Positions 1 to 64,000 of a stretch of DNA of 64,000 nt are shown here, in pieces; the first letter of the stretch is position 1, and each line of letters starts with the position of its first letter. The position numbers and the translations under genes are program-made. The notes under the pieces are model-generated. The model saw only the letters and a program-made list of their open reading frames with translations, did not search any database and had not been told where the DNA came from. Source of the stretch: Lacinutrix sp. WUR7 (GTDB taxonomy: Bacteria > Bacteroidota > Bacteroidia > Flavobacteriales > Flavobacteriaceae); assembly GCF_016864015.1 (NCBI RefSeq), contig NZ_CP045067.1, positions 1,647,001 to 1,711,000 of the forward strand, given 5' to 3'.

Positions 1-394
1 TGGTTGTTTCGTCTGTAGTTCCTATGCCATACATGGTAGAACCTCCAAAGCAAAATATTTTTATGGGAGCTAATGTATCGTTAACTTTATGTTGTGTTGT
101 TTTACGTTGTCCTAAATTATTAATGGTATTAAATTTTCCTTGAAATGGTTTATGCGAATAATGCAAGTAAGGCGTCCATTGCATTTCTATTGCATTGTAT
201 TCCTGATACATTGTCTTTGTATCCGTTGCGCTCATATTGTCATGCACTTTAGCTTCTATTTTACCAGCAATTTTATGCTCGTATTTTTTTGCATCGTTAT
301 AAGTATACATGGCGGCAAGTATGCATTCTAATAGGATTAATAGAATTCCTATATTCCTAAGTACAATCCAAATATCCTTTAATTTACTTTGCAT
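1..394 (-). CDS. SGNH/GDSL-like hydrolase, N-terminal part (runs off left edge)
   Basis: The reverse strand is open from ATG at 394 to the window edge (131 codons), so the C-terminal part is missing. A hydrophobic segment at about residues 8-28 looks like a signal anchor. Near the edge FGGSTMYG (residues 116-123) resembles block I of SGNH hydrolases, with Ser119 as the candidate nucleophile. It overlaps the end of the upstream methyltransferase by 11 nt (384-394), so the two are probably co-transcribed with the radical SAM gene before them. SGNH proteins in glycan loci often add or remove acyl groups; here that is inference from context. The remaining SGNH blocks are not visible. Confidence 0.6.
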   Translation of the reverse strand, partial: MQSKLKDIWIVLRNIGILLILLECILAAMYTYNDAKKYEHKIAGKIEAKVHDNMSATDTKTMYQEYNAIEMQWTPYLHYSHKPFQGKFNTINNLGQRKTTQHKVNDTLAPIKIFCFGGSTMYGIGTTDETT

Positions 395-1049
395 TTGTTT
401 CTATTTTAAAAATATAATTTTTTTCTGCTAGCACTTTTTTTTCAAAAACAGATGTTAGTTTCAAGTGATGCATTGTAGCTATATTATTGATTTTTTCAAT
501 ATTGCAATCTTGCGATAAAATCATTAAAATAGAAGCGTCATTTCTTTTTGATACTTGCTGAAATGCTTTTTTAAAGTATTCGAAATCTGCACCACAAAAC
601 CAAGCTTTTTCCTTCATAGATTTTGGTGTTTTGGGATAGTATGGAGGATTGATAATAATCCAATCAAAAGGAGCGACATCTAATGCCTCAAATAAATCGG
701 AATATGTTGTTTTTACTAACAAGTTATTTGCTTCTGCAGCAGTATCTAAGGCTTTTAATGCTTTTTTATTAATGTCTGAAGCAGTAACAATCGCTCCTTT
801 AGAAGCTGCGAATAACGAAATAATACCAGAGCCACAGCCTAATTCTAAAAACGTTTTATTTTTTAAATCTAAGTGAGCAATATAGTCTAATAATATTTTT
901 GTACTAATAGTATGATGCGGTGGAAATACACTAGGAACCACTTTAACGGTAATGCCTTTATACGAATAGTTCCTTGTTTTAGAAAAATAGCTTTCTGTTA
1001 AAAATTTAAAAAAAGGATGGGTGATATGTTTTATGAATTTGCGTATCAT
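384..1049 (-). CDS. Class I SAM methyltransferase (small-domain/HemK-like)
   Basis: The 221-residue protein has the SAM-binding motif LELGCGSG (residues 68-75), an acidic residue after strand 2 (ASDIN) and NPPY (134-137). The NPPY motif is typical of N-methyltransferases of the HemK/RsmC type. The frame is open back to 1091, but the ATG at 1049 is preferred because it forms an ATGA overlap with the stop of the upstream radical SAM gene (TGA at 1046-1048). The reading frame downstream overlaps the SGNH gene. The substrate is unknown. Its place in a glycan/lipid locus suggests a small-molecule or sugar substrate, but protein or rRNA methylation is not excluded. Confidence 0.8.
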   Translation of the reverse strand: MIRKFIKHITHPFFKFLTESYFSKTRNYSYKGITVKVVPSVFPPHHTISTKILLDYIAHLDLKNKTFLELGCGSGIISLFAASKGAIVTASDINKKALKALDTAAEANNLLVKTTYSDLFEALDVAPFDWIIINPPYYPKTPKSMKEKAWFCGADFEYFKKAFQQVSKRNDASILMILSQDCNIEKINNIATMHHLKLTSVFEKKVLAEKNYIFKIETNAK

Positions 1050-2566
1050 TCGGAATAAAAACCTTCTATTTCTGGTTGGCGGTATTTCCAAATTTTATGC
1101 AATACCTTAATTTCATAAGGATATTTATAAAATCCAGAATGGTATCTTAATTTAGAAATCCCTTTTAAGATTGTTTTTTTATAACCGCGAATTCTAAAAT
1201 CGGAAACCGTAGGGTAATAGCCATTTAAAACCGTTTCAAAATTCTTGATAGTGTCAATCATATAGGGTTTTAGCCAAGGAGTTAACGGATTTTTTCTTAG
1301 GTCAAAATTTTCCCAACTAGGAGCTATCCATTCTTCTAATGTTTCCGGAAATGAAAATCCGGCATCTAAAATTTGTTGGTATAATTCTGAACCTTCGGTT
1401 GGAACCGGACTGTATAAGTAGATGATAATTTCGGCATTTGGATTAATCGTTTTAATTTCTTTTATAAAATTAATATCCCAAAGGATTTGATCGTACACCT
1501 CCTTTTCTGTTTTTGCGGGCATTCCTAAAACAAAAGATAATTCTGGAATAATGTCTACATCTTTCATGCGTTTTACAAAATCCTTAATCATTTGACCAGA
1601 CTGTGTGCCTCCTTTATTCATTTGTTTTAAAACTTCGTCATTCCCGGTTTCCGCTCCTAAAAACATCATTTTACAACCCGCTTTTCGCATGAGATGTAAA
1701 TCTGCATCCGAATATTTATTTAAGGTGTCAATTCTACCTTCTCCCCACCATTCGATGTTATCATTCAATACCAGATTAGAAAATTCAAGTACTCGTTTTT
1801 TAGAAGTAAAAAAGTTGTTATCGTGAAACTCTATCGCGTCAATATTATGTTTTTCTTTAAAGTAAGTAACATCTTCGTAAATTCTATTGGCAGACATGCC
1901 TTTCCATTTTGCATTGTAAATGGGCACTACAGCGCAAAAAGAACAGGTAAAAGGGCAACCCATGCTGGAGTGGTAAGACAGTGTTTTTTGCCCCATAAAT
2001 GTTTTTGCTAAATAGTTCTTTACCGGATAGAAACTATTTAAATACACGTATGGAAATTTTGCTAACGTGTCTTGATTTAGCAATGCTTCGACAGCTGTTT
2101 TATGATTCGCTCCTTGCTTATCTTGATAAATTAGATTTTTAATTTTTGGAATCTGGTCTACTTGTTCGTTTTCTAAAGCCTCAATTAATTGCGGAAATGT
2201 ATTATCTCCTGGGCCATTAACAATATAATCTACATACCCTGAATTTAAACAAGATTTGTATTGGTTTGCTGGGAAATATCCTCCCCATATGGTGATTGTA
2301 TTTGGGTATATTTCTTTTATTTTTTTTGAAAAAGGAATGGCTTGTTTTAGTTGTGGTCCTGGCATTACTGTACTGCAAAAGTATTTGTAGTCGCCAGTTT
2401 TAAAATAATTATTTATGGTTTCCCATGGATCTTTTTCTAGATTACCATCTACAAAAACGTAGTCGTGTTTTCCGTGTATAGCAGCTCCAACCTGTAAAAT
2501 AGAATTTGGAATTCTATGCTTACCGTTTGCACTTTTTGGGTTGAATAATATTATTTTGTTAGACAA
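1046..2566 (-). CDS. Radical SAM protein with B12-binding-type N-terminal domain
   Basis: The 506-residue protein has the radical SAM cluster motif C204-x3-C208-x2-C211 (sequence CPFTCSFC) for a 4Fe-4S cluster. The N-terminal 150 residues have the layout of a cobalamin-binding domain (VDGNLEKD near residue 40, IWGGYFP near 94), but the usual GEGE loop reads GPGD here. Family members often methylate unactivated carbons or phosphinates, or rearrange rings. The C-terminal part (residues 350-506) matches the extended region of such proteins. It is translationally coupled to the downstream methyltransferase (ATGA). It is one of three such proteins in the first 12 kb. The substrate is not predictable. 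Confidence 0.88.
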   Translation of the reverse strand: MSNKIILFNPKSANGKHRIPNSILQVGAAIHGKHDYVFVDGNLEKDPWETINNYFKTGDYKYFCSTVMPGPQLKQAIPFSKKIKEIYPNTITIWGGYFPANQYKSCLNSGYVDYIVNGPGDNTFPQLIEALENEQVDQIPKIKNLIYQDKQGANHKTAVEALLNQDTLAKFPYVYLNSFYPVKNYLAKTFMGQKTLSYHSSMGCPFTCSFCAVVPIYNAKWKGMSANRIYEDVTYFKEKHNIDAIEFHDNNFFTSKKRVLEFSNLVLNDNIEWWGEGRIDTLNKYSDADLHLMRKAGCKMMFLGAETGNDEVLKQMNKGGTQSGQMIKDFVKRMKDVDIIPELSFVLGMPAKTEKEVYDQILWDINFIKEIKTINPNAEIIIYLYSPVPTEGSELYQQILDAGFSFPETLEEWIAPSWENFDLRKNPLTPWLKPYMIDTIKNFETVLNGYYPTVSDFRIRGYKKTILKGISKLRYHSGFYKYPYEIKVLHKIWKYRQPEIEGFYSE

Positions 2567-2754
2567 ATTATTATTTTTGAATTAAGTAATTAGGGTTTTA
2601 TTCATAATGTTATAGCTCGAATCTTTCTTTGATTCTTGAGCAAATTTAACACTTCATAAGTTTAAATAATCCGTAGCGTCATCCTTTTATTAAAAACCAT
2701 CTGGAGTCATAAAAATTAGTACGTGGAAAGCTATTAAAAAGAAAAATCTTTGTT

Positions 2755-3930
2755 TTATTCATCAATTTTATACTTTAGAGCATAAAACATGCAAAACAAT
2801 TGTGAAATTGCATTGGCTAACATTACACCGGTTACATTATAATCTAAATATAGAAATAATAATGACAATAGGAGGTTGATGATAAAACTAAAAACACATA
2901 TTCTCGCCACAATAGATTCCTTTTTATTCCTTATTAAATTGTAAATATGTGTCGTGTATACATAGGAAGGGAAACTTATAAAATAGCCAATACATATTTG
3001 CAAAAGACTTAGTTTTATTTTATAACCATACCAAAGCGTTGCGTAAATAATACCAACCATAATAAGGTTAATAATTATACCATATTTAATTATTAAGGTT
3101 TTTAAATTCTTAATACTTTCCCCTTTTAGTCGATAAAAATTTTTTACAAAAGGAAAGGATAATAGCGTTACCAAGGATTGTGCGAAAATATAGAAACCGG
3201 AAATAATTTGATATTCGCCTAAAGGCTTGCCATCGTAGAAAAAACTGTAAGCATATACATCTATCTTCGATTGTAAAAATCCGGAAACGCCTAAAATAAA
3301 AAATGGAAAACTTAACAATAGCATATGAAGTTGGAAACTGATTTTTTCAAACTTCAAAAAGGAATGATAATAAATAATAGATACCATAGCCTTTATACCA
3401 ATGCTAATGGCATAACTCTTTATTAAAAGTGTTAGGTCTAATTCGTTTTTTAGTAAAAGTAGTTGCGTAATAAGAGCAATAAAACCAATAGCCTCAATGC
3501 TAATAGATTTTATATAATCTCGATTATAATAGATTATGGATAAAAAGGAATTATGAAGGAATGCACCAAATAACCATAATATTAAGTATAAAAACAAGTG
3601 TTTTGGATACAAGAAATATAGTGCTATAATAAACAGTATGCAGATTGGTAATCTTGCTAGAAAAAGCTGTTGCCAATTGCTAGTCATTTCCTTGGGGTTT
3701 TCACTAAAAACTCTAAGTAAATAGTTCTTATTTCCCCAGCCACTAATAACCGTGGCAATTAGAAAAAACAACAAATATTCTACAAAATTCCCCCAAAGGT
3801 TCTTAGAGAAATAATTAACGATTATAAAGGAAAAAGAAATGGAAAATATAGGATTTAAAACACTCCTAAAACCATTAATTAGTATAGGTAATAAACGAAT
3901 TGTGAGTTTTTTAAGTTGTTTTTTTGCCAT
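2755..3930 (-). CDS. Wzx-like polysaccharide flippase (MATE/MVF-type membrane protein)
   Basis: The 391-residue protein is almost entirely hydrophobic, with roughly ten to twelve predicted membrane segments and a basic N-terminus. The segment around residues 220-260 (a charged LQSKIDVYAY stretch after a hydrophobic run) is like the middle of oligosaccharide flippases of the Polysacc_synt group. It is slightly shorter than usual Wzx proteins (about 400-480). Family members flip lipid-linked oligosaccharides across the inner membrane. It lies between the radical SAM gene and two divergent glycan genes, which supports an export role. The call rests on hydropathy and context more than on diagnostic residues. 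Confidence 0.65.
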   Translation of the reverse strand: MAKKQLKKLTIRLLPILINGFRSVLNPIFSISFSFIIVNYFSKNLWGNFVEYLLFFLIATVISGWGNKNYLLRVFSENPKEMTSNWQQLFLARLPICILFIIALYFLYPKHLFLYLILWLFGAFLHNSFLSIIYYNRDYIKSISIEAIGFIALITQLLLLKNELDLTLLIKSYAISIGIKAMVSIIYYHSFLKFEKISFQLHMLLLSFPFFILGVSGFLQSKIDVYAYSFFYDGKPLGEYQIISGFYIFAQSLVTLLSFPFVKNFYRLKGESIKNLKTLIIKYGIIINLIMVGIIYATLWYGYKIKLSLLQICIGYFISFPSYVYTTHIYNLIRNKKESIVARICVFSFIINLLLSLLFLYLDYNVTGVMLANAISQLFCMFYALKYKIDE

Positions 3931-4022
3931 TTAGAAAAACTTGTAAAACAAGATTAGCAATTTAAGTTATTTCTAAAGCATTTATAGATATATTAGTGAT
4001 TAATGTTATTTTTGGCTTAACA

Positions 4023-5621
4023 ATGAAAAACCTGTTTACAAAGTATCGTACTACATTCGTTTCGCTTTTGCCTATACTCTTGTTTTTGGGTTATTTTTTT
4101 TATAAATCATTATCCTTTCCGCTACACGACTTTGCAAATAGTTATTTTCCAGCATATATTGTAGCAAATGCTAGTCATCCAGATACCATTTTATTTGATA
4201 TCTATGCGTACAATAATTACATATGGAATGTAGGTTACCCAGAAGTATTAGCCGATTTTTATATCAATTCTCCGTTTAATGTTATCGCTTTTTATCCTTT
4301 TGTTTTTATTGAAAACGCATATATAGCCAAAGCTGTTTTTAATAGTATTAGTATGCTGCTTTTTGTTTTTTCTATAGTTGCATTGTATAAAAGGTATGGA
4401 GAGAAGTCGTCTTTATTACTCTATGTATTACCGTTTTTGTTTTATACACCACTAAGAAATCAAATGCTATTTGGTCAAACTTATTTCTTAGTTTTTGCGC
4501 TAATTGTTTTTAGTTTTTTAAGGCTAGAAAAAGCAAGAAATAAAACGGGTGGTTTATTATTAACTTTAGCAGCTTTACTTAAAGTATTTCCTGTGTTTTA
4601 TGGAATAATATTAGTTTTTAATACGAATAGAAAGGCTATTGTTTTTGCTTTTATTAGTGGATTCGTTTTGTTGTTTTTTGGAATATGGATAACAGGAACA
4701 CCGCTTTGGCAGGTTTACTTTTTGGAAGTCATACCAAATGTGATTGCAAATAAAAGTACTGTGAATTTTCAATTCAATGCGCAATCTTTAGACGTGTTTT
4801 ATAAAACGCTTTTTGTGCAAGATGCTTATTACAATCCCAATGTGCTTTTTAATAGTGAAAGATTATATTTTCTAGCAAAATGGATCACTAAGTCCGTCAT
4901 CCTAGGATTCGCCATTTCAATGAGTTTTAAAGCGAAGAAAGAGATTTTAACCTTGCTTTCTATATGGATTGTTACTTTGTTTCTAGTGCAATCTAGAACT
5001 GCTACTTATGCGCAGATTTTGTGGATTATTCCGGCGTTCTACGTCTTTAATGCGAACTGGAATAAAGTGAAAAAAGTAAGTTTCTTTCTCCTTCTATTTG
5101 TAATGTGTAATGTCCCAATGTCACTATTAGAAGATCTACCGGTTTTATTGCGTTTTTCTAGAATGTGGCTCTCGCTTCTTTTAGCTATTCTATTATTTTC
5201 AAATATGGTTAAGTGTAAACCTTTATGGTGCATTGGCGCTTTATTCGTTTTATTATTACCACTTCATTTGGATATGTTTCAGGAACAAAAAATAGATGCT
5301 TCGAAGTATGTTTTAGAGGAGCAAAAGTATTTTATGATTTATGATTTTTCCAAAAGCGGAAACGTATTAACATACGCTGCGCTTGGAAAATCAGGGAAGG
5401 AAATCATACAAACGGAAATTCCAATTTATACTTTTGATAAGACAGCTTGCACCATTGAAAATAATCAAATTTTATACCACGGAAAACCAATTACAAACGA
5501 TCCTTCTTTAAAGAAAAAACCTGTTTTAATAAATAATAGTGAAGTGTATTATCTTACCGATTCTAAGTCGCGAAGAGGTGCATTTACTTTAAAAAAATTG
5601 CATCTAAACATAAAAGATTGA
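4023..5621 (+). CDS. GT87-like (DUF2029) polytopic mannosyltransferase-type protein
   Basis: The integral membrane protein (532 residues from ATG 4023) has about ten membrane segments and an early periplasmic loop containing LHDFANSYFPAY, where the acidic residue resembles the catalytic Asp of GT-C enzymes. The motif LLKVFP in the middle is characteristic of DUF2029/GT87. GT87 members use polyprenyl-phosphate sugars as donors. A soluble C-terminal domain of about 110 residues follows the last helix. The frame is open from a GTG at 3996, but ATG 4023 precedes the hydrophobic N-terminus in the usual way. It is translationally coupled to the next gene. Confidence 0.7.
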   Translation: MKNLFTKYRTTFVSLLPILLFLGYFFYKSLSFPLHDFANSYFPAYIVANASHPDTILFDIYAYNNYIWNVGYPEVLADFYINSPFNVIAFYPFVFIENAYIAKAVFNSISMLLFVFSIVALYKRYGEKSSLLLYVLPFLFYTPLRNQMLFGQTYFLVFALIVFSFLRLEKARNKTGGLLLTLAALLKVFPVFYGIILVFNTNRKAIVFAFISGFVLLFFGIWITGTPLWQVYFLEVIPNVIANKSTVNFQFNAQSLDVFYKTLFVQDAYYNPNVLFNSERLYFLAKWITKSVILGFAISMSFKAKKEILTLLSIWIVTLFLVQSRTATYAQILWIIPAFYVFNANWNKVKKVSFFLLLFVMCNVPMSLLEDLPVLLRFSRMWLSLLLAILLFSNMVKCKPLWCIGALFVLLLPLHLDMFQEQKIDASKYVLEEQKYFMIYDFSKSGNVLTYAALGKSGKEIIQTEIPIYTFDKTACTIENNQILYHGKPITNDPSLKKKPVLINNSEVYYLTDSKSRRGAFTLKKLHLNIKD

Positions 5622-6448
5622 AAGCATTTCTGAAATATTATCTTAAAGATCGAATTGTTTTGTTCAAAAAAACAATGCAACTTCGTTTTTCAAAAACCAA
5701 AAAGCCCATAATAATTCATACCATGGGTAAAGTAGGGTCGTTAAGTGTTTATACCTCTTTAAAAAGAAGTTTAGCTACAACGCCAATATTTCACACCCAT
5801 AATTTAAATGTAAAGGAAGTAAAAAAAGATGTTTTATTTTGCTTTGAAAATGGTGTGTATCCAGGAAGTAGAAGTCCTGTTTTTTTAATAGATAAATATA
5901 TATTGAAAAAGCAAAGGCCTTTTAAAGTCATCACTTTGTTTAGAGATCCTATTGAACGAAATATTTCTGCTTTTTTTGATGCTTTTCAAATTTATGTTGG
6001 TGTTTCTCCAGAAGGATATCAAGGAGATTTGAAGACCTTAGAAAAGTTGTTTTTTCAACAATTGCCACATGCCTATCCATTACAATGGTATGAGGATTAT
6101 ATGTTAAAAGATCTAGATTTTGATGTGTATACCCAGGATTTTGATGCAGAAGCAGGGTTTCAAATTATAAAACAAGAGCAAAATGAAATGCTTCTAATGC
6201 ATTGTGATTTAGCCGATGCTGAAAAGGAAAAATTAATAAAAACGTTTTGTGCTGTTTCCAATTTCCAATTAACAAATACCAATGTGAGAGCAGCAAGTGC
6301 ATCTTCCGATTTATATATAGCATTTAAAAATTATATGCAATTTCCAGAGGAATATATACAAGACATGTATACTTCAAAATATGCGATGCATTTCTTTTCG
6401 GAAAAGCAAAGAAATGTCGCAATAGAAAAATGGACAAAAAAAGAGTAA
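5618..6448 (+). CDS. Putative capsular polysaccharide synthesis protein (NKWYS/sulfotransferase-like)
   Basis: The 276-residue protein begins with a basic stretch and then IIHTMGKVGSLSVY (residues 33-46). This is the hallmark of the putative capsular polysaccharide synthesis/NKWYS family, whose P-loop-like start resembles PAPS-dependent sulfotransferases. FRDPIERNISAFF (about 109-121) matches the second conserved block (R-D-P...N). The start used is TTG at 5618, overlapping the TGA of the GT87-like gene as TTGA. The first ATG (5678) would remove 20 basic residues but keep the motif. A role in decorating the glycan is inferred from family and position. Confidence 0.7.
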   Translation: MKAFLKYYLKDRIVLFKKTMQLRFSKTKKPIIIHTMGKVGSLSVYTSLKRSLATTPIFHTHNLNVKEVKKDVLFCFENGVYPGSRSPVFLIDKYILKKQRPFKVITLFRDPIERNISAFFDAFQIYVGVSPEGYQGDLKTLEKLFFQQLPHAYPLQWYEDYMLKDLDFDVYTQDFDAEAGFQIIKQEQNEMLLMHCDLADAEKEKLIKTFCAVSNFQLTNTNVRAASASSDLYIAFKNYMQFPEEYIQDMYTSKYAMHFFSEKQRNVAIEKWTKKE

Positions 6449-6471
6449 ATCTATCGTTTAAAGAAATCCCT

Positions 6472-7218
6472 TTATTGCGAGGGAAACAATGGAAAACGAA
6501 ATAATTTGTTCTTTTCAAGAACGTATTTTATCGAAACGCTAAGCACGCCAAAACCATAAATATCACTTCTTTTAAAGTTTATAGACGAAGCTTCTTCAAA
6601 ATATTTTGCCGGACAGGAAATTTCACCAATCCTTGCTTTTAAGAAACAGCATTGGGCTAAAATTTCATTATCGAAAACAAAGTCGTTGGAATTCGAATTA
6701 TAATCGATTTTCTTAAGTATTTCTACATTAAAACAACGATAACCAGTATGGTATTCGGATAGTTTTTGAGACATCAAAATATTTTGAAAAAGCGTTAAAA
6801 ACCGATTCGAAATATACTTGTATAGCGGCATGCCATTTTTAACAGCGCCTTCACTCAAAATTCTGGAACCCAAAACAACATCATGCACATTATTAGCGAC
6901 TAAACTACACATGGCTGGTATTAATTTTGGCGTGTATTGATAGTCTGGGTGTAGCATAATTATAATATCTGCATGTAGTTCTAACGCTTTATTATAACAA
7001 GTTTTTTGATTGCCGCCATAACCTATGTTTTTATGGTGCGTAATAACGTGTTTTATACCCAGTAATTTTGCTATTTCTACCGTATTATCAGAACTAAAAT
7101 CATCGGTAAGAATAACATCATCCACAATATCTAAAGGAATTTCCTTATAGGTTTGTTCGATGGTTTTTGCCGCATTATATGCAGGCATTACCACAACTAT
7201 TTTCTTATTATTTATCAC
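6472..7218 (-). CDS. Family 2 glycosyltransferase (DPG/DPM synthase type)
   Basis: The 248-residue GT-A fold protein has VVMPAYNAAKTI at the N-terminus, the nucleotide-binding LTDDFSSDNT (residues 37-46) and HPD (90-92) in place of the usual DAD/DxD metal site, as in dolichyl-phosphate-glucose/mannose synthase-like bacterial enzymes. There is no membrane segment. These enzymes transfer sugar from UDP or GDP to a polyprenyl phosphate or glycan. It is the last gene of the six-gene minus-strand operon and overlaps the preceding lipoprotein gene by 11 nt. It converges with the NKWYS-like gene, leaving a 23-nt gap. Confidence 0.85.
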   Translation of the reverse strand: MINNKKIVVVMPAYNAAKTIEQTYKEIPLDIVDDVILTDDFSSDNTVEIAKLLGIKHVITHHKNIGYGGNQKTCYNKALELHADIIIMLHPDYQYTPKLIPAMCSLVANNVHDVVLGSRILSEGAVKNGMPLYKYISNRFLTLFQNILMSQKLSEYHTGYRCFNVEILKKIDYNSNSNDFVFDNEILAQCCFLKARIGEISCPAKYFEEASSINFKRSDIYGFGVLSVSIKYVLEKNKLFRFPLFPSQ

Positions 7219-8332
7219 TAGTTAAATGATTTACTTCTTGGGTGGAATGCTCTCTAACATCCCCAGAAACTGCTATTGCTTTTAATGGCGAAAAGGGCGC
7301 CACATCTATTCGATGGTATAAATCTCCTAAAAACGGAAATTCATGATGTTGATGTGTTTTTAAACCTTTCAACTTCTTTTTTACTTCCCTTTCTTCCATT
7401 TGCCATTCTAAACTTAATCGTTGCGAAGAAGGTTCTAGAAAAGAGATATATAATAATTCGGTGAGTGTATGTTGTTGCTTTTTGGAATAGTCTACATTGT
7501 ATTTTAACTGTTTTTTATTCGCATGAAAAGTATCTCTAGCAGCAATCATTTTTTGTTGTAATGCTTCCGTAGTTAAAAATCCATTTACATCTTTTTGGTC
7601 TCTAAATAATTGGTTTAGGTTAGATTCGTGACACCAAATACATTTTCCTGGTTTTCCAGCTTTGGTATGTTTCTTATCGGCAACATTTTTTCGGATTCCT
7701 TTTTCGTCGTAAATCCCAAATCGTAATTGTCCATTTTTTAGTAATTCAATAGTTTCAAACTCATAAATGATTTTAGTGATCGAATCTATTTCTTCCGAAA
7801 TCCAAAGTTGATTAAATTCGGATGCTTCCGAAAAATAAATTACGCGATCTTGGAGACCAATACTAGAATTATTGATGTATCCTTTTTGCGGATTAAGCGT
7901 ATAATTTTCCTTTAACTGTTTTAAAGTTTTTGGCGTTTCTATAAGTGCGTAATAATGCTCCGGACTCGCAAGAAGTAATGTGATAAAGCGACCTAGATCT
8001 ATTGTTTTGTTTTTTCGGTATGCTTCCGTTTTTTTTATTTTTAATATCAGTTTCTCAAATACTTTGTTTGCAGTAGGACTGAAACCTATGTTTTGTGTTT
8101 GCAAAGTAATTGTGTTTTCAGAAACTTGCATGTTTTTAGAAGCATTGCAAGGTGTGTTTGCGCCAACATAAGATAAAGCCCATTCTAGACCAATAACCGC
8201 TTTATCTATAGTATCTTCTTCATAAGATTTATTCCATTTTATCTTTAAAAAAGTCACCTCGATGTCTTCTGTATACGGACTTTTACAAGAGACCAAAAGG
8301 CAAGTTATTAGTAGAAGTATCGTTGTTCTCAT
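7208..8332 (-). CDS. Lipoprotein with a single c-type heme motif, function unknown
   Basis: The 374-residue protein starts with a lipoprotein signal peptide and lipobox LVSC (Cys16). One C-x-x-C-H motif (CIWCH, Cys231-His235) predicts covalent heme attachment outside the cytoplasm. The rest is soluble and charged, without other cysteine pairs. I do not recognise the family. It sits between a B12-type radical SAM gene (ATGA overlap at 8329-8332) and a glycosyltransferase (11-nt overlap), so it is coupled to a biosynthetic operon, not to the respiratory genes far to the right. It could pass electrons to a periplasmic modification step, but this is speculation. Confidence 0.7.
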   Translation of the reverse strand: MRTTILLLITCLLVSCKSPYTEDIEVTFLKIKWNKSYEEDTIDKAVIGLEWALSYVGANTPCNASKNMQVSENTITLQTQNIGFSPTANKVFEKLILKIKKTEAYRKNKTIDLGRFITLLLASPEHYYALIETPKTLKQLKENYTLNPQKGYINNSSIGLQDRVIYFSEASEFNQLWISEEIDSITKIIYEFETIELLKNGQLRFGIYDEKGIRKNVADKKHTKAGKPGKCIWCHESNLNQLFRDQKDVNGFLTTEALQQKMIAARDTFHANKKQLKYNVDYSKKQQHTLTELLYISFLEPSSQRLSLEWQMEEREVKKKLKGLKTHQHHEFPFLGDLYHRIDVAPFSPLKAIAVSGDVREHSTQEVNHLTSDK

Positions 8333-9711
8333 TGGTTTAATTTCATTATTTTGAAAGCAGTAAAAGATTTTGCTTTTAGTTTAAATAGCTTCCGTTTATT
8401 TGCTTTTGGTTTTAATCTTTCTTTGTTATAGTTTACTTCATTAACTATGTGTTTAATAGCATAATCGTAAAATTTAGATGGATACGTTCTGGTAAAATCT
8501 ATATCTCTATCTGTAGATGTTTCCCAATTTGGTTGCACGGTAATTTTGGCTTCCACTTCATTATATAGGGATGTTCCTTTTATGGGATATGCCTTTGTAA
8601 TTGTAAAATGTGTCGGATTTGCTTCTTTTAAATAAATGGTTGTAGCTTGAATATCTTCTAAAGTTTCTCCAGGGTAGCCAACCATAATAAAAGTGCCGGT
8701 TTCTATGCCTAAAGCGTTGGTTTTTTGAATGGCTTCTTTAACCACATGCACATCGACACGTCTGTCCATGGCATCAATGATTTTTTGCGATCCACTTTCT
8801 GCACCAATCCAAATTCTATAACAACCTGCTTCTTTTAAAAGTTGTAAGACTTCGTCGTTTAAACGTTCTGCTCTGGTAATGCATTCAAAAGGAATAATAG
8901 CATCTTGTTTTAGTACTTCTTCATGAAATTCTTTAATCCATTTATGACTCACCGTAAACACGTCATCTACAAACCAAATGCTATCCGGATTATAGGTGTC
9001 TTTCAATATTTTTAACTCTGCAGCAACCATTTCTGCTGGACGCCTTCTATAGCTTTGTCCGTAAACAGCTGTGCTACACCATTTGCAGGTATACGGACAA
9101 CCACGTTGTGTGCTTACCGTCATCGAGCTTTTTTGATGGTGCGTTTTCCAAGTTTCTAAATATTTATCTATAGGAATTGCCGCTCTGTTAGGTAAAGGCA
9201 AGTCTTGTAGACTCTTCATTTTTACTCTTGGTGGTGTTTTTTTAACAACACCAGCTTCTAGATATGCAATTCCGGTAATTTCGGTATATGGCTTGTTTTC
9301 AATAATGGCATTATAAAGCTCTAAAGTAGTTTGCTCTCCTTCGCCAATAATTAAAAAATCTGCTCCTGTCTTTAAATAGTTATTGCAGTTATAGGTAATA
9401 TCTGGACCTCCTAAAATAATTTTTGGAAAGCCATATTTTTCTTCTGTTTTTAATGTTTTAACCAGTTTAATAACATTAATTTTTGTCATTAAATTCGTAT
9501 AAATAGCAACGGCCTTTGGTTGTTTCTCTTCTATAAAAGCAAGTTGTTTTTCTTTGGTATAAAATGTAGAATCGTATAAGTGATTGGTAGTGTTGTTTTC
9601 GTTTAAAAATGCAGAAATATATAACAAGCCAAGCGGAGCATAAGGCTTCATGATAAGCTGCTCTTTTGGGTCTTCGAATATGTAATAGGCATGTGTAAGT
9701 ACGATACTCAT
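8329..9711 (-). CDS. B12-binding domain radical SAM protein
   Basis: The 460-residue protein has an N-terminal cobalamin-type domain (HLYDSTFYT near residue 45, ILGGPDIT near 100, GEGE at about 123-126), followed by the radical SAM motif C205-x3-C209-x2-C212 (CPYTCKWC). The SAM-binding region reads WIGAESGSQKIID, the classic AESGS block of this class. It overlaps the downstream heme lipoprotein by ATGA and follows a methyltransferase gene by 16 nt. It is paralogous to the product of 10503-11945. The substrate is unknown. Known relatives act in hopanoid, antibiotic and chlorophyll pathways. Confidence 0.92.
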   Translation of the reverse strand: MSIVLTHAYYIFEDPKEQLIMKPYAPLGLLYISAFLNENNTTNHLYDSTFYTKEKQLAFIEEKQPKAVAIYTNLMTKINVIKLVKTLKTEEKYGFPKIILGGPDITYNCNNYLKTGADFLIIGEGEQTTLELYNAIIENKPYTEITGIAYLEAGVVKKTPPRVKMKSLQDLPLPNRAAIPIDKYLETWKTHHQKSSMTVSTQRGCPYTCKWCSTAVYGQSYRRRPAEMVAAELKILKDTYNPDSIWFVDDVFTVSHKWIKEFHEEVLKQDAIIPFECITRAERLNDEVLQLLKEAGCYRIWIGAESGSQKIIDAMDRRVDVHVVKEAIQKTNALGIETGTFIMVGYPGETLEDIQATTIYLKEANPTHFTITKAYPIKGTSLYNEVEAKITVQPNWETSTDRDIDFTRTYPSKFYDYAIKHIVNEVNYNKERLKPKANKRKLFKLKAKSFTAFKIMKLNQ

Positions 9712-9727
9712 TATGGTATTCTGTATT

Positions 9728-10510
9728 TTATTTTTTGGTTAACTCTATTAAAAAATGATCTGCATATTTTGCCCAAAAAGCACCTGTTACAATAGTGTCT
9801 ATTCCTTTAAAAATAGATAATAACGGTTTTTTTGCCAAAATGGAATTTTCAAGATACGAAGGCGGAATAGCCAAACCAATAGGTTTTATCTTGTTTACCG
9901 TAAATCCTTTTTTTGTTAAAGATAAGATTTCTTTAGGATTGTAATACCACGTTTTTACAGTAACGCCATCCACAGGTACGGCTAAGCTTTGGTCGGTATT
10001 TCTTCTATTCGCTTTTTTAAATTGGCCTTTTGCCGAAAAGTAAATTTTTTCCCAAAGGCATTTTTTAGGCATAATAACTAAGATGAGCTTTCCATTTGGT
10101 GCAAGTAGCTGGTTCGCTGTTTTCAGGAATTGCTCCAGTTGCGTTTTAGCTAAACAGTTTAAACCACCAAAATTGGAAAAAATAAGATCGAACTTTTGGT
10201 CAAACGAAGCAGTACTTAAAAGGTTGATATCTTGCACTCGAAAAGTTACCTTGTCTGCATTATTTTTTGCTTTGGCAACTTTAATCATTCCTTCCGAAAT
10301 ATCGGTAGCAATAACAGAATGTCCTAATTTTGAAAAATGAATGGCATCTTCTCCTGTACCGCAATTGAGTTCTAAAACACGAAGCTTTTTTTCTGTATTT
10401 AATAACGGATTGACATACGTAAATACACGCTTTCGTTGCGCTTTTCCAATGTTCGAAAATGTAAACGTATCGTCATACTGTTTAGACGCATTGTCAAAAT
10501 CGTTATGCAT
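9728..10510 (-). CDS. Class I SAM-dependent methyltransferase (UbiE/Methyltransf_11-like)
   Basis: The 260-residue protein has motif I VLELNCGTGED (residues 45-55), motif II ATDIS and an IFSNFGGLNCL segment where the catalytic-pocket post-II motif is expected. This is the usual layout for small-molecule methyltransferases. It starts 8 nt inside the end of the upstream radical SAM gene (10503-10510) and is followed 16 nt later by another radical SAM gene, so it lies between two B12-type enzymes in one operon. This suggests a product carrying several methylations, with this enzyme acting on O or N. The substrate is not known. Confidence 0.85.
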   Translation of the reverse strand: MHNDFDNASKQYDDTFTFSNIGKAQRKRVFTYVNPLLNTEKKLRVLELNCGTGEDAIHFSKLGHSVIATDISEGMIKVAKAKNNADKVTFRVQDINLLSTASFDQKFDLIFSNFGGLNCLAKTQLEQFLKTANQLLAPNGKLILVIMPKKCLWEKIYFSAKGQFKKANRRNTDQSLAVPVDGVTVKTWYYNPKEILSLTKKGFTVNKIKPIGLAIPPSYLENSILAKKPLLSIFKGIDTIVTGAFWAKYADHFLIELTKK

Positions 10511-11945
10511 TTGAAGGTTTCATTTTTTTTAATTGCAATTTATCTACAAAAGCAGAAGGCACATAATACACTAGTTTTAGTATCGATTTTATATGATTCG
10601 TATTAAAATGCTTTAGATTCTCCAAGCCTTGGCTAATTCTATATTCTTTATGTACATAGCGTTGCAGTTTTTTGTAAAAAGCAGAGCTATACGTGCCTTT
10701 AAAAAGCATGGCAAGATCATCAGAATCTGTCCAATTTGCCTTTAACTTTAAATCGTCTTTTACTAGATCATAAAACTTGGTTCCTGGCAAAGGATAGGAA
10801 ACCGAAACACCAATATTATCTGGAACAAGTTCTTTAATCATGCTAATGGTTTTAGCAATATCTTCTTTGGTTTCTCCTAAATAGCCAAACTGAATAAAGA
10901 ATGCGACACGAATATTTTTCGCCTTTAGTAATTTTGTTGCTTCATAGATCTGCTCGACTTTGGTGTCTTTATCCATGGCATCTAAAATAGCCTGAGAACC
11001 ACTTTCTGCACCAACCCAAACTTCTTCTAATCCGCTTTCTGCTAGCGCATCAATAGTGTCTTCTTTTAATAATAAATCGACACGACTTTGTATGTAATAA
11101 GAAATGGAAAGCTTTTCTTTTTTAAGCGATGTATTAAAATGTTGTACCCAATTTGGTTTCAGTCCAAAAATATCATCACATATCCAAAAGCGTTGTACGT
11201 CATACGTTTCGCTGAGGTGTTTAATATGTTTGGTGATGTATTCTGGCGAATGCGAATTATAACGATTGCCATAAATAGGCTTTGCACACCAATTGCATTT
11301 GTAAGGGCAACCTCTTGTGGTGGCAATATTTAAGGTAAAATCACTTCCGCTTTGTTTCCATATCGCTTTGTACGCTTCCATATCTACCAAATCCCAAGCA
11401 GGAAGCGGAAACTCATCTAAGTCTTTGGTTACTATTCGTTTTTTAGTTTTTATAATTTCTCCATCTTGTTGGTAAACAAGACCGTTTATAATGGAAGTAT
11501 CGTCGTTTTTAGTGAGTGCATCTAACAATTCTTTTAAGCTAACTTCTCCTTCTCCTTGAATAATAAAATCTGCTCCAGCTTCTAGATATTTTTCATAATG
11601 ATCTGTAGCATCCGAACTACAAACAATAACCTTACAATTTAACTTTTTTGCAATTTGAATCATTTCAAAAGCAGCTTCACGCATTTTGGTCAAGCACATT
11701 TTTGTTAGATAATTAAAGCCATCATCGTAAATTACAAATGTTTTTGGTTGGTGTTTTTCTAGAAATGGTTTTATCGTTTTTGGATCTTCTAAAAGGTTCG
11801 CATCAAAAAGACTAACCGTATATCCATTTTCTCTTAAATAAGAAGCAGCATAAATAGTACCTAACGGCGGAAAAGGGGTTTGGTTTTTCCATTGCTTGGC
11901 ATCAAATTTATAATAATACGAATGTGAAAATACAATATCAGTCAT
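10503..11945 (-). CDS. B12-binding domain radical SAM protein
   Basis: The 480-residue protein has a cobalamin-type N-terminal domain (LFDANLLED near residue 46, GEGE at 131-134), the radical SAM cluster motif C213-x3-C217-x2-C220 (CPYKCNWC) and the AESGSQAILDAMD block. It is similar in organisation to the protein encoded at 8329-9711, and the two probably act in sequence on the same substrate. It overlaps the upstream nucleotidyltransferase gene by 8 nt and the downstream methyltransferase by 8 nt. The long C-terminal tail (after about residue 400) is basic and may bind a membrane or a partner. Confidence 0.92.
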   Translation of the reverse strand: MTDIVFSHSYYYKFDAKQWKNQTPFPPLGTIYAASYLRENGYTVSLFDANLLEDPKTIKPFLEKHQPKTFVIYDDGFNYLTKMCLTKMREAAFEMIQIAKKLNCKVIVCSSDATDHYEKYLEAGADFIIQGEGEVSLKELLDALTKNDDTSIINGLVYQQDGEIIKTKKRIVTKDLDEFPLPAWDLVDMEAYKAIWKQSGSDFTLNIATTRGCPYKCNWCAKPIYGNRYNSHSPEYITKHIKHLSETYDVQRFWICDDIFGLKPNWVQHFNTSLKKEKLSISYYIQSRVDLLLKEDTIDALAESGLEEVWVGAESGSQAILDAMDKDTKVEQIYEATKLLKAKNIRVAFFIQFGYLGETKEDIAKTISMIKELVPDNIGVSVSYPLPGTKFYDLVKDDLKLKANWTDSDDLAMLFKGTYSSAFYKKLQRYVHKEYRISQGLENLKHFNTNHIKSILKLVYYVPSAFVDKLQLKKMKPSNA

Positions 11946-12843
11946 GTTCTGGTTCTAGCATTATTTCGTGTTGTTCTTTTACTTCAAGATACTTTTTATT
12001 TAAAGCATTAATTACTTTTTTCTGAAAATTCTGCGGATGATGTTTCGATACATCTGTTGTAGATTTCATAGCAATATCCAGCTCTTTTTTACTGAGTGTT
12101 GTAAATTTATTTTTCCACTTGTTTAAGGTTACTTTTCTAAAAAAAGCTTCTAGCATATTTCCTAGTTTAGAATTGCAGATCGCTTCAATTATCTTAGTTA
12201 ATACAGGTTTTTTAACTTCTATAATGCCTTCGGAATTGTTAATCGTTACATTAGGTAAGTAGTTTTTTGGCCACGTATTTTGTAGCATAAACTTTTGAAA
12301 AATAGCCTTTCCAGTGATAGGAATCAAGGTCATTAATTCGGTAGCTGTAAAAATATTCTTTTCGTGAATTTCTAAATGCTGATCACTTATAAAGTAGTTG
12401 ACACAAAAGTGTTTTTTGTTGTTTCGTAAAAACACTTTTTTATAGAGTATTAAAAGCGTTCTAGCAATCCATAGTCTTTTTGTTTTGGTGATAATAAAGA
12501 AATCGAAATCCCCATCATCATCATAATACCCTTTAGAAAGTCCTCCAGATAGACTCACGCTTTCTACATAAGGGAACTTCGCAATAAATTTTGCTCTTTT
12601 AAAAGCTTTTGGGAGCACTTGTTTGGCGTGTTCGTTTCCGTTTAGTCTTCTTTTTACAATAGAATCTGTGTCTTTGTAAATGTAAAAACCATCAACATTT
12701 TTAATTACTTTTTTAAATGCTAGTTCTTGTAATTCTGCTTCTAGATTTTCCGTTTTTTCCGTTTTAGAAAATTTAAAAATCTCGTCTTTTTTCAGCGGAT
12801 AATTAAAAATAGAAAAATATAATATGGCCTTTAAACTTTCCAA
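11938..12843 (-). CDS. Nucleotidyltransferase-fold protein with N-terminal winged-helix-like region
   Basis: The 301-residue protein opens with a helical region (LKAILYFSIFNYPL) like the winged-helix start found before some minimal nucleotidyltransferases. It then shows SGGLSKGYYDDDGDFDFF (residues 99-116). The GG/S loop plus D112-x-D114 matches the DNA polymerase beta superfamily active site. The family includes sugar, antibiotic and tRNA nucleotidyltransferases. It is the first gene of the six-gene operon that runs to 6472, overlapping the next gene by 8 nt. In this context it may activate or adenylylate the substrate of the radical SAM enzymes, which is inference. Confidence 0.75.
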   Translation of the reverse strand: MESLKAILYFSIFNYPLKKDEIFKFSKTEKTENLEAELQELAFKKVIKNVDGFYIYKDTDSIVKRRLNGNEHAKQVLPKAFKRAKFIAKFPYVESVSLSGGLSKGYYDDDGDFDFFIITKTKRLWIARTLLILYKKVFLRNNKKHFCVNYFISDQHLEIHEKNIFTATELMTLIPITGKAIFQKFMLQNTWPKNYLPNVTINNSEGIIEVKKPVLTKIIEAICNSKLGNMLEAFFRKVTLNKWKNKFTTLSKKELDIAMKSTTDVSKHHPQNFQKKVINALNKKYLEVKEQHEIMLEPEHD

Positions 12844-13192
12844 AAGTGTATTTTTTGTGCTTTATTAGGTTTTAATAGGTCTAATAAAGTGTAAAGTTAT
12901 GGCTTTTTCTTTGTTTAAGATTTGTATTAAGTCAGTTATGTTTGTCGTTAATCTACGTTTTTTGTGTTTTTTGAAGGGGCAAGCAATACCGTTTTCCGTT
13001 TAATACCTCATAGAAATCATTATGGTGTTGCCTATATAGTCGATTTTAAAAAGTACCTTTGTGCCGTATTATTTATCAGTTGTAATTAATTGTGTTTTCG
13101 CCCTTTTTCAGCGGAATTTGAAGTCTTTTTATAAAGCATTTCAGTAATTAATAAAATACTGGTGAGCAATTCACTTTAACACGATACAAACT
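12844..13192. other. Divergent intergenic region (349 bp)
   Basis: This stretch separates the six-gene minus-strand operon from the plus-strand methyltransferase and should hold promoters for both. Apart from one candidate plus-strand -7 element at 13054-13061, I see no gene, repeat or RNA structure in it. Confidence 0.5.
13028..13061 (+). promoter_or_regulatory. Candidate Bacteroidetes-type promoter for the methyltransferase gene
   Basis: A TAccTTTG element at 13054-13061 fits the -7 consensus TAnnTTTG. The nearest TTG (13028-13030) is 23 bp upstream, wider than the 19 bp seen at the best promoters of this window, so the match is partial. It implies a leader of about 125 nt. Confidence 0.35.
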
Positions 13193-14260
13193 ATGATTTC
13201 TGAAATAACTATAAATAAACCAGAACCTTTTTTACCAGAACAACCTTTGCCGCAATTTAACAGATCTATAAATGTTAAACGTACTATTAGAGGTTTGGAA
13301 GCTGGTAAACCTATAATGATTACAGAATTTTATAGTAACGGATTACAGTTGCTTAAAGAGTTGCAAATGCATCTTAAAGAGAAATTCCCAGGAGATTCTT
13401 TTACAGAGCAACGTGCATATCGTTCGGCGTTTAGAGAGTTGTCTAGTCTTATTTATATTAAAATTGTAGATCATCAATTAAATGTAAAAAAAGCACCTTC
13501 TATTGGTTGGTTAGAAAAGTTGTATCCTGAAAATAAGAGTTTTTTATTACCGTTTACTAAAGTGCAAGGACTAAATAGTGCTTGGCAATGGAACCTTAAC
13601 GGAATTACGCTTCCTGTATTACGAAACAAAATTCATCCGTATTATGGTGTGTATTTCCCAACGCGATTTGATCATTTAATCTTATTCGATAATTGGCTGA
13701 AGCGTTATGAAGGACCAAAAAAATCGGCAATCGATGTTGGAATTGGCTCTGGTGTTTTGTCTTTTCAAATGGTGAAACATGGTTTTCAAAAAGTATTTGG
13801 TACAGATACGAATCCTAATGCTATTGTCGGACTTACAGAAACCTTAGGCGATACAAAGTTATCTAGAAAAATAGATCTTGATTTTGCACCTCTTTTTGGG
13901 AAGTTTGAAAAGCAAACAGAATTGATAGTTTTTAATCCGCCTTGGTTACCAGCATCCCAAGAAATGGATACCAATGACGAAGCTATTTATTATAACGAGA
14001 ACCTGTTTCCAGAGTTTTTTGCAGAAGCTAAAAAGCGATTATTACCAGAAGGTAAGTTGGTTATTATATTCTCCAATTTAGCCGAAATAACAAATGCTAC
14101 AGAAACACATCCAATAGAAAAAGAACTTGCGGAAGGCGGGCGTTTTAAATTAGTAAACTGCCTAAAACGAAAAGTAAAAGGAGCTTCCGATAAAACCAAA
14201 CGCGATCAAAATTGGCGTGGAGAAGAAATGGTGGAGCTTTGGGAGTTGACAGGCGTTTAA
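13193..14260 (+). CDS. Class I SAM methyltransferase (HemK/MTS-like)
   Basis: The 355-residue protein has a helical N-terminal domain of about 160 residues, then the SAM motif DVGIGSG (181-187), FGTDTN (acidic residue after strand 2) and NPPW (248-251), the catalytic motif of N-methyltransferases. The extra N-terminal domain and NPPW make it resemble HemK-like or RNA (guanine-N2)-methyltransferase-like enzymes, but the target is unknown. It stands alone with its own promoter region. Its last 200 nt recur as two decayed copies at 18814-19016 and 19965-20037, so this locus has been copied or recombined. Confidence 0.82.
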   Translation: MISEITINKPEPFLPEQPLPQFNRSINVKRTIRGLEAGKPIMITEFYSNGLQLLKELQMHLKEKFPGDSFTEQRAYRSAFRELSSLIYIKIVDHQLNVKKAPSIGWLEKLYPENKSFLLPFTKVQGLNSAWQWNLNGITLPVLRNKIHPYYGVYFPTRFDHLILFDNWLKRYEGPKKSAIDVGIGSGVLSFQMVKHGFQKVFGTDTNPNAIVGLTETLGDTKLSRKIDLDFAPLFGKFEKQTELIVFNPPWLPASQEMDTNDEAIYYNENLFPEFFAEAKKRLLPEGKLVIIFSNLAEITNATETHPIEKELAEGGRFKLVNCLKRKVKGASDKTKRDQNWRGEEMVELWELTGV

Positions 14261-14280
14261 TACTTTTTTGTACAACTTAT

Positions 14281-14391
14281 AATCCCCTCAAGGGGATATT
14301 TGTTTACGTTCGTTACTACATTTAGAAAATTAACGAGAAAGTTTCTCGCTTAAGATTGTCCTCTTGAGGGGACCTTAGGGGTGTTTTTTAG
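14281..14391. repeat. Dispersed palindromic intergenic repeat, copy A
   Basis: The unit begins with CCCCTCAAGGGG (14284-14295) and ends with an inverted version (TCCTCTTGAGGGGA) followed by CTTAGGGGTGTTTTTT. About 60 bp lies between the ends. A second copy follows at 14482. The unit resembles a small non-coding mobile palindrome, and the T-rich end could also act as a terminator for the preceding methyltransferase. Confidence 0.7.
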
Positions 14392-14481
14392 AGTTTTTAT
14401 TAAGCGGATTTCATAAAGTTTTTTGTACACCCCTATGAGCGACGCTCAGTATCTTCAATGAAAATGTATTTTCATTTCGAT

Positions 14482-14589
14482 AGCCCTCAAGGGGGTATTG
14501 GTTTACGGTTGTTACTATATTTAGATAAGTATTGATAAAGTTCATCGCTTTAGCCTGTCCCCTTGAGGGGATCTTAGGGGTGTTTTTTA
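14482..14589. repeat. Dispersed palindromic intergenic repeat, copy B
   Basis: This second copy of the 14281 unit has a CCCTCAAGGGGG start, a CCCCTTGAGGGG inverted end and the same GGGGTGTTTTTT tail. The tail supplies the stop codon (14587-14589) of the adenylate cyclase gene on the other strand. The 90 bp between copies A and B holds a further partial match (ACACCCCTATGAGCG around 14427). Confidence 0.7.
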
Positions 14590-16503
14590 AACCCCTTCTT
14601 TTTGTTCATTCATAAAAGCATAAAAGGTTTTTTCATGGATGCTTTTTGCAAAATACATTTTCAGGGCACCTTTGTTTTTTACATCTATTTCACCTCTATA
14701 CTCACATGCAAAAGCATCTTTAATTAATTGGTAGGTGTTTTCTGCAATATTAATTTTTCCTGCTATAGAATTAGATTCCATTCTGGAAGCTACATTAACA
14801 GTGTCTCCCCAAATATCATAAGCGAACTTTTTTGTACCTACAACTCCGGCTACAACTGGGCCTGTATTTATACCAATACGAATATCAAAATGTGCTATTT
14901 CCGGATTGTTTAAGTTTTTAGAATCTTCTACAAATTGTGTAATTTCAAATGCTGCCAGTGTCATTTTAATTGCATGATCTTTCGTTGGAAATGGTAATCC
15001 TCCTGCACACATATAAGAATCTCCTGCCGTTTTTATTTTTTCGAGTTTGTATTTTTCGATGATAGTATCAAACTTCGAAAAATAATAATCCACACTTTTT
15101 ACCAATTTCTCTGGAGTTAGCTTTTCGGAATAACTGGTAAAACTTTTAAAATCGGTAAATAAAACGGTTACAGAATCAAATCGTTTTGCTTCCACTTTGC
15201 CATTTTGTTTCAGCTCTTGTGCTGTTTCTTCAGGTAAAATATTTAGTAACAGATTATCTGATCTGCTCTTTTCTTCTTCAATTATTAATTTTGTTTTACT
15301 GATGTATTTGTTACGTCTATATAATCCGAAGGCAAGCATTACAATTAAAAACAAAGCGATAATGGTTGCTATCACTACATTCTGTTTGTTTTTATTTTGT
15401 TGGTTTAATAATGCAACTTGAATGTTTTGCGTTTTTTGCTGTTGCGTTAATAAGTCGACTTCGGTTTGTTTTTTGGAAACTTCAAATTCGGTACGCAGAT
15501 CTGCCATTTTCTGGACTTTTTCAATATTAGCAATACTGTCTTTAAAGGTGGAATGATTCTTAAAATGACTTAACGATTTTTTATAACTACCATTTTGTTC
15601 GTATAAGTCTGAAAGTTGTAAATTAGCATCACTTATTTGTTCTTTTAAACCATATTTTGTGGCCAAATCTAAGCTTCTTTTGGAATATGCAATTGCTGCT
15701 TTTCTATTGTTTTTAGATGCATATATATCTGACATATACCTAAGGTAAACCGAAATAGGATAATACAATTCTAGATTTTCCATGATGCGGATGGCTTCAT
15801 TTATGTTGGCTTCCGCTAAGTCATCTTTTCCCTTTTCTGCATAGACCATTCCCATGTTTCCTAAAACAAAAGCATTCCCTTCTAAAGAGTTAATTTTTCG
15901 GAATATTAAACCAGATTCCATAAAACATTCCATGGCTAAGTCATATTCCTTTTTATTAAAATACTCGTCCCCTAAATTGGATAAACCATTCGCATAATTT
16001 TCAAGATCATTTTCTTTTTTTAATATATCCATTCCTATTTTATAATATTTCACTGCATTTTTATGATTACTCGTAATGGAGTAAACATCTGCAATAGAAA
16101 TATTAACCAATCCTAAATCCCGTTGGTTTTTAATTTTGGAAGCTATATTTGCTGCCTCAAAATAGCTTTCTAATGCTTGTGTGAAATCGCTTTTTAATCG
16201 AAGGGAAACACCTTTGTGCATATAACCTTGAAAGAGGAGTTTACTAGAATCTAGTAATTTGGCATTTTTAATTAATTCTAAACTATAGTGTAGTTTTTTC
16301 TGTGGATCTGGATGGTTTTGTGCCAATTCGTTTAATAGCGTCAGTTTTTCACTTTTAGAATAGTTATTATTGGTATACCTATGTTCTAAAAGGAGGGATT
16401 CTGATTTTTCCTGACTAAAGCAAATAGTAGATATGCAAAATAAGCCCATAAGAAAACAGGTCTTTATTGTTGTTACGAAAGGAAATGCGGAATGGAATTT
16501 CAT
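14587..16503 (-). CDS. TPR-containing class III adenylate cyclase
   Basis: The 638-residue protein has a signal peptide or signal anchor (residues 12-30, ending CFSQ), tetratricopeptide-like helical repeats at about 70-320, a coiled coil (320-375), one membrane segment (376-396) and a cytoplasmic cyclase domain (440-620). The catalytic residues are intact: metal-binding D451 (FTDFKSF) and D495 (AGDSYM), with the adenine-selecting pair K491 and D563 (AYDIWGDTVN). It should therefore make cAMP in response to something sensed by the periplasmic TPR region. The reading frame ends inside a dispersed repeat. The small secreted protein at 16531-17025 precedes it by 27 nt, so the two may be co-transcribed. 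Confidence 0.93.
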   Translation of the reverse strand: MKFHSAFPFVTTIKTCFLMGLFCISTICFSQEKSESLLLEHRYTNNNYSKSEKLTLLNELAQNHPDPQKKLHYSLELIKNAKLLDSSKLLFQGYMHKGVSLRLKSDFTQALESYFEAANIASKIKNQRDLGLVNISIADVYSITSNHKNAVKYYKIGMDILKKENDLENYANGLSNLGDEYFNKKEYDLAMECFMESGLIFRKINSLEGNAFVLGNMGMVYAEKGKDDLAEANINEAIRIMENLELYYPISVYLRYMSDIYASKNNRKAAIAYSKRSLDLATKYGLKEQISDANLQLSDLYEQNGSYKKSLSHFKNHSTFKDSIANIEKVQKMADLRTEFEVSKKQTEVDLLTQQQKTQNIQVALLNQQNKNKQNVVIATIIALFLIVMLAFGLYRRNKYISKTKLIIEEEKSRSDNLLLNILPEETAQELKQNGKVEAKRFDSVTVLFTDFKSFTSYSEKLTPEKLVKSVDYYFSKFDTIIEKYKLEKIKTAGDSYMCAGGLPFPTKDHAIKMTLAAFEITQFVEDSKNLNNPEIAHFDIRIGINTGPVVAGVVGTKKFAYDIWGDTVNVASRMESNSIAGKINIAENTYQLIKDAFACEYRGEIDVKNKGALKMYFAKSIHEKTFYAFMNEQKEGV

Positions 16504-16530
16504 TTTAGGATAAAATAATTTGAAATATTA

Positions 16531-17025
16531 TTAAAGCTTCACCGTGATTTTTGGATCAATACTAAAGTTTCCGCGTTTTCTACCACCTAAATACACGGTA
16601 ATTTTAATGGTGTATTTTTGAATGCGTCCTTTGGTGTTGGGGTTAACTTTACCAATAACAACTTCGGGAGTTTGGCCGTTTCCCCTTAAGACATTTCTTC
16701 CAAAAACATTATAACCACCATGGTGATTTATGGAGGTCACGTTAACAATATCTATTTGTGGATTGGTGGTAGAAACACCATTCCATACGATTAAATCTTC
16801 CGGGTTTACTTCAATGTTAAAATCTTCAATATTACCAACAGATTTTGTTATTTCTCCGTTTGGCTTTTCCCATGTAAAATAACAAACCTCCAATTTATTG
16901 CGGCTTGTGATTTTGTCGGTTTCTACATGAATGGTAACGTAATAAGTGTCTTGTGCAAAGGTTGTTGCAATATTAAAAAATAGCGCAACAAGAAGTACTT
17001 GAAATAATCGTTTAGACGTTTTCAT
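16531..17025 (-). CDS. Small secreted protein of unknown function
   Basis: The 164-residue protein has a clear signal peptide (basic start, hydrophobic core, cleavage probably after TTFAQ at about residue 25). The mature part is predicted beta-rich (DTYYVTIHVETD, YTIKITVYLGG) without cysteine pairs or recognised catalytic residues. I do not recognise the family. It lies 27 nt upstream of the adenylate cyclase on the same strand and could be a periplasmic partner of its sensory domain, but nothing in the sequence proves that. Confidence 0.7.
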   Translation of the reverse strand: MKTSKRLFQVLLVALFFNIATTFAQDTYYVTIHVETDKITSRNKLEVCYFTWEKPNGEITKSVGNIEDFNIEVNPEDLIVWNGVSTTNPQIDIVNVTSINHHGGYNVFGRNVLRGNGQTPEVVIGKVNPNTKGRIQKYTIKITVYLGGRKRGNFSIDPKITVKL

Positions 17026-17238
17026 TAGTGAATAAGTTAGAATTGATTAATTATAACGACATTCAAACTAACTGAATAATTTGAAAACCGTATAGCGTTC
17101 ACACGTATAAGTAGTATATGTTTTGGTGTGATTTGAAGCGATTGCTAAAGGCTAATAAATATAGTGAATAATTATTTGTAAATGAATCTTGTAGGGTTTA
17201 TCGTCTTAAAACGGAATACGTTAGTGCTGTTGTAGTTG

Positions 17239-17820
17239 TTAAGTCGTAGACTCCAAAAGCGCTAAGTTTTTATTTTTTCTGAAGGTTTTATAGCGTTTGC
17301 AATAGGAGGTATGATACCTGTGGTTTTTTATAAATTTAATTTGAATATCAATCCAATCGTCTTCACTTAAATCCGGATTAAAATGCAATAACTCTTGATA
17401 CAAAGAAGTGCTGGTTTTTAGGTATTTGGAAGTCGCTAAATATTCTAAATCGGCATCGGCTAAAATTTGTTCCAGTAGGTTTTTCGGACTTTGCGGAATC
17501 TTTGTCGCCATAATCATTCCGCAAATAGTATGAATATCTTCCTTAGAATAGCCATAGTTTTTCAACTGCTTTTTAGCAATTTCGCAACTTGCTTTTTCGT
17601 GTTCTAGATGCGATTTTGTAAAACCAATATCATGATACAAAGCAGCTATTTTTAGTAAGGCGATATCTTGGCTGTTTACCTTTTCTTTATTCGCAATATG
17701 TATTGCCTTTTCATATACATACAAAGTATGTTTGATATTATGGTAGGTAAAATGTTTCGGTAGGTTTTCGTTTAAAAAACGTACAACATCTTTCTGTATT
17801 TCATTAATACTCGGTTTCAT
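17239..17820 (-). CDS. HD-domain phosphohydrolase
   Basis: The 193-residue protein has the HD-domain pattern: H27/H31 in YHNIKHTLYVYE, the HD pair H63-D64 (LYHDIGF) and a distal Asp in ILADADLEYLA (about residues 133-143). All expected metal ligands appear present. HD proteins hydrolyse phosphate esters or cyclic nucleotides; the substrate here is unknown. The start codon shares one base with the stop of the YitT gene (TGATG), so the pair is translationally coupled. Confidence 0.88.
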   Translation of the reverse strand: MKPSINEIQKDVVRFLNENLPKHFTYHNIKHTLYVYEKAIHIANKEKVNSQDIALLKIAALYHDIGFTKSHLEHEKASCEIAKKQLKNYGYSKEDIHTICGMIMATKIPQSPKNLLEQILADADLEYLATSKYLKTSTSLYQELLHFNPDLSEDDWIDIQIKFIKNHRYHTSYCKRYKTFRKNKNLALLESTT

Positions 17821-18710
17821 CAGTGACCAGATTTTCTGCTAATCACACCACCATCTACTTCTTTTATGTTTTGAATAAACATAAATGCTTTTGGATCTGC
17901 TTTCGCAATTGCTTTTCTCATTTTATGTACTTCTAATCGTGTAACAACGGTTACAATAACTTCACAATCATGTTTTATATCATAGCTTCCAGGCAAGTTG
18001 CCACGTTCGCCTTTATAGATGGTTATGGGTTTGTTGAATTGATTCACAATCAGTTCTTTAATCACTTGGTCGTTAGGCGAGATAATAGTTAACGAAATTA
18101 ATTTTTCAAAGCCATCCACTACATAATCCGAAATCTTTAAAGCCGTAAAAAAAGTAATAATCGAATACATTGCTTTTTCCAAACCTAAGAAGAAGGCAAT
18201 AATTAAGAAAATGGTGGTGTTTATGGCCATAATAATTTCGGTGGTAGATATACCAAATCGGGTATTGGTGTAAGCGGCAATGATTTCTAATCCATCAATA
18301 ACACCGCCACCTCTAATGATTAAACCAATGCCGAGTCCAACAAAAACACCGCCGAAAACAGCGACTAAAAAATGATCTTGGGTTACGGTAGGAACGGGTA
18401 ATAGGCTTAAAAATAAACCAAGAAATATTAGCGATAGAAAGGTGTGTGCGGCAAAATTCTTTCCAAATTTTTTATAGCCAATATATACAAAAGGTAAGTT
18501 GAGAAGTATTAACGGAATAGAAACATCGATATGATAAAACTCATGAATAAGAATGGAAATACCCAAAAGGCCACCATCTAAAAAAAGATTGGGAATCATA
18601 AATCCTTTAATAGCTATAACCGTGCAGGAGACGCCAATTATTTTTAATAGTATGGATTTAAAGGAAAAAACAGAACTTAGGTCTAAGGTGTTTAAATTGC
18701 TTTTGCTCAT
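17820..18710 (-). CDS. YitT family membrane protein (DUF161 + DUF2179)
   Basis: The 296-residue protein has five to six membrane segments in residues 20-205, including the conserved GGGVIDGLEIIA (about 138-149). The C-terminal cytosolic DUF2179 domain (about 225-290) contains the typical YDIKHDCEVIVTVVTRLE region. The family is widespread and of unknown transport function. It is coupled through TGATG to the HD hydrolase. Confidence 0.9.
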   Translation of the reverse strand: MSKSNLNTLDLSSVFSFKSILLKIIGVSCTVIAIKGFMIPNLFLDGGLLGISILIHEFYHIDVSIPLILLNLPFVYIGYKKFGKNFAAHTFLSLIFLGLFLSLLPVPTVTQDHFLVAVFGGVFVGLGIGLIIRGGGVIDGLEIIAAYTNTRFGISTTEIIMAINTTIFLIIAFFLGLEKAMYSIITFFTALKISDYVVDGFEKLISLTIISPNDQVIKELIVNQFNKPITIYKGERGNLPGSYDIKHDCEVIVTVVTRLEVHKMRKAIAKADPKAFMFIQNIKEVDGGVISRKSGH

Positions 18711-18813
18711 TGGTGGAAGGTGGATTAATAGCGTTGTAATCTTTACCTATCTAATTTAAGCAATTATTTTTATATCTGTTTGATTATGAGTGTTTAAGTT
18801 GGGTGTTGTGATT

Positions 18814-19016
18814 AGTTATTATGCCATTGATAATTTGGCAGAAATAACGAATGCTACAGAAAGACATGCAATATAAAAGAACTAATAGAAGGTTAACGTT
18901 TTAAATTAGAAAACTGCCTAAAACGAAAAGTGAAAGGTGCCTTAGAAAAAACCAAACGCGACCAGAATTGGCGTGCAGAGGAAGAAGTAGCCCTTTGGGA
19001 GTTGGTAGGTGCTTAG
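18814..19016 (+). pseudogene. Decayed 3' fragment of the 13193 methyltransferase
   Basis: About 200 bp aligns well by eye with 14060-14260, the last part of the methyltransferase gene. Shared runs include AATTTGGCAGAAATAAC and ACTGCCTAAAACGAAAAGTG, ending in the same GGGAGTTGG...TAG. It has in-frame stops and small deletions (around 18872-18898) and no upstream part of the gene. It lies directly before the TspO-like gene. It is a relic of a duplication or a recombination that left only the tail. Confidence 0.85.
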
Positions 19017-19126
19017 ACCTACACATAGCTTTCTTGTTTGAGATATTATAGTACGAATTAAAAAGGAAATCCTAATTTTTTGGAAAACCATTTTCTAAGC
19101 ATTCCATTTTTAATTATATTACTACT

Positions 19127-19927
19127 ATGAAAAAACGACTACAAATAATTAACGGTATTGCATTTGTTTGTGTTATTGTAATGAATTATTTATCCAACAC
19201 CGGATTATTAAACAATACCACCATAGGAGAAGTTTCTAAGCAATACAATACCTTATTTACACCGGCAGGTTATGCCTTTTCCATTTGGGGACTTATCTAT
19301 GTACTCGCATTAGGTTTTGTTATTTACCAAGGACGAAGTCTTTTTGTACACGTAAGAGACGATGCTTTTGTATTAAAAACAGGTTGGTGGTTTTTACTGT
19401 CTTGCGTGGCTAATTGTTTGTGGATTATAACGTGGATTTATAGCTACACATTACTATCTTCTATATTTATTTTTATACTGCTATTCTCCTTAATAAAAAT
19501 TGTACTTAAAAATAATATGGAATTGGTAGACGAGCCCATTTCTGTTATTCTTTTTTTATGGTGGCCTTTTGTGATTTATAGTGGTTGGATTACCGTGGCT
19601 AGTATAGCAAATGTCTCCGCAGTTTTAGTGAAATACAACTGGGATGGCTTTGGACTCTCGCCAACCGTTTGGACCGTTTTACTTATTGGTATCGCCATGG
19701 TAATAAACCTAATGATTACCTGGACACGCAACATGCGCGAGTTTGCACTTGTTGGTGCTTGGGCTTTAATTGCTATTTATGTTGCCAACAACGATGGGAA
19801 TACTACCGTAGCGTATGCTGCTGTAATTGCTGCTGCTATTTTAATGCTTAGCAGTTTTGCGCATGCTTTTATAAATCGGGAAACAAATCCTGCTGTTAAG
19901 TGTTTGGAGTATTTTAGGGGGAGGTAG
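19127..19927 (+). CDS. TspO/MBR-like tryptophan-rich membrane protein
   Basis: The 266-residue protein has about seven to eight membrane segments. The N-terminal half contains FTPAGYAFSIWGLIY (about residues 44-58), the PxGYxFxxW pattern of the tryptophan-rich sensory protein family, and many membrane Trp residues follow. It is longer than classic TspO (about 160 residues), as in the larger bacterial TspO-like group. Classic TspO binds porphyrins; for this longer group the ligand is uncertain. It is flanked on both sides by decayed copies of the tail of another gene (18814-19016 and 19965-20037), so its arrival here may be linked to that duplication. Confidence 0.75.
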   Translation: MKKRLQIINGIAFVCVIVMNYLSNTGLLNNTTIGEVSKQYNTLFTPAGYAFSIWGLIYVLALGFVIYQGRSLFVHVRDDAFVLKTGWWFLLSCVANCLWIITWIYSYTLLSSIFIFILLFSLIKIVLKNNMELVDEPISVILFLWWPFVIYSGWITVASIANVSAVLVKYNWDGFGLSPTVWTVLLIGIAMVINLMITWTRNMREFALVGAWALIAIYVANNDGNTTVAYAAVIAAAILMLSSFAHAFINRETNPAVKCLEYFRGR

Positions 19928-19964
19928 TAAGTAGTTTTTTAAATTATAAAATACATTTGAAATA

Positions 19965-20037
19965 GCCTAAAATAAAACGAGATCAAAATTGGCGTGCTGA
20001 AGAAGTTGAAGAGCTTCTGGAGTTGGATGGTGTTTAG
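19965..20037 (+). pseudogene. Second decayed 3' fragment of the 13193 methyltransferase
   Basis: A 73-bp remnant matches the last codons of the methyltransferase: GCCTAAAATAAAACGAGATC, then AAAATTGGCGTGCTGAAGAA and a GGAGTTGGATGGTGTTTAG end. A weaker match to the preceding TTTTAAATTA segment lies at about 19937. Together with 18814-19016 it brackets the TspO-like gene in the same orientation. Confidence 0.75.
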
Positions 20038-20227
20038 TAGTTTTTGTGTTGTAAACTAAATATGTTTTTAATTACAATGCATCGTTTAAATAAATTGAGA
20101 TTTACCCTTTAACTTAATAAAATTATACCTTTATTGTTAAGTTAGTATTTAATCTCAACTTTTGTTTATAAATTAGCTAATAAATTTTTTACTAGAATCC
20201 ATAAAGAATATTTAAAATAAGTAATTT

Positions 20228-20557
20228 TTGATTGTTGCATTTAAAGATAGGAATTTAAGGGATTTATGTGAAGATGAGGGTAAATGTATTCTTATATATG
20301 GTGAAGAAGCAACTATTCAATTACAGAATAGACTTTTAGATTTATTTGCAGCTGAAAGTATTTTAGATGTTTTAGTAGGGAATTTAAAAGAAATAAGATT
20401 GAATGATCTTATTTGCTTTCAATTAGAGCTTAATGAGAATTATGTATTGGAATTAGTCCCTAATCATACCGATTTAGAAGATTTTAATTTAGAAAATGGT
20501 ATAGATTGGTCAGCAATTACAAGGATAAAAATTACTTCAATTAATAAAAAGATATAA
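20228..20557 (+). CDS. HigB/RelE-like toxin of a type II toxin-antitoxin pair
   Basis: The 109-residue protein starts at TTG 20228 (no in-frame ATG exists). It has the size and pattern of plasmid-maintenance killer (HigB) proteins, with an N-terminal F-K-D-R-N-L-R-D-L-C start and a C-terminal WSAITRIKITSINK strand. HigB-like proteins are mRNA interferases of the RelE fold. The stop codon shares one base with the start of the next gene (TAATG), the usual toxin-antitoxin coupling. The assignment rests on size, pattern and the HigA-like partner. The upstream 190 bp is AT-rich and holds no recognisable promoter consensus. Confidence 0.65.
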   Translation: MIVAFKDRNLRDLCEDEGKCILIYGEEATIQLQNRLLDLFAAESILDVLVGNLKEIRLNDLICFQLELNENYVLELVPNHTDLEDFNLENGIDWSAITRIKITSINKKI

Positions 20558-21642
20558 TGATAAATTTTCAGCCAAATTGGACTTCATCACCAGGAAATAC
20601 AATAAATGATATTTTAAAAAATAGAAGTATTGAAGTGCCCGTTTTTGCTAAAAAAATTGATGAATCTACTGATTTAGTGATCAAGCTTATTGAAGGTTCT
20701 ATCAAAATAAATAATGAGTTGGCATCTAAGTTGTCAAATGAATTAGGTACTTCTCGTTCATTCTGGATTAATCGAGAAGAGCATTATAGAAGTTTATTGA
20801 AAGTTAATCAACCAAAAGTTATGTCTAATTGGATCAGTTCGCTACCTATTAAGGATATGATTAAGTTTGGCTGGATTAAAGATTCTAATAATTTAGAAAA
20901 AGAATGTTTGAATTATTTTGGTGTCAGCGATGTTTATGCGTGGTATACTAAGTATACTAATACAAATACATTATCTTTTAGAAAAACAGAGACTTATAAA
21001 TCTGATTTAGCATCTATTTTTAGTTGGATAAGACGTGGAGAATTACTTTCTAATAAGTATCCTTTAAATGAATGGAATAAACAAAAGTTTTTAGATTCTT
21101 TAGATGAGATTAAGACTTTAACCAGAGAGAAAAATCCAAAAAAATTCTTACCTAAATTAATTTCTATTTGTTCTGATTGCGGAGTTGTACTTGCAATAGT
21201 TCCTACTCCTAAAAATTGCCCAGTTAGTGGAGTAGTTAAGTTTATAGGTAATAGAGCTTTGATACAAATGAGTTTTAGGTACTTATCAGATGATCAGTTC
21301 TGGTTTACTTTCTTTCATGAGGCAGGACATTTAATTTTACATAATCCAGAAAATCCTATTTTAGAAATTGATAAGAAAGTAATTGATGAAAAGGAAAAAG
21401 AAGCAAATGATTTTGCTCAAGAAGTTCTAATTCCTTACTATTTGAAAGAAGAGATGATGAAAATCAGAGGTAATAAAAAGAAAATAGTTGGTTTTTCAAT
21501 TAAAGCTGGTGTATCTCCAGGTATAGTAATAGGTCAGTTACAACACTTAAAGATTATTAGGTTTGAATATTTAAATGGTTACAAAAGAAGATATGATTGG
21601 TCGGATATAAATGAAACATTAGAAAGCTTGAAGCTGTCTTAA
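20557..21642 (+). CDS. HigA-like antitoxin fused to an ImmA/IrrE metallopeptidase
   Basis: In the 361-residue protein, residues 10-75 form a HigA-type helix-turn-helix (PGNTINDILKNRSI, then FAKKI, and a NELASKLSNELGTSRSFW ending). Residues 200-300 carry an ImmA/IrrE zinc peptidase with H254-E-x-x-H258 (FFHEAGHLILH) and the third ligand E282 in KEANDFAQEVLIP. This fusion joins DNA binding to a protease that may remove a repressor or the antitoxin itself under stress. It ends 8 nt before the convergent Mrr-like gene, so the pair sits at the edge of the accessory island. Confidence 0.85.
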   Translation: MINFQPNWTSSPGNTINDILKNRSIEVPVFAKKIDESTDLVIKLIEGSIKINNELASKLSNELGTSRSFWINREEHYRSLLKVNQPKVMSNWISSLPIKDMIKFGWIKDSNNLEKECLNYFGVSDVYAWYTKYTNTNTLSFRKTETYKSDLASIFSWIRRGELLSNKYPLNEWNKQKFLDSLDEIKTLTREKNPKKFLPKLISICSDCGVVLAIVPTPKNCPVSGVVKFIGNRALIQMSFRYLSDDQFWFTFFHEAGHLILHNPENPILEIDKKVIDEKEKEANDFAQEVLIPYYLKEEMMKIRGNKKKIVGFSIKAGVSPGIVIGQLQHLKIIRFEYLNGYKRRYDWSDINETLESLKLS

Positions 21643-21650
21643 TTAAATTT

Positions 21651-22397
21651 TTATTTCCTTAATTTTTTACCAAAGAGTGTATCAAATTCTTGAACTCCAG
21701 TTTCACAGAAATTAATCAACCAATCAAAATATTCTGAATAACTATTAATTTTTACATCTTTTGGGAATTTTTTTGACTGCATTTTTATGACATCATCTAA
21801 GTATTCAAGTTCAAGTTCTCCAGTCATAACATTTTTGTAATTGATGATTATTGAAGCAATAGAAATTGTATCATACTTAGCACTAAGTTGTTGATGGGTT
21901 TTCTGTTCTTCATAAGTTAGTTTTTTAACTTCTGAGTGCCAAGTTCCTTTGAACCAATCTGAGTACTTTCTCAAAGGGTATCCTATTTTCTGTAATTTAG
22001 ATGTAATATGATTTAAATATCTCAGTTTAAAATGTTCTTGAAATTCATCGAATTCCATCAAATATACATTGGTGTTTTTTACAGCTTCAAAGGAGCCAGA
22101 TTGAAATCCAACTTTTGAAACTATATATCCAGAGTTTGCTCCAAAATCAGAAACAACACTCCTAAAAGAATGTACAACACTTTTTGGAACTTTAGTTTTC
22201 CAGTTTTTACATTCAATTAAGATAGTTTGATTCGAATAGTTTTCTTTATCTATGGCAAATACATCAATATTTACAACACCTCTAACGGTATTTATGTTTT
22301 TCTCAACTTCAGTTTCAAAACCAATATCTTCTATAATTTTGGCACATTTAATTTGAAGTTCTTGCCACGTTTTTGGTTGTATGTTAAAAATCTTCAT
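21651..22397 (-). CDS. Mrr-type restriction endonuclease domain protein
   Basis: In the 248-residue protein, residues 10-120 match the Mrr catalytic domain: a W-x-E-L-Q helix start, D45 (NIDVFAID) and E62-C-K64 (LIECKNWK), which together give the PD-(D/E)xK nuclease site, then a V-V-H-S-F-R helix and a GYIVSKVGF strand. The C-terminal 120 residues are not recognised and may recognise DNA or a modified base. Mrr-type enzymes often cut modified DNA. It is the last gene of the four-gene operon, 2 nt after the aGPT-PPlase-like gene, so nuclease and modification-like genes are made together. Confidence 0.85.
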   Translation of the reverse strand: MKIFNIQPKTWQELQIKCAKIIEDIGFETEVEKNINTVRGVVNIDVFAIDKENYSNQTILIECKNWKTKVPKSVVHSFRSVVSDFGANSGYIVSKVGFQSGSFEAVKNTNVYLMEFDEFQEHFKLRYLNHITSKLQKIGYPLRKYSDWFKGTWHSEVKKLTYEEQKTHQQLSAKYDTISIASIIINYKNVMTGELELEYLDDVIKMQSKKFPKDVKINSYSEYFDWLINFCETGVQEFDTLFGKKLRK

Positions 22398-22399
22398 AA

Positions 22400-23311
22400 T
22401 TATCCTCTAAAGTGAATATAATTACTTGGGCTTTTTTGCCAATTGCATATTGAGTCTTCAATTATTTGCATTCCAAAATTTAAACCTAAATGAGCTTCTA
22501 AGGCGTTAAGTTTAAAATTTAGACTTCTTTTTGAAGTGTCGTTAAAAAGTTTTTTAGCTCCTTCATATGGTCCTGTGGATTCATTTAAATAAGTAGAGTC
22601 AGGTTCTATATTAACAATTCCAAGCTTCCCAATCATTGTCAAATAATCAAATTTCCCAAGTCTACCAAAATATTTCACTGAGCTCATAGAATTATAAAGT
22701 TTGTTGAATAAAATTTTAGGATCAGAACCTACAGTATCAATTAAATCTTGAATAAACTTTTCATGACTTTTACCTGGTCCTATCCAATTAACATAACTTT
22801 CAAATGTAGCTCCTGTACCTTTATCTTTTATACTTACATATTTTCTGTGATTACTGAATGTTCCTTTTTGTTTTAAATTTTGATGATTTCTTCTTAGCCA
22901 TGATCTAAATAATGTAGGGTCATTAGATATGGTTTGCCAATCCCAAACTATTGAAGTGCCTAATCCATTATAGGTAAACCTTACTAAATTCCATCCATGC
23001 TCTCTGTGTTTACCATAATGTATAGCTAAAAAGACTAACCAAAACGCTTCGTCGATGTCCCCATTTTGAAAATGGTAACATGCAGCTTTTAATGGGTTAA
23101 AAGTGGTTTTACTTGGATCACAAACGATACTGCTATAACTCTTTGATTTAAAAATTTGAGCAATTTTAATTCTTCTATCACTATCAATTATTTGATGAAT
23201 TAAACATTCTTTATCCGAAGAATCACTTATTCCAGGCATGCTATGAATTTTTATAAATTCAGTCAGTTTTTTGTCTAAATCGTTGTATAATGCTTTGTCT
23301 TTTATTCTCAT
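22400..23311 (-). CDS. aGPT-PPlase clade 3-like protein (predicted base hypermodification enzyme)
   Basis: The 303-residue helical protein has features I associate with the alpha-glutamyl/putrescinyl-thymine pyrophosphorylase clade 3 family: EAFWLVFLAIHYGKHREHGW (residues 88-107), NHRKY (154-158), FGRLGKFDYLTMIGKLG (215-231) and a CNWQKSP...FRG C-terminus (289-303). The phage members of the wider family attach amino acids or polyamines to hydroxymethyl-pyrimidines in DNA. It overlaps the UDG-like gene by ATGA and is followed 2 nt later by the Mrr-like nuclease. Function in a bacterial operon is predicted from family and neighbours only. Confidence 0.65.
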   Translation of the reverse strand: MRIKDKALYNDLDKKLTEFIKIHSMPGISDSSDKECLIHQIIDSDRRIKIAQIFKSKSYSSIVCDPSKTTFNPLKAACYHFQNGDIDEAFWLVFLAIHYGKHREHGWNLVRFTYNGLGTSIVWDWQTISNDPTLFRSWLRRNHQNLKQKGTFSNHRKYVSIKDKGTGATFESYVNWIGPGKSHEKFIQDLIDTVGSDPKILFNKLYNSMSSVKYFGRLGKFDYLTMIGKLGIVNIEPDSTYLNESTGPYEGAKKLFNDTSKRSLNFKLNALEAHLGLNFGMQIIEDSICNWQKSPSNYIHFRG

Positions 23312-24102
23312 ACTTTAATTTTATTTGAAAGCCAATTTCTAATAGATTTTTGGACAATACTTGTTACACCAAAACTACTTTGAATATTATGGTTAAAACC
23401 AAAGACTTTAATAGCTTGTTTTAATTTAATTCCACCTATTTTATTTACATCACCTTCAAATGAATATCCATTTACGTTTTTACCGTTTTTTCTATTTAAG
23501 ACCCAATCTGTTTGAAGTTCTTTTCTGAATGTAACATCGCTAATTTGTTCGAAGGTTTTAATAACAGTACTTCCATTTAATATTAAATAATTAATACTTG
23601 AGTTTTTTAAAAGGTGACCTAATAATAAAGATGATTTATCTAGTAAAAAATGTTTTTGATTAGGTCTTAGGTCTGACCATTTTTTTGATGTAGCATAAGG
23701 TATTAAGTCTAAATGGCATGCTTCAGTTGACGGAAAGTAATATGAATATGATGAACCAGAAATTAAATAATCTAACTTTTTAAACCATTGGTCGTAAGGA
23801 TTTCTACTAAAGTACTCATCACAAAGAGTCTTTATATAATTTGTTTTGGCACTATCAATTTCGGTCCAACTATTTATTTTTAAAGACTTTAGAGTATGAA
23901 ACCGTCTATTGTTTCCGTTTAATTCAACACCATTTAAATCTTCAAATTCTCTATTGCTAGGATTAATACCAAGAGTAGCAATTTTCGAATTAGAAATATT
24001 ACCAAAAGAGTATATTGGTGTACTCCAAGGTATAACATCTGCATATTTTATATCTGCATCTGTTAAAGTATTATTTATTACTTCAAGAATTTTTTGCTTC
24101 AT
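23308..24102 (-). CDS. Putative uracil-DNA-glycosylase-fold protein
   Basis: In the 264-residue protein, the segment KIATLGINPSNREFEDLNG (residues 40-58) looks like motif 1 of UDG-superfamily proteins (G-x-N-P-S/G). YLILNGSTVI (172-181) sits where the strand before the last active-site loop is expected, and a CHLDLIPYA segment (129-137) lies between. The classical HPS motif is not evident, so base excision cannot be assumed. It directly abuts the thymidylate-synthase-like gene (TAG then ATG, no gap) and overlaps the aGPT-like gene by ATGA. It may recognise or remove a modified base. I am moderately unsure of the fold assignment. Confidence 0.5.
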   Translation of the reverse strand: MKQKILEVINNTLTDADIKYADVIPWSTPIYSFGNISNSKIATLGINPSNREFEDLNGVELNGNNRRFHTLKSLKINSWTEIDSAKTNYIKTLCDEYFSRNPYDQWFKKLDYLISGSSYSYYFPSTEACHLDLIPYATSKKWSDLRPNQKHFLLDKSSLLLGHLLKNSSINYLILNGSTVIKTFEQISDVTFRKELQTDWVLNRKNGKNVNGYSFEGDVNKIGGIKLKQAIKVFGFNHNIQSSFGVTSIVQKSIRNWLSNKIKV

Positions 24103-25074
24103 CTAATGTCTTTTGATTTTTTGATTTGTTTTAACTCTTTGGTCAATAAAACTATGGTAAAGTGTATTGTTGATTTCTTTTTTCACTTCTTCAATTTTAA
24201 TATATTTTTTTTTCTTTAATAGCGTGTGAATTTTTAATAAAGATGTTAAATCTTGCCAGTAAGGATCAAGCTCATTAGTATTTGTCTGGTCGAATTTTTC
24301 TTTTCGTATTAATCTCTCCGCAGAAATAATTTTTTGTAAAGAATCCCATGGATTTGCTATTGGCATTTTCGGCATTTGGTAGTTTGTTGATTGTGTCCCT
24401 TCGCTTAAATATTTTTCAGCATTTAGTTTGTTTTTTTTATATAAATGTAAACTACCAATAGCATGATGATAAGAACCTATTTCAATACCGAGTGAAACCG
24501 CTATTATTTCTTGTAACATAGTAAAACAAAAAATATCATGAGGCAGTCCAAGAAAAGCGTCATTAGATCTCATAGATGTCATCATAATTAGTTTTCCATT
24601 CCTAACAGTAAACTGTAATGTTGTTGTACATGGAATATCTTTGTGTTGCTCAATCAAATCTTTTGCATCAAATAGTTGAATTACAGCTCTTCTAGAATTT
24701 GGTTTTTTTCTTAAAATTTCAATAACATTATTAACTTGGTTTATATGACCATCCTTTTTAAATAATCTTGGTCCATAGCCTCCATAAATTGTTTCATTAT
24801 CATCAGAAGATTTTACATATTGAGGTATGTAATACTTGATATATTTTAATGCATTCGTTTTGCTTAAATACCAGAAGAGTTCGCCTAGGGAACTAAAAGC
24901 TTTACCTTTTGTTTCAGTAATACTTAACCTTGCTCTTGGGTTTTTTAATTCTATCAAACAACCGAATATTTCAGAACTAGCTCCTTTTGTCGGGATTACA
25001 TCAAATGGTAGTTTTAGTAGTTCGGTAAAAACTCTATTTAGAATATCATCTAAAGTTTTTTCTATTATATGCAT
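24103..25074 (-). CDS. Thymidylate-synthase-family protein, predicted dCMP-directed
   Basis: The 323-residue protein keeps the thymidylate synthase core: folate-site GELFWYL (64-70), phosphate-binding SRR (127-129), nucleophile C149 in DIPCTTTLQF, phosphate loop RSND (169-172) and GSLHLY (207-212, normally GDxHxY). The conserved PFN motif whose Asn reads the uracil ring is PHD here, so the position equivalent to E. coli Asn177 is Asp180. Asp at this site is known from dCMP hydroxymethylases and from TS variants that act on dCMP. The likely reaction is therefore hydroxymethylation or methylation of dCMP, not dUMP. It is the first gene of the four-gene island operon. Confidence 0.85.
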   Translation of the reverse strand: MHIIEKTLDDILNRVFTELLKLPFDVIPTKGASSEIFGCLIELKNPRARLSITETKGKAFSSLGELFWYLSKTNALKYIKYYIPQYVKSSDDNETIYGGYGPRLFKKDGHINQVNNVIEILRKKPNSRRAVIQLFDAKDLIEQHKDIPCTTTLQFTVRNGKLIMMTSMRSNDAFLGLPHDIFCFTMLQEIIAVSLGIEIGSYHHAIGSLHLYKKNKLNAEKYLSEGTQSTNYQMPKMPIANPWDSLQKIISAERLIRKEKFDQTNTNELDPYWQDLTSLLKIHTLLKKKKYIKIEEVKKEINNTLYHSFIDQRVKTNQKIKRH

Positions 25075-25217
25075 TGATGGATTTTTATCAAATTAGTGAT
25101 TTTGTAAACAAGTAAATGAAAAGCCTATTTATTTTAAATAATAAAAGTAAATTAATGCTTTTGTTTTATTTTACGGGTATCCTCAATTACGCTATAATAT
25201 TTTAACAAACAGGTTTC

Positions 25218-28064
25218 CTAATGCGCCTCCAACCAATTAACGCCAACATCCATTTCCACATCAAGCGGCACATCCATAACAAAAGCACTCTCCATTTCTG
25301 TTTTAATCAACGTTTTCATTTCTTCTAGTTCCGGTTTATAGACATCAAAAACCAATTCATCATGTACCTGTAGCAGCATTTTGGTTTTATAATTACCAGC
25401 TTCCAGTTTGTTGTAAATATTAATCATGGCGATTTTAATAATATCTGCAGCGGAACCTTGAATAGGCGCATTTACCGCATTACGTTCTGCAGCACCACGC
25501 ACAATGGCATTGGCACTATTAATATCTTTTAAATAACGACGTCTGTCTAAAACCGTTTTTACATAGCCATGATCCCGAGCAAAATCTACCTGTTCGCTCA
25601 TGTATTGTTTCAGTTTTGGGTAGGTTTCGTAATAGGTATCAATAAGCTCTTTGGCTTCCCCACGCGATAAATCGGTTTGGTTACTCAGTCCAAAAGCAGA
25701 AACACCATACACAATTCCAAAGTTTACCGTTTTGGCATTACTACGTTGCGCTCTGGTTACTTCGGCTAGCGGAACACCAAATACTTTTGCAGCAGTAGAA
25801 GCGTGAATATCTTCGCCGTTTTTAAAGGCTTCAATCATGGTTTCTTCTTTACTTAAAGCAGCAATGATTCGCAGTTCTATCTGACTGTAATCGGCAGCAA
25901 GTAAAATATACTCGTCATTTCGCGGAATAAACGCTTTTCGCACTTGTCGTCCACGTTCGGTACGGATAGGGATATTCTGTAAATTCGGGTTGTTACTACT
26001 CAGTCTTCCCGTAGCAGCAACGGTTTGCATATAATCGGTGTGTACACGTCCGGTTGCTTCTTCCACTTGCAATGGTAAGGCATCCACATAGGTGCTTTTT
26101 AGTTTTGCCAATCCGCGATATTCTAAAATATCTCTAATGATCTCGTGCTCTTTTGCTAAAGCAGATAAAATATCTTCCCCAGTTTTATATTGCCCGGTTT
26201 TTGTCTTTTTCGGTTTGTCTACTAATTTGAGTTTTTCAAATAAGATAATTCCTAATTGCTTTGGTGATGCGATATTGAACTCTTCACCTGCAACTTCATA
26301 AATTTTAGCGACCAAAGTTTCAATGTCTTTGTTTAAGTCTTCGGCTAAGCCATTTAAAAACGGAACATCTAATTTTATTCCTTCTAATTCCATGGCAGCT
26401 AGCACGCGTAACAACGGCACTTCAATATCTTCAAATAATTTTTTGGTGTTTGCTTCGCCTAATTCTTTTTCAAAATGTTCTTTTAATTGCAAGGTGATAT
26501 CTGCATCTTCAACTGCATATTCGGTTTGTTTTTCTAACGGAACATCACGCATCGATAATTGGTTTTTACCTTTTTTACCAATCAATTCTACAATAGAAAC
26601 TGGCGTGTAGTTTAAGTAGGTTTCTGCCAATATATCCATGTTGTGTCGCATGTCTGGATTGATCAAATAATGCGCAATCATGGTGTCAAACAACGGACCT
26701 TTAACTTGCAGGTTATATTTTGCTAATACTTTAATGTCGTATTTTAAATTCTGACCAATCTTCTGAATGTTTTCTGCTTCAAAAAAGCATCGTAATGCTT
26801 CGATGATAGTCTGTGCTTCTTCTTGATCTTCTGGAAACGGTAAATAGAATCCTTTGCCAATTTCCCAAGAAAATGAAATCCCAACCAATTCTGCGGTCAA
26901 CGGATTTAAGCCTGTGGTTTCGGTATCAAAACACACACTAGTTTGGTTCGTTAAGTTTTTAATGAATAACTTGGTTGCCATTCCTGGCGCTACACTTTGG
27001 TAGAAATGCGAATAGGTGGCTATGGTTTTTCTGGCGAATGGGTCTTGTGTTGTCGCTTCCGCGGAATTGGTTTCGCCTCCAAACAAATTAAATTGCCCTG
27101 CTCCAGCACTTTCCGCTTCCTTTGGTGTTACTTTTATTTCTGCTTTAACGGAAGGTTTTTCGGTAGCAGTAGCTTGTGCTTCCACGGAAAATGTTTTGGT
27201 GAAATTATCTATTAATCGTCTAAATTCTAATTCCTGAAAAATTTCTACTACTTTAGGAACATCTGGTTGGTCTAGTTCAAAATCTTTAGCATCAAAAGTC
27301 ACCGGAACATCTAGCATAATCGTTGCTAGTTTTTTAGAAAGTAAACCAAGTTCTTGATTGGCTTCTATTTTTTCTTTCATTTTACCTTTCAGCTCGTGGG
27401 TGTTTGCAAAAAGATTTTCCATACTTCCGTAAGCAGCTAAAAACTTCTTGGCTGTTTTTTCTCCAACACCAGGAAGCCCAGGAATATTATCCGAAGCATC
27501 GCCCATCATTCCTAAAAAGTCAATCACTTGTAACGGATCGGTAACTTCAAATTTCTTTTGTACTTCTGGGATTCCCCAAGTTTCATAACCACCACCAAAC
27601 ATTGGTCGGTACATAAATATGTTTTCACTTACTAACTGCGCAAAATCCTTATCCGGAGTAACCATAAACGTTTGGTAGCCTTCTTTTTCTGCTTGTTTTG
27701 CTAAGGTTCCAATAATATCATCGGCTTCAAAACCTGCTTTTACTACAATTGGAATATGCATGGCTTTTAAAATCTCCATGATATACGGAATGGCAGTTTT
27801 TATACCTTCCGGCGTTTCGTCTCTATTCGCTTTATAGGCTTCAAACATTTCTACACGATCTGCAGATCCGCCTTTATCAAAACATACCGCTAAATGATCT
27901 GGTCTTTCACGCTTAATAACGTCTAAAAGCGAATTCATAAAACCCATAATAGCTGAGGTATCTTCGCCTTTAGAATTGATTCTCGGATTTTTTATAAAGG
28001 CATAGTAGCCACGAAAAATTAATGCGAAAGCATCAACTAGAAATACACGTTTGTTATCTGACAT
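25218..28064 (-). CDS. polA: DNA polymerase I
   Basis: The 948-residue protein has all three domains. The 5'-3' exonuclease (1-290) carries VDAFALIFRGYYAF and the GLPGVGEKTA hairpin. The 3'-5' proofreading domain (about 370-530) keeps the DTE metal site near residue 378, so proofreading should be active. The polymerase domain (about 560-948) has DYSQIELR near residue 725 and QVHDELVFD near the end. It functions in Okazaki-fragment maturation and repair. A linker at 295-360 (Ala/Glu/Lys-rich, containing QFNLFGGE) lies between the exonuclease domains. It is transcribed alone, away from the accessory island. Confidence 0.98.
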   Translation of the reverse strand: MSDNKRVFLVDAFALIFRGYYAFIKNPRINSKGEDTSAIMGFMNSLLDVIKRERPDHLAVCFDKGGSADRVEMFEAYKANRDETPEGIKTAIPYIMEILKAMHIPIVVKAGFEADDIIGTLAKQAEKEGYQTFMVTPDKDFAQLVSENIFMYRPMFGGGYETWGIPEVQKKFEVTDPLQVIDFLGMMGDASDNIPGLPGVGEKTAKKFLAAYGSMENLFANTHELKGKMKEKIEANQELGLLSKKLATIMLDVPVTFDAKDFELDQPDVPKVVEIFQELEFRRLIDNFTKTFSVEAQATATEKPSVKAEIKVTPKEAESAGAGQFNLFGGETNSAEATTQDPFARKTIATYSHFYQSVAPGMATKLFIKNLTNQTSVCFDTETTGLNPLTAELVGISFSWEIGKGFYLPFPEDQEEAQTIIEALRCFFEAENIQKIGQNLKYDIKVLAKYNLQVKGPLFDTMIAHYLINPDMRHNMDILAETYLNYTPVSIVELIGKKGKNQLSMRDVPLEKQTEYAVEDADITLQLKEHFEKELGEANTKKLFEDIEVPLLRVLAAMELEGIKLDVPFLNGLAEDLNKDIETLVAKIYEVAGEEFNIASPKQLGIILFEKLKLVDKPKKTKTGQYKTGEDILSALAKEHEIIRDILEYRGLAKLKSTYVDALPLQVEEATGRVHTDYMQTVAATGRLSSNNPNLQNIPIRTERGRQVRKAFIPRNDEYILLAADYSQIELRIIAALSKEETMIEAFKNGEDIHASTAAKVFGVPLAEVTRAQRSNAKTVNFGIVYGVSAFGLSNQTDLSRGEAKELIDTYYETYPKLKQYMSEQVDFARDHGYVKTVLDRRRYLKDINSANAIVRGAAERNAVNAPIQGSAADIIKIAMINIYNKLEAGNYKTKMLLQVHDELVFDVYKPELEEMKTLIKTEMESAFVMDVPLDVEMDVGVNWLEAH

Positions 28065-28085
28065 TTGATTTTGAGTATAAGTGTT

Positions 28086-28155
28086 TGTCTGTTCGAGCGC
28101 AGTCGAGAACTCTCTTTTGGGTGGTATTAACCTCTCGACTGCGCTCGAAGAGACA
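28086..28155. repeat. Near-perfect inverted repeat between polA and the asparaginase gene
   Basis: Arms at 28086-28108 and 28133-28155 are complementary over 23 bp with one mismatch. The core TTCGAGCGCAGTCGAG (28092-28107) pairs with 28134-28149. The loop is 24 bp. It lies in a divergent intergenic region, so it is not a simple gene-end terminator. The core is shared with repeats at 34522-34597 and 46222-46892. Confidence 0.85.
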
Positions 28156-28283
28156 AAAGAATGACGATTCTAAATTAGAAATCAGTCCGACTGCAAATTA
28201 CAATTTCTTTAAAAACTAAAGAACCTCATTATTAATAAAGTTATTAAAAAATTGCTACGTATTTTTGCTGAAAATATTTATAG

Positions 28284-29213
28284 ATGAATACATTTTCAAT
28301 TGCCATACATGGTGGTGCAGGAACTTTAGTAAAAGGAATGATGACTCCGGAGTTAGAAGCGAAGTATAAAGCTGCTTTGCAATTAGCATTAGACGAAGGT
28401 TATAAAGTGCTAGAGAATAATGGAACCGCAACCGAAGCAGTGGAGAAAGCAGTAGTTGTTTTGGAGGATTCTCCATTATTCAACGCGGGAAAAGGAAGCG
28501 TTTTTACTGCAACCGAATCTCATGAAATGGATGCTTCTATTATGGATGGAAAAACATTGAATGCAGGAGCGGTTAGTTTAATTACCGGAATTAAAAACCC
28601 AGTTAGTTTGGCTCGGGATGTGATGGAAAAAAGCGAACATGTTTTTCTTGCAGGCGAAGGTGCTATGCAGTTTGCTAAAGAGTTAGGTTATACCTTAGAA
28701 GACGCATCGTATTTTTACGATGCATTAAGACATAATCAGTGGTTAGAAATAAAAGACACGGATAGTTTTCAGTTGGATCATGCCAAAAAGAAGGATTCTA
28801 AATTTGGAACCGTTGGCGCTGTTGCTTGTGATAAAGACGGTAATATTGCTGCTGCAACTTCTACAGGAGGAATGACCAATAAAAAATGGGGACGCGTAGG
28901 AGATAGTCCGATGATTGGTGCCGGAAACTATGCCAATAATAAAACTTGTGCTATTTCATGTACAGGAAGTGGCGAGTTTTTTATTCGTGGTGTGGTTGCT
29001 TATGATGTTGCTTGTTTGATCGAGCATAAAGAAATGTCTTTAGAAGCTGCAGCTAACGAAGTAATAAATAAACGTATACTAGAAATAGGAGGTGATGGCG
29101 GATTAATTGCTATTGATACCAAAGGAAATATCGCAATGCCTTTTAATACCGAGGGTATGTATCGCGCTAGTAAATCTTCCACTGGAATGGAAGAGGTTTC
29201 TATTTATAAATAA
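28284..29213 (+). CDS. Isoaspartyl peptidase/L-asparaginase (Ntn hydrolase)
   Basis: The 309-residue protein has IHGGAGTL at the N-terminus, FNAGKGSVF (residues 66-74) and the self-cleavage site GTVGAVA with Thr176 as the new N-terminal nucleophile. GRVGDSPMIGAGNYA and TGSGE complete the active site. No signal peptide is seen, so it is cytoplasmic. These enzymes hydrolyse beta-aspartyl dipeptides and asparagine. With cyanophycinase and cyanophycin synthetase nearby, the natural substrate may be beta-Asp-Arg released from cyanophycin. A TATTTTTG element at 28260-28267 fits the -7 consensus, though the -33 element is weak. Confidence 0.93.
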   Translation: MNTFSIAIHGGAGTLVKGMMTPELEAKYKAALQLALDEGYKVLENNGTATEAVEKAVVVLEDSPLFNAGKGSVFTATESHEMDASIMDGKTLNAGAVSLITGIKNPVSLARDVMEKSEHVFLAGEGAMQFAKELGYTLEDASYFYDALRHNQWLEIKDTDSFQLDHAKKKDSKFGTVGAVACDKDGNIAAATSTGGMTNKKWGRVGDSPMIGAGNYANNKTCAISCTGSGEFFIRGVVAYDVACLIEHKEMSLEAAANEVINKRILEIGGDGGLIAIDTKGNIAMPFNTEGMYRASKSSTGMEEVSIYK

Positions 29214-29222
29214 AAAAAAGGC

Positions 29223-30712
29223 TTCTCGATACAATTTTCTCGTGCCTCGAAAATCACTCGAAGTGACAAGTTGGTTGTATTGTCAGTTCGAGTGATGCGA
29301 CGCTAGGAGTATTGTATCGAGAACTATTTGTGTTTGCTTCTCGATACAATTTGTTCATGCTTCACAAACCACTCGAAGTGACAAGTAGTATTTTAATTGG
29401 ATTTCATTGTCAGTTCGAGTGATGCGACCAAAGGAGCATTGTATCGAGAACTATTTGTGTTTGCTTCTCGATACAATTTTATCGTGCCTCGAAAACCACT
29501 CGAAGTGACAAGTTGGTTGTATTGTCAGTTCGAGTGATTTCGATTTTTTATCGAAATTGTATCGAGAACCTATCTATTATCAAACTTCTTCTTTGAGAGA
29601 TTAGGTAGTTTTTCGAATGTATTATTTATTAAAGCTTCCTTTTTCGCTCTAGACCATTTCTTAATCTGCTTTTCACAAGCAATAGCATGATTTGGATTTG
29701 AAAATGTAGTATGAAAAACTAGCGTAATTGGTCTTCTTTTAAAGGTGTAACAGTCTGGGTATTTACCTGTTTTATGCTCTATAATTCTAATATTTAATCT
29801 AGAACTAAATCCGGTGTAGTAACTTTTATCGGAACACTCTAATATGTAAACGTAATATGTTTTCATGTTTAAAGTTAGTAAAAAAATGTTTGCTTCTCGA
29901 TACAATTTTCTCGTGCCTCAAAAACCACTCGAAGTGATAAGCAGTATTTTTTTGATTGAAGTTCATTGTCAGTTCGAGTGATGCGACGCTAGGAGTGTTG
30001 TATCGAGAACTATTTGTGTTTGCTTCTCGATACAATTTGTTCATGCTTCACAAATCACTCGAAGTGACAAAAGCTATATTTTTTGATTGATCTTTATTGT
30101 CAGTTCGAGTGATGCGACCAAAGGAGCATTGTATCGAGAACTATCGTGTTGACTTCTCGATACAATTTTATCGTGCCTCAAAAATCACTCGAAGTGACAA
30201 AAGCTATATTTTTTGATTGAAGTTAATTGTCAGTTCGAGTGATGCGACCAAAGGAGCATTGTATTGAGAACTATTTGTGTTTGCTTCTCGATACAATTTG
30301 CTCATGCTTCACAAATCACTCGAAGTGACAAGTAGTATTTGATTGGATTTCATGGTCAGTTCGAGTGATGCGACCAAAGGAGCATTGTATCGAGAACTAT
30401 CGTGTTGACTTCTCGATACAATTTTCTCGTGCCTCAAAAACCACTCGAAGTGACAAGCAGTATTTTTTTGATTGAAGTTCATTGTCAGTTCGAGTGATGC
30501 GACCAAAGGAGTATTGTGTCTAGAACTATTTGTGTTTGCTTCTCGATACAATTTTCTCATGCCTCGAAAACCACTCGAAGTGACAAGTAGTATTTTAATT
30601 GGATTTCATTGTCAGTTCGAGTGATGCGACCAAAGGAGCATTGTATCGAGAACTATCGTGTTGACTTCTCGATACAATTTGTTCATGCTTCACAAATCAC
30701 TCGAAGTGACAA
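29223..30712. repeat. Array of about ten palindromic ~100-117 bp repeats around a GIY-YIG gene
   Basis: Units begin TTCTCGATACAAT and end ATTGTATCGAGAA, perfect inverted ends of 13 bp. Inside are CACTCGAAGTGACA and the near-complement TGTCAGTTCGAGTG. I place full units at 29223-29323, 29338-29450, 29465-29568, 29894-30009, 30024-30140, 30154-30270, 30285-30396, 30410-30525 and 30540-30652, and a left half at 30666-30712. Spacers between units are only 13-14 bp except where the GIY-YIG gene (29570-29866) sits. Unit centres vary (two subtypes, GTGCCTC and ATGCTTC), so the array grew by copying of diverged units. It is not CRISPR: the repeats are long and the spacers are not unique. Confidence 0.92.
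29570..29866 (-). CDS. Single-domain GIY-YIG nuclease within the repeat array
   Basis: The 98-residue protein (start ATG 29866; an upstream in-frame extension to 29905 reaches into the next repeat) has YVY (5-7) and YTG (17-19) as the GIY-YIG elements, R27 and H31 in the first helix, and a Glu in AIACEKQIKKW. These are the catalytic positions of the family. The stop codon lies 2 nt beyond the end of repeat unit 3, and the start is 28 nt from unit 4. Small GIY-YIG proteins are common and mostly uncharacterised; a role in moving or copying the flanking palindromes is an idea suggested by position only. Confidence 0.85.
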   Translation of the reverse strand: MKTYYVYILECSDKSYYTGFSSRLNIRIIEHKTGKYPDCYTFKRRPITLVFHTTFSNPNHAIACEKQIKKWSRAKKEALINNTFEKLPNLSKKKFDNR

Positions 30713-30855
30713 TTAAAAGATATAGCGGAAAGCCTGACGTTTTGCGATCCTGCGAGGTTTTTGTTAACCTTGTAGGTAGGAGCAAAAGGTAACGCCCAAC
30801 CCATGTTAAAACTTCGGTTGGCTAACCAAAAAATAAATATATTAATAGGTATGAG

Positions 30856-30875
30856 ATTCCTGTCTGCGCAGGAAT
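30856..30875. terminator. Short hairpin (ATTCCTG...CAGGAAT) after the cyanophycinase gene
   Basis: Seven-base arms (30856-30862 and 30869-30875) with a 6-nt loop lie 9 nt beyond the cyanophycinase stop. There is no clear T-run on the gene side, so it may be a dispersed hairpin, not a true terminator. The adjoining 30713-30855 segment holds no gene. Confidence 0.4.
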
Positions 30876-30883
30876 TTAGGAGT

Positions 30884-31744
30884 TCAGATAAAAGGAGCTT
30901 CGATAGGTAATACTTCTACTTCCTTATTTTTAATATTAAAACGGTCTCCATTAGATAGAATATGCGTTCTTAAATTGGTTAGAGACATTGGTGTGCCTTC
31001 TTTTAAAACTTTGTGGTTGTTGTGTTTTAGTTTTCTTCCATCAAAAATAATTACCATTCCAGAACCTATAACTTCTAGGGAACCATTTTTAATGATAAGT
31101 CCGGTGTCTTCTGCTAAGCCAAGTCCGACAAGCTTTGGGAATTGTGCAACCGCTTCCGATATGCGTCCGAAACGACCTCTTTTAATAAAGTGCGTGTCTA
31201 TAATTAATTCCGGGATTAAAGCTAATCCTTTATACATAGTAACTGCTCCTTTTATAAATGCTTCTGAAGCAGATCCTCCAGCAATCATTTCTTGAGACAT
31301 CATCATAGCACCAGCACTGGTACCTGCAATAACAAAACCTTCTTCGTTTTTATAGCGGTCTACCAAAATAGTGTGAATGGTAGTACCTCCAATTTTATCG
31401 GAGATTTTAGATTGATCTCCACCAGAGAACATGACACAATCTGCACCTTTTATTAAATCTATAGCTGCTTGTTTTTCAGAGTCTTCTTTACTTCTAATGT
31501 CTAGAATAGTAACGTTTTTACAACCTAAGGTAGTAAATGCTTCCATGTAATTTTCACCAACTTCTACAGGAATACTAGATGCGGTAGGTATCACCACAAT
31601 ATTCGAGTCTATACCTCCAGCTTCTTCAACTACATGAAACAAAATACCTTCGCTTATAAACTCTAGCGTGTATTGTTCACTTTCTTCAATTCCTTTGTCT
31701 TCATTTCCTCCTATAGGAATTAACGTTCCGTTAAATCTATGCAT
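30884..31744 (-). CDS. cphB: Cyanophycinase (peptidase S51)
   Basis: The 286-residue protein has IPIGGNEDKG at the N-terminus, MFSGGDQSK (105-113) and the nucleophile elbow GTSAGA with Ser143, as in the serine exopeptidase family S51. Cyanophycinases cut the Asp-Arg polymer to beta-Asp-Arg dipeptides. It is divergent from cyanophycin synthetase with a 104-bp gap, and the dipeptide-cleaving enzyme lies beyond the repeat array. There is no signal peptide, so degradation is cytoplasmic. Confidence 0.93.
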   Translation of the reverse strand: MHRFNGTLIPIGGNEDKGIEESEQYTLEFISEGILFHVVEEAGGIDSNIVVIPTASSIPVEVGENYMEAFTTLGCKNVTILDIRSKEDSEKQAAIDLIKGADCVMFSGGDQSKISDKIGGTTIHTILVDRYKNEEGFVIAGTSAGAMMMSQEMIAGGSASEAFIKGAVTMYKGLALIPELIIDTHFIKRGRFGRISEAVAQFPKLVGLGLAEDTGLIIKNGSLEVIGSGMVIIFDGRKLKHNNHKVLKEGTPMSLTNLRTHILSNGDRFNIKNKEVEVLPIEAPFI

Positions 31745-31848
31745 CTATTTATCACTTAAAATTATAATGTGCAAAAATAGGCTAATTTTTTTACAGAAAT
31801 TGTATATATTTATAATCTTTCACACTAACTAATTAAACCAAAATCTGC

Positions 31849-34491
31849 ATGAAGATACGCGAAATAAATGCCATGAGAGGGCCAAACTACTGGTCTATAA
31901 GACGTCACAAACTAATAGTAATGGTTCTTGATCTGGAAGAAATGGAAGAATTACCATCGAATAAAATTGATGGATTTCCAGAAAGATTAAAAGCAATGTT
32001 TCCTACGATGTATTCGCATCGATGTTCAGAAGGTTGCGAAGGTGGTTTTTTTATGCGCGTGGATGAAGGTACTTGGATGGGACATATTATAGAGCATATT
32101 GCTTTAGAAATTCAAACATTGGCTGGAATGGATACTGGTTTTGGAAGAACCAGAGGCTATGGAGAACATGGCGTGTATAGCGTTGTTTTTTCTTATATGG
32201 AAGAATCTGTTGGTCGCTTTGCAGCAAAATCTGCAGTCCGAATTTGCGAAGCTTTAATTGCTGGCGAAGACTATGATTTAACCGATGATATTCAAGAAAT
32301 GCGAGAACTTCGCGAATCGGATCGATTAGGTCCGAGTACAGGATCTATTATTGAAGAAGCCGAATCTAGAGGAATTCCTTGGATTCGTTTAAATAAATAT
32401 TCGCTTTGCCAATTGGGTTATGGCGCAAATCAAAAACGTATTCAAGCAACAGTTACTAGTGAAACAAGCAGTATTGGTGTAGAATTAGCGTGTGATAAAG
32501 AAGATACCAAATACTTGTTAGAACAAGCAGAAGTAGAAGTGCCTCGTGGTGATATTATTAGACGCGAACGTAGTCTAGAGGAAGCATGTCGTTATGTTGG
32601 TTATCCTTTAGTGATTAAACCTGTAGATGGCAATCATGGAAGAGGAATTACCGTAGATATTAATAATTATGAAGATGCTTTAGCTGCTTTTCATCATGCA
32701 AAAGAAAGCTCTCGTAGCGGTGCTATTATTGTAGAGAAATTTATTACTGGTCAAGATTATAGACTTCTAGTAATTAATAATAGGTTAGTGGCTGGAGCCA
32801 TTAGAACTCCTGCACATGTTATTGGTGACGGAAAATCTACAATACAAGAATTAATAGATAAAGTGAATAGCGATCCTCGTCGTGGTTTTGGACATGAAAA
32901 TGTACTGACCAAAATTACTACCAACGAGTTAACGCAAACCATAATTAAAGATGCTGGTTATACTTTAGAGTCGGTTTTAGCAGCAGATGAAAGACTGATA
33001 TTAAAAGATACTGCAAATCTGAGTACAGGAGGAACTGCAGAAGATATTACAGATATTATTCATCCTGCAAATATTGCTATGGCAGAACGTATTTCTAAAA
33101 TTATAGATTTAGATATCTGCGGAATTGATATCATGACCACCGATATTTCTAAACCACTATCCGAAACTGGTGGTGCTGTTTTAGAAGTAAATGCTGGTCC
33201 AGGATTTAGAATGCACTTAGCACCAACTACTGGATTACCACGTAATGTCGCTGCTCCAGTAATTGATAAGTTATTTCCAGTAAAAGGCGAAACAGGACGT
33301 ATTCCTATAGTAGCTATTTCTGGAACGAATGGAAAAACAACCACAACAAGACTTATTGCACATATTGCAAAAATGAATGGCCATCGTGTTGGTTACACCA
33401 CAAGTGATGGTGTTTATATACAAAATAGATTACTAATGACGGGTGATTGTACAGGTCCGGCAAGTGCCGAATTTGTACTGAAAGATCCTACCGTAAACTT
33501 TGCAGTTTTAGAATGTGCAAGAGGTGGATTGCTTCGTGCTGGATTAGGTTTTAAAAAATGTGATGTCGCTGTGGTAACAAATGTTGCAGCAGATCATTTA
33601 GGCTTAAAAGGAATTCATACCGTAGAACAATTAGCAAAAGTGAAAGCGGTTGTTCCAGAAACGGTTTTACCAGATGGTTATGCTATTTTAAATGCAGACG
33701 ATGATTTGGTGTATGATATGCGTCGTAATTTAGATTGTAACGTTGCCCTATTTTCTATGGATGAAAACAATCCGCATATAAAAGCATTACAACGTCTTAA
33801 TGGTATCACTGCTGTGTACGAAAACGGTTGGGTTACTATTTGTAGAGGCGAATGGAAAATGCGTATTATGGAAGCGGTGAATATTCCGCTAACCTATGGA
33901 GGAAAAGCAAAATTCATGATTCAAAATGTACTTGGTGCGGTGCTTGCTGCACATGTGCAAGGGATTAGTATTGAAGATATGAAAGCCGCTTTAGAAACTT
34001 TTATTCCTTCGGCAACACAAACTCCTGGTCGTTTAAATTTATTCGAATTTAATAACTTTTCCATTCTTTTAGATTATGCACATAATCCAGCAGGAATGCG
34101 TGCCCTTCAAAATTTTGTGGAGGAATTAGATGCTACGGTGAAAGTGGGAATTATTGCAGGAATTGGTGATAGACGTGTGGAAGATAATAATGAAATGGGT
34201 AGTATTGCTGCCGAAATGTTTGATGAAATTATTATTAGGCAAGACAAACGCTTACGCGGAAAAACCGAAGAGGAGCTTATTAAAATGCTGAATGATGGTA
34301 TTAAAATGAAAGATCCGAATAAGAAAACAACCATTATTCCATCGGAAAAAGAAGCCATTAAATTTGCAGTTAAAAACGCGGTGAAAGGTTCGTTGATTAT
34401 TTTGTGTAGTGATGTGATTCCAGATGCTTTAGAACTAGTGAAAAAGTTTAAAGAACAAGAAGCGAATGGTGAATTGAATTACGCGGATTAA
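31849..34491 (+). CDS. cphA: Cyanophycin synthetase
   Basis: The 880-residue protein has the three CphA regions: an N-terminal domain (1-160), an ATP-grasp domain (about 215-480, with VIKPVDGNHGRGI and EVNAGPGFRMH) and a C-terminal Mur-ligase-like domain with P-loop GTNGKTTTTR near residue 492 and LDYAHNPAG near 745. ATP-grasp adds Asp to the backbone and the Mur-like site adds Arg. The length fits the family (about 870-900). It is transcribed divergently from cphB, so the shared 104 bp probably controls both. Confidence 0.97.
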   Translation: MKIREINAMRGPNYWSIRRHKLIVMVLDLEEMEELPSNKIDGFPERLKAMFPTMYSHRCSEGCEGGFFMRVDEGTWMGHIIEHIALEIQTLAGMDTGFGRTRGYGEHGVYSVVFSYMEESVGRFAAKSAVRICEALIAGEDYDLTDDIQEMRELRESDRLGPSTGSIIEEAESRGIPWIRLNKYSLCQLGYGANQKRIQATVTSETSSIGVELACDKEDTKYLLEQAEVEVPRGDIIRRERSLEEACRYVGYPLVIKPVDGNHGRGITVDINNYEDALAAFHHAKESSRSGAIIVEKFITGQDYRLLVINNRLVAGAIRTPAHVIGDGKSTIQELIDKVNSDPRRGFGHENVLTKITTNELTQTIIKDAGYTLESVLAADERLILKDTANLSTGGTAEDITDIIHPANIAMAERISKIIDLDICGIDIMTTDISKPLSETGGAVLEVNAGPGFRMHLAPTTGLPRNVAAPVIDKLFPVKGETGRIPIVAISGTNGKTTTTRLIAHIAKMNGHRVGYTTSDGVYIQNRLLMTGDCTGPASAEFVLKDPTVNFAVLECARGGLLRAGLGFKKCDVAVVTNVAADHLGLKGIHTVEQLAKVKAVVPETVLPDGYAILNADDDLVYDMRRNLDCNVALFSMDENNPHIKALQRLNGITAVYENGWVTICRGEWKMRIMEAVNIPLTYGGKAKFMIQNVLGAVLAAHVQGISIEDMKAALETFIPSATQTPGRLNLFEFNNFSILLDYAHNPAGMRALQNFVEELDATVKVGIIAGIGDRRVEDNNEMGSIAAEMFDEIIIRQDKRLRGKTEEELIKMLNDGIKMKDPNKKTTIIPSEKEAIKFAVKNAVKGSLIILCSDVIPDALELVKKFKEQEANGELNYAD

Positions 34492-34521
34492 TTAAAAATA
34501 AAGCTTTCGAAAATAATATAT

Positions 34522-34597
34522 AATGTCAGTTTGAGCGCAGTCGGAAACCTTAATGTTTTATCTTTTAAAGTATTTGGACTGCGTTTAATATGACATT
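34522..34597. repeat. Imperfect inverted repeat with GCGCAGTCGG core
   Basis: AATGTCAGTTTGAGCGCAGT (from 34522) faces ACTGCGTTTAATATGACATT (ending 34597), forming an imperfect hairpin after cphA. It shares its core with 28086-28155 and with the tRNA-linked tandem repeats, and its TGTCAGTT start with the 29223 array. It may also end cphA transcription, though no T-run is attached. Confidence 0.6.
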
Positions 34598-34656
34598 TTT
34601 TGATTATAAACCTTGTAGTCAGCTTCTCGTTGATTTTAAATAATATTTAGTTAACT

Positions 34657-36066
34657 ATGAATTACTCCGATAATAAATACGCTACTTTATTTAATACCCA
34701 AAAAGCAAACCAATACCACATAGGAAACACGACCTATAAACAGCGTATTGCAAAACTGAATGCCTTAAAAAAAGCGGTGGAGTTTACGTATAAGGATAAA
34801 ATCCGTCAAGCATTGTTTGATGATTTTAAAAAGCCTTTTACAGAAACGGATTTAACAGAAATTTATCCGGTTATTGGTGAAATTAAATTCGCTAAAAGTC
34901 ACTTAAAATCCTGGCTGAAACGTCAAATTGTAGACACACCAATGTCTTTACTAGGGTCGTCTTCGTATTATATTAACGAACCAAAAGGCGTTTGTTTGCT
35001 TATTTCTCCTTGGAATTTTCCTTTAAACTTAACTTTCGGACCATTAGTTTCTGCAATTGCAGCAGGAAATACGGTGATTATTAAACCTAGTGAAATGACG
35101 CCACACATTTCTAAAGTGATGGCAGAGATTGTTGTCGATTTGTTTGATGAAAACGAAATTGCTTTAGTAGAAGGGGAAGTAGAAGTATCGCAAGAATTAT
35201 TAAAACTTCCTTTTAATCACATCTTTTTTACTGGATCTCCACAAGTTGGAAAAATTGTAATGCAAGCCGCTTCTAAGCATTTAACTTCGGTGACTTTAGA
35301 GCTTGGTGGGAAATCACCGACCATTATTGACGAAACGGCGAACTTAAAAGCTGCAGCTAAAAAGATTGCTTGGGGAAAGTTTTTAAATAGCGGACAAACC
35401 TGTATTGCTCCAGATTATATTTTGGTAAAAGATGCGGTGAAAGATGCTTTTGTTACAGAATTAAGAGAACAGTTGAAAACCTTTTATACGGCCGATGCTT
35501 CGGCTTCCGATTCCCTTTCACGTGTAGTGAATGCAAAACATTATGAGCGTTTAGTAGCGCATTTAGAAGATGCGAAATCCAATAATGCCACGATTGAAAT
35601 TGGAGGTAAAACAGCTTCCGAAGATAACTTTATAGAACCAACCGTAATTTCTAACGTACCAGAAAGTGCTTCGCTTTTACAAGACGAGATTTTTGGACCT
35701 ATTCTTCCAATAAAAACATATAAGACACTTGAAGAAGCTATTACTTATATTAATGCTAAAGAAAAACCTTTGGCGCTTTATGTATATTCTAAGAGTAAAA
35801 GGAATATAAATACGGTTATAAAAAATACTAGAGCAGGAAGTACGGCAATTAACAATAACGTATTGCAATATACCAATCATAATCTGCCATTTGGAGGAAG
35901 TAATAATAGCGGGATTGGTAAATCACATGGTATTTTTGGTTTTCAGGAATTCTCGAACATGCGTTCTGTATTGAAGCAACATACCGTAGGATCTATTGAA
36001 TTTTTGTTTCCGCCTTATACTAATTTTAAACAGAAATTGGTAGACTTAACTATCAAGTGGTTTTAA
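34657..36066 (+). CDS. Aldehyde dehydrogenase (class 3-like, NAD(P)-dependent)
   Basis: The 469-residue protein has catalytic Cys249 in NSGQTCIAPDY, Glu215 in TLELGGKSP, the cofactor Asn in SPWNFPLN (117-124) and the FTGSP turn (191-195). The length and the aromatic, basic C-terminus (FPPYTNFKQK...) fit class 3/fatty aldehyde dehydrogenases, some of which are membrane-attached through that tail. The substrate is unknown. It stands alone, followed by a bidirectional terminator. Confidence 0.95.
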   Translation: MNYSDNKYATLFNTQKANQYHIGNTTYKQRIAKLNALKKAVEFTYKDKIRQALFDDFKKPFTETDLTEIYPVIGEIKFAKSHLKSWLKRQIVDTPMSLLGSSSYYINEPKGVCLLISPWNFPLNLTFGPLVSAIAAGNTVIIKPSEMTPHISKVMAEIVVDLFDENEIALVEGEVEVSQELLKLPFNHIFFTGSPQVGKIVMQAASKHLTSVTLELGGKSPTIIDETANLKAAAKKIAWGKFLNSGQTCIAPDYILVKDAVKDAFVTELREQLKTFYTADASASDSLSRVVNAKHYERLVAHLEDAKSNNATIEIGGKTASEDNFIEPTVISNVPESASLLQDEIFGPILPIKTYKTLEEAITYINAKEKPLALYVYSKSKRNINTVIKNTRAGSTAINNNVLQYTNHNLPFGGSNNSGIGKSHGIFGFQEFSNMRSVLKQHTVGSIEFLFPPYTNFKQKLVDLTIKWF

Positions 36067-36069
36067 TAA

Positions 36070-36108
36070 AAAAAGGGATTATTAAGATTACTTAATTTCT
36101 CCCTTTTT
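36070..36108. terminator. Bidirectional rho-independent terminator
   Basis: AAAAAGGGA (36070-36078) pairs with TCCCTTTTT (36100-36108). A- and T-runs on both sides serve the aldehyde dehydrogenase (+) and the convergent T9SS surface protein gene (-). Confidence 0.75.
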
Positions 36109-36130
36109 AGACTAATAGCGTCTTTATGTT

Positions 36131-38305
36131 TTATTGAATGACAATTTTTTTGGTGACTTCCCCTTTTTCAGTAGCAATTTTCAAAAGATAAATTCCGGAT
36201 GGATAGGAGCTAATATCCATTGTTTCTGCTTTTGTTGTCAGAACTTTTTTCCCTAATATATTGAATAAGCTAATAGAAGAAATCGTTTGGTTTTTAGAAC
36301 TAGCAATATTTAGAATAGCATCTGCTGGATTTGGATACACATGAATATTGTCTTCTAAAGCTGTGTTGTTAGTGCTCAAGGTTTCCGTGCTATGAATGGT
36401 AAAACTTTTATATCCATCATTATTTGCAAGTGCTAAAGTTCTAAATACACGAAGTTTATATGTTGTTCCGCTTGTTAAACCAGCAATATTACCTTGACTA
36501 GAAAAACAACCTAATTCATTGCCACTGCAAGCGTCATAGAGCGAAAAATTATTCCAACTTAAAGATCCATCAATAACGATATATCCATCAATTGGCATCG
36601 TGAAATCATACCAAATATCTGCATAATCCTCTGCGGTTGTTCCGGAGCAACCTACTTCGTTATTAATGGAGGCTCCAGCAATCCCGAAGTTTACGGTTGT
36701 TGGTGTATTAGTAACTGTAATGTTTTCTGCTGAGGTACAATCGTCGTTATTTATGATTTCAAACGCTTGAATAGTAAAGCTTCTATAGCCGTTTTCTGTT
36801 GTTCGCGGTAAAGTTCTAAACACTCTTAGTTTATAATTGGTTCCAGAGGTTAAATTCTCAATAAGTTCATTGGTTGCGCCACATTGTATCTCTGTTCCAC
36901 CGCAAGCATCGTAAAGCGCAAAATTATTCCAGTTTATCGCTCCGTTTACAAATAAGTTTCCGTTTACAGGCATGGTGAAATCGTACCAAATATCTGTGTA
37001 ATCGGAAGGTGTTGTTCCGCTACAACCAACTTCATTGTTTATGGATGCTCCTGCAATGTCAAAATTAATAGTTGCTTCGGTTGTGGAAACGTTTATGTTT
37101 TCGGAAGAAACACAATTGTCGTTAGTTGCATTTTCAAATGCTTGAATAGTGAAGCTTCTATAACCGTTTTCTGGTGTTCGTGCTAAAGTTCTAAATACTC
37201 TTAGTTTATAATTGGTTCCGGAGGTTAAATTTTCAATAAGTTCATTTGCTGCGCCACATTGTATTTCTGTTCCGCCGCAAGCATCGTATAGCGCAAAATT
37301 ATTCCAATTAATCGCTCCGTTAATAAATAAGTTTCCGTTTACAGGCATGGTGAAATCGTACCAAATATCGGTGTAATCTTGGGTCGTAGTTCCGCTACAA
37401 CCAATTTCATTGTTTATAGATGCTCCTGCAATATCAAAATTAATAGTTGCTATCGTTGTAGAAACGGTTATGTTTTCGGAAGAAATACAATCCTCATTTG
37501 TTGCTTCTTCATACGCGGTTATATTAAAGCTTAAATAGGTCTTGTTTACATTTGGAGTCGTTCTGAAAATTCGCAATTTATAATTAGTCCCAGCGGTAAG
37601 CCCTGTTATGAGTTCATTACTAGAACCACATTGAATTTCTGTTCCAGCACATGTATCATAAAGTGCTATGTTGTTCCAGTTGATACCAGCATCAATATAT
37701 ACATTGCCATTTACAGGCATGTTAAAATCATACCAAATGTCTACATAATCGAATGCTGTTGTGCCGTTGCATCCAATTTCATTATTAATAGATGCTCCTC
37801 CAATTTCGAAATTTACTGTGGTTGAAGCGGTAGAAATTGCAATGTTTGTAGACGAAGTGCAATCGTCATTTGTTGCTGTTGGAAAAGCTTTAATACTAAA
37901 ATTTTGATAGGTGGTATTGGATGCTGTTGCAGCGGTTCTATAAATACGAAGAAAATAGGTGTTTCCTGATAATAGATTCGTAAAAAGTGTACTGGAGCTA
38001 CCACAATCTATTTCTGCACCACCACAAGAGTCGTAGAGGGCAAAACCATTCCAGAATAAACTCCCATCGACATGAATATTCCCATCATAAGGCATGGAGA
38101 ATTCGTACCAAACGTCTGCAAAATCTTCTGTGGAGGAACAAATGGTTTGGTTGTTTACTAAAGCAGTATTAATATCAAAAGTGAAATTAGTGGCTGTATT
38201 TGTAACCGTTATTAATGCTGCAGAAGAACAATCGTCATTTGCAGGTTGCGCAAATGTAAATTGCGTTAAAATTAGTATGAGAATAAAAAAGTATCTTTTT
38301 TTCAT
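36131..38305 (-). CDS. Five-repeat secreted protein with T9SS type A sorting domain
   Basis: The 724-residue protein has a signal peptide ending TFAQ (about residue 20), five repeats of about 124 residues and a C-terminal sorting domain of about 75 residues (VYPNPADAILNI ... SGIYLLKI ... KKIVIQ). Each repeat opens NDDC, contains DIWYDF-MP-G and NWNNFALYD-C-GTE, and ends with a Y-x-L-R-x-F-R-T segment. The paired Cys residues suggest disulfides. Repeats 3 and 4 are about 90% identical by eye. It is probably displayed on the cell surface through type IX secretion, as an adhesin or glycan-binding protein; the ligand is unknown. Confidence 0.9.
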   Translation of the reverse strand: MKKRYFFILILILTQFTFAQPANDDCSSAALITVTNTATNFTFDINTALVNNQTICSSTEDFADVWYEFSMPYDGNIHVDGSLFWNGFALYDSCGGAEIDCGSSSTLFTNLLSGNTYFLRIYRTAATASNTTYQNFSIKAFPTATNDDCTSSTNIAISTASTTVNFEIGGASINNEIGCNGTTAFDYVDIWYDFNMPVNGNVYIDAGINWNNIALYDTCAGTEIQCGSSNELITGLTAGTNYKLRIFRTTPNVNKTYLSFNITAYEEATNEDCISSENITVSTTIATINFDIAGASINNEIGCSGTTTQDYTDIWYDFTMPVNGNLFINGAINWNNFALYDACGGTEIQCGAANELIENLTSGTNYKLRVFRTLARTPENGYRSFTIQAFENATNDNCVSSENINVSTTEATINFDIAGASINNEVGCSGTTPSDYTDIWYDFTMPVNGNLFVNGAINWNNFALYDACGGTEIQCGATNELIENLTSGTNYKLRVFRTLPRTTENGYRSFTIQAFEIINNDDCTSAENITVTNTPTTVNFGIAGASINNEVGCSGTTAEDYADIWYDFTMPIDGYIVIDGSLSWNNFSLYDACSGNELGCFSSQGNIAGLTSGTTYKLRVFRTLALANNDGYKSFTIHSTETLSTNNTALEDNIHVYPNPADAILNIASSKNQTISSISLFNILGKKVLTTKAETMDISSYPSGIYLLKIATEKGEVTKKIVIQ

Positions 38306-38436
38306 AATTTATATTTTTAAAGTGTTAAATATAAATCAATTAGCTATAAAATGTAAGCGCTTACTTTCTTATTGTATAGTTGGTTCTGTTTTCTGTATAG
38401 ATGGTTTCTTTTCTTGAAAAATAAACAAAAGACTTA

Positions 38437-40101
38437 CTAGTATTTTACGCCTTGTCTGTCTAATACCGTTTTTGTTCTAAAGGCATAGAATAATAAATAG
38501 GCAAAACATAAAACAGCAATCCAGTACGACGATTGAATATTAAAAACATCTGCTAATTTTCCTTGAAGTGGTGGAATAATTGCACCACCAAGAATCATCA
38601 TAATTAAAAAAGCAGAACCTTGAGAGGTATATTTTCCTAGACCAGCAATACTTAGAGTAAAAATACATGGCCACATAATAGAGCAGAATAATCCTCCAGA
38701 TAAGAATGCAAATAAAGCCACATTTCCAGAAGAAAATAAACCAATTAGCATAGCTAAAACACCGAAGAGACTAAATATTTTTAAAGTTTTTACAGGGTTG
38801 TCTTTCGCTAAAAAGAAACCAAAGATCTGTACTGCTACACAAATTCCGAAAAAGAGTATTTGATCTGATGAGTATTTACCAAAATTGACTAGTAAAATAA
38901 CGCCAAACGCAAGGTATGGTACTATAATTAATAATGCTTTTTTAAGTCCTTTACTAGGATTGAAAACCGTTATTGCTCCAACCCAACGACCAACCATTAA
39001 ACCTCCCCAATATAGCGAAATGTATGGTGCTAATTGTCCGTCATTTAATGTTGCTAAACCTAATGCGTTTAAGTTTGTTCCGTTTACAGCTTGTTTTAAT
39101 AATTCGCCTAAATTACTACCAATAGTAACCTCTACACCAACATAGGTGAAGATGGCCAACATACCTAGAACAAGTTGTGGGTATCTCATAGCTCCCCAAC
39201 CTTCGGCTTTTTTAGAAGAACTAGAATACGCAAAAATAAGACTTCCAATGACTGCTACTAAAGCAATTAATAATAAGATCAATCTTTTGTGTTCTAATGC
39301 TTCCGAAGATATTTCTCCGCTAGAATAGGTGCTAAAAATATACCCGAAACAAGCGATAATAATTACCGTTAAAACGAGTAGCGTGTTTTTTGCTTTATTA
39401 GCAGGCTCAAAAGCTGTTTCCGATTTTAAAGCTGGTAGTTTTTTTGAAAAATGAAATAATGCTGCAGCTACCAAAAATAATAAACCAACACCAATATATA
39501 GTGCTTGAATGGTGGTTAGTTTTATTTCATTGTTTTTAATCATGGTGGTTAGTTCTTCACCAGATAAAGGCGCAGAACCAAAAATGATAAATGCAACTAC
39601 TATTGGTCCAATAGTGGTTCCAAAAGAGTTTATTCCTCCTGCTAAATTTAGTCGGTGTGATCCCGTTTCTGGATCACCAAGAGCAATGGTAAAAGGATTG
39701 GCTGCGGTTTGTTGTAGCGAAAACCCTAAGCCGACTATGAAAAGGGCGATTAAAACAAAGTAGAAAACTTGTGTTTGTCCTTGTTCTGCTCCCATAGTTG
39801 CTGGATACATAACAAATGCACCAATGGCAGAAAGTAGCAAACCGTAAACAATTCCGTTTTTATACCCCCAAGAATTTAGGATGTCTTTTTTTATAGAACT
39901 AGATAAAACAAATAATAATAAAGCACCTAGATAATATGCACCGTAAAATGCAAAATCGACTAATTGGGATTGAAATTGATCGATGTTAAAGTAGGTTTTA
40001 CAAAAAGGAATAAACACGCCATTAGACGCCGCTATAAATCCCCAAAAAAAGAAAACAGTAACTAAAGTAGTTAGTGCTGATTTGTTATTTTGATTGTTCA
40101 T
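38437..40101 (-). CDS. Sugar MFS transporter (FucP/glucose-galactose type)
   Basis: The 554-residue protein has the family block [20 protein letters not shown] (about residues 127-146), [14 protein letters not shown] and a second-half [13 protein letters not shown] motif. At least twelve membrane segments are visible. Two extra hydrophobic segments at about 240-295 make it longer than FucP (about 430), as seen in some Bacteroidetes members. It imports a monosaccharide with protons. No sugar-metabolism gene is adjacent, so the sugar cannot be named. Confidence 0.9.
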
Positions 40102-40218
40102 TTAGGTGGTTTTATTATTTTACGAATTGTAATATAATAAATCTTAAGGTATAGTTAAATATAAATATGGAATGTTAAAATGAGCTTTAAAGAATTACAT
40201 TTGATGAAAATTCATTAA

Positions 40219-41451
40219 ATGAGATTTGTCATCACCCTTGTAATAGTTTCCTTAGTCTTATTTTTTGTAGAGTTTTATGCCTTTCAGGCTTTAAAAACAA
40301 TTACAAATAACAAAATAATAAGATGGATTTGGATTCTTATTGCAGTAGCCATTTATACCCATTTATTTTATATTGTTTTTACAACACCTAGAAGTGCAGG
40401 ACAAACCAACGGGTTTCAATTAGCGACAGGGTTTTTACTTACGTTTTTGATTCCTAAAATATTGATTTTAGCAGTGATGTTTGGAGAAGATATTTTTAGA
40501 GGTTTTCAAAAACTAATATCTGTTTTTTCAAGTGGTGAAACACAATCTATAGCAGGAAGACGTGCGTTTATTTCTAAAATAGCATTGGGATTGGCAGCAA
40601 TACCTTTTGCCTCTTTTTTATATGGAATAATTCAAGGGCGTTACAACTATAAAGTACTTAAATACCAATTAACGTTTAATGATTTACCAGAAGCTTTTGA
40701 TGGGTTGAAAATTACACAAATATCCGATATTCATTCTGGTAGTTTTACCAATAAGGAGAAAATTGAATATGGTGTAAAAATGATTAATGATCAGCAATCG
40801 GATATTATTTTATTTACAGGAGACATTGTAAATAATAAAGCAGATGAAATGAACGATTGGATTGACGTTTTTAAAACACTAGAAGCGCCAATGGGAAAAT
40901 ATTCGGTACTTGGAAATCATGATTATGGAGATTATGTAGAATGGGAAAAACCAGAAGATAAGATTCAGAACTTTCAAGATGTAAAAGATATTCACCCAAA
41001 AATAGGTTTTGATTTATTGCTGAATGAAAACAGGTACATTGAAAAAGACGGACAAAAAATAGCATTAGTAGGTGTAGAAAATTGGGGTAAAGGTTTTAAC
41101 CAAGCTGGGGATTTAGAAAAAGCTTCGGAAGGAATTGATAAAGACGATTTTAAAATCTTGATGACACACGATCCTTCGCATTGGGAATATAAAGTGAAAA
41201 ATCATGATTTCAATTATCACTTATCCTTAAGTGGGCATACGCACGGATTACAAATGGGAATAGAGATTCCTGGTTTTTTTAGATGGAGTCCTTCGCAATA
41301 TGTGTATAAACAATGGGCTGGTTTATATAATGAATTTGGGCGTTTTATTAATGTAAATAGAGGTTTTGGCTATCATGCTTTTCCTGGGAGAGTTGGGATT
41401 TGGCCTGAAGTAACGGTAATAGAGCTTAAAAGAGGTTCTAGCAACACATAA
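40219..41451 (+). CDS. Membrane-anchored metallophosphoesterase
   Basis: In the 410-residue protein, the first 140 residues form three to four membrane segments, one following a twin Arg (114-115). The catalytic domain has all calcineurin-like motifs: D170-x-H172 (SDIHSG), GD at 201-202, GNHD at 232-235, a His in THDPSHW and GHTHG. Relatives include YkuE-like and UDP-diacylglucosamine pyrophosphohydrolase-like enzymes; the substrate is unclear. A TAcaTTTG element at 40196-40203 could be its -7 box, giving a leader of about 10 nt. Confidence 0.92.
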   Translation: MRFVITLVIVSLVLFFVEFYAFQALKTITNNKIIRWIWILIAVAIYTHLFYIVFTTPRSAGQTNGFQLATGFLLTFLIPKILILAVMFGEDIFRGFQKLISVFSSGETQSIAGRRAFISKIALGLAAIPFASFLYGIIQGRYNYKVLKYQLTFNDLPEAFDGLKITQISDIHSGSFTNKEKIEYGVKMINDQQSDIILFTGDIVNNKADEMNDWIDVFKTLEAPMGKYSVLGNHDYGDYVEWEKPEDKIQNFQDVKDIHPKIGFDLLLNENRYIEKDGQKIALVGVENWGKGFNQAGDLEKASEGIDKDDFKILMTHDPSHWEYKVKNHDFNYHLSLSGHTHGLQMGIEIPGFFRWSPSQYVYKQWAGLYNEFGRFINVNRGFGYHAFPGRVGIWPEVTVIELKRGSSNT

Positions 41452-41568
41452 TTTCTAAGAAATGTTATTTTTAATATGAAAATGCTTATTTTTATAAATA
41501 ACACGCAATTCCGTTATTAGGTATTTGGATTTTAAGTAGATACGTGTTGGATTAAAAAACTATAGTAT

Positions 41569-41862
41569 ATGTCAAAATTTGGAGAACTTATAGACGTAGA
41601 GATTCCTGTACTGTTAGACTTTTTTGCAGTAGATGAGAAATCTAGTAATATGCATGCCATACTAAGAGATGTTGCTGCTGCTCTTGGCGATAAAGCAAAA
41701 GTGATTAAAATTGATGTAGATAAAAATAAAGAATTAGCTGAAGCTTTGCGAGTTAAAAATGTGCCGACTTTAATTATCTATAAAAATGGAGAAATGAAAT
41801 GGAGGCAAACCGGTGAGCAGGATTCGGATACGCTTATTGGATTGATTCAAGAGTATGTGTAA
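41569..41862 (+). CDS. Thioredoxin-fold protein lacking the CxxC active site
   Basis: The 97-residue protein has a full thioredoxin framework: LLDFFA (15-20), IKIDVDKNKELAEALRV and the cis-Pro loop VPTLIIY with P66. Where thioredoxins have WCGPC it reads VDEKSSN, so both catalytic cysteines are gone and no Cys remains in the protein. It cannot be a dithiol reductase; a chaperone, adaptor or sensor role is likelier. It ends directly against the convergent polysaccharide deacetylase gene (stop codons abut at 41862/41863). Confidence 0.9.
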   Translation: MSKFGELIDVEIPVLLDFFAVDEKSSNMHAILRDVAAALGDKAKVIKIDVDKNKELAEALRVKNVPTLIIYKNGEMKWRQTGEQDSDTLIGLIQEYV

Positions 41863-42501
41863 CTACGTAATACTTTTAAAAGTATAGCCTTTATTACTAA
41901 AATGTTCTAACACCTTAGGTAGCGCATATTGCATATTTTTTGAAGCTTTTATGCTATCGTGAAAAACAATAATACTTCCAGAATTCGCCTTTGTAATTAC
42001 ATTGTTTAAACAGATTTTTCTGGAAACAAAGTCGTCCCAATCTATAGAAAGTACACTCCACATAATTATTCTATAACCAAGTTTTATGATTTCAGTGCCT
42101 TGTTTTGGAGTTATTTGTCCGTAAGGAGGACGAAATAAGTTCAGCTTGATTTGATTCTTATTTAGTACTAAGTTGTGCGTTTGTTTTACGTTTTCTAAAT
42201 AATCTGCAACCGAAGTTTTCCAACCTTTAATATGATTTTGCGTGTGGTTTCCTATGGCGTGACCTTCCGTTATAATATTTTGAAAGATCTCTGGATGCTT
42301 TTCAATATTATTTCCAATACAGAAAAAAGTAGCATTTGCGTTGTATTGTTTTAATAACTCTAAAACCCAATTGGTGATTTCTGGCGTTGGGCCATCATCA
42401 AAAGTCAAGTAAATCTCTTTCGTATTAGAAGATACTTCCCAAGTATAATTTGGGAATATCTTCTGTACAACTAAAGGTGTTTTTACTGGTGTTAAATTCA
42501 T
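41863..42501 (-). CDS. Polysaccharide deacetylase (NodB/CE4)
   Basis: In the 212-residue protein, the CE4 motifs are intact: TFDDGP (D35, D36), H86-x3-H90 (HTQNH), RPPYGQ and a C-terminal IIVFHDS. These enzymes remove acetyl groups from GlcNAc residues in peptidoglycan or other glycans using a divalent metal. No signal peptide is visible, so it may act inside or be exported otherwise. It lies 12 nt after the DUF2723 gene on the same strand, so the two are probably one transcript. Confidence 0.93.
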   Translation of the reverse strand: MNLTPVKTPLVVQKIFPNYTWEVSSNTKEIYLTFDDGPTPEITNWVLELLKQYNANATFFCIGNNIEKHPEIFQNIITEGHAIGNHTQNHIKGWKTSVADYLENVKQTHNLVLNKNQIKLNLFRPPYGQITPKQGTEIIKLGYRIIMWSVLSIDWDDFVSRKICLNNVITKANSGSIIVFHDSIKASKNMQYALPKVLEHFSNKGYTFKSIT

Positions 42502-42513
42502 GTTTTCCAGATT

Positions 42514-45500
42514 TTATTCTGGTGCAATAACCGTGTCTTTTTGAATTAAATCGATATCTTTTTCTTGCGTTCTAGGTGCTTCCTTAGAAATGCCAGCATT
42601 AAAATGATCGAATAACTGTAAGAAGTTAGTAAAGGTTTTAGCTTCGGTTTTTGCTAGTTCATCGTCATAATCTAAAACAACATCTACAAGTGCTTTGTAG
42701 CGTTCTATATCTGTAATTATTTGTTCGCCTAATTCACGCTGTTTTCTTTGGTCTAGCGTACTGTAATAGGTTAGGTTTTCTTGATATTTAATACTTACAT
42801 CTTTAAAAAGTTTACGTGCTTTTTCTTTAGCGCCAACTTCATAATAACCACTTATGTATGGTTCTAGTAAGGTATAGTAGCCAAAATAGTCTACAGGCAT
42901 TTTATCCATTGCTAAATCTGCAATTTCTTCAGCCTTTTTTGGTTGGTCTTCATTGATAAATTGCTCCATTAAACGCGCAAGATTTCCTCTGTAAGTAATC
43001 GAGTTTGTTCTGGTTTCTATATCGTGATAAATGTCTGGACTGTTACTATTTCCCCAATCCCATTTTTTAACAATGTTATACATTTTCTCGCTATCTACTC
43101 TTCCCATATCAAAAGGGTTTGCTCTATCTACAGGCGTTTTAATAGGAGTTAATTTATAACACATACCATCTAATTGAAGGTAATCTTTCATCCAGATATA
43201 ATCGTCTTCAGCGAAAGCACCACCTGTAAAATAAATAGGTCTTTTCCAATCATTATTAGCAACAATATCTAACATAAGAAGGCGATTCTTGTATAATACA
43301 CCATCTGTAATTTTAATCTGAATATGATCTTCAATTTTATCTGCATCTTTCGCATCTACAATCCCGTATTTTAAAGCATTTTCTTTATTAACAGGAATTA
43401 CCACGTCTTCCACAGGGAAATAATTAGAATTCATATATTGATTAGGGTAATCATTAGGATTGTCACCTTGTTGTTCAATAATATATTTGAATTTTGTTTT
43501 AGGATTTTCACTTCCTACAAAATCTAAGAAATCTTTAATTAACATGGTGTCTTTAGAGATTGCTCTTTTCATAATATAATCTCGTGTTCCATGTTTGTAT
43601 TGGTCATGGGTAAATTGAGAAGGGATTGGGTCGCTCTCATAAGCTTTACGCTTCATCTGGTCTATATACCAATCGGTTTGAAAAAGACTAGTGTTTACTA
43701 CACGAACATCTGTTCTGTATCCTTCAATTTCTTGGGCATACCAAAGCGCAAAGGTGTCGTTATCTCCAATAGAAAATAGAATGGCATTTTCGTCACAGGA
43801 GTCTAGATACATTTTAGCCATTGCTTCTGCTGTGTATTTTCCAGATCTATCATGATCATCCCAATTGTTTGCGGCTAAAATCCCTGGAACTAATATTAGA
43901 CAAACTAATGTGATTCCTGGAGCCAGCATTTTTGAAGATGTATGTTTCTTAAGGCTATCATAAATGGCGTAAACACCAAAGCCAATCCATAATGCAAATA
44001 CATAAAACGAACCAACAACAGAGTAATCTCTTTCACGAGGTTCAAAAGGCCTTACGTTAGTGTATACTTGAATTGCTATTCCTGTAAATAGGAAAAAAAC
44101 AAGCATTGTCCAGAATAATTTTTTGTCTTTATGGAATAAAAAGAACAAGCCAATTAGCCCAAGAATTAATGGTAAGAAATAATAGGTGTTTCTAGCTTTA
44201 TTGTTTTTTACATCCCCAGGAAGATTTTTTTGTGATTGACCTAAGTGCCAAGAATCGATAAAGTTAATACCGCTAATCCAGTTTCCATGATTGTCGTATT
44301 TACCTTGAATATCATCTTGTTTTCCTGTGAAATTCCACATAAAATAACGCCAATACATGTAGCCTAATTGGTATTCAAACATGTAAACAATGTTACTCAT
44401 TAAAGAAGGTTTTTCAATATCTATGTATTGTCCAAACTGCTTTAAAAAATTATTGTAATCTTCATAATCAATTAGTCCTTGAGATACATCCGATTTAAAA
44501 TCACTAATCGTTTTTTTAAGTTCTGTTTCTTTAAAATATGCAGAAATTAATCCTCTATTCGAAGTAATAAAGTTTTCATAATCACTTTCCGATATCTCTC
44601 CGGATTGATAACGTCCAATAATTTCAGAAATATTAGAGCGTTGTTCGTGATCTAAAGAGACTTCTGGTTTTAGTTTAAAATCTAAAATACCAGTAAACAT
44701 TAAATAGTTTTCGGCATTTTCAGCGCTCCACATTCTTGGAAGAATAGAAGCGTGTTTATGATTGTAGTTTTGCTTCGCGTTTTTATAATCGTTTACAATA
44801 ACATATTCTCCTTTTACTAAGTCTTTTTCGTATTTAGGTTTGTCGTCTACATAAGGTTCAATGTCATCTAAACCAGAATATTGATCTGTAAATTGTGGTC
44901 CGTAAAACAAGTGTGTTTCAGGATATTGTTCTAAATTATAGTATGCTAATAATTCTCTAGCACTAGAAGGGTTGTTTTCATTAATAACCACATTAGCGTT
45001 AGCACGAATAGGAAGCATGGTCCATGAAGAAAAACCTATAATAATAAAGGTTAAGCAAAGTACTGCTGTATTTAAGTGTACGTAGTTTTTCTTTCTGGTG
45101 TATTGTAGTCCAAAATAAATAAGTCCAATTAAAAGTATACCAGCAATTATAGATCCTGAATTAAAAGGAAGGCCAATAGAGTTCACAAAGAACATTTCTA
45201 AAACACTAAAGAATCTTAGAATATTAGGAGCAAGAAGTTTAAATATAAAAAGAAGAATAGCAACGGTAGCCACATTTGCAATTATAAAATTCTTTACAGT
45301 GATTTCTTTATAATTTTTGAAATAATAAATCAATCCGATAGCAGGAATAGTAAGTAAACCCATAAAGTGGACTCCAAAAGAAAGACCAATAACAAAGGCT
45401 ATTAAAATTAGCCAACGGTTCCCTCTAGGCGCATCCATTTCCTGTTCCCAGCGTAATCCAAGCCAGAATAGAACAGACATAATTAAAGTTGCCATGGCAT

Positions 45501-45942
45501 ACACTTCTGTTTCTACAGCATTAAACCAAAATGAATCTGTAAAAGTAAAAGCTAAACTACCAACTAAGGCAGAACCTAAAATAGCTATAGATTGATTTTG
45601 ATTTAATTCTGAATCGTTAACAACTACCTTTTTAAGTAAAAGACTAATAGTCCAAAACATAAATAATATGGTAAAAGCACTAGAAACAGCACTCATCATA
45701 TTCATTAATAACCCAATTTGTGAGGGTTCTAAAGCAAATATGGAGAAAAAAGCACCAAGCATTTGAAAAAGAGGAGCTCCAGGTGGATGTCCTACTTGTA
45801 ATTTTGAAGCGGTTAAAATATATTCACCAGCATCCCAAAAACTTACTGTAGGCTCAACAGTTAAGCTATAAGTGATTAAAGCTATTAAAAAAGAAAACCA
45901 GCCTAAAATGGTGTTCCATTTTTTAAAATTAAATTGTGTCAT
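42514..45942 (-). CDS. DUF2723 polytopic membrane protein (GT-C-like, TMEM260-type)
   Basis: In the 1142-residue protein, the N-terminal half has about twelve membrane segments, and the first loop contains SFWDAGEYILTA (about residues 34-45), with an acidic pair at the position used by GT-C glycosyltransferases. The C-terminal 450 residues are soluble with helical repeats near the end (about 1000-1130). DUF2723 proteins are related to protein O-mannosyltransferases and are common in Bacteroidetes, where they may take part in protein O-glycosylation. It is co-directional with the deacetylase. The substrate is not known. Confidence 0.9.
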   Translation of the reverse strand: MTQFNFKKWNTILGWFSFLIALITYSLTVEPTVSFWDAGEYILTASKLQVGHPPGAPLFQMLGAFFSIFALEPSQIGLLMNMMSAVSSAFTILFMFWTISLLLKKVVVNDSELNQNQSIAILGSALVGSLAFTFTDSFWFNAVETEVYAMATLIMSVLFWLGLRWEQEMDAPRGNRWLILIAFVIGLSFGVHFMGLLTIPAIGLIYYFKNYKEITVKNFIIANVATVAILLFIFKLLAPNILRFFSVLEMFFVNSIGLPFNSGSIIAGILLIGLIYFGLQYTRKKNYVHLNTAVLCLTFIIIGFSSWTMLPIRANANVVINENNPSSARELLAYYNLEQYPETHLFYGPQFTDQYSGLDDIEPYVDDKPKYEKDLVKGEYVIVNDYKNAKQNYNHKHASILPRMWSAENAENYLMFTGILDFKLKPEVSLDHEQRSNISEIIGRYQSGEISESDYENFITSNRGLISAYFKETELKKTISDFKSDVSQGLIDYEDYNNFLKQFGQYIDIEKPSLMSNIVYMFEYQLGYMYWRYFMWNFTGKQDDIQGKYDNHGNWISGINFIDSWHLGQSQKNLPGDVKNNKARNTYYFLPLILGLIGLFFLFHKDKKLFWTMLVFFLFTGIAIQVYTNVRPFEPRERDYSVVGSFYVFALWIGFGVYAIYDSLKKHTSSKMLAPGITLVCLILVPGILAANNWDDHDRSGKYTAEAMAKMYLDSCDENAILFSIGDNDTFALWYAQEIEGYRTDVRVVNTSLFQTDWYIDQMKRKAYESDPIPSQFTHDQYKHGTRDYIMKRAISKDTMLIKDFLDFVGSENPKTKFKYIIEQQGDNPNDYPNQYMNSNYFPVEDVVIPVNKENALKYGIVDAKDADKIEDHIQIKITDGVLYKNRLLMLDIVANNDWKRPIYFTGGAFAEDDYIWMKDYLQLDGMCYKLTPIKTPVDRANPFDMGRVDSEKMYNIVKKWDWGNSNSPDIYHDIETRTNSITYRGNLARLMEQFINEDQPKKAEEIADLAMDKMPVDYFGYYTLLEPYISGYYEVGAKEKARKLFKDVSIKYQENLTYYSTLDQRKQRELGEQIITDIERYKALVDVVLDYDDELAKTEAKTFTNFLQLFDHFNAGISKEAPRTQEKDIDLIQKDTVIAPE

Positions 45943-46115
45943 GTATCTATCTTGTTAACATGGCGAATTTAATAATAAATATGTAATGCGCATAGATTTT
46001 AAGGTTTTCATAACTAAAATGATATAAATGTGAGCTTGTTGCCTGGATTCAAATATCTGATTTACTGTTGTTTTTAAAGAAAGATTAAAATTTTATTTTT
46101 TTTTCTTCAAAAAAG

Positions 46116-46146
46116 TTTGTGCAAATAAAACTTTGTGTTAGATTTG
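46116..46146 (+). promoter_or_regulatory. Promoter of tRNA-Gln
   Basis: TTTG (46116-46119), 19 bp, then TAgaTTTG (46139-46146) is a perfect match to the Bacteroidetes -33/-7 consensus. The tRNA begins 20 nt further on. Confidence 0.75.
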
Positions 46147-46165
46147 CACTCTCGTTTTGAGATAT

Positions 46166-46238
46166 TGGCCCATGGTGTAACTGGCAACACGTCTGTTTTT
46201 GGTGCAGAAGAGTCTAGGTTCGAGCCCTAGTGGGCCAA
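46166..46238 (+). tRNA. trnQ: tRNA-Gln (anticodon TTG)
   Basis: A 73-nt cloverleaf: acceptor arms TGGCCCA (46166-46172) and TGGGCCA (46231-46237) pair perfectly, the D arm is GTGTAACTGGCAACAC, and the anticodon loop TTTTGGT gives TTG for glutamine. The T arm CTAGGTTCGAGCCCTAG is intact. CCA is not encoded (ACA follows), as usual in this phylum. A hairpin plus T-run at 46252-46282 (AATCCTTACTTTA/TAAAGTAGGGATT) is the terminator. Confidence 0.97.
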
Positions 46239-46892
46239 CATTAATCAAATTAATCCTTACTTTAATAAAGTAGGGATTTTTTGTTTTATAATTTGTTTGG
46301 CGAGAAGTTTATACTGAGCGCAGTCGAAGTGAGCCCTAGTGGGCCAACATTAATCAAATTAATCCTTACTTTAATAAAGTAGGGATTTTTTGTTTTATAA
46401 TTTGTTTGGCGAGAAGTTTATACTGAGCGCAGTCGAAGTGAGCCCTAGTGGGCCAACATTAATCAAATTAATCCTTACTTTAATAAAGTAGGGATTTTTT
46501 GTTTTATAATTTGTTTGGCGAGAAGTTTATACTGAGCGCAGTCGAAGTGAGCCCTAGTGGGCCAACATTAATCAAATTAATCCTTACTTTAATAAAGTAG
46601 GGATTTTTTGTTTTATAATTTGTTTGGCGAGAAGTTTATACTGAGCGCAGTCGAAGTGAGCCCTAGTGGGTCAACATTAATCAAATTAATCCTTACTTTA
46701 ATGAAGTAGGGATTTTTTGTTTTATAATTTGTTTGGCGAGAAGTTTATACTGAGCGCAGTCGAAGTGAGCCCTAGTGGGCCAACATTAATCAAATTAATC
46801 CTTACTTTAATGAAGTAGGGATTTTTTGTTTTATAATTTGTTTGGCGAGAAGTTTATACTGAGCGCAGTCGAAGTGAGCCTTAGTGGGCCAA
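46222..46892 (+). repeat. Tandem 109-bp repeats, each holding the tRNA-Gln tail and its terminator
   Basis: Units start at 46222, 46331, 46440, 46549, 46658 and 46767, with a 17-bp partial at 46876; the period is exactly 109 bp. Each begins with the tRNA 3' end (GAGCCCTAGTGGGCCAACA), then carries the terminator hairpin AATCCTTACTTTA/TAAAGTAGGGATT with its T-run, then ACTGAGCGCAGTCGAAGT. Units are nearly identical (a few substitutions, for example TAATAAAG to TAATGAAG in the last two), so expansion is recent. The core GCGCAGTCGA links it to the inverted repeats at 28086 and 34522. Confidence 0.95.
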
Positions 46893-46898
46893 AAAAAA

Positions 46899-46920
46899 AG
46901 TCTTCCTTTTCGGGAAGACT
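46899..46920. terminator. Bidirectional rho-independent terminator
   Basis: AGTCTTCC (46899-46906) and GGAAGACT (46913-46920) form an 8-bp stem flanked by an A-run and a T-run. It ends the universal stress protein gene from the right and the tandem repeat region from the left. Confidence 0.85.
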
Positions 46921-46945
46921 TTTTTAATTCCTATACTTTGGTGAA

Positions 46946-47776
46946 TTATATTTTAAAAGTAATTACTGGTCTTTTAGCGTGATTTACGAGGTCTTCGCTA
47001 ATGCTTCCATTAAAAAAGTGAGCTATTCCTTGTCTGCCATGTGTACTAATGCCAATTAAATCTGCTCCAATAATGTGTGAAAAGTTCAAAATTCCATTTT
47101 CTACAGATTCGTCATTAAAAATATGAATCTCATAGTTGCTAAAATCAGAATCCTTAATGAAGTCTAATATTCTGGCGTTGGCTGTTGCTGTAGTTGTAAA
47201 TCTATTAGGTGTGTTTACAAATAATAAATGAATTTTAGCTTCAAAAGTTTGTGCTAGTTCTGTTGCTTGTTTATAGGTTTCTCTGCTATCGTTTTTAAAG
47301 TCAGAAGCAAATACAAAATCATTAATCGTGAAATTTTCATGGTTGTTTTTAATAACAAGTACTGGAACTTCAGCAGAGCGTACTACTTTTTCGGTATTAG
47401 AGCCAATAAACATTTCTTTTAAACCGCTTGCGCCATGTGAGCCCATGATAACCATGTCTACATCATGCTCTTTGCAAGTGTTTTTTATGCCTTGAAAAGT
47501 TTGATGAAAATCAACGGTTTCGTGGATAGTAATTCCTTTTAAAAAATCTTGACTTAAAATTTCTTCAAACTTGTTATGCGCTAATTTCATGAAAAACATA
47601 GCCTCGGGGATATTACCTACGGTATCTCCTCCAAGTTCCGGTATTTGATTTAATGGTAAATCTAACATATGTAGTAAGTAGATTTCTCCATCGTATCTTT
47701 TTGCAAGTTGGGCGGCTACTTCTAGAGCGTAATTTGCTTGTTCTGAAAAGTCTGTTGGTACAAGTATTTTTTTCAT
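46946..47776 (-). CDS. Universal stress protein, tandem two-domain
   Basis: The 276-residue protein (ATG 47776; the open frame to 47836 adds only a lysine/leucine-rich stretch before MKKILVPTDFSE). The first UspA domain (1-145) has the ATP-site pattern GSHGASG-x-GSNTEKVVR, and the second (150-276) ends with STHGRQG and a shortened NGSISEDLVNHAKRPV. These proteins bind ATP and act in stress resistance by unknown routes. It is transcribed alone. Confidence 0.92.
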   Translation of the reverse strand: MKKILVPTDFSEQANYALEVAAQLAKRYDGEIYLLHMLDLPLNQIPELGGDTVGNIPEAMFFMKLAHNKFEEILSQDFLKGITIHETVDFHQTFQGIKNTCKEHDVDMVIMGSHGASGLKEMFIGSNTEKVVRSAEVPVLVIKNNHENFTINDFVFASDFKNDSRETYKQATELAQTFEAKIHLLFVNTPNRFTTTATANARILDFIKDSDFSNYEIHIFNDESVENGILNFSHIIGADLIGISTHGRQGIAHFFNGSISEDLVNHAKRPVITFKI

Positions 47777-48185
47777 ATCATTTAAAGATTTAATTAGGAA
47801 CAATAGCTTCTTAAATTTAAGAAATAAAAATGACAATTTTTTGTTTTGTATGAATTTTCATATATTTATTTGGAAACCTAGTCTATTTTATGAAAGAACT
47901 TACCTTATTTTCTTTTATTTTTAGTTGTCTAGAAAGCTTAGCAACAGGTTGCTTTTGTTTAGTGGTTAGCTACTAAGATGTATAAAGATTAGTAATTTGT
48001 TGCATACTAGAGTTTACGAAAGCGCCAATTAAAGATGATTTTATTGAGAAGTTAAAGAGGGTAATGGCTGTTTGAGTATTATAATGAATAGTATTAATGA
48101 AGATAGCAGTTTGTTATATAAAGAAGTTATTATTCCTTCAAATACTATAAATTAAGCGTATTCTAACTATTGTGTTTCAACAACT
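47777..48185. other. Intergenic region upstream of rimP
   Basis: Roughly 400 bp of AT-rich sequence lies between the divergent stress protein and rimP. A 28-codon open frame at 47890-47976 has no supporting signal. No repeat or RNA structure is visible before the rimP promoter. Confidence 0.4.
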
Positions 48186-48216
48186 TTTGCAAATCAATAT
48201 AAAAATTGTATATTTG
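48186..48216 (+). promoter_or_regulatory. Promoter of the rimP-nusA-infB operon
   Basis: TTTG (48186-48189), 19 bp, then TAtaTTTG (48209-48216) matches the Bacteroidetes consensus exactly, with the same spacing as the tRNA-Gln promoter. Transcription should start near 48222, giving a leader of about 58 nt that contains the hairpin at 48244. Confidence 0.78.
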
Positions 48217-48243
48217 CAGCGTTGAAACGAAAAAGAAAAAGAT

Positions 48244-48269
48244 GAGGGGACGAAAAGTCCCCTCTTTTT
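48244..48269 (+). terminator. Terminator-like hairpin in the rimP leader (possible attenuator)
   Basis: GAGGGGAC (48244-48251), loop GAAAA, then GTCCCCTC (48257-48264) is a perfect 8-bp GC-rich stem followed at once by TTTTT. It lies between the promoter and the rimP start (48280), so it would cut transcription of its own operon unless read through. NusA, encoded here, is itself a termination factor, which makes feedback control plausible. Confidence 0.7.
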
Positions 48270-48279
48270 ATACCAAAAA

Positions 48280-48741
48280 ATGTTTAAGAATACAGTAAAA
48301 GACTTATTAGAAACAGCGCTTGAAGAAAAGCAAAATCTATTCCTTATAGAATTATCTATAGCAACAGATAACGCGATAAAAGTTATTTTAGATGGTGATA
48401 ATGGTGTAACTGTAGAAGATTGCATATTTATTAGTAGAGCTATAGAGAATAATCTAGATAGAGAAGAAGTAGATTTTTCATTAGAAGTAGCGTCTGCTGG
48501 AGCAACATCTCCGTTAACACATAAACGTCAATATATTAAAAATATAGGTAGGCTTTTAGAAGTTAAAACAAAAACAGAAAACATGGAAGGTACTTTAATA
48601 GAAGCTACTGAAAATGAAATTACTTTGCAGTGGAAAAGCAGAGAGCCTAAGCCAGTAGGTAAAGGTAAAGTTACAGTCCAAAAACAGGCAGATATTGCCT
48701 ACGAAAATATTGTAGAAGCAAAAGTTATGATTAAATTTTAA
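48280..48741 (+). CDS. rimP: Ribosome maturation factor RimP
   Basis: The 153-residue protein has the usual order: N-terminal domain with VKVILDGDNGVTVEDC (residues 29-44), the SLEVASAGATSPL block (about 67-79, where many RimPs have EVSSPG) and a C-terminal SH3-like domain (90-153). It binds the 30S subunit during assembly. It is the first gene of the rimP-nusA-infB operon, 12 nt before nusA. The length is normal. Confidence 0.96.
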   Translation: MFKNTVKDLLETALEEKQNLFLIELSIATDNAIKVILDGDNGVTVEDCIFISRAIENNLDREEVDFSLEVASAGATSPLTHKRQYIKNIGRLLEVKTKTENMEGTLIEATENEITLQWKSREPKPVGKGKVTVQKQADIAYENIVEAKVMIKF

Positions 48742-48753
48742 TTTAAAGGAGTT

Positions 48754-49986
48754 ATGGAAAATCTTGCATTAATTGATTCTTTTTCAGAATTTAAAGACGA
48801 CAAATTAATAGATCGTGTAACCTTAATGGCTATTTTAGAAGATGTTTTTAGAAACGCTTTAAAAAAGAAATTTGGTGATGATGATAATTTTGATATTATT
48901 ATCAATCCAGATAAAGGGGATTTAGAAATTTGGAGAAATAGAATAGTAGTAGCAGATGGTGAAGTAGAAGAGCCAAATCAAGAAATATCGTTAACAGAAG
49001 CACAAAAAATAGAGCCAGATTTTGAAGTTGGTGAAGATGTATCCGAAGAGGTAAAATTAATAGACCTTGGTCGTCGTTCTATATTAGCATTAAGGCAAAA
49101 CTTAATATCTAAAATTCACGAACACGATAACACGAATATATACAAGCAATTTCAAGAGTTAGTTGGAGAGATTTATACAGCAGAAGTACACCATATTCGT
49201 CACAGAGCGGTAATACTTTTAGATGATGAAGGAAATGAAATCATCTTGCCAAAAGACAAACAGATTCCTTCAGATTTTTTCCGTAAAGGAGATAATGTAA
49301 AAGGAATTATTGAAAGTGCAGAGCTAAAAGGAAACAAGCCAGCAATAATTATGTCTAGAACATCACCATTGTTTTTAGAAAAATTATTTGAGCAGGAAAT
49401 CCCTGAAGTTTTTGATGGTTTAATTACTATTAAAAATGTTGTGCGAATTCCTGGTGAAAAAGCAAAAGTAGCTGTAGATTCGTATGATGATAGAATTGAT
49501 CCGGTAGGAGCATGTGTAGGTATGAAAGGATCTAGAATTCACGGTATTGTTCGTGAATTAGGAAACGAAAATATAGATGTAATTAATTACACAAACAATT
49601 TACAATTGTATATTACAAGAGCATTAAGTCCTGCTCGTGTAACATCTATTAAAATTGATGAAGAGAATAAAAGAGCAGAAGCAATTTTAAAACCAGAAGA
49701 AGTAAGTAAAGCTATTGGTCGTGGAGGACACAACATACGTTTAGCAGGAAAACTAACAGGTTATGAAATTGATGTATTTAGAGAAGGAGCAGAAGAAGAC
49801 GTAGAGTTACGCGAATTCTCTGACGAAATCGAAGCGTGGATTATTGCTGAATTTAGCAAAGCTGGACTAGACACCGCAAAAAGTGTACTAGAACAAGAAG
49901 TTGCAGATTTAGTAAAACGTACCGATTTAGAAGAAGAAACAATAAACGAAGTCGTTAGAATTCTTAAAGCAGAATTCGAAGACTAA
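48754..49986 (+). CDS. nusA: Transcription termination/antitermination factor NusA
   Basis: The 410-residue protein has an N-terminal RNA-polymerase-binding domain (1-130), S1 domain (about 135-200), KH1 (230-300, with GVKGSR-like [11 protein letters not shown]) and KH2 (300-365, [11 protein letters not shown]). It lacks the C-terminal acidic repeats of E. coli NusA, as is usual outside gammaproteobacteria. It is in the conserved order after rimP and 31 nt before infB. It may regulate its own operon through the leader hairpin at 48244. Confidence 0.97.
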
Positions 49987-50017
49987 CACATTTTTAGGTT
50001 ATATTACAAAGCAATTT

Positions 50018-52873
50018 ATGGCTGGAACAGTAAGATTAAATAAAGTATTACGCGAGCTTAACATCTCTATCGATCGTGCAGTGGATTTTCTAGAATCTAA
50101 GGGCATCGAAATAGAGAAGCGTCCTACTACAAAAATTTCAGAAGAAGTTTATCAAATCCTTTCAAATGAATTTCAAACAGATGCTTCCAAAAGGATGGCG
50201 TCTCAAGAAGTTAGTGAAGCAAAACTCAAAGAAAAAGAGGCTTTGCGTGAACAACGTGAGAAAGAACAAGAGGAAAAGCTAAAGGCTGAAGCGAAAAGAG
50301 AAGAAGCAAAACAACAAGAAATTGTTAAAGCGAAATCTACGCTGTCTGGACCAAAACAAGTTGGTAAAATAGACTTAAATCCGAAGGCTAAAAAAGCGAA
50401 AGAGGAACCAAAACCTAAAACCGAAGAAGTTAAGCAAGAAAAAACGGTTAAAGAAGAGGTAGCTCCAAAAACTAAAGAAGCACCAAAACCGGAAGTAGTA
50501 AAACCAGTTAAAGTTGAAAAACCTGAAGTACCAGTAAAGGTAGAGAAAGTTGAGAAAACGGAAAAACCGGTTAAAACGGAAAAAGTAGAAAAGGTAGAGA
50601 AGGTTGAAAAAGTTGTAAAAACGGAAACACCAATCGCTGCTAAAAAAGAAGTATCTACTAAAAAAGAAGAAGCTACTAAAGTAGAAGGTCAGCCTAATGT
50701 AGAAGAAAGAGTAGAAACAAAATATCAGAAACTTACAGGTCCGAAAATTGCAGGTACTAAAATTGATTTAAGCCAATTTAACAAACCTAAAAAGAAAAAA
50801 GAAGACGCTAAGAAAGACGATAAATCTTCAGATAATAAACGTAAACGTCGTAGAATTTCTAAACCAGGAGATAATAGACCAGGAGGAAATACTGGAGGTA
50901 ACAGTAGATTTAAAGGAAAACCAGGCCAAGGAGGAAGAGGTAGAAAAGCCATTGTAAAAGAAGAGCCTAGTGAAGAAGATGTTAAAAAACAAGTACGTGA
51001 AACTTTAGAAAAACTTCAAGGGAAGTCTAATAAAGGAAAAGGTGCTAAGTATAGAAGAGACAAAAGAGATCAACACAGAGAACAAACTGAAATTGATCAG
51101 CAAATAGAAGCAGCAGAAAACAAAATTCTTAAAGTTACAGAATTTGTTACAGCAAACGAAGTTGCTACTATGATGAACGTTCAAGTTACCCAAATTATAT
51201 CGGCATGTATGTCACTTGGTATGATGGTAACGATGAACCAACGTTTAGATGCAGAAACACTTTCAATTGTTGCAGATGAGTTTGGATATCAAGTAGAATT
51301 TATAACAGCAGATATAGAAGAGTCTATTGAAGAGGTTGTAGATAAACCAGAAGATTTAAAACCTCGTGCGCCAATTGTAACGGTAATGGGTCACGTAGAT
51401 CATGGTAAAACATCCCTTCTAGATTATATTCGTAAAGAGAATGTGATTGCAGGAGAGTCTGGAGGAATTACACAACACATTGGTGCATATGGTGTGACTT
51501 TAGATAACGGACAAAAAATTGCATTTCTAGATACTCCAGGTCACGAAGCCTTTACAGCAATGCGTGCTCGTGGAGCTCAAGTAACAGATATAGCAATTAT
51601 TGTTGCCGCAGCAGATGATGATATCATGCCGCAAACTAAAGAGGCTATTTCACATGCGCAAGCAGCTGGAGTGCCAATAGTATTTGCAATTAATAAAATT
51701 GATAAGCCAGACGCAAAACCAGAAAATATTAAAAGTGGTTTAGCACAAATGAACCTATTAGTAGAAGATTGGGGTGGGAAAATTCAATCTCATGATATTT
51801 CTGCTAAAGTAGGAACAGGTGTAAAAGAACTATTAGAAAAAGTATTATTAGAAGCGGAATTATTAGAGTTAAAAGCAAACCCTGATAAATTAGCACAAGG
51901 TACGGTTGTAGAAGCATTCTTAGATAAAGGTCGTGGATATGTATCTACTATATTAGTACAGGCAGGTACTTTACGTATTGGAGATTATGTTTTAGCTGGT
52001 AAAAACAGTGGAAAGATAAAAGCAATGCAAGATGAGCGTGGTAATGAGGTTAAAGAAGCTGGACCATCAACACCAGTATCTATTCTAGGTTTAGATGGAG
52101 CACCACAAGCAGGAGATAAATTCAATGTATTTGAAGACGAACGTGAAGCAAAACAAATTGCTACTAAGCGTACACAATTACAACGTGAACAATCTGTACG
52201 TACACAACGTCATATTACATTAGATGAAATTGGTCGTCGTATCGCACTTGGTGATTTCCAAGAATTAAACATCATCTTAAAAGGAGATGTAGATGGTTCT
52301 GTAGAGGCATTAACAGATTCTTTCCAAAAATTATCAACGGAAGAAATTCAAATAAATATTATTCATAAAGGTGTTGGACCAATAACAGAAAGTGATGTAT
52401 TATTAGCAACTGCTTCAGATGCTATTATTATAGGATTTAATGTTCGTCCAATGGGTAATGCACGTCAAATAGCAGATAACGAAGAAATCGATATCAGAAT
52501 GTACTCGATTATTTATGATGCTATTAATGATCTTAAAGACGCTATGGAAGGTATGTTATCTCCAGAGCTTAAAGAAGAAATTACAGGTACTGCAGAAATT
52601 AGAGAAATCTTTAAAGTTTCTAAAATTGGAAGCATTGCAGGTTGTATGGCATTAACGGGTAAAATATTTAGAAACTCAGGAATACGTTTAATACGTGATG
52701 GTGTAGTAATTTACACTGGAGAGTTAACTTCATTAAAACGTTTTAAAGACGATGTGAAAGAAGTTGCTAAAGGTTATGATTTTGGTACACAAATCAAGAA
52801 CTATAACGATATTAAAGAAGGAGATATTATTGAAGCATTCCATGAAGTAGAAGTAAAAAAGAAATTGAAGTAA
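50018..52873 (+). CDS. infB: Translation initiation factor IF-2
   Basis: The 951-residue protein has an IF2_N domain (1-50), a long Lys/Glu/Val-rich low-complexity linker (65-350, with repeated KVEKVEKV-like stretches), a second IF2_N-like region (about 365-420), the G domain with GHVDHGKT near residue 460, DTPGHEA and NKID, then domains II-IV to the end. It brings initiator tRNA to the 30S subunit. It ends the rimP operon and is followed by a strong terminator. Confidence 0.98.
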
Positions 52874-52892
52874 TTTCTATTATATAAAATTT

Positions 52893-52918
52893 AAAAAGCG
52901 ACCAATTGGTCGCTTTTT
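52893..52918 (+). terminator. Terminator of the rimP-nusA-infB operon
   Basis: AAAAAGCGACC (52893-52903), loop AATT, GGTCGCTTTTT (52908-52918), followed by more T. This is a strong intrinsic terminator 19 nt after the infB stop. Confidence 0.9.
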
Positions 52919-53157
52919 TTTGTTTTCATTGGAAAGCTAATTGTCAATTTTAGGGTTAAGAAGATCCTTAGTTTATAGTAATACAATAAATGCATAAGAT
53001 AATTATGTTAGTAAAATTAAAATCCAAATGTATCAAACGGTGCCATTTATCATAACCTTACAGGTTTTGTTCTTCACTAAATTAGAATGTGTTATATCAA
53101 ACAAAAAAGGTTTAATAAGGATTTCATAAATGGTTTATTCAAATTTTTTCTCTCAAA

Positions 53158-53820
53158 TAAATTGTAATTAATAATTGGCATTCACTAATAGAAATAGCAG
53201 ACTATGCATTTGAATTTGAAATATTAGTTGTAACACGAAGAAATACTTTTGAAGCGAATCCATTAGATGAAAATATGTCTTATGGTAAAATAAGAAATTC
53301 CAAATTTTATATTAATTGGAATGCAACTAATCTATGTGAGTAAGTCGTTGCAAATGATGGAAACGTCACCTTTTTAAACTCCTCTGTTTTGTATTATAAT
53401 GCCGAAGCATCATTGCCAAGTCCTCCAAGTTTAACTTTTGGTATTTGGGAGTAAGATACCTAAGTAACACAATCACTTTAGGGACTAATTAATAGTTTGA
53501 TGGGAGATGTTTAAGACATGAATTTAAGTGTAGCAGATGTACAACTATAAAATGAGATATGTCTATATCCTAATCTAGTAAATAACACACTTCATATTAA
53601 GTCTGTCCATAGTAATATAGATAATGTTTTGCTATATGATGTTTTAGGCAAAAGCGTGCTTAGTACAAATCATTCAAGTACTATAGAGGTTTCAGAATTT
53701 AATTCTGGACATTACTTTGTAGCTTTAAGAATAGGTGATAGAGAAGTAGTAAAGAAAATTGTTAATGAATATTATTTATACCATTATATAAAAAAAATCG
53801 ACTTCATTAGTTTTAACTAA
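53158..53820 (+). pseudogene. Decayed T9SS-sorted secreted protein gene
   Basis: One reading frame (ending TAA 53818) reads like a secreted protein: NNWHSLIEIADYAF, then NSKFYINWNATNLCE, PSLTFGIWE, and a type A sorting domain LYPNLVNNTLHIKS ... NVLLYDVLGKSVLS ... HYFVALRIGDREVVKKIVNE. Seven in-frame stops interrupt it (53158, 53341, 53452, 53461, 53479, 53512, 53548), yet the frame is kept throughout. The only intact piece (TTG 53629 onward, 63 codons) is just the sorting domain tail. The N-terminus and signal peptide are lost. The 52921-53157 stretch before it holds no recognisable gene. Confidence 0.7.
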
Positions 53821-53834
53821 CGAAGTCGATTTTT
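53793..53834. terminator. Bidirectional rho-independent terminator
   Basis: AAAAATCGACTTC (53793-53805) pairs with GAAGTCGATTTTT (53822-53834), with inner pairing TTAG/CTAA. It lies at the end of the pseudogene and 20 nt after the SPOR gene on the other strand. Confidence 0.85.
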
Positions 53835-53854
53835 AATTAATTATTATTGAATTA

Positions 53855-54253
53855 TTACTCTTTCTTCTTTTTGGGTTTAAAAAGAAAAGCATTCGGAAAT
53901 TTCTTTTTCACTTTCAATAAAGCTCTTTCTGCTTCTAATCTAGATCTAAAACTACCAATCCATACCTTATAGTTTGGTGTTTCGTAAACTAATTTACTAG
54001 ACCATTGCGAATAATTACCTTTAAAATCGGTTTGGTTGCTTTCTGCGGTACTTCTTCGTCCAGAATAAATCTGTATTTTATATCGGTCACTAGCGTCTTC
54101 ATTGGTGTTTATTTCTTTTTTGAGCGCTAATAATTCCGTGATTTCCGGATCCTGATTAACAATTACAGTACCTTGCTGTGCACTACAAATACCTGTTAAT
54201 GCAAATGTTATAAATACGGAAAGAATGGTTTCTTTTATTTTTAATAATTTCAT
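53855..54253 (-). CDS. SPOR-domain periplasmic protein
   Basis: The 132-residue protein has a signal peptide ending ICSAQQ (about residue 26) and a single SPOR domain (about 55-125): YKIQIYSGRRSTAES, YKVWIGSFRSRLEAERALLKVKKKFPNAF. SPOR domains bind peptidoglycan strands stripped of stem peptides, at division sites or during wall remodelling. A very basic tail (KPKKKKE) ends it. It is divergent from the respiratory operon. Confidence 0.9.
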   Translation of the reverse strand: MKLLKIKETILSVFITFALTGICSAQQGTVIVNQDPEITELLALKKEINTNEDASDRYKIQIYSGRRSTAESNQTDFKGNYSQWSSKLVYETPNYKVWIGSFRSRLEAERALLKVKKKFPNAFLFKPKKKKE

Positions 54254-54377
54254 TTTTTGTCCTGTTTAATGCAAATGTAAATGTTCTAAACTAAATAGTT
54301 AGCTGTTTTATTATTTAGAATTTCTCTAAATTAGCAATTAACACTTCCCTAACATTTCTAAAATCGACTTTTAATAT

Positions 54378-54385
54378 TACTTTTG
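54378..54385 (+). promoter_or_regulatory. Candidate -7 element of the act operon
   Basis: TActTTTG at 54378-54385 fits TAnnTTTG. The -33 region 19 bp upstream lacks a clear TTTG, so the promoter is only a partial match. It would give a leader of roughly 75 nt to the preferred start at 54467. Confidence 0.4.
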
Positions 54386-54466
54386 CTTGAGATTTTATAA
54401 CTGTATTTTTTCTTTTAGTAAATGAAAAAACCAGACCAAAGTTTAGAAGTTAATTCAACAAATAAT

Positions 54467-55759
54467 ATGAAACAGGTGATTCACCGTAAATTAAGTGCAA
54501 CTATTCTTCGTTTAAGCTTAATTATCTTACTAACGTTTTCCATGGCGCTTTCTGCTCAAGAAGGTGATCCAGCAAAGGGTAAATCTTTATTTAATGCAAA
54601 TTGTGCTGCTTGTCATAAGTTAGACAAGAAAATGACCGGGCCAGCTTTACGTAATGTAGAGCAACGTTTGTCAGATGATGAAGGTTTAGATAAAGCATGG
54701 CTTGCTGCATGGATTCGTAATAGTTCAGGAGTAATTAAGTCTGGAGATGCATACGCAAACAAGATTTACAATGAGTTTGGAGGAGCTGCAATGACTGCCT
54801 TCCCTCAATTGTCAGATGAAGATATTGATAATGTTTTAGCATATACTGCTGAAGAAGCAAAAGCGCCAGCGCAAGGAGCATCTACGCAAGTAGGAATGAC
54901 TCCAGCTTCAGGAAGTGGAGATACTGTTTCTAATAAGTTAATTCTAGGAGCCCTAGCTGTATTGTTTGGTCTTTTAGCATTAGCATTAGTTTTAGTAAAT
55001 AAAACGCTTCGCAGATTTGCCGATGCTAAAGGAGTAGATGTTTCAAGCGATAAAAGTGTGCCTTTATGGAAAGCTTTTGCTCAAAATCAATTCTTAGTAT
55101 TGGTTACTGCTATTTTCTTTTTATTAGCTAGTGGCTATTTTGTTTATGGTTTTTTTATGCAAGTAGGTGTAGATCAAGGATACCAACCAGTACAACCAAT
55201 ACATTTTTCACATAAAATTCATGCTGGAGATAACGGTATCGATTGTAAATACTGTCACTCTTCTGCAAGAGTTAGTAAAACATCAGGAATACCTTCTTTA
55301 AATGTTTGTATGAACTGTCATAAATCGGTTTATGAATATACTGGAGAAACATCTGCAGAATATACTAAAGAGTTTTACGATGGAGAAATCCAGAAATTAT
55401 ATGCAGCAGCAGGTTGGAATGATGCAGATCAAAAATATTCAGGAAATCCGCAACCAGTAAAATGGATACGTATTCATAATTTACCTGATTTCGCATACTT
55501 TAATCACTCACAACACGTAACGGTTGCAGGGTTAGAATGTCAAACATGTCATGGTCCTGTTGAAGAAATGGAAATTGTTAGCCAATTTGCTCCTCTAACA
55601 ATGGGTTGGTGTATTAACTGTCACAGAGAAACTAATGTGAAAGTAAAAGACAATGCATACTATACAAAAATTCACGAAGAATTATCTAAGAAATATGGTG
55701 TTGAGCAGTTAACTGCAGCGCAAATGGGTGGATTAGAATGTGGTAAATGTCACTACTAA
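54467..55759 (+). CDS. actA: Alternative Complex III multiheme cytochrome c subunit (ActA-like)
   Basis: The open frame begins at 54422, but ATG 54467 places a good signal peptide (RLSLIILLTFSMALSAQ) at the start; 430 residues. Six heme motifs are present: CAACH in an N-terminal class I cytochrome c domain, then, after two membrane segments, CKYCH, CMNCH, CQTCH, CINCH and CGKCH in the pentaheme domain. The N-terminal monoheme plus pentaheme fusion is found in Bacteroidetes ActA. It accepts electrons from ActB and passes them to downstream cytochromes. First gene of the act operon. Confidence 0.92.
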   Translation: MKQVIHRKLSATILRLSLIILLTFSMALSAQEGDPAKGKSLFNANCAACHKLDKKMTGPALRNVEQRLSDDEGLDKAWLAAWIRNSSGVIKSGDAYANKIYNEFGGAAMTAFPQLSDEDIDNVLAYTAEEAKAPAQGASTQVGMTPASGSGDTVSNKLILGALAVLFGLLALALVLVNKTLRRFADAKGVDVSSDKSVPLWKAFAQNQFLVLVTAIFFLLASGYFVYGFFMQVGVDQGYQPVQPIHFSHKIHAGDNGIDCKYCHSSARVSKTSGIPSLNVCMNCHKSVYEYTGETSAEYTKEFYDGEIQKLYAAAGWNDADQKYSGNPQPVKWIRIHNLPDFAYFNHSQHVTVAGLECQTCHGPVEEMEIVSQFAPLTMGWCINCHRETNVKVKDNAYYTKIHEELSKKYGVEQLTAAQMGGLECGKCHY

Positions 55760-55852
55760 AACAACGTTTTAGTATTTCCGCGAAAGCGGTAGTCTCCCTA
55801 AAAAGAGATTTTATTTAAAAATAATTAATAAGAAGTAATTCAATTATATAAT

Positions 55853-58800
55853 ATGTCATCAAACAAGAAATACTGGAAAAGTGTTGAGGAGCTAAACGAA
55901 AATAGCTCTATTGTTGAGACGCTAAAACAAAACGAATTTGTTGAAGAAATTCCTACAGACGAATTTTTAGGAGATAAAGACACTTTAGAGTCTTCTTCAA
56001 CTACACGTCGTGATTTCTTAAAATATGTTGGTTTTAGTACAGCAGCAGCATCTCTTGCTGCCTGTGAAGGACCAGTTATTAAATCGATTCCTTATGTAGT
56101 GCAACCAGAAGAAATTATTCCTGGAGTAGCAAACTACTATGCAACTACCATTGCAAATGGATTTGATTTTGCATCTGTTTTAGTTAAAACTCGCGAAGGT
56201 CGTCCTATTAAAATCGAAAACAATACCATGGCTCCTTCTAATGGAAGTGCTAATGCTAGAGTGAATGCTTCGGTTTTAGGATTGTATGATAGTTTAAGAG
56301 TTCAAGGTCCAATGCAAGGCGAAAACGCTATTTCATGGACAGAACTTGATAACACAATGATGCAGAAACTAGAAGCTGTTAAAGGTTCTGGTAAAGACAT
56401 TGTTTTATTAACACAAACTTTTGCTAGTCCATCAACTTCAAAATTAATTTCAGAGTTTACATCAAAGTATGGTAATGTTCGTCATGTAGTTTATGATGCT
56501 ATTTCAGAATCTGCTGCATTAGATGCTTACCAAGCGAAGTACGGTGAACGTGCTTTAGCAAATTATGATTTCTCTAAAGCAATGACCATAGTTTCTGTTG
56601 GTGCTGACTTTTTAGGAGATTGGCAAGGTGGAGGTTTTGATTCTGGATATGCGAAGAACAAAATTCCAACACATGGAAAAATGTCTCGCCATATTCAAAT
56701 AGAGTCTAATATGTCTTTATCTGGAGCAAATGCAGATAAACGTATTCCTTTAACACCAAGTTTACAAAAAGTAGCGTTAGCTAAACTATATTCTTATGTG
56801 GTTGGTGGTTCTGTTTCAGGAACGTTACCAGAAGCAACGGATAAAGCAATTCGTCAAGCAGCTTCTCAGCTTAAAAAAGCAGGAAGAAACGGAGTTGTTG
56901 TAACTGGTTTACAAGATGTAGATGCGCAAACAGTAGTTTTAGAAATAAACGAAGCTTTAAACTCTAAAGCCTTCGATACTACTTCGCCAATACAAACAAG
57001 ACAAGGAAATGATAAAGCAGTAAATGCTTTAGTTGCTGATATGAAAGCAGGTAAAGTTGGTGCTTTAATTATGAGTGGAGTAAATCCATTATATACCTTA
57101 CCAAATGCTTCAGATTTTGCTGAAGGATTAAATAATAAAGATTTAGTTTCTGTTTGTTTTTCAATGAAAGCAGATGAAACAGCTACAGCTGCAACATATA
57201 TTGCGGCAGCACCTCATTATTTAGAATCTTGGGGAGATGTAGAAATGAAAAAAGGACAATTCGCTTTAATGCAACCAACAATTCGTCCATTGTTTGATAC
57301 AAGACAATTTCAAGACACTTTATTAAAGTGGACGGGAAGTGAAGTATCATTTCATGATTATATTAAACAAAATTGGAAGTCTAGTGTCGTAAGTGGCGGT
57401 TCTTTTAACAAAGCATTACATGATGGTGTTTTTGTAACTGGATCTACTCTAGGAGGAGCAAATGGTGCTTCATCTAATACTGTGCATAGTACTTCTACAG
57501 AATTAAACGATAAAAAAGATAGAACTTGGGTTGGTGGTGTCATTCATGATGCTGCTGTTGGAGTTGGAATAAAAGAAGAAGATAAAGATACATATACAAC
57601 TACTACATCTTCTACTACAACATCAAACGGTGGTTCTGTAGCCGGAATATCTGCTAAATCTGGTGGTGATGCAGCAAGAGCTTTAGTAGCTTCAGCGAAA
57701 ACATCTCCATTAGAGTTAACCTTATATTCTAAAACAGGAATGGGAGATGGTCAACAAGCCAATAACCCATGGTTACAAGAATTTCCAGATCCTATTACAA
57801 GAACAACTTGGGATAACTACTTAACAATGTCTGCTAAAGATGCCGAGAAATTTGGTGTTAGAAACTGGCATGTTGCAACAGGTGGTTTAAACTCTAGTTT
57901 AGTAGAATTAACCGTTAATGGTATTACAGAAGTTCTTCCAGTAATTATTCAACCAGGTCAAGCTGTTGGATCTTTAGGAATGTCTTTTGGTTTTGGACGT
58001 AAAAACGGATTAAAAGAAGAAATGCAAACGGGTAAGAATGCATTCCCTTTTTACCAAGACTTTAATACAGTGCAAAATGATGTATCTGTAAAACTTGTAC
58101 CTGGTGAGCATGAATTTGCTTGTGTTCAATTACACAACACATTAATGGGTCGTGGAGATATTATAAAGGAAACAACTTTAGAAGTATTTAATACGAAAGA
58201 TAAAAAACATTGGAATGCAATTCCTGTAGTTTCATATAATCACGATGAAATTCCAGTAACCTCAAAAGATGCAGATCTTTGGGATGAGTTTGATCGTTCT
58301 ATCGGACATCACTTTAACTTATCTATTGATTTAAATGCTTGTACAGGTTGTGGAGCATGTGTTATTGCATGTCATGCAGAAAACAATGTGCCTGTTGTAG
58401 GTAAAGAAGAAATAAGACGTAGTCGTGATATGCACTGGTTGCGTATTGATAGATATTATTCTTCAGAAACTACTTTTGCAGGAGATAACGAAAAGAAAGA
58501 TAATATATCTGGATTAAGTAGTTCATTAAGTGAATTTGGTGAATTGGAGCATGCGTCAGATAATCCTCAGGTAGCTTTTCAACCAGTAATGTGTCAACAT
58601 TGTAATCACGCACCTTGTGAAACTGTTTGTCCAGTTGCTGCAACATCGCATGGTCGTCAAGGTCAAAATCACATGGCATATAACCGTTGTGTAGGTACAA
58701 GATATTGTGCAAACAACTGTCCGTATAAAGTGCGTCGTTTTAACTGGTTCCTATATAATGGGAATGATGAGTTTGACTACCACATGAATGATGATTTAGG

Positions 58801-59116
58801 ACGTATGGTATTAAACCCAGATGTTGTTGTTCGTTCTCGTGGTGTGATGGAAAAATGTTCTATGTGTATTCAAAAAACACAAAAAACCATTTTAGACGCA
58901 AAACGTGATGGACGTGAGATTAAAGATGGTGAATTCCAAACCGCTTGTTCAGCTGCATGTAGTAGTGGAGCAATGGTATTTGGAGATATCAACGATAAAG
59001 AATCTAAAGTTGCAGAACTTTTAGAAGATAACCGTATGTATCACTTATTAGAGAGTGTTGGAACTAAGCCTAACGTGCAGTACCATACTAAAGTGAGAAA
59101 TACAACCGAAGCATAA
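55853..59116 (+). CDS. actB: Alternative Complex III iron-sulfur/molybdopterin-fold subunit (ActB)
   Basis: The 1087-residue protein has an internal Tat-type signal TTRRDFLKYVG (51-60) followed by a possible lipobox (LAAC, Cys71). Residues 80-790 have the molybdopterin oxidoreductase fold without cofactor ligands visible, as in other ActB proteins. The C-terminal part (about 820-1060) is a ferredoxin-like domain with CTGCGACVIAC, CQHCNHAPC, CVGTRYCANNC and CSMC motifs for several Fe-S clusters. It is the catalytic core of quinol:cytochrome c oxidation together with ActC. A Ser/Thr-rich patch (about 580-595) is low complexity. Confidence 0.95.
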   Translation: MSSNKKYWKSVEELNENSSIVETLKQNEFVEEIPTDEFLGDKDTLESSSTTRRDFLKYVGFSTAAASLAACEGPVIKSIPYVVQPEEIIPGVANYYATTIANGFDFASVLVKTREGRPIKIENNTMAPSNGSANARVNASVLGLYDSLRVQGPMQGENAISWTELDNTMMQKLEAVKGSGKDIVLLTQTFASPSTSKLISEFTSKYGNVRHVVYDAISESAALDAYQAKYGERALANYDFSKAMTIVSVGADFLGDWQGGGFDSGYAKNKIPTHGKMSRHIQIESNMSLSGANADKRIPLTPSLQKVALAKLYSYVVGGSVSGTLPEATDKAIRQAASQLKKAGRNGVVVTGLQDVDAQTVVLEINEALNSKAFDTTSPIQTRQGNDKAVNALVADMKAGKVGALIMSGVNPLYTLPNASDFAEGLNNKDLVSVCFSMKADETATAATYIAAAPHYLESWGDVEMKKGQFALMQPTIRPLFDTRQFQDTLLKWTGSEVSFHDYIKQNWKSSVVSGGSFNKALHDGVFVTGSTLGGANGASSNTVHSTSTELNDKKDRTWVGGVIHDAAVGVGIKEEDKDTYTTTTSSTTTSNGGSVAGISAKSGGDAARALVASAKTSPLELTLYSKTGMGDGQQANNPWLQEFPDPITRTTWDNYLTMSAKDAEKFGVRNWHVATGGLNSSLVELTVNGITEVLPVIIQPGQAVGSLGMSFGFGRKNGLKEEMQTGKNAFPFYQDFNTVQNDVSVKLVPGEHEFACVQLHNTLMGRGDIIKETTLEVFNTKDKKHWNAIPVVSYNHDEIPVTSKDADLWDEFDRSIGHHFNLSIDLNACTGCGACVIACHAENNVPVVGKEEIRRSRDMHWLRIDRYYSSETTFAGDNEKKDNISGLSSSLSEFGELEHASDNPQVAFQPVMCQHCNHAPCETVCPVAATSHGRQGQNHMAYNRCVGTRYCANNCPYKVRRFNWFLYNGNDEFDYHMNDDLGRMVLNPDVVVRSRGVMEKCSMCIQKTQKTILDAKRDGREIKDGEFQTACSAACSSGAMVFGDINDKESKVAELLEDNRMYHLLESVGTKPNVQYHTKVRNTTEA

Positions 59117-59146
59117 AAATTAATTAAGAATCAATTATAAAGCATT

Positions 59147-60892
59147 ATGGCGTCTCATTACGAAGCACCTATTAGAAGACCTTTAGTTACAGGTGAAAAA
59201 TCATACCACGATGTTACTGTGGATGTGGCAAGACCTATAGAAGGTACAGCAAATAAGCAATGGTGGATAGTATTTTCTATTGCATTAGTCGCTTTTCTAT
59301 GGGGAATTGGATGTATACTTTACACCGTATCTACAGGTATTGGAACTTGGGGTCTAAACAAGACCGTTGGTTGGGCTTGGGATATTACTAACTTTGTTTG
59401 GTGGGTAGGTATCGGTCACGCAGGAACACTTATTTCTGCAGTACTTCTACTTTTCCGTCAAAAATGGAGAATGGCAATTAACCGTTCTGCAGAAGCAATG
59501 ACAATTTTCTCAGTAGTTCAAGCAGGTTTATTTCCAATTATACACATGGGAAGACCATGGTTAGGATATTGGGTATTACCAATACCAAATCAATTTGGAT
59601 CTCTTTGGGTAAACTTTAACTCCCCATTACTTTGGGATGTATTTGCGATTTCTACGTATTTATCGGTATCATTAGTTTTCTGGTGGACAGGTTTATTACC
59701 AGATTTCGCAATGATTAGAGATAGAGCAACAAGACCTTTTCAAAAGAAAATATATGCCTTATTAAGTTTTGGTTGGTCTGGACGTGCTAAAGATTGGCAA
59801 CGTTTTGAAGAAGTATCTTTAGTACTTGCTGGTTTAGCAACTCCTTTAGTACTTTCTGTACACACGATTGTATCTTTTGATTTCGCAACATCTGTTATTC
59901 CAGGTTGGCATACTACCATATTCCCTCCTTACTTTGTTGCAGGTGCAGTATTCTCAGGATTTGCAATGGTAAATACACTTCTTATTATTATGAGAAAAGT
60001 GTGTAACCTTGAAGATTATATTACAGTACAACACATCGAGTTAATGAACATTGTAATTATGATTACGGGTTCTATAGTTGGTGTAGCATATATCACAGAG
60101 TTATTTATTGCTTGGTATTCTGGTGTAGAATATGAACAATTCGCATTCTTAAATAGAGCAACAGGACCTTACTGGTGGGCATATTGGTCAATGATGACAT
60201 GTAATGTTATTTCTCCGCAGTTCATGTGGTTTAAAAAATTAAGAACAAGTATTATGTTCTCATTCTTTATATCTATTGTGGTAAACATAGGTATGTGGTT
60301 CGAACGTTTCGTAATTATTGTAACATCATTACATAGAGATTACTTACCATCATCATGGACAATGTTCTCTCCTACATTTGTAGATATAGGAATATTTATT
60401 GGTACCATAGGGTTCTTCTTTGTATTATTCTTATTATACTCTAGAACTTTTCCAGTAATTGCACAAGCAGAGGTTAAGACCATTTTAAAATCTTCTGGTG
60501 AACGTTATAAGAAAATTAGAGAAAGAGGAGATAGCCTAGTTGGAACAGGAGCAGATTCTAGAACATCTGAAAAACCAGTTACAGCTTCTAAACCTAAAGC
60601 GGATAAAGTAACAGCGGCTCCTAAGGAAGATACTTCTAATAGAGTAACAAACCTTTTAGGAACTATAGGAACTTTTGATCCCAATACACAAACAGCAGAT
60701 AATCTTAAAAAGATTAATGGTGTTGGACCAAAAATGGAAGAAGTATTAAATAGCATTGGTATTTATACTTTCTTACAAGTAAGTAAGATGACTAAAAATG
60801 AATACGACTTGTTAGATTCTATTACAGAATCATTCCCAGGAAGAGCAGAACGTGACGATTGGGCAGGACAAGCTAAACAACTAATAAACTAA
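59147..60892 (+). CDS. actC: Alternative Complex III NrfD-like quinol subunit with C-terminal HhH extension (ActC)
   Basis: The 581-residue protein has residues 35-445 forming the NrfD/PsrC fold with about nine or ten membrane helices (for example WWVGIGHAGTLISAVLLLFR). After a charged linker (465-510) comes an unusual soluble tail (515-581) with LKKINGVGPKMEEVLNSIG, a helix-hairpin-helix motif as found in DNA- or ribosome-associated proteins. Typical ActC proteins end near 450-480. The quinol is oxidised at this subunit. The tail may bind another protein or membrane lipid. Confidence 0.93.
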   Translation: MASHYEAPIRRPLVTGEKSYHDVTVDVARPIEGTANKQWWIVFSIALVAFLWGIGCILYTVSTGIGTWGLNKTVGWAWDITNFVWWVGIGHAGTLISAVLLLFRQKWRMAINRSAEAMTIFSVVQAGLFPIIHMGRPWLGYWVLPIPNQFGSLWVNFNSPLLWDVFAISTYLSVSLVFWWTGLLPDFAMIRDRATRPFQKKIYALLSFGWSGRAKDWQRFEEVSLVLAGLATPLVLSVHTIVSFDFATSVIPGWHTTIFPPYFVAGAVFSGFAMVNTLLIIMRKVCNLEDYITVQHIELMNIVIMITGSIVGVAYITELFIAWYSGVEYEQFAFLNRATGPYWWAYWSMMTCNVISPQFMWFKKLRTSIMFSFFISIVVNIGMWFERFVIIVTSLHRDYLPSSWTMFSPTFVDIGIFIGTIGFFFVLFLLYSRTFPVIAQAEVKTILKSSGERYKKIRERGDSLVGTGADSRTSEKPVTASKPKADKVTAAPKEDTSNRVTNLLGTIGTFDPNTQTADNLKKINGVGPKMEEVLNSIGIYTFLQVSKMTKNEYDLLDSITESFPGRAERDDWAGQAKQLIN

Positions 60893-60901
60893 AAGTAGCA
60901 T

Positions 60902-61438
60902 ATGGAAGCTTCAAAAGTAATTCACGCTATTTATACAGACGACGATGTGTTAATGAATGCTGTTAAGGCCGTAAAAGCCGAAAAGTATCACATTGAAGAA
61001 ATATATACCCCTTTTCCAGTTCACGGACTAGACAAGGCAATGGGATTAGCTCCAACAAGAATAGCAATTGCATCCTTTATGTATGGATGTGTTGGTTTAG
61101 CAGTAGCAACCTTAATGATGAATTTCATTATGATTGAAGACTGGCCACAAAATATTGGTGGTAAACCTAGTTTTAGTTATATCGAGAACATGCCGGCATT
61201 TGTGCCAATTATGTTTGAGTTAACGGTATTCTTTGCTGCACACTTAATGGTTATTACATTTTATTTACGTAGTAGAATGTGGCCCTTTAAAAAAGCAGAA
61301 AATCCAGATCCTAGAACAACAGATGATCATTTTTTAATGGAAATTGCTGTTCATGGTAATGAAAATGAACTAACAACACTGTTAAACAAAACAGGTGCTG
61401 TAGAAGTAAATATTATTGATAAAGAAGATGAACATTAA
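60902..61438 (+). CDS. actD: Alternative Complex III subunit ActD (DUF3341)
   Basis: The 178-residue protein has an N-terminal cytosolic domain (1-55, IEEIYTPFPVHGLD), two membrane segments (about 55-80 and 97-122) and a charged C-terminal tail. The DUF3341 family forms the ActD subunit that packs against ActC. It starts 10 nt after actC and is followed by actE with only 1 nt between stop and start. Confidence 0.94.
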   Translation: MEASKVIHAIYTDDDVLMNAVKAVKAEKYHIEEIYTPFPVHGLDKAMGLAPTRIAIASFMYGCVGLAVATLMMNFIMIEDWPQNIGGKPSFSYIENMPAFVPIMFELTVFFAAHLMVITFYLRSRMWPFKKAENPDPRTTDDHFLMEIAVHGNENELTTLLNKTGAVEVNIIDKEDEH

Positions 61439-61439
61439 T

Positions 61440-61997
61440 ATGAAGCATTTAATAAAAATATTTGTATTCGTACTTGTAGTAAGTTCAATAGTATCTTGTA
61501 AAAAAGATTCGAGACCTAACTATCAATTCATGCCTAACATGTATGAACCTGTACCTTATGAGGCGTATGGCGAGTCTACTGCATTTGCAAATGGAGTAGA
61601 AGCACAATTACCAGTAGAAGGAACTATACCAAGAGGATTTACTCCTTTTGAAATAGCAAATACTACAGCAGGTTACGAAGAAGCTAAAGCAAATTTAGTA
61701 AGTCCATTGGCAGCTGGTCAATATGACGAAGATAAGGCGAAAGACTTATACAATATTTATTGTGGTATTTGCCATGGTAATAAAGGTAACGGACAAGGAA
61801 ACTTAGTGAAACGTGAAAAAATACTAGGTATACCAAGTTATGACGATGCAGGAAGAGCTATTAATGCAGGAAGTATTTACCATACTATTTATTATGGTAA
61901 AAATGCAATGGGTTCTTACGCAAACCAACTTAACGAAGAAGAACGTTGGCAAGTAGTTGCTTATGTTTTAACGTTGAAAGCTGATTTAGAAAAATAA
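61440..61997 (+). CDS. actE: Alternative Complex III cytochrome c lipoprotein (ActE)
   Basis: The 185-residue protein uses ATG 61440 (the open frame reaches 61416 inside actD). It has a lipoprotein signal with lipobox IVSC (Cys at about 21) and one class I cytochrome c domain with CGICHG (about 108-113) and an axial Met candidate in KNAMGSYA. It carries electrons from ActA toward the oxidase and is tethered to the membrane by its lipid. Confidence 0.93.
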   Translation: MKHLIKIFVFVLVVSSIVSCKKDSRPNYQFMPNMYEPVPYEAYGESTAFANGVEAQLPVEGTIPRGFTPFEIANTTAGYEEAKANLVSPLAAGQYDEDKAKDLYNIYCGICHGNKGNGQGNLVKREKILGIPSYDDAGRAINAGSIYHTIYYGKNAMGSYANQLNEEERWQVVAYVLTLKADLEK

Positions 61998-62022
61998 GAT
62001 TAGATAAAGTTTATATATAGAT

Positions 62023-63402
62023 ATGTACACATTCTCAAATAAATTAAAGACATTTTCTTTCGCACTAATGATTTTAGGGTTATTAGGAGTTGGATATGGT
62101 TTTATGACATCTCATAAATCCTTTGAAGACGTGGAAGCCATATTAGCGGAAGAAGCACATCATGGAGGTGGTCATGGCGAAGAAGCTGCACATGCTGCAG
62201 TAACAGAAAACGCACATGATACACATGCAACAGAAAATGCACATGCAGAGGATTCGCATGGAACGGAAGCTGGTGCACATGTAGACGAACACAAAAAACA
62301 TGTAGAACATGTACAACATCAAATTGCAAATAGACCTTGGGCTGCATTATATGTAGCGGCATTCTTCTTTATGATGATTGCACTTGGAGTTTTAGCTTTT
62401 TATGCAGTACAATGGGCTTCCCAATCTGGTTGGTCTCCTGTTTTATTTAGAGTAATGGAAGGTATCACAGCATATTTACTTCCTGGTGCTTTAATAGTTA
62501 TAGGTGTTGCAGCAGCATCCCACTTTATTGGTCACAACAATATATTTGTTTGGATGGATCCTGAAGTAGTTGCACATGATAAATTAATACAAGGAAAATC
62601 TAGCTGGTTAAATATTGGCTGGTTTATTGTTAGAGGTTTAGTCTTTACAGGTGGTTGGGTTTTATATAGACAATTTTCTCGTAAATTCTCTATTGCTCAG
62701 GATAATGCAACAGATGACAAAAACTTTAAAAAGACTTTCCGTATTTCAGCAGCATTCTTAGTGTTCTTTTTATACACTGAATCAATGATGTCTTGGGATT
62801 GGATTATGAGTGTGGATCCACACTGGTTCTCTACCTTATTTGGATGGTATGTATTAGCAGGAATGATGGTTTGCGGTATTACTGTAATTGCATTTATTTC
62901 ACTATACTTAAAATCTAGAGGGTATTTAGAACTAGTAAATGATAGTCATTTACATGATTTAGCTAAATATATGTTTGGGTTTAGTATTTTCTGGGCTTAC
63001 TTATGGTTCTCACAATTCATGTTAATTTGGTATGCTAATATTCCTGAAGAAGTAACATACTTTGTAACTAGAATTGAAGATTATAGATTACCATTCTTTG
63101 GAATGTTAGTACTTAATTTAGTATTCCCATTCTTAGTATTAATGAATAGTGATTATAAACGTATTCCTTGGTTTGTAGTTATGGCAGGTATTGTAATCTT
63201 AATAGGGCACTATGTAGATGTTTTCAATATGATTATGCCAGCAACAGTAGGAGATAGATGGTTTATAGGAATTCCTGAAATAAGCGCAGTATTTTTATTC
63301 GCAGGATTATTCATATATGTAGTATTTAATGCTTTAACAAAAGCACCGTTATTAGCAAAACGTAATCCTTTTGTAAAAGAAAGTGAACATTTCCATTATT
63401 AA
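62023..63402 (+). CDS. actF: Alternative Complex III second NrfD-like subunit (ActF)
   Basis: The 459-residue protein has about ten membrane helices and the second NrfD-like fold of the complex. Between helix 1 and helix 2 (residues 40-100) is a His/Glu/Ala-rich insertion with many HGGGHGEE and HATENAHA-type repeats, likely on the periplasmic side and able to bind metals. It partners ActC in the membrane. It ends 29 nt before coxB. Confidence 0.93.
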   Translation: MYTFSNKLKTFSFALMILGLLGVGYGFMTSHKSFEDVEAILAEEAHHGGGHGEEAAHAAVTENAHDTHATENAHAEDSHGTEAGAHVDEHKKHVEHVQHQIANRPWAALYVAAFFFMMIALGVLAFYAVQWASQSGWSPVLFRVMEGITAYLLPGALIVIGVAAASHFIGHNNIFVWMDPEVVAHDKLIQGKSSWLNIGWFIVRGLVFTGGWVLYRQFSRKFSIAQDNATDDKNFKKTFRISAAFLVFFLYTESMMSWDWIMSVDPHWFSTLFGWYVLAGMMVCGITVIAFISLYLKSRGYLELVNDSHLHDLAKYMFGFSIFWAYLWFSQFMLIWYANIPEEVTYFVTRIEDYRLPFFGMLVLNLVFPFLVLMNSDYKRIPWFVVMAGIVILIGHYVDVFNMIMPATVGDRWFIGIPEISAVFLFAGLFIYVVFNALTKAPLLAKRNPFVKESEHFHY

Positions 63403-63431
63403 TAAGATATAAATAAAGACGATAGACAACA

Positions 63432-64000
63432 ATGACTGCTTTATTAACAATTTTAGTTTTAGTATTTATAGCAATTGCCATTTGGCAGATGGTTAAAATA
63501 TTTGATTTAGCTCAAGTAGGTACATCAAATAGCCAAGTTGCAACAGATAAAGATAATACCTTAAACGGTTATTTAATGATAGGTTTCTTAGCCTTCATTT
63601 ATTTAATAACTATTTGGAGTGTTGTAGAATTAGGTGATTTACCTTTAATGTCTAATTCGGCATCAGCACATGGTCCTGAAGTAGATAATTTAATGATTAT
63701 CTCCATGGCACTTATTTTTATAGTGCAAACCATTACACAATTTCTTTTACATTATTTCGCTTTTAAATACAAAGGAGAAAAAGGTAAGAAAGCATTATTC
63801 TTTGCAGACAATAACACATTAGAGTTTATCTGGACAATCATTCCAGTTATTGTATTAGCAGGTTTAATAATCTACGGATTGTTCACTTGGTCAGATATAA
63901 TGAATGTAAATGAAGATGATGATCCTTTAGTAGTTGAATTATATGCACAACAGTTTAACTGGAAAGCTAGATATGGTGGAGCAGATAATACTTTAGGAAA
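63432..64000 (+). CDS. coxB: Cytochrome c oxidase subunit II, N-terminal part (runs off right edge)
   Basis: ATG 63432 opens 189 codons to the window edge. An N-terminal hydrophobic segment, then two membrane helices with the subunit II signatures LEFIWTIIPVIVL and VELYAQQFNWKARY, where the cupredoxin domain starts, are clear. The CuA-binding part is beyond the edge, so its intactness cannot be judged. It continues the act operon, as in Bacteroidetes where Alternative Complex III and an oxidase are encoded together. Confidence 0.93.
   Translation, partial: MTALLTILVLVFIAIAIWQMVKIFDLAQVGTSNSQVATDKDNTLNGYLMIGFLAFIYLITIWSVVELGDLPLMSNSASAHGPEVDNLMIISMALIFIVQTITQFLLHYFAFKYKGEKGKKALFFADNNTLEFIWTIIPVIVLAGLIIYGLFTWSDIMNVNEDDDPLVVELYAQQFNWKARYGGADNTLG

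Follow-up and report, generated by a model that had tools for sequence, protein, structure and literature searches.

Pathways by which phages hypermodify thymidine include aGPT-PPlase and amino acid:DNA transferase proteins. Enzymes that hydroxymethylate dCMP or CMP have been reported in phages and in the pathway to an antibiotic (PMC5175136, PMC6400193), with a Ser and an Arg linked to the use of dCMP and not CMP (PMC5175136). Brig1, a UDG-fold protein, removes alpha-glucosyl-hydroxymethyl-C and alone accounted for immunity (PMC11078745). DefensePredictor gives aGPT-Pplase as a predicted, unvalidated defense domain, also names UDG and HTH in its Fig. 6F legend, and includes one validated system with a thymidylate synthase domain (PMC13092281); the term ImmA is absent from its main text. 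Among the titles and abstract openings listed in literature searches, we found no description of the exact gene set reported here.

The cassette lies in a 64,000-nt stretch of Lacinutrix sp. WUR7 (contig NZ_CP045067.1, positions 1,647,001 to 1,711,000; the window, whose own numbering we use), where it occupies a chromosomal slot (19928..25217) between a 266-aa gene, which has no Pfam match, and polA. A first-pass annotation had read four abutting or overlapping minus-strand genes as one operon, and the ORFs and gaps are exactly as given there: the gene for a thymidylate synthase (TS) homologue (24103..25074, 323 aa; PF00303 Thymidylat_synt, 2.3e-30) abuts that for a UDG-like protein (23308..24102, 264 aa) with a 0-nt gap, the latter shares a 4-nt ATGA overlap with the gene for an aGPT-Pplase clade 3/amino acid:DNA transferase family protein, aGPT3 (22400..23311, 303 aa), and 2 nt further on an Mrr-type PD-(D/E)xK nuclease (21651..22397, 248 aa; Mrr_cat, 4.1e-12), called as such at the outset, forms the accessory end of the operon. 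Convergent with the operon, on the plus strand, a small HigB/RelE-like gene with a TTG start (20228..20557, 109 aa; assigned on family evidence) overlaps by 1 nt the start of a gene encoding a HigA-type HTH fused to an ImmA/IrrE metallopeptidase (HTH-ImmA; 20557..21642, 361 aa; Peptidase_M78, 5.2e-08), whose stop codon lies 8 nt from that of Mrr.

The nearest PDB sequence to the TS homologue is the CMP hydroxymethylase MilA (4.9e-47), with the best thymidylate synthase at 9.7e-21; T4 dCMP hydroxymethylase is absent among the best 60 PDB matches listed. The catalytic C149, together with R169, S170, D180, H210 and Y212, is invariant in 84 of 84 rows, a count that excludes pieces shorter than 230 residues (L022, L028), and R128 is found in 80 rows, the other four having Lys. 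D180 holds the base-selecting position, that of EcTS Asn177, at which the host's own canonical ThyA, encoded separately elsewhere in the genome, has Asn. Because every row has Asp here, dUMP is ruled out as the base, and the earlier designation of the protein as dCMP-type stands. Across the 84 rows, S170 and R128 represent deoxyribose-type determinants as opposed to the Ala and Lys of MilA, by a residue mapping counted by hand along the PDB-match alignment. The homologue thus has the catalytic Cys, His and Tyr and the cytosine Asp in common with MilA and T4 dCMP hydroxymethylase (PMC5175136, PMC6400193), but differs from MilA by the dCMP-linked Ser and Arg (PMC5175136). Judged by its sequence, it is a predicted dCMP 5-hydroxymethylase, which would make 5-hydroxymethyl-dCMP from dCMP.

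The 264-aa protein has no Pfam, PADLOC, PHROG or NCBIfam match, and structure comparison assigns it a predicted UDG alpha/beta fold, as had been suspected; on this model it is a member of the UDG fold superfamily, with base excision as a putative activity. Its best structural match is the Sulfolobus tokodaii Family 4 UDG, which is also that of Brig1; the likeness is structural, and whereas Brig1 was the sole immunity factor (PMC11078745), the cassette may or may not include its UDG-like gene. The family call for aGPT3 was borne out by Pfam matches to aGPT-Pplase3 (1.3e-94; 317.1 bits against a curated cut-off of 25) and ADDT (3.4e-69; 233.5 bits against 26.2). Its predicted fold resembles, less firmly than in the UDG-like case, a phage amino-acid:DNA transferase and HhH glycosylases; these likenesses come from a second comparison, with VIA-align, and a Foldseek search of the PDB returned nothing under E 0.6. 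PDB sequence-profile searches with the small, UDG-like and aGPT3 families yielded chance-like matches only. The cassette shares protein families and, for aGPT3, a similar predicted fold with phage thymidine hypermodification, but differs from it in its dCMP-type TS homologue, protease-type regulator and bacterial setting; Pfam recognized no kinase among the six slot genes, whereas 5-hmdU kinase is a feature of the phage thymidine pathway. In Mrr, D45, E62 and K64 can be read off the sequence.

We assembled 87 plasmid and genome loci (the best 80 of 200 genome matches and 7 of 8 plasmid records), and co-occurrence among them is conditional on aGPT3, because all were fetched by it. All four core genes (TS homologue, aGPT3, HTH-ImmA and HigB-like) were present in 81 loci, 80 of them convergent, in the order TS > (UDG-like >) aGPT3 > < HTH-ImmA < HigB-like. 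The TS homologue and aGPT3 occurred together in 85/87 loci, HTH-ImmA in 84 and a relative of the small gene in 82. In 76 of 83 loci the two convergent stops lay no more than 30 nt apart (median −4). Three of the six loci without the full core stop at the edge of the examined sequence (L024, L059, L083); in L010 the small gene was missed by the profile and placed in the alignment by eye, L020 has no TS homologue, and L017 has no TS homologue, ImmA or small gene. The full core was likewise found in 22 of 26 viral-contig loci, the remaining four also ending at a sequence edge. These 113 loci (87 + 26) are partly non-independent, with several near-copies: L110 and L112 share one contig, L097 and L098 seem to resemble each other, and the strains behind certain viral contigs (for example L095 beside L014) may be identical or close to those of genome loci. 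Over 78 rows, the proteins co-diverged (aGPT3-ImmA r = 0.71, TS-ImmA 0.65, TS-aGPT3 0.59, ImmA-small 0.72) and did so after removal of close pairs (0.65, 0.58, 0.51 and 0.67, respectively); the largest permuted value was 0.21.

Relatives of the window's Mrr were found in 3/87 loci (L008, L016, L060), at varying positions, and in one of the 26 viral loci (L112); Mrr is therefore not a constant restriction partner, and a four-gene unit containing it is ruled out. The UDG-like gene was present in 39/87 loci. The first-pass annotation had taken the four genes as the unit and overlooked the constant partner, which is the convergent HigB-like/HTH-ImmA pair. A check on joint conservation and folds, set beforehand, went in favor of the TS/UDG/aGPT part, which occurs together in 38/87 loci from several phyla, beyond what chance would give, and against the Mrr part.

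The HTH-ImmA protein matched the PADLOC models PD-Lambda-2_B (1.2e-22), RmrA (3.9e-08) and capP (1.1e-06), and the NCBIfam model TIGR02607 HigA below the model's cut-off (4.2e-05). Its metallopeptidase residues H254, E255, H258 and E280 (HExxH plus Glu) are each conserved in 84 of 84 rows. In the small-protein family, three of 82 members, the window's not among them, match Pfam HigB-like_toxin (best 1.5e-4), and the family profile matches RelE/ParE-annotated genes adjoining other HTH-ImmA genes (L127, 3e-17; L131, 8e-14); PADLOC gave no convincing match, and no PD-Lambda-2 model, for the 82 small proteins. PD-lambda-2 has a HigB-like gene followed by an HTH-ImmA fusion, and its third component is P4-antitoxin-like (PMC9519451). 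In the cassette, a small and putatively HigB-like gene precedes the HTH-ImmA gene; no counterpart of the third component was recognized, and the partner is instead the convergent operon of the predicted dCMP hydroxymethylase and aGPT3. At E 1, no PADLOC match to component C was obtained for the six slot proteins, provided that the library includes a model so named. CapH and CapP, found by CBASS and other immune operons, set an IrrE-like protease and an HTH repressor beside an immune operon (PMC13373217, PMC10904395); in the cassette's comparable predicted switch, HTH and protease are fused, the HigB-like gene comes first and the operon is convergent. Relatives of HTH-ImmA adjoin genes of Pycsar, type I R-M, E1/multiubiquitin (ubiquitin-like) and DarT, and in a tree the cassette's HTH-ImmA proteins stand apart from 9 of 10 other HTH-ImmA proteins. 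A shared operator for the promoters of both arms was rejected, the excess being small and explicable by base composition.

The cassette is sporadic: among 395 genomes of the phylum, its own genome alone exceeded the cut-off. It recurs in unrelated bacteria, both on plasmids and within prophages. The aGPT3 search found it in 8 of 72,556 plasmid records, and at least four loci lie in chromosome records (L038, L044, L047, L055). An alignment-based scan of viral contigs recovered the 26 aGPT3 loci; a single-protein aGPT3 scan of those contigs and tblastn with aGPT3 in annotated phage records found none.

The cassette is likely a defense, and probably an undescribed kind of anti-virus defense; the link to modification and defense drawn in the first-pass annotation is supported. 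We consider it an even call that the cassette is mobile, is directed against phages or other invaders, and makes a modified cytosine with enzymes under the control of a protease switch. In favor of this reading stand the conserved unit, the co-divergence of its halves, the dCMP-hydroxymethylase determinants, the predicted folds, the sporadic spread, the carriage on plasmids and viral contigs, the methyltransferase-containing cassettes in the same slot of two congeners, the defense genes beside HTH-ImmA relatives and the NUDIX neighbors. The cassette would have two arms, for enzymes and for the switch. Based on conserved active-site residues, the TS homologue is predicted to hydroxymethylate dCMP to 5-hydroxymethyl-dCMP; we infer the chemistry beyond this point. 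The aGPT3/ADDT protein would act next on hydroxymethyl-cytosine, as nucleotide or in DNA, and by its family probably transfers an amine or amino acid onto it; the UDG-fold protein, joined in the window by Mrr, may attack DNA bearing the product. By analogy to CapP and PprI, HTH-ImmA and its HigB-like partner would repress the cassette at rest, and activation of the peptidase by ssDNA or some other signal of infection would end the repression. The modified cytosine would then enter new, chiefly invader, DNA and ruin it, with the cell paying a cost. That this amounts to a new immunity class, in which ssDNA sensing leads to host-made hypermodified (hydroxymethyl- or amino-substituted) cytosine that poisons DNA made during infection, is possible but doubtful.

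The same enzymes could instead serve self-marking restriction, along the lines suggested in the first-pass annotation, with modified cytosine in host DNA and the glycosylase or nuclease destroying DNA that is unmarked or wrongly marked. The modification type of the enzymes and the presence of UDG-like or Mrr genes in some loci agree with this, as do the C5-methyltransferase-containing, restriction-like cassettes that occupy the same slot in the congeners G395 and G400; but restriction-modification calls for a constant modification enzyme and a constant nuclease, and neither the UDG-like gene (39/87) nor Mrr (3/87) is constant. A hydroxymethylase working on nucleotides could presumably not mark specific sites, and a constitutive mark would have no need of the protease-type regulator that is the constant partner, which leaves this reading unlikely.

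We consider it similarly improbable that the enzymes deplete nucleotides, dCMP being hydroxymethylated and a glycosylase-like aGPT3 cutting the glycosidic bond to drain the dCTP pool in infection. The logic would resemble that of MilA followed by a hydroxymethyl-CMP glycosidase. An addiction or stress module, in which a HigB/HigA-ImmA toxin-antitoxin keeps plasmids or prophages and the enzyme arm is an accessory apart from phage defense, would fit the toxin-antitoxin-like pair in most loci and the carriage on plasmids and viral contigs. It is nonetheless very unlikely: the cassette's HTH-ImmA proteins are set apart from nine of ten others in the tree and diverge in step with the enzymes, records titled chromosome hold at least four of the loci, and maintenance alone leaves the conserved dCMP-hydroxymethylase active site unexplained.

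The loci hold a widespread bacterial family of predicted dCMP hydroxymethylases, tied to a protease-type regulator and a transferase/glycosylase-type enzyme, and the cassette is a source of candidate new cytosine-modifying enzymes. If the defense reading is true, bacteria would use as a weapon the base hypermodification with which phages shield themselves, and very different immune operons would have HTH-ImmA and its small partner as a common controller.

Among its neighbors, a NUDIX gene adjoins the cassette in five loci, three confirmed by Pfam and the rest identified by phmmer. DUF4031 proteins numbered 19 by phmmer, one of which was confirmed by Pfam.

The first-pass annotation had placed four contiguous genes on the minus strand, and an ORF check returned exactly these positions and junctions: a thymidylate synthase (TS) homologue (24103-25074; Pfam Thymidylat_synt), a UDG-like gene (23308-24102) that follows with a 0-nt gap and has no Pfam match, aGPT3 (22400-23311; 4-nt overlap; aGPT-Pplase3 and ADDT matches) and Mrr (21651-22397; 2-nt gap; Mrr_cat). 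A convergent gene (20557-21642, plus strand) ends 8 nt past the Mrr stop; its product fuses an HTH to an ImmA/IrrE metallopeptidase (PADLOC PD-Lambda-2_B match, 1.2e-22), and it is preceded by a small, putatively HigB-like gene of 109 aa (20228-20557, plus strand). The window's Mrr gene occupies the place between two halves, the enzyme operon and the convergent HTH-ImmA pair.

That the cassette is one mobile unit is well supported. A plasmid search with the aGPT3 protein was positive for 8 of 72,556 records, and all seven of those fetched carry TS, aGPT3 and a convergent HTH-ImmA gene. Scanning a genome collection of 84,980 species with an alignment yielded 200 relatives, the best 80 of which form, with the seven plasmid loci, a set of 87 loci. 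Iterative profiles called aGPT3 in 87, TS in 85, HTH-ImmA in 84 and the small gene in 82 of these; 39 loci have the UDG-like gene and 3 have an Mrr gene related to the window's. These first four genes, the core, occur together at 81 loci, with aGPT3 and ImmA convergent in 80 of them; the stops of the two halves lie at most 30 nt apart in 76 of 83 loci and touch or overlap in 48 of 83 (median, an overlap of 4). By record title, hosts comprise Bacteroidota, alpha-, beta- and gammaproteobacteria, Acidobacteria, Chloroflexi, Planctomycetes, Gemmatimonadales, Sorangium, Actinobacteria, a Methylacidiphilales bin and a Leptospira plasmid. From a scan of viral contigs came 26 loci, of which 22 have all four core genes; the incomplete four each lie at a sequence edge (L101 and L114 without the small gene only, L103 without ImmA and the small gene, L120 without TS). 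The UDG-like gene was found on viral contigs only where aGPT3 shares the contig (4/4), and among plasmids only in the Leptospira cassette.

The two halves belong together, since their pairwise distances correlate as well between strands as within them and the HTH-ImmA proteins of cassettes separate in a tree. Across 78 rows, with host phylogeny not factored out, correlations were 0.71 (aGPT3-ImmA) and 0.65 (TS-ImmA) between strands and 0.59 (TS-aGPT3) and 0.72 (ImmA-small gene) within them; without close pairs these became 0.65, 0.58, 0.51 and 0.67, and the highest of 500 permutations per pair was 0.21. In the HTH-ImmA tree (n = 94), 84 cassette members and one enzyme-less plasmid copy (L133) split from the nine others on a branch with 100/100 support, although the tree program flagged the bootstrap as unsettled.

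The host genome has a separate canonical ThyA, and the TS homologue is predicted from its residues to be a dCMP hydroxymethylase. Cys149 (catalytic), Arg169, Asp172, His210 and Tyr212 are invariant in 84/84 TS rows, the window included, as is Asp180, where the host's own ThyA has Asn; Asp at this position has been linked to dCMP (PMC6400193, PMC8670742). The closest PDB sequence is the CMP hydroxymethylase MilA (4.9e-47, against 9.7e-21 for the best thymidylate synthase), in which changing Ala176 to Ser and Lys133 to Arg is reported to flip preference to dCMP (PMC5175136); counted along the PDB alignment, the equivalents are S170 in 84/84 rows and R128 in 80/84, with Lys in four. The ThyA C-terminal tail is not conserved, and the position of ThyA Trp83 is variable. 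The cassette would probably make 5-hydroxymethyl-dCMP. A NUDIX gene, present in five Bacteroidota loci and directly before TS in three, would suit a need to clear hydroxymethyl-dCTP.

The convergent arm resembles a protease switch, with the ImmA HExxH motif and third-ligand Glu in 84/84 rows. In PD-lambda-2, the HTH-peptidase is described as toxic alone and rescued by a HigB-like partner (PMC9519451), and the IrrE-like proteases CapP and PprI are described as ssDNA-activated, cutting the HTH repressors CapH or DdrO (PMC13373217, PMC10904395). Relatives of the window's HTH-ImmA occur on 27 plasmid records, eight of which carry the cassette; among 10 of the remaining 19, the fetched DNA held no TS, aGPT3 or UDG-like gene, and nine (all except L130) had a gene related to the small one. 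Defence-type genes lie near HTH-ImmA in six of the eight annotated loci, a raw count with no background rate: Pycsar TIR and a cyclase with E2 (L130), type I R-M with DUF262 and Fic (L131), E1/multiubiquitin operons (L132, L134 and L135, L134 additionally with DarT) and a P-loop NTPase with an R-M S subunit (L127); none was evident in L128 or L129. We interpret HTH-ImmA, in most cases together with its small partner, as a mobile controller adjoining different immune operons, and in L130, L131, L132, L134 and L135, where a HigB-like gene precedes it in four of five, it is possibly a general controller of such operons.

Among 395 genomes of the phylum, the host's alone passed the aGPT-Pplase3 cut-off; one other (G053) has a weak sub-cut-off match with an internal stop. 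The chromosomal slot holding the cassette, between a 266-aa gene and polA, looks like a defence hotspot. The 266-aa gene is present in 3/7 genomes of the genus, the host's included, and the two congener slots (L125:1963-7744 and L126:6229-9527) hold differing methyltransferase-containing cassettes, so that the slot is used by restriction-like genes: one has a C5-methyltransferase, a PDC-M26A/AAA-like protein and a protein with DUF2357/PDDEXK_7, which we read as McrBC-like, and the other a C5-methyltransferase and a type II REase-like gene. From the slot, the carriers and the genes accompanying relatives of the switch, the cassette is likely a defence system. In DefensePredictor, aGPT-Pplase is named as a defence domain that is predicted but unvalidated, and UDG and HTH are listed in the same figure legend (PMC13092281); a literature search of titles and abstract openings found no description of the whole gene set, and older comparative papers may touch on parts.

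As the best explanation of the whole, a mobile defence cassette in which a protease switch controls modified-cytosine enzymes has, in our judgement, about an even chance of being right. Beyond 5-hydroxymethyl-dCMP, the product could poison invader DNA, mark the cell's own DNA or serve to deplete the nucleotide pool.

Further genes accompany some cassettes. A DUF4031-like protein recurs in 19 of 87 loci (L066:6797-7159 and 18 more), in Proteobacteria, and mostly adjoins TS or UDG; an XRE regulator occurs in five loci, and L012 has Abi_C between its convergent halves. A single viral contig of 118,644 bases has the cassette at two places (L110 and L112), perhaps through redundant assembly, and a Pantoea plasmid with the same gene spacing (L008) has genes annotated for phage head-processing and lysis. 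An aGPT3 gene at L017:7980-8891 lacks TS, ImmA and the small gene; its contig, possibly phage, has two ORFs resembling cytosine methyltransferases by eye. The window also contains a tandem array of a unit of about 128 bp (29279-29513, 1.9 copies; 29893-30712, 6.4 copies at 84% matches), and in congener L126 the same gene is likewise followed by related sequence.
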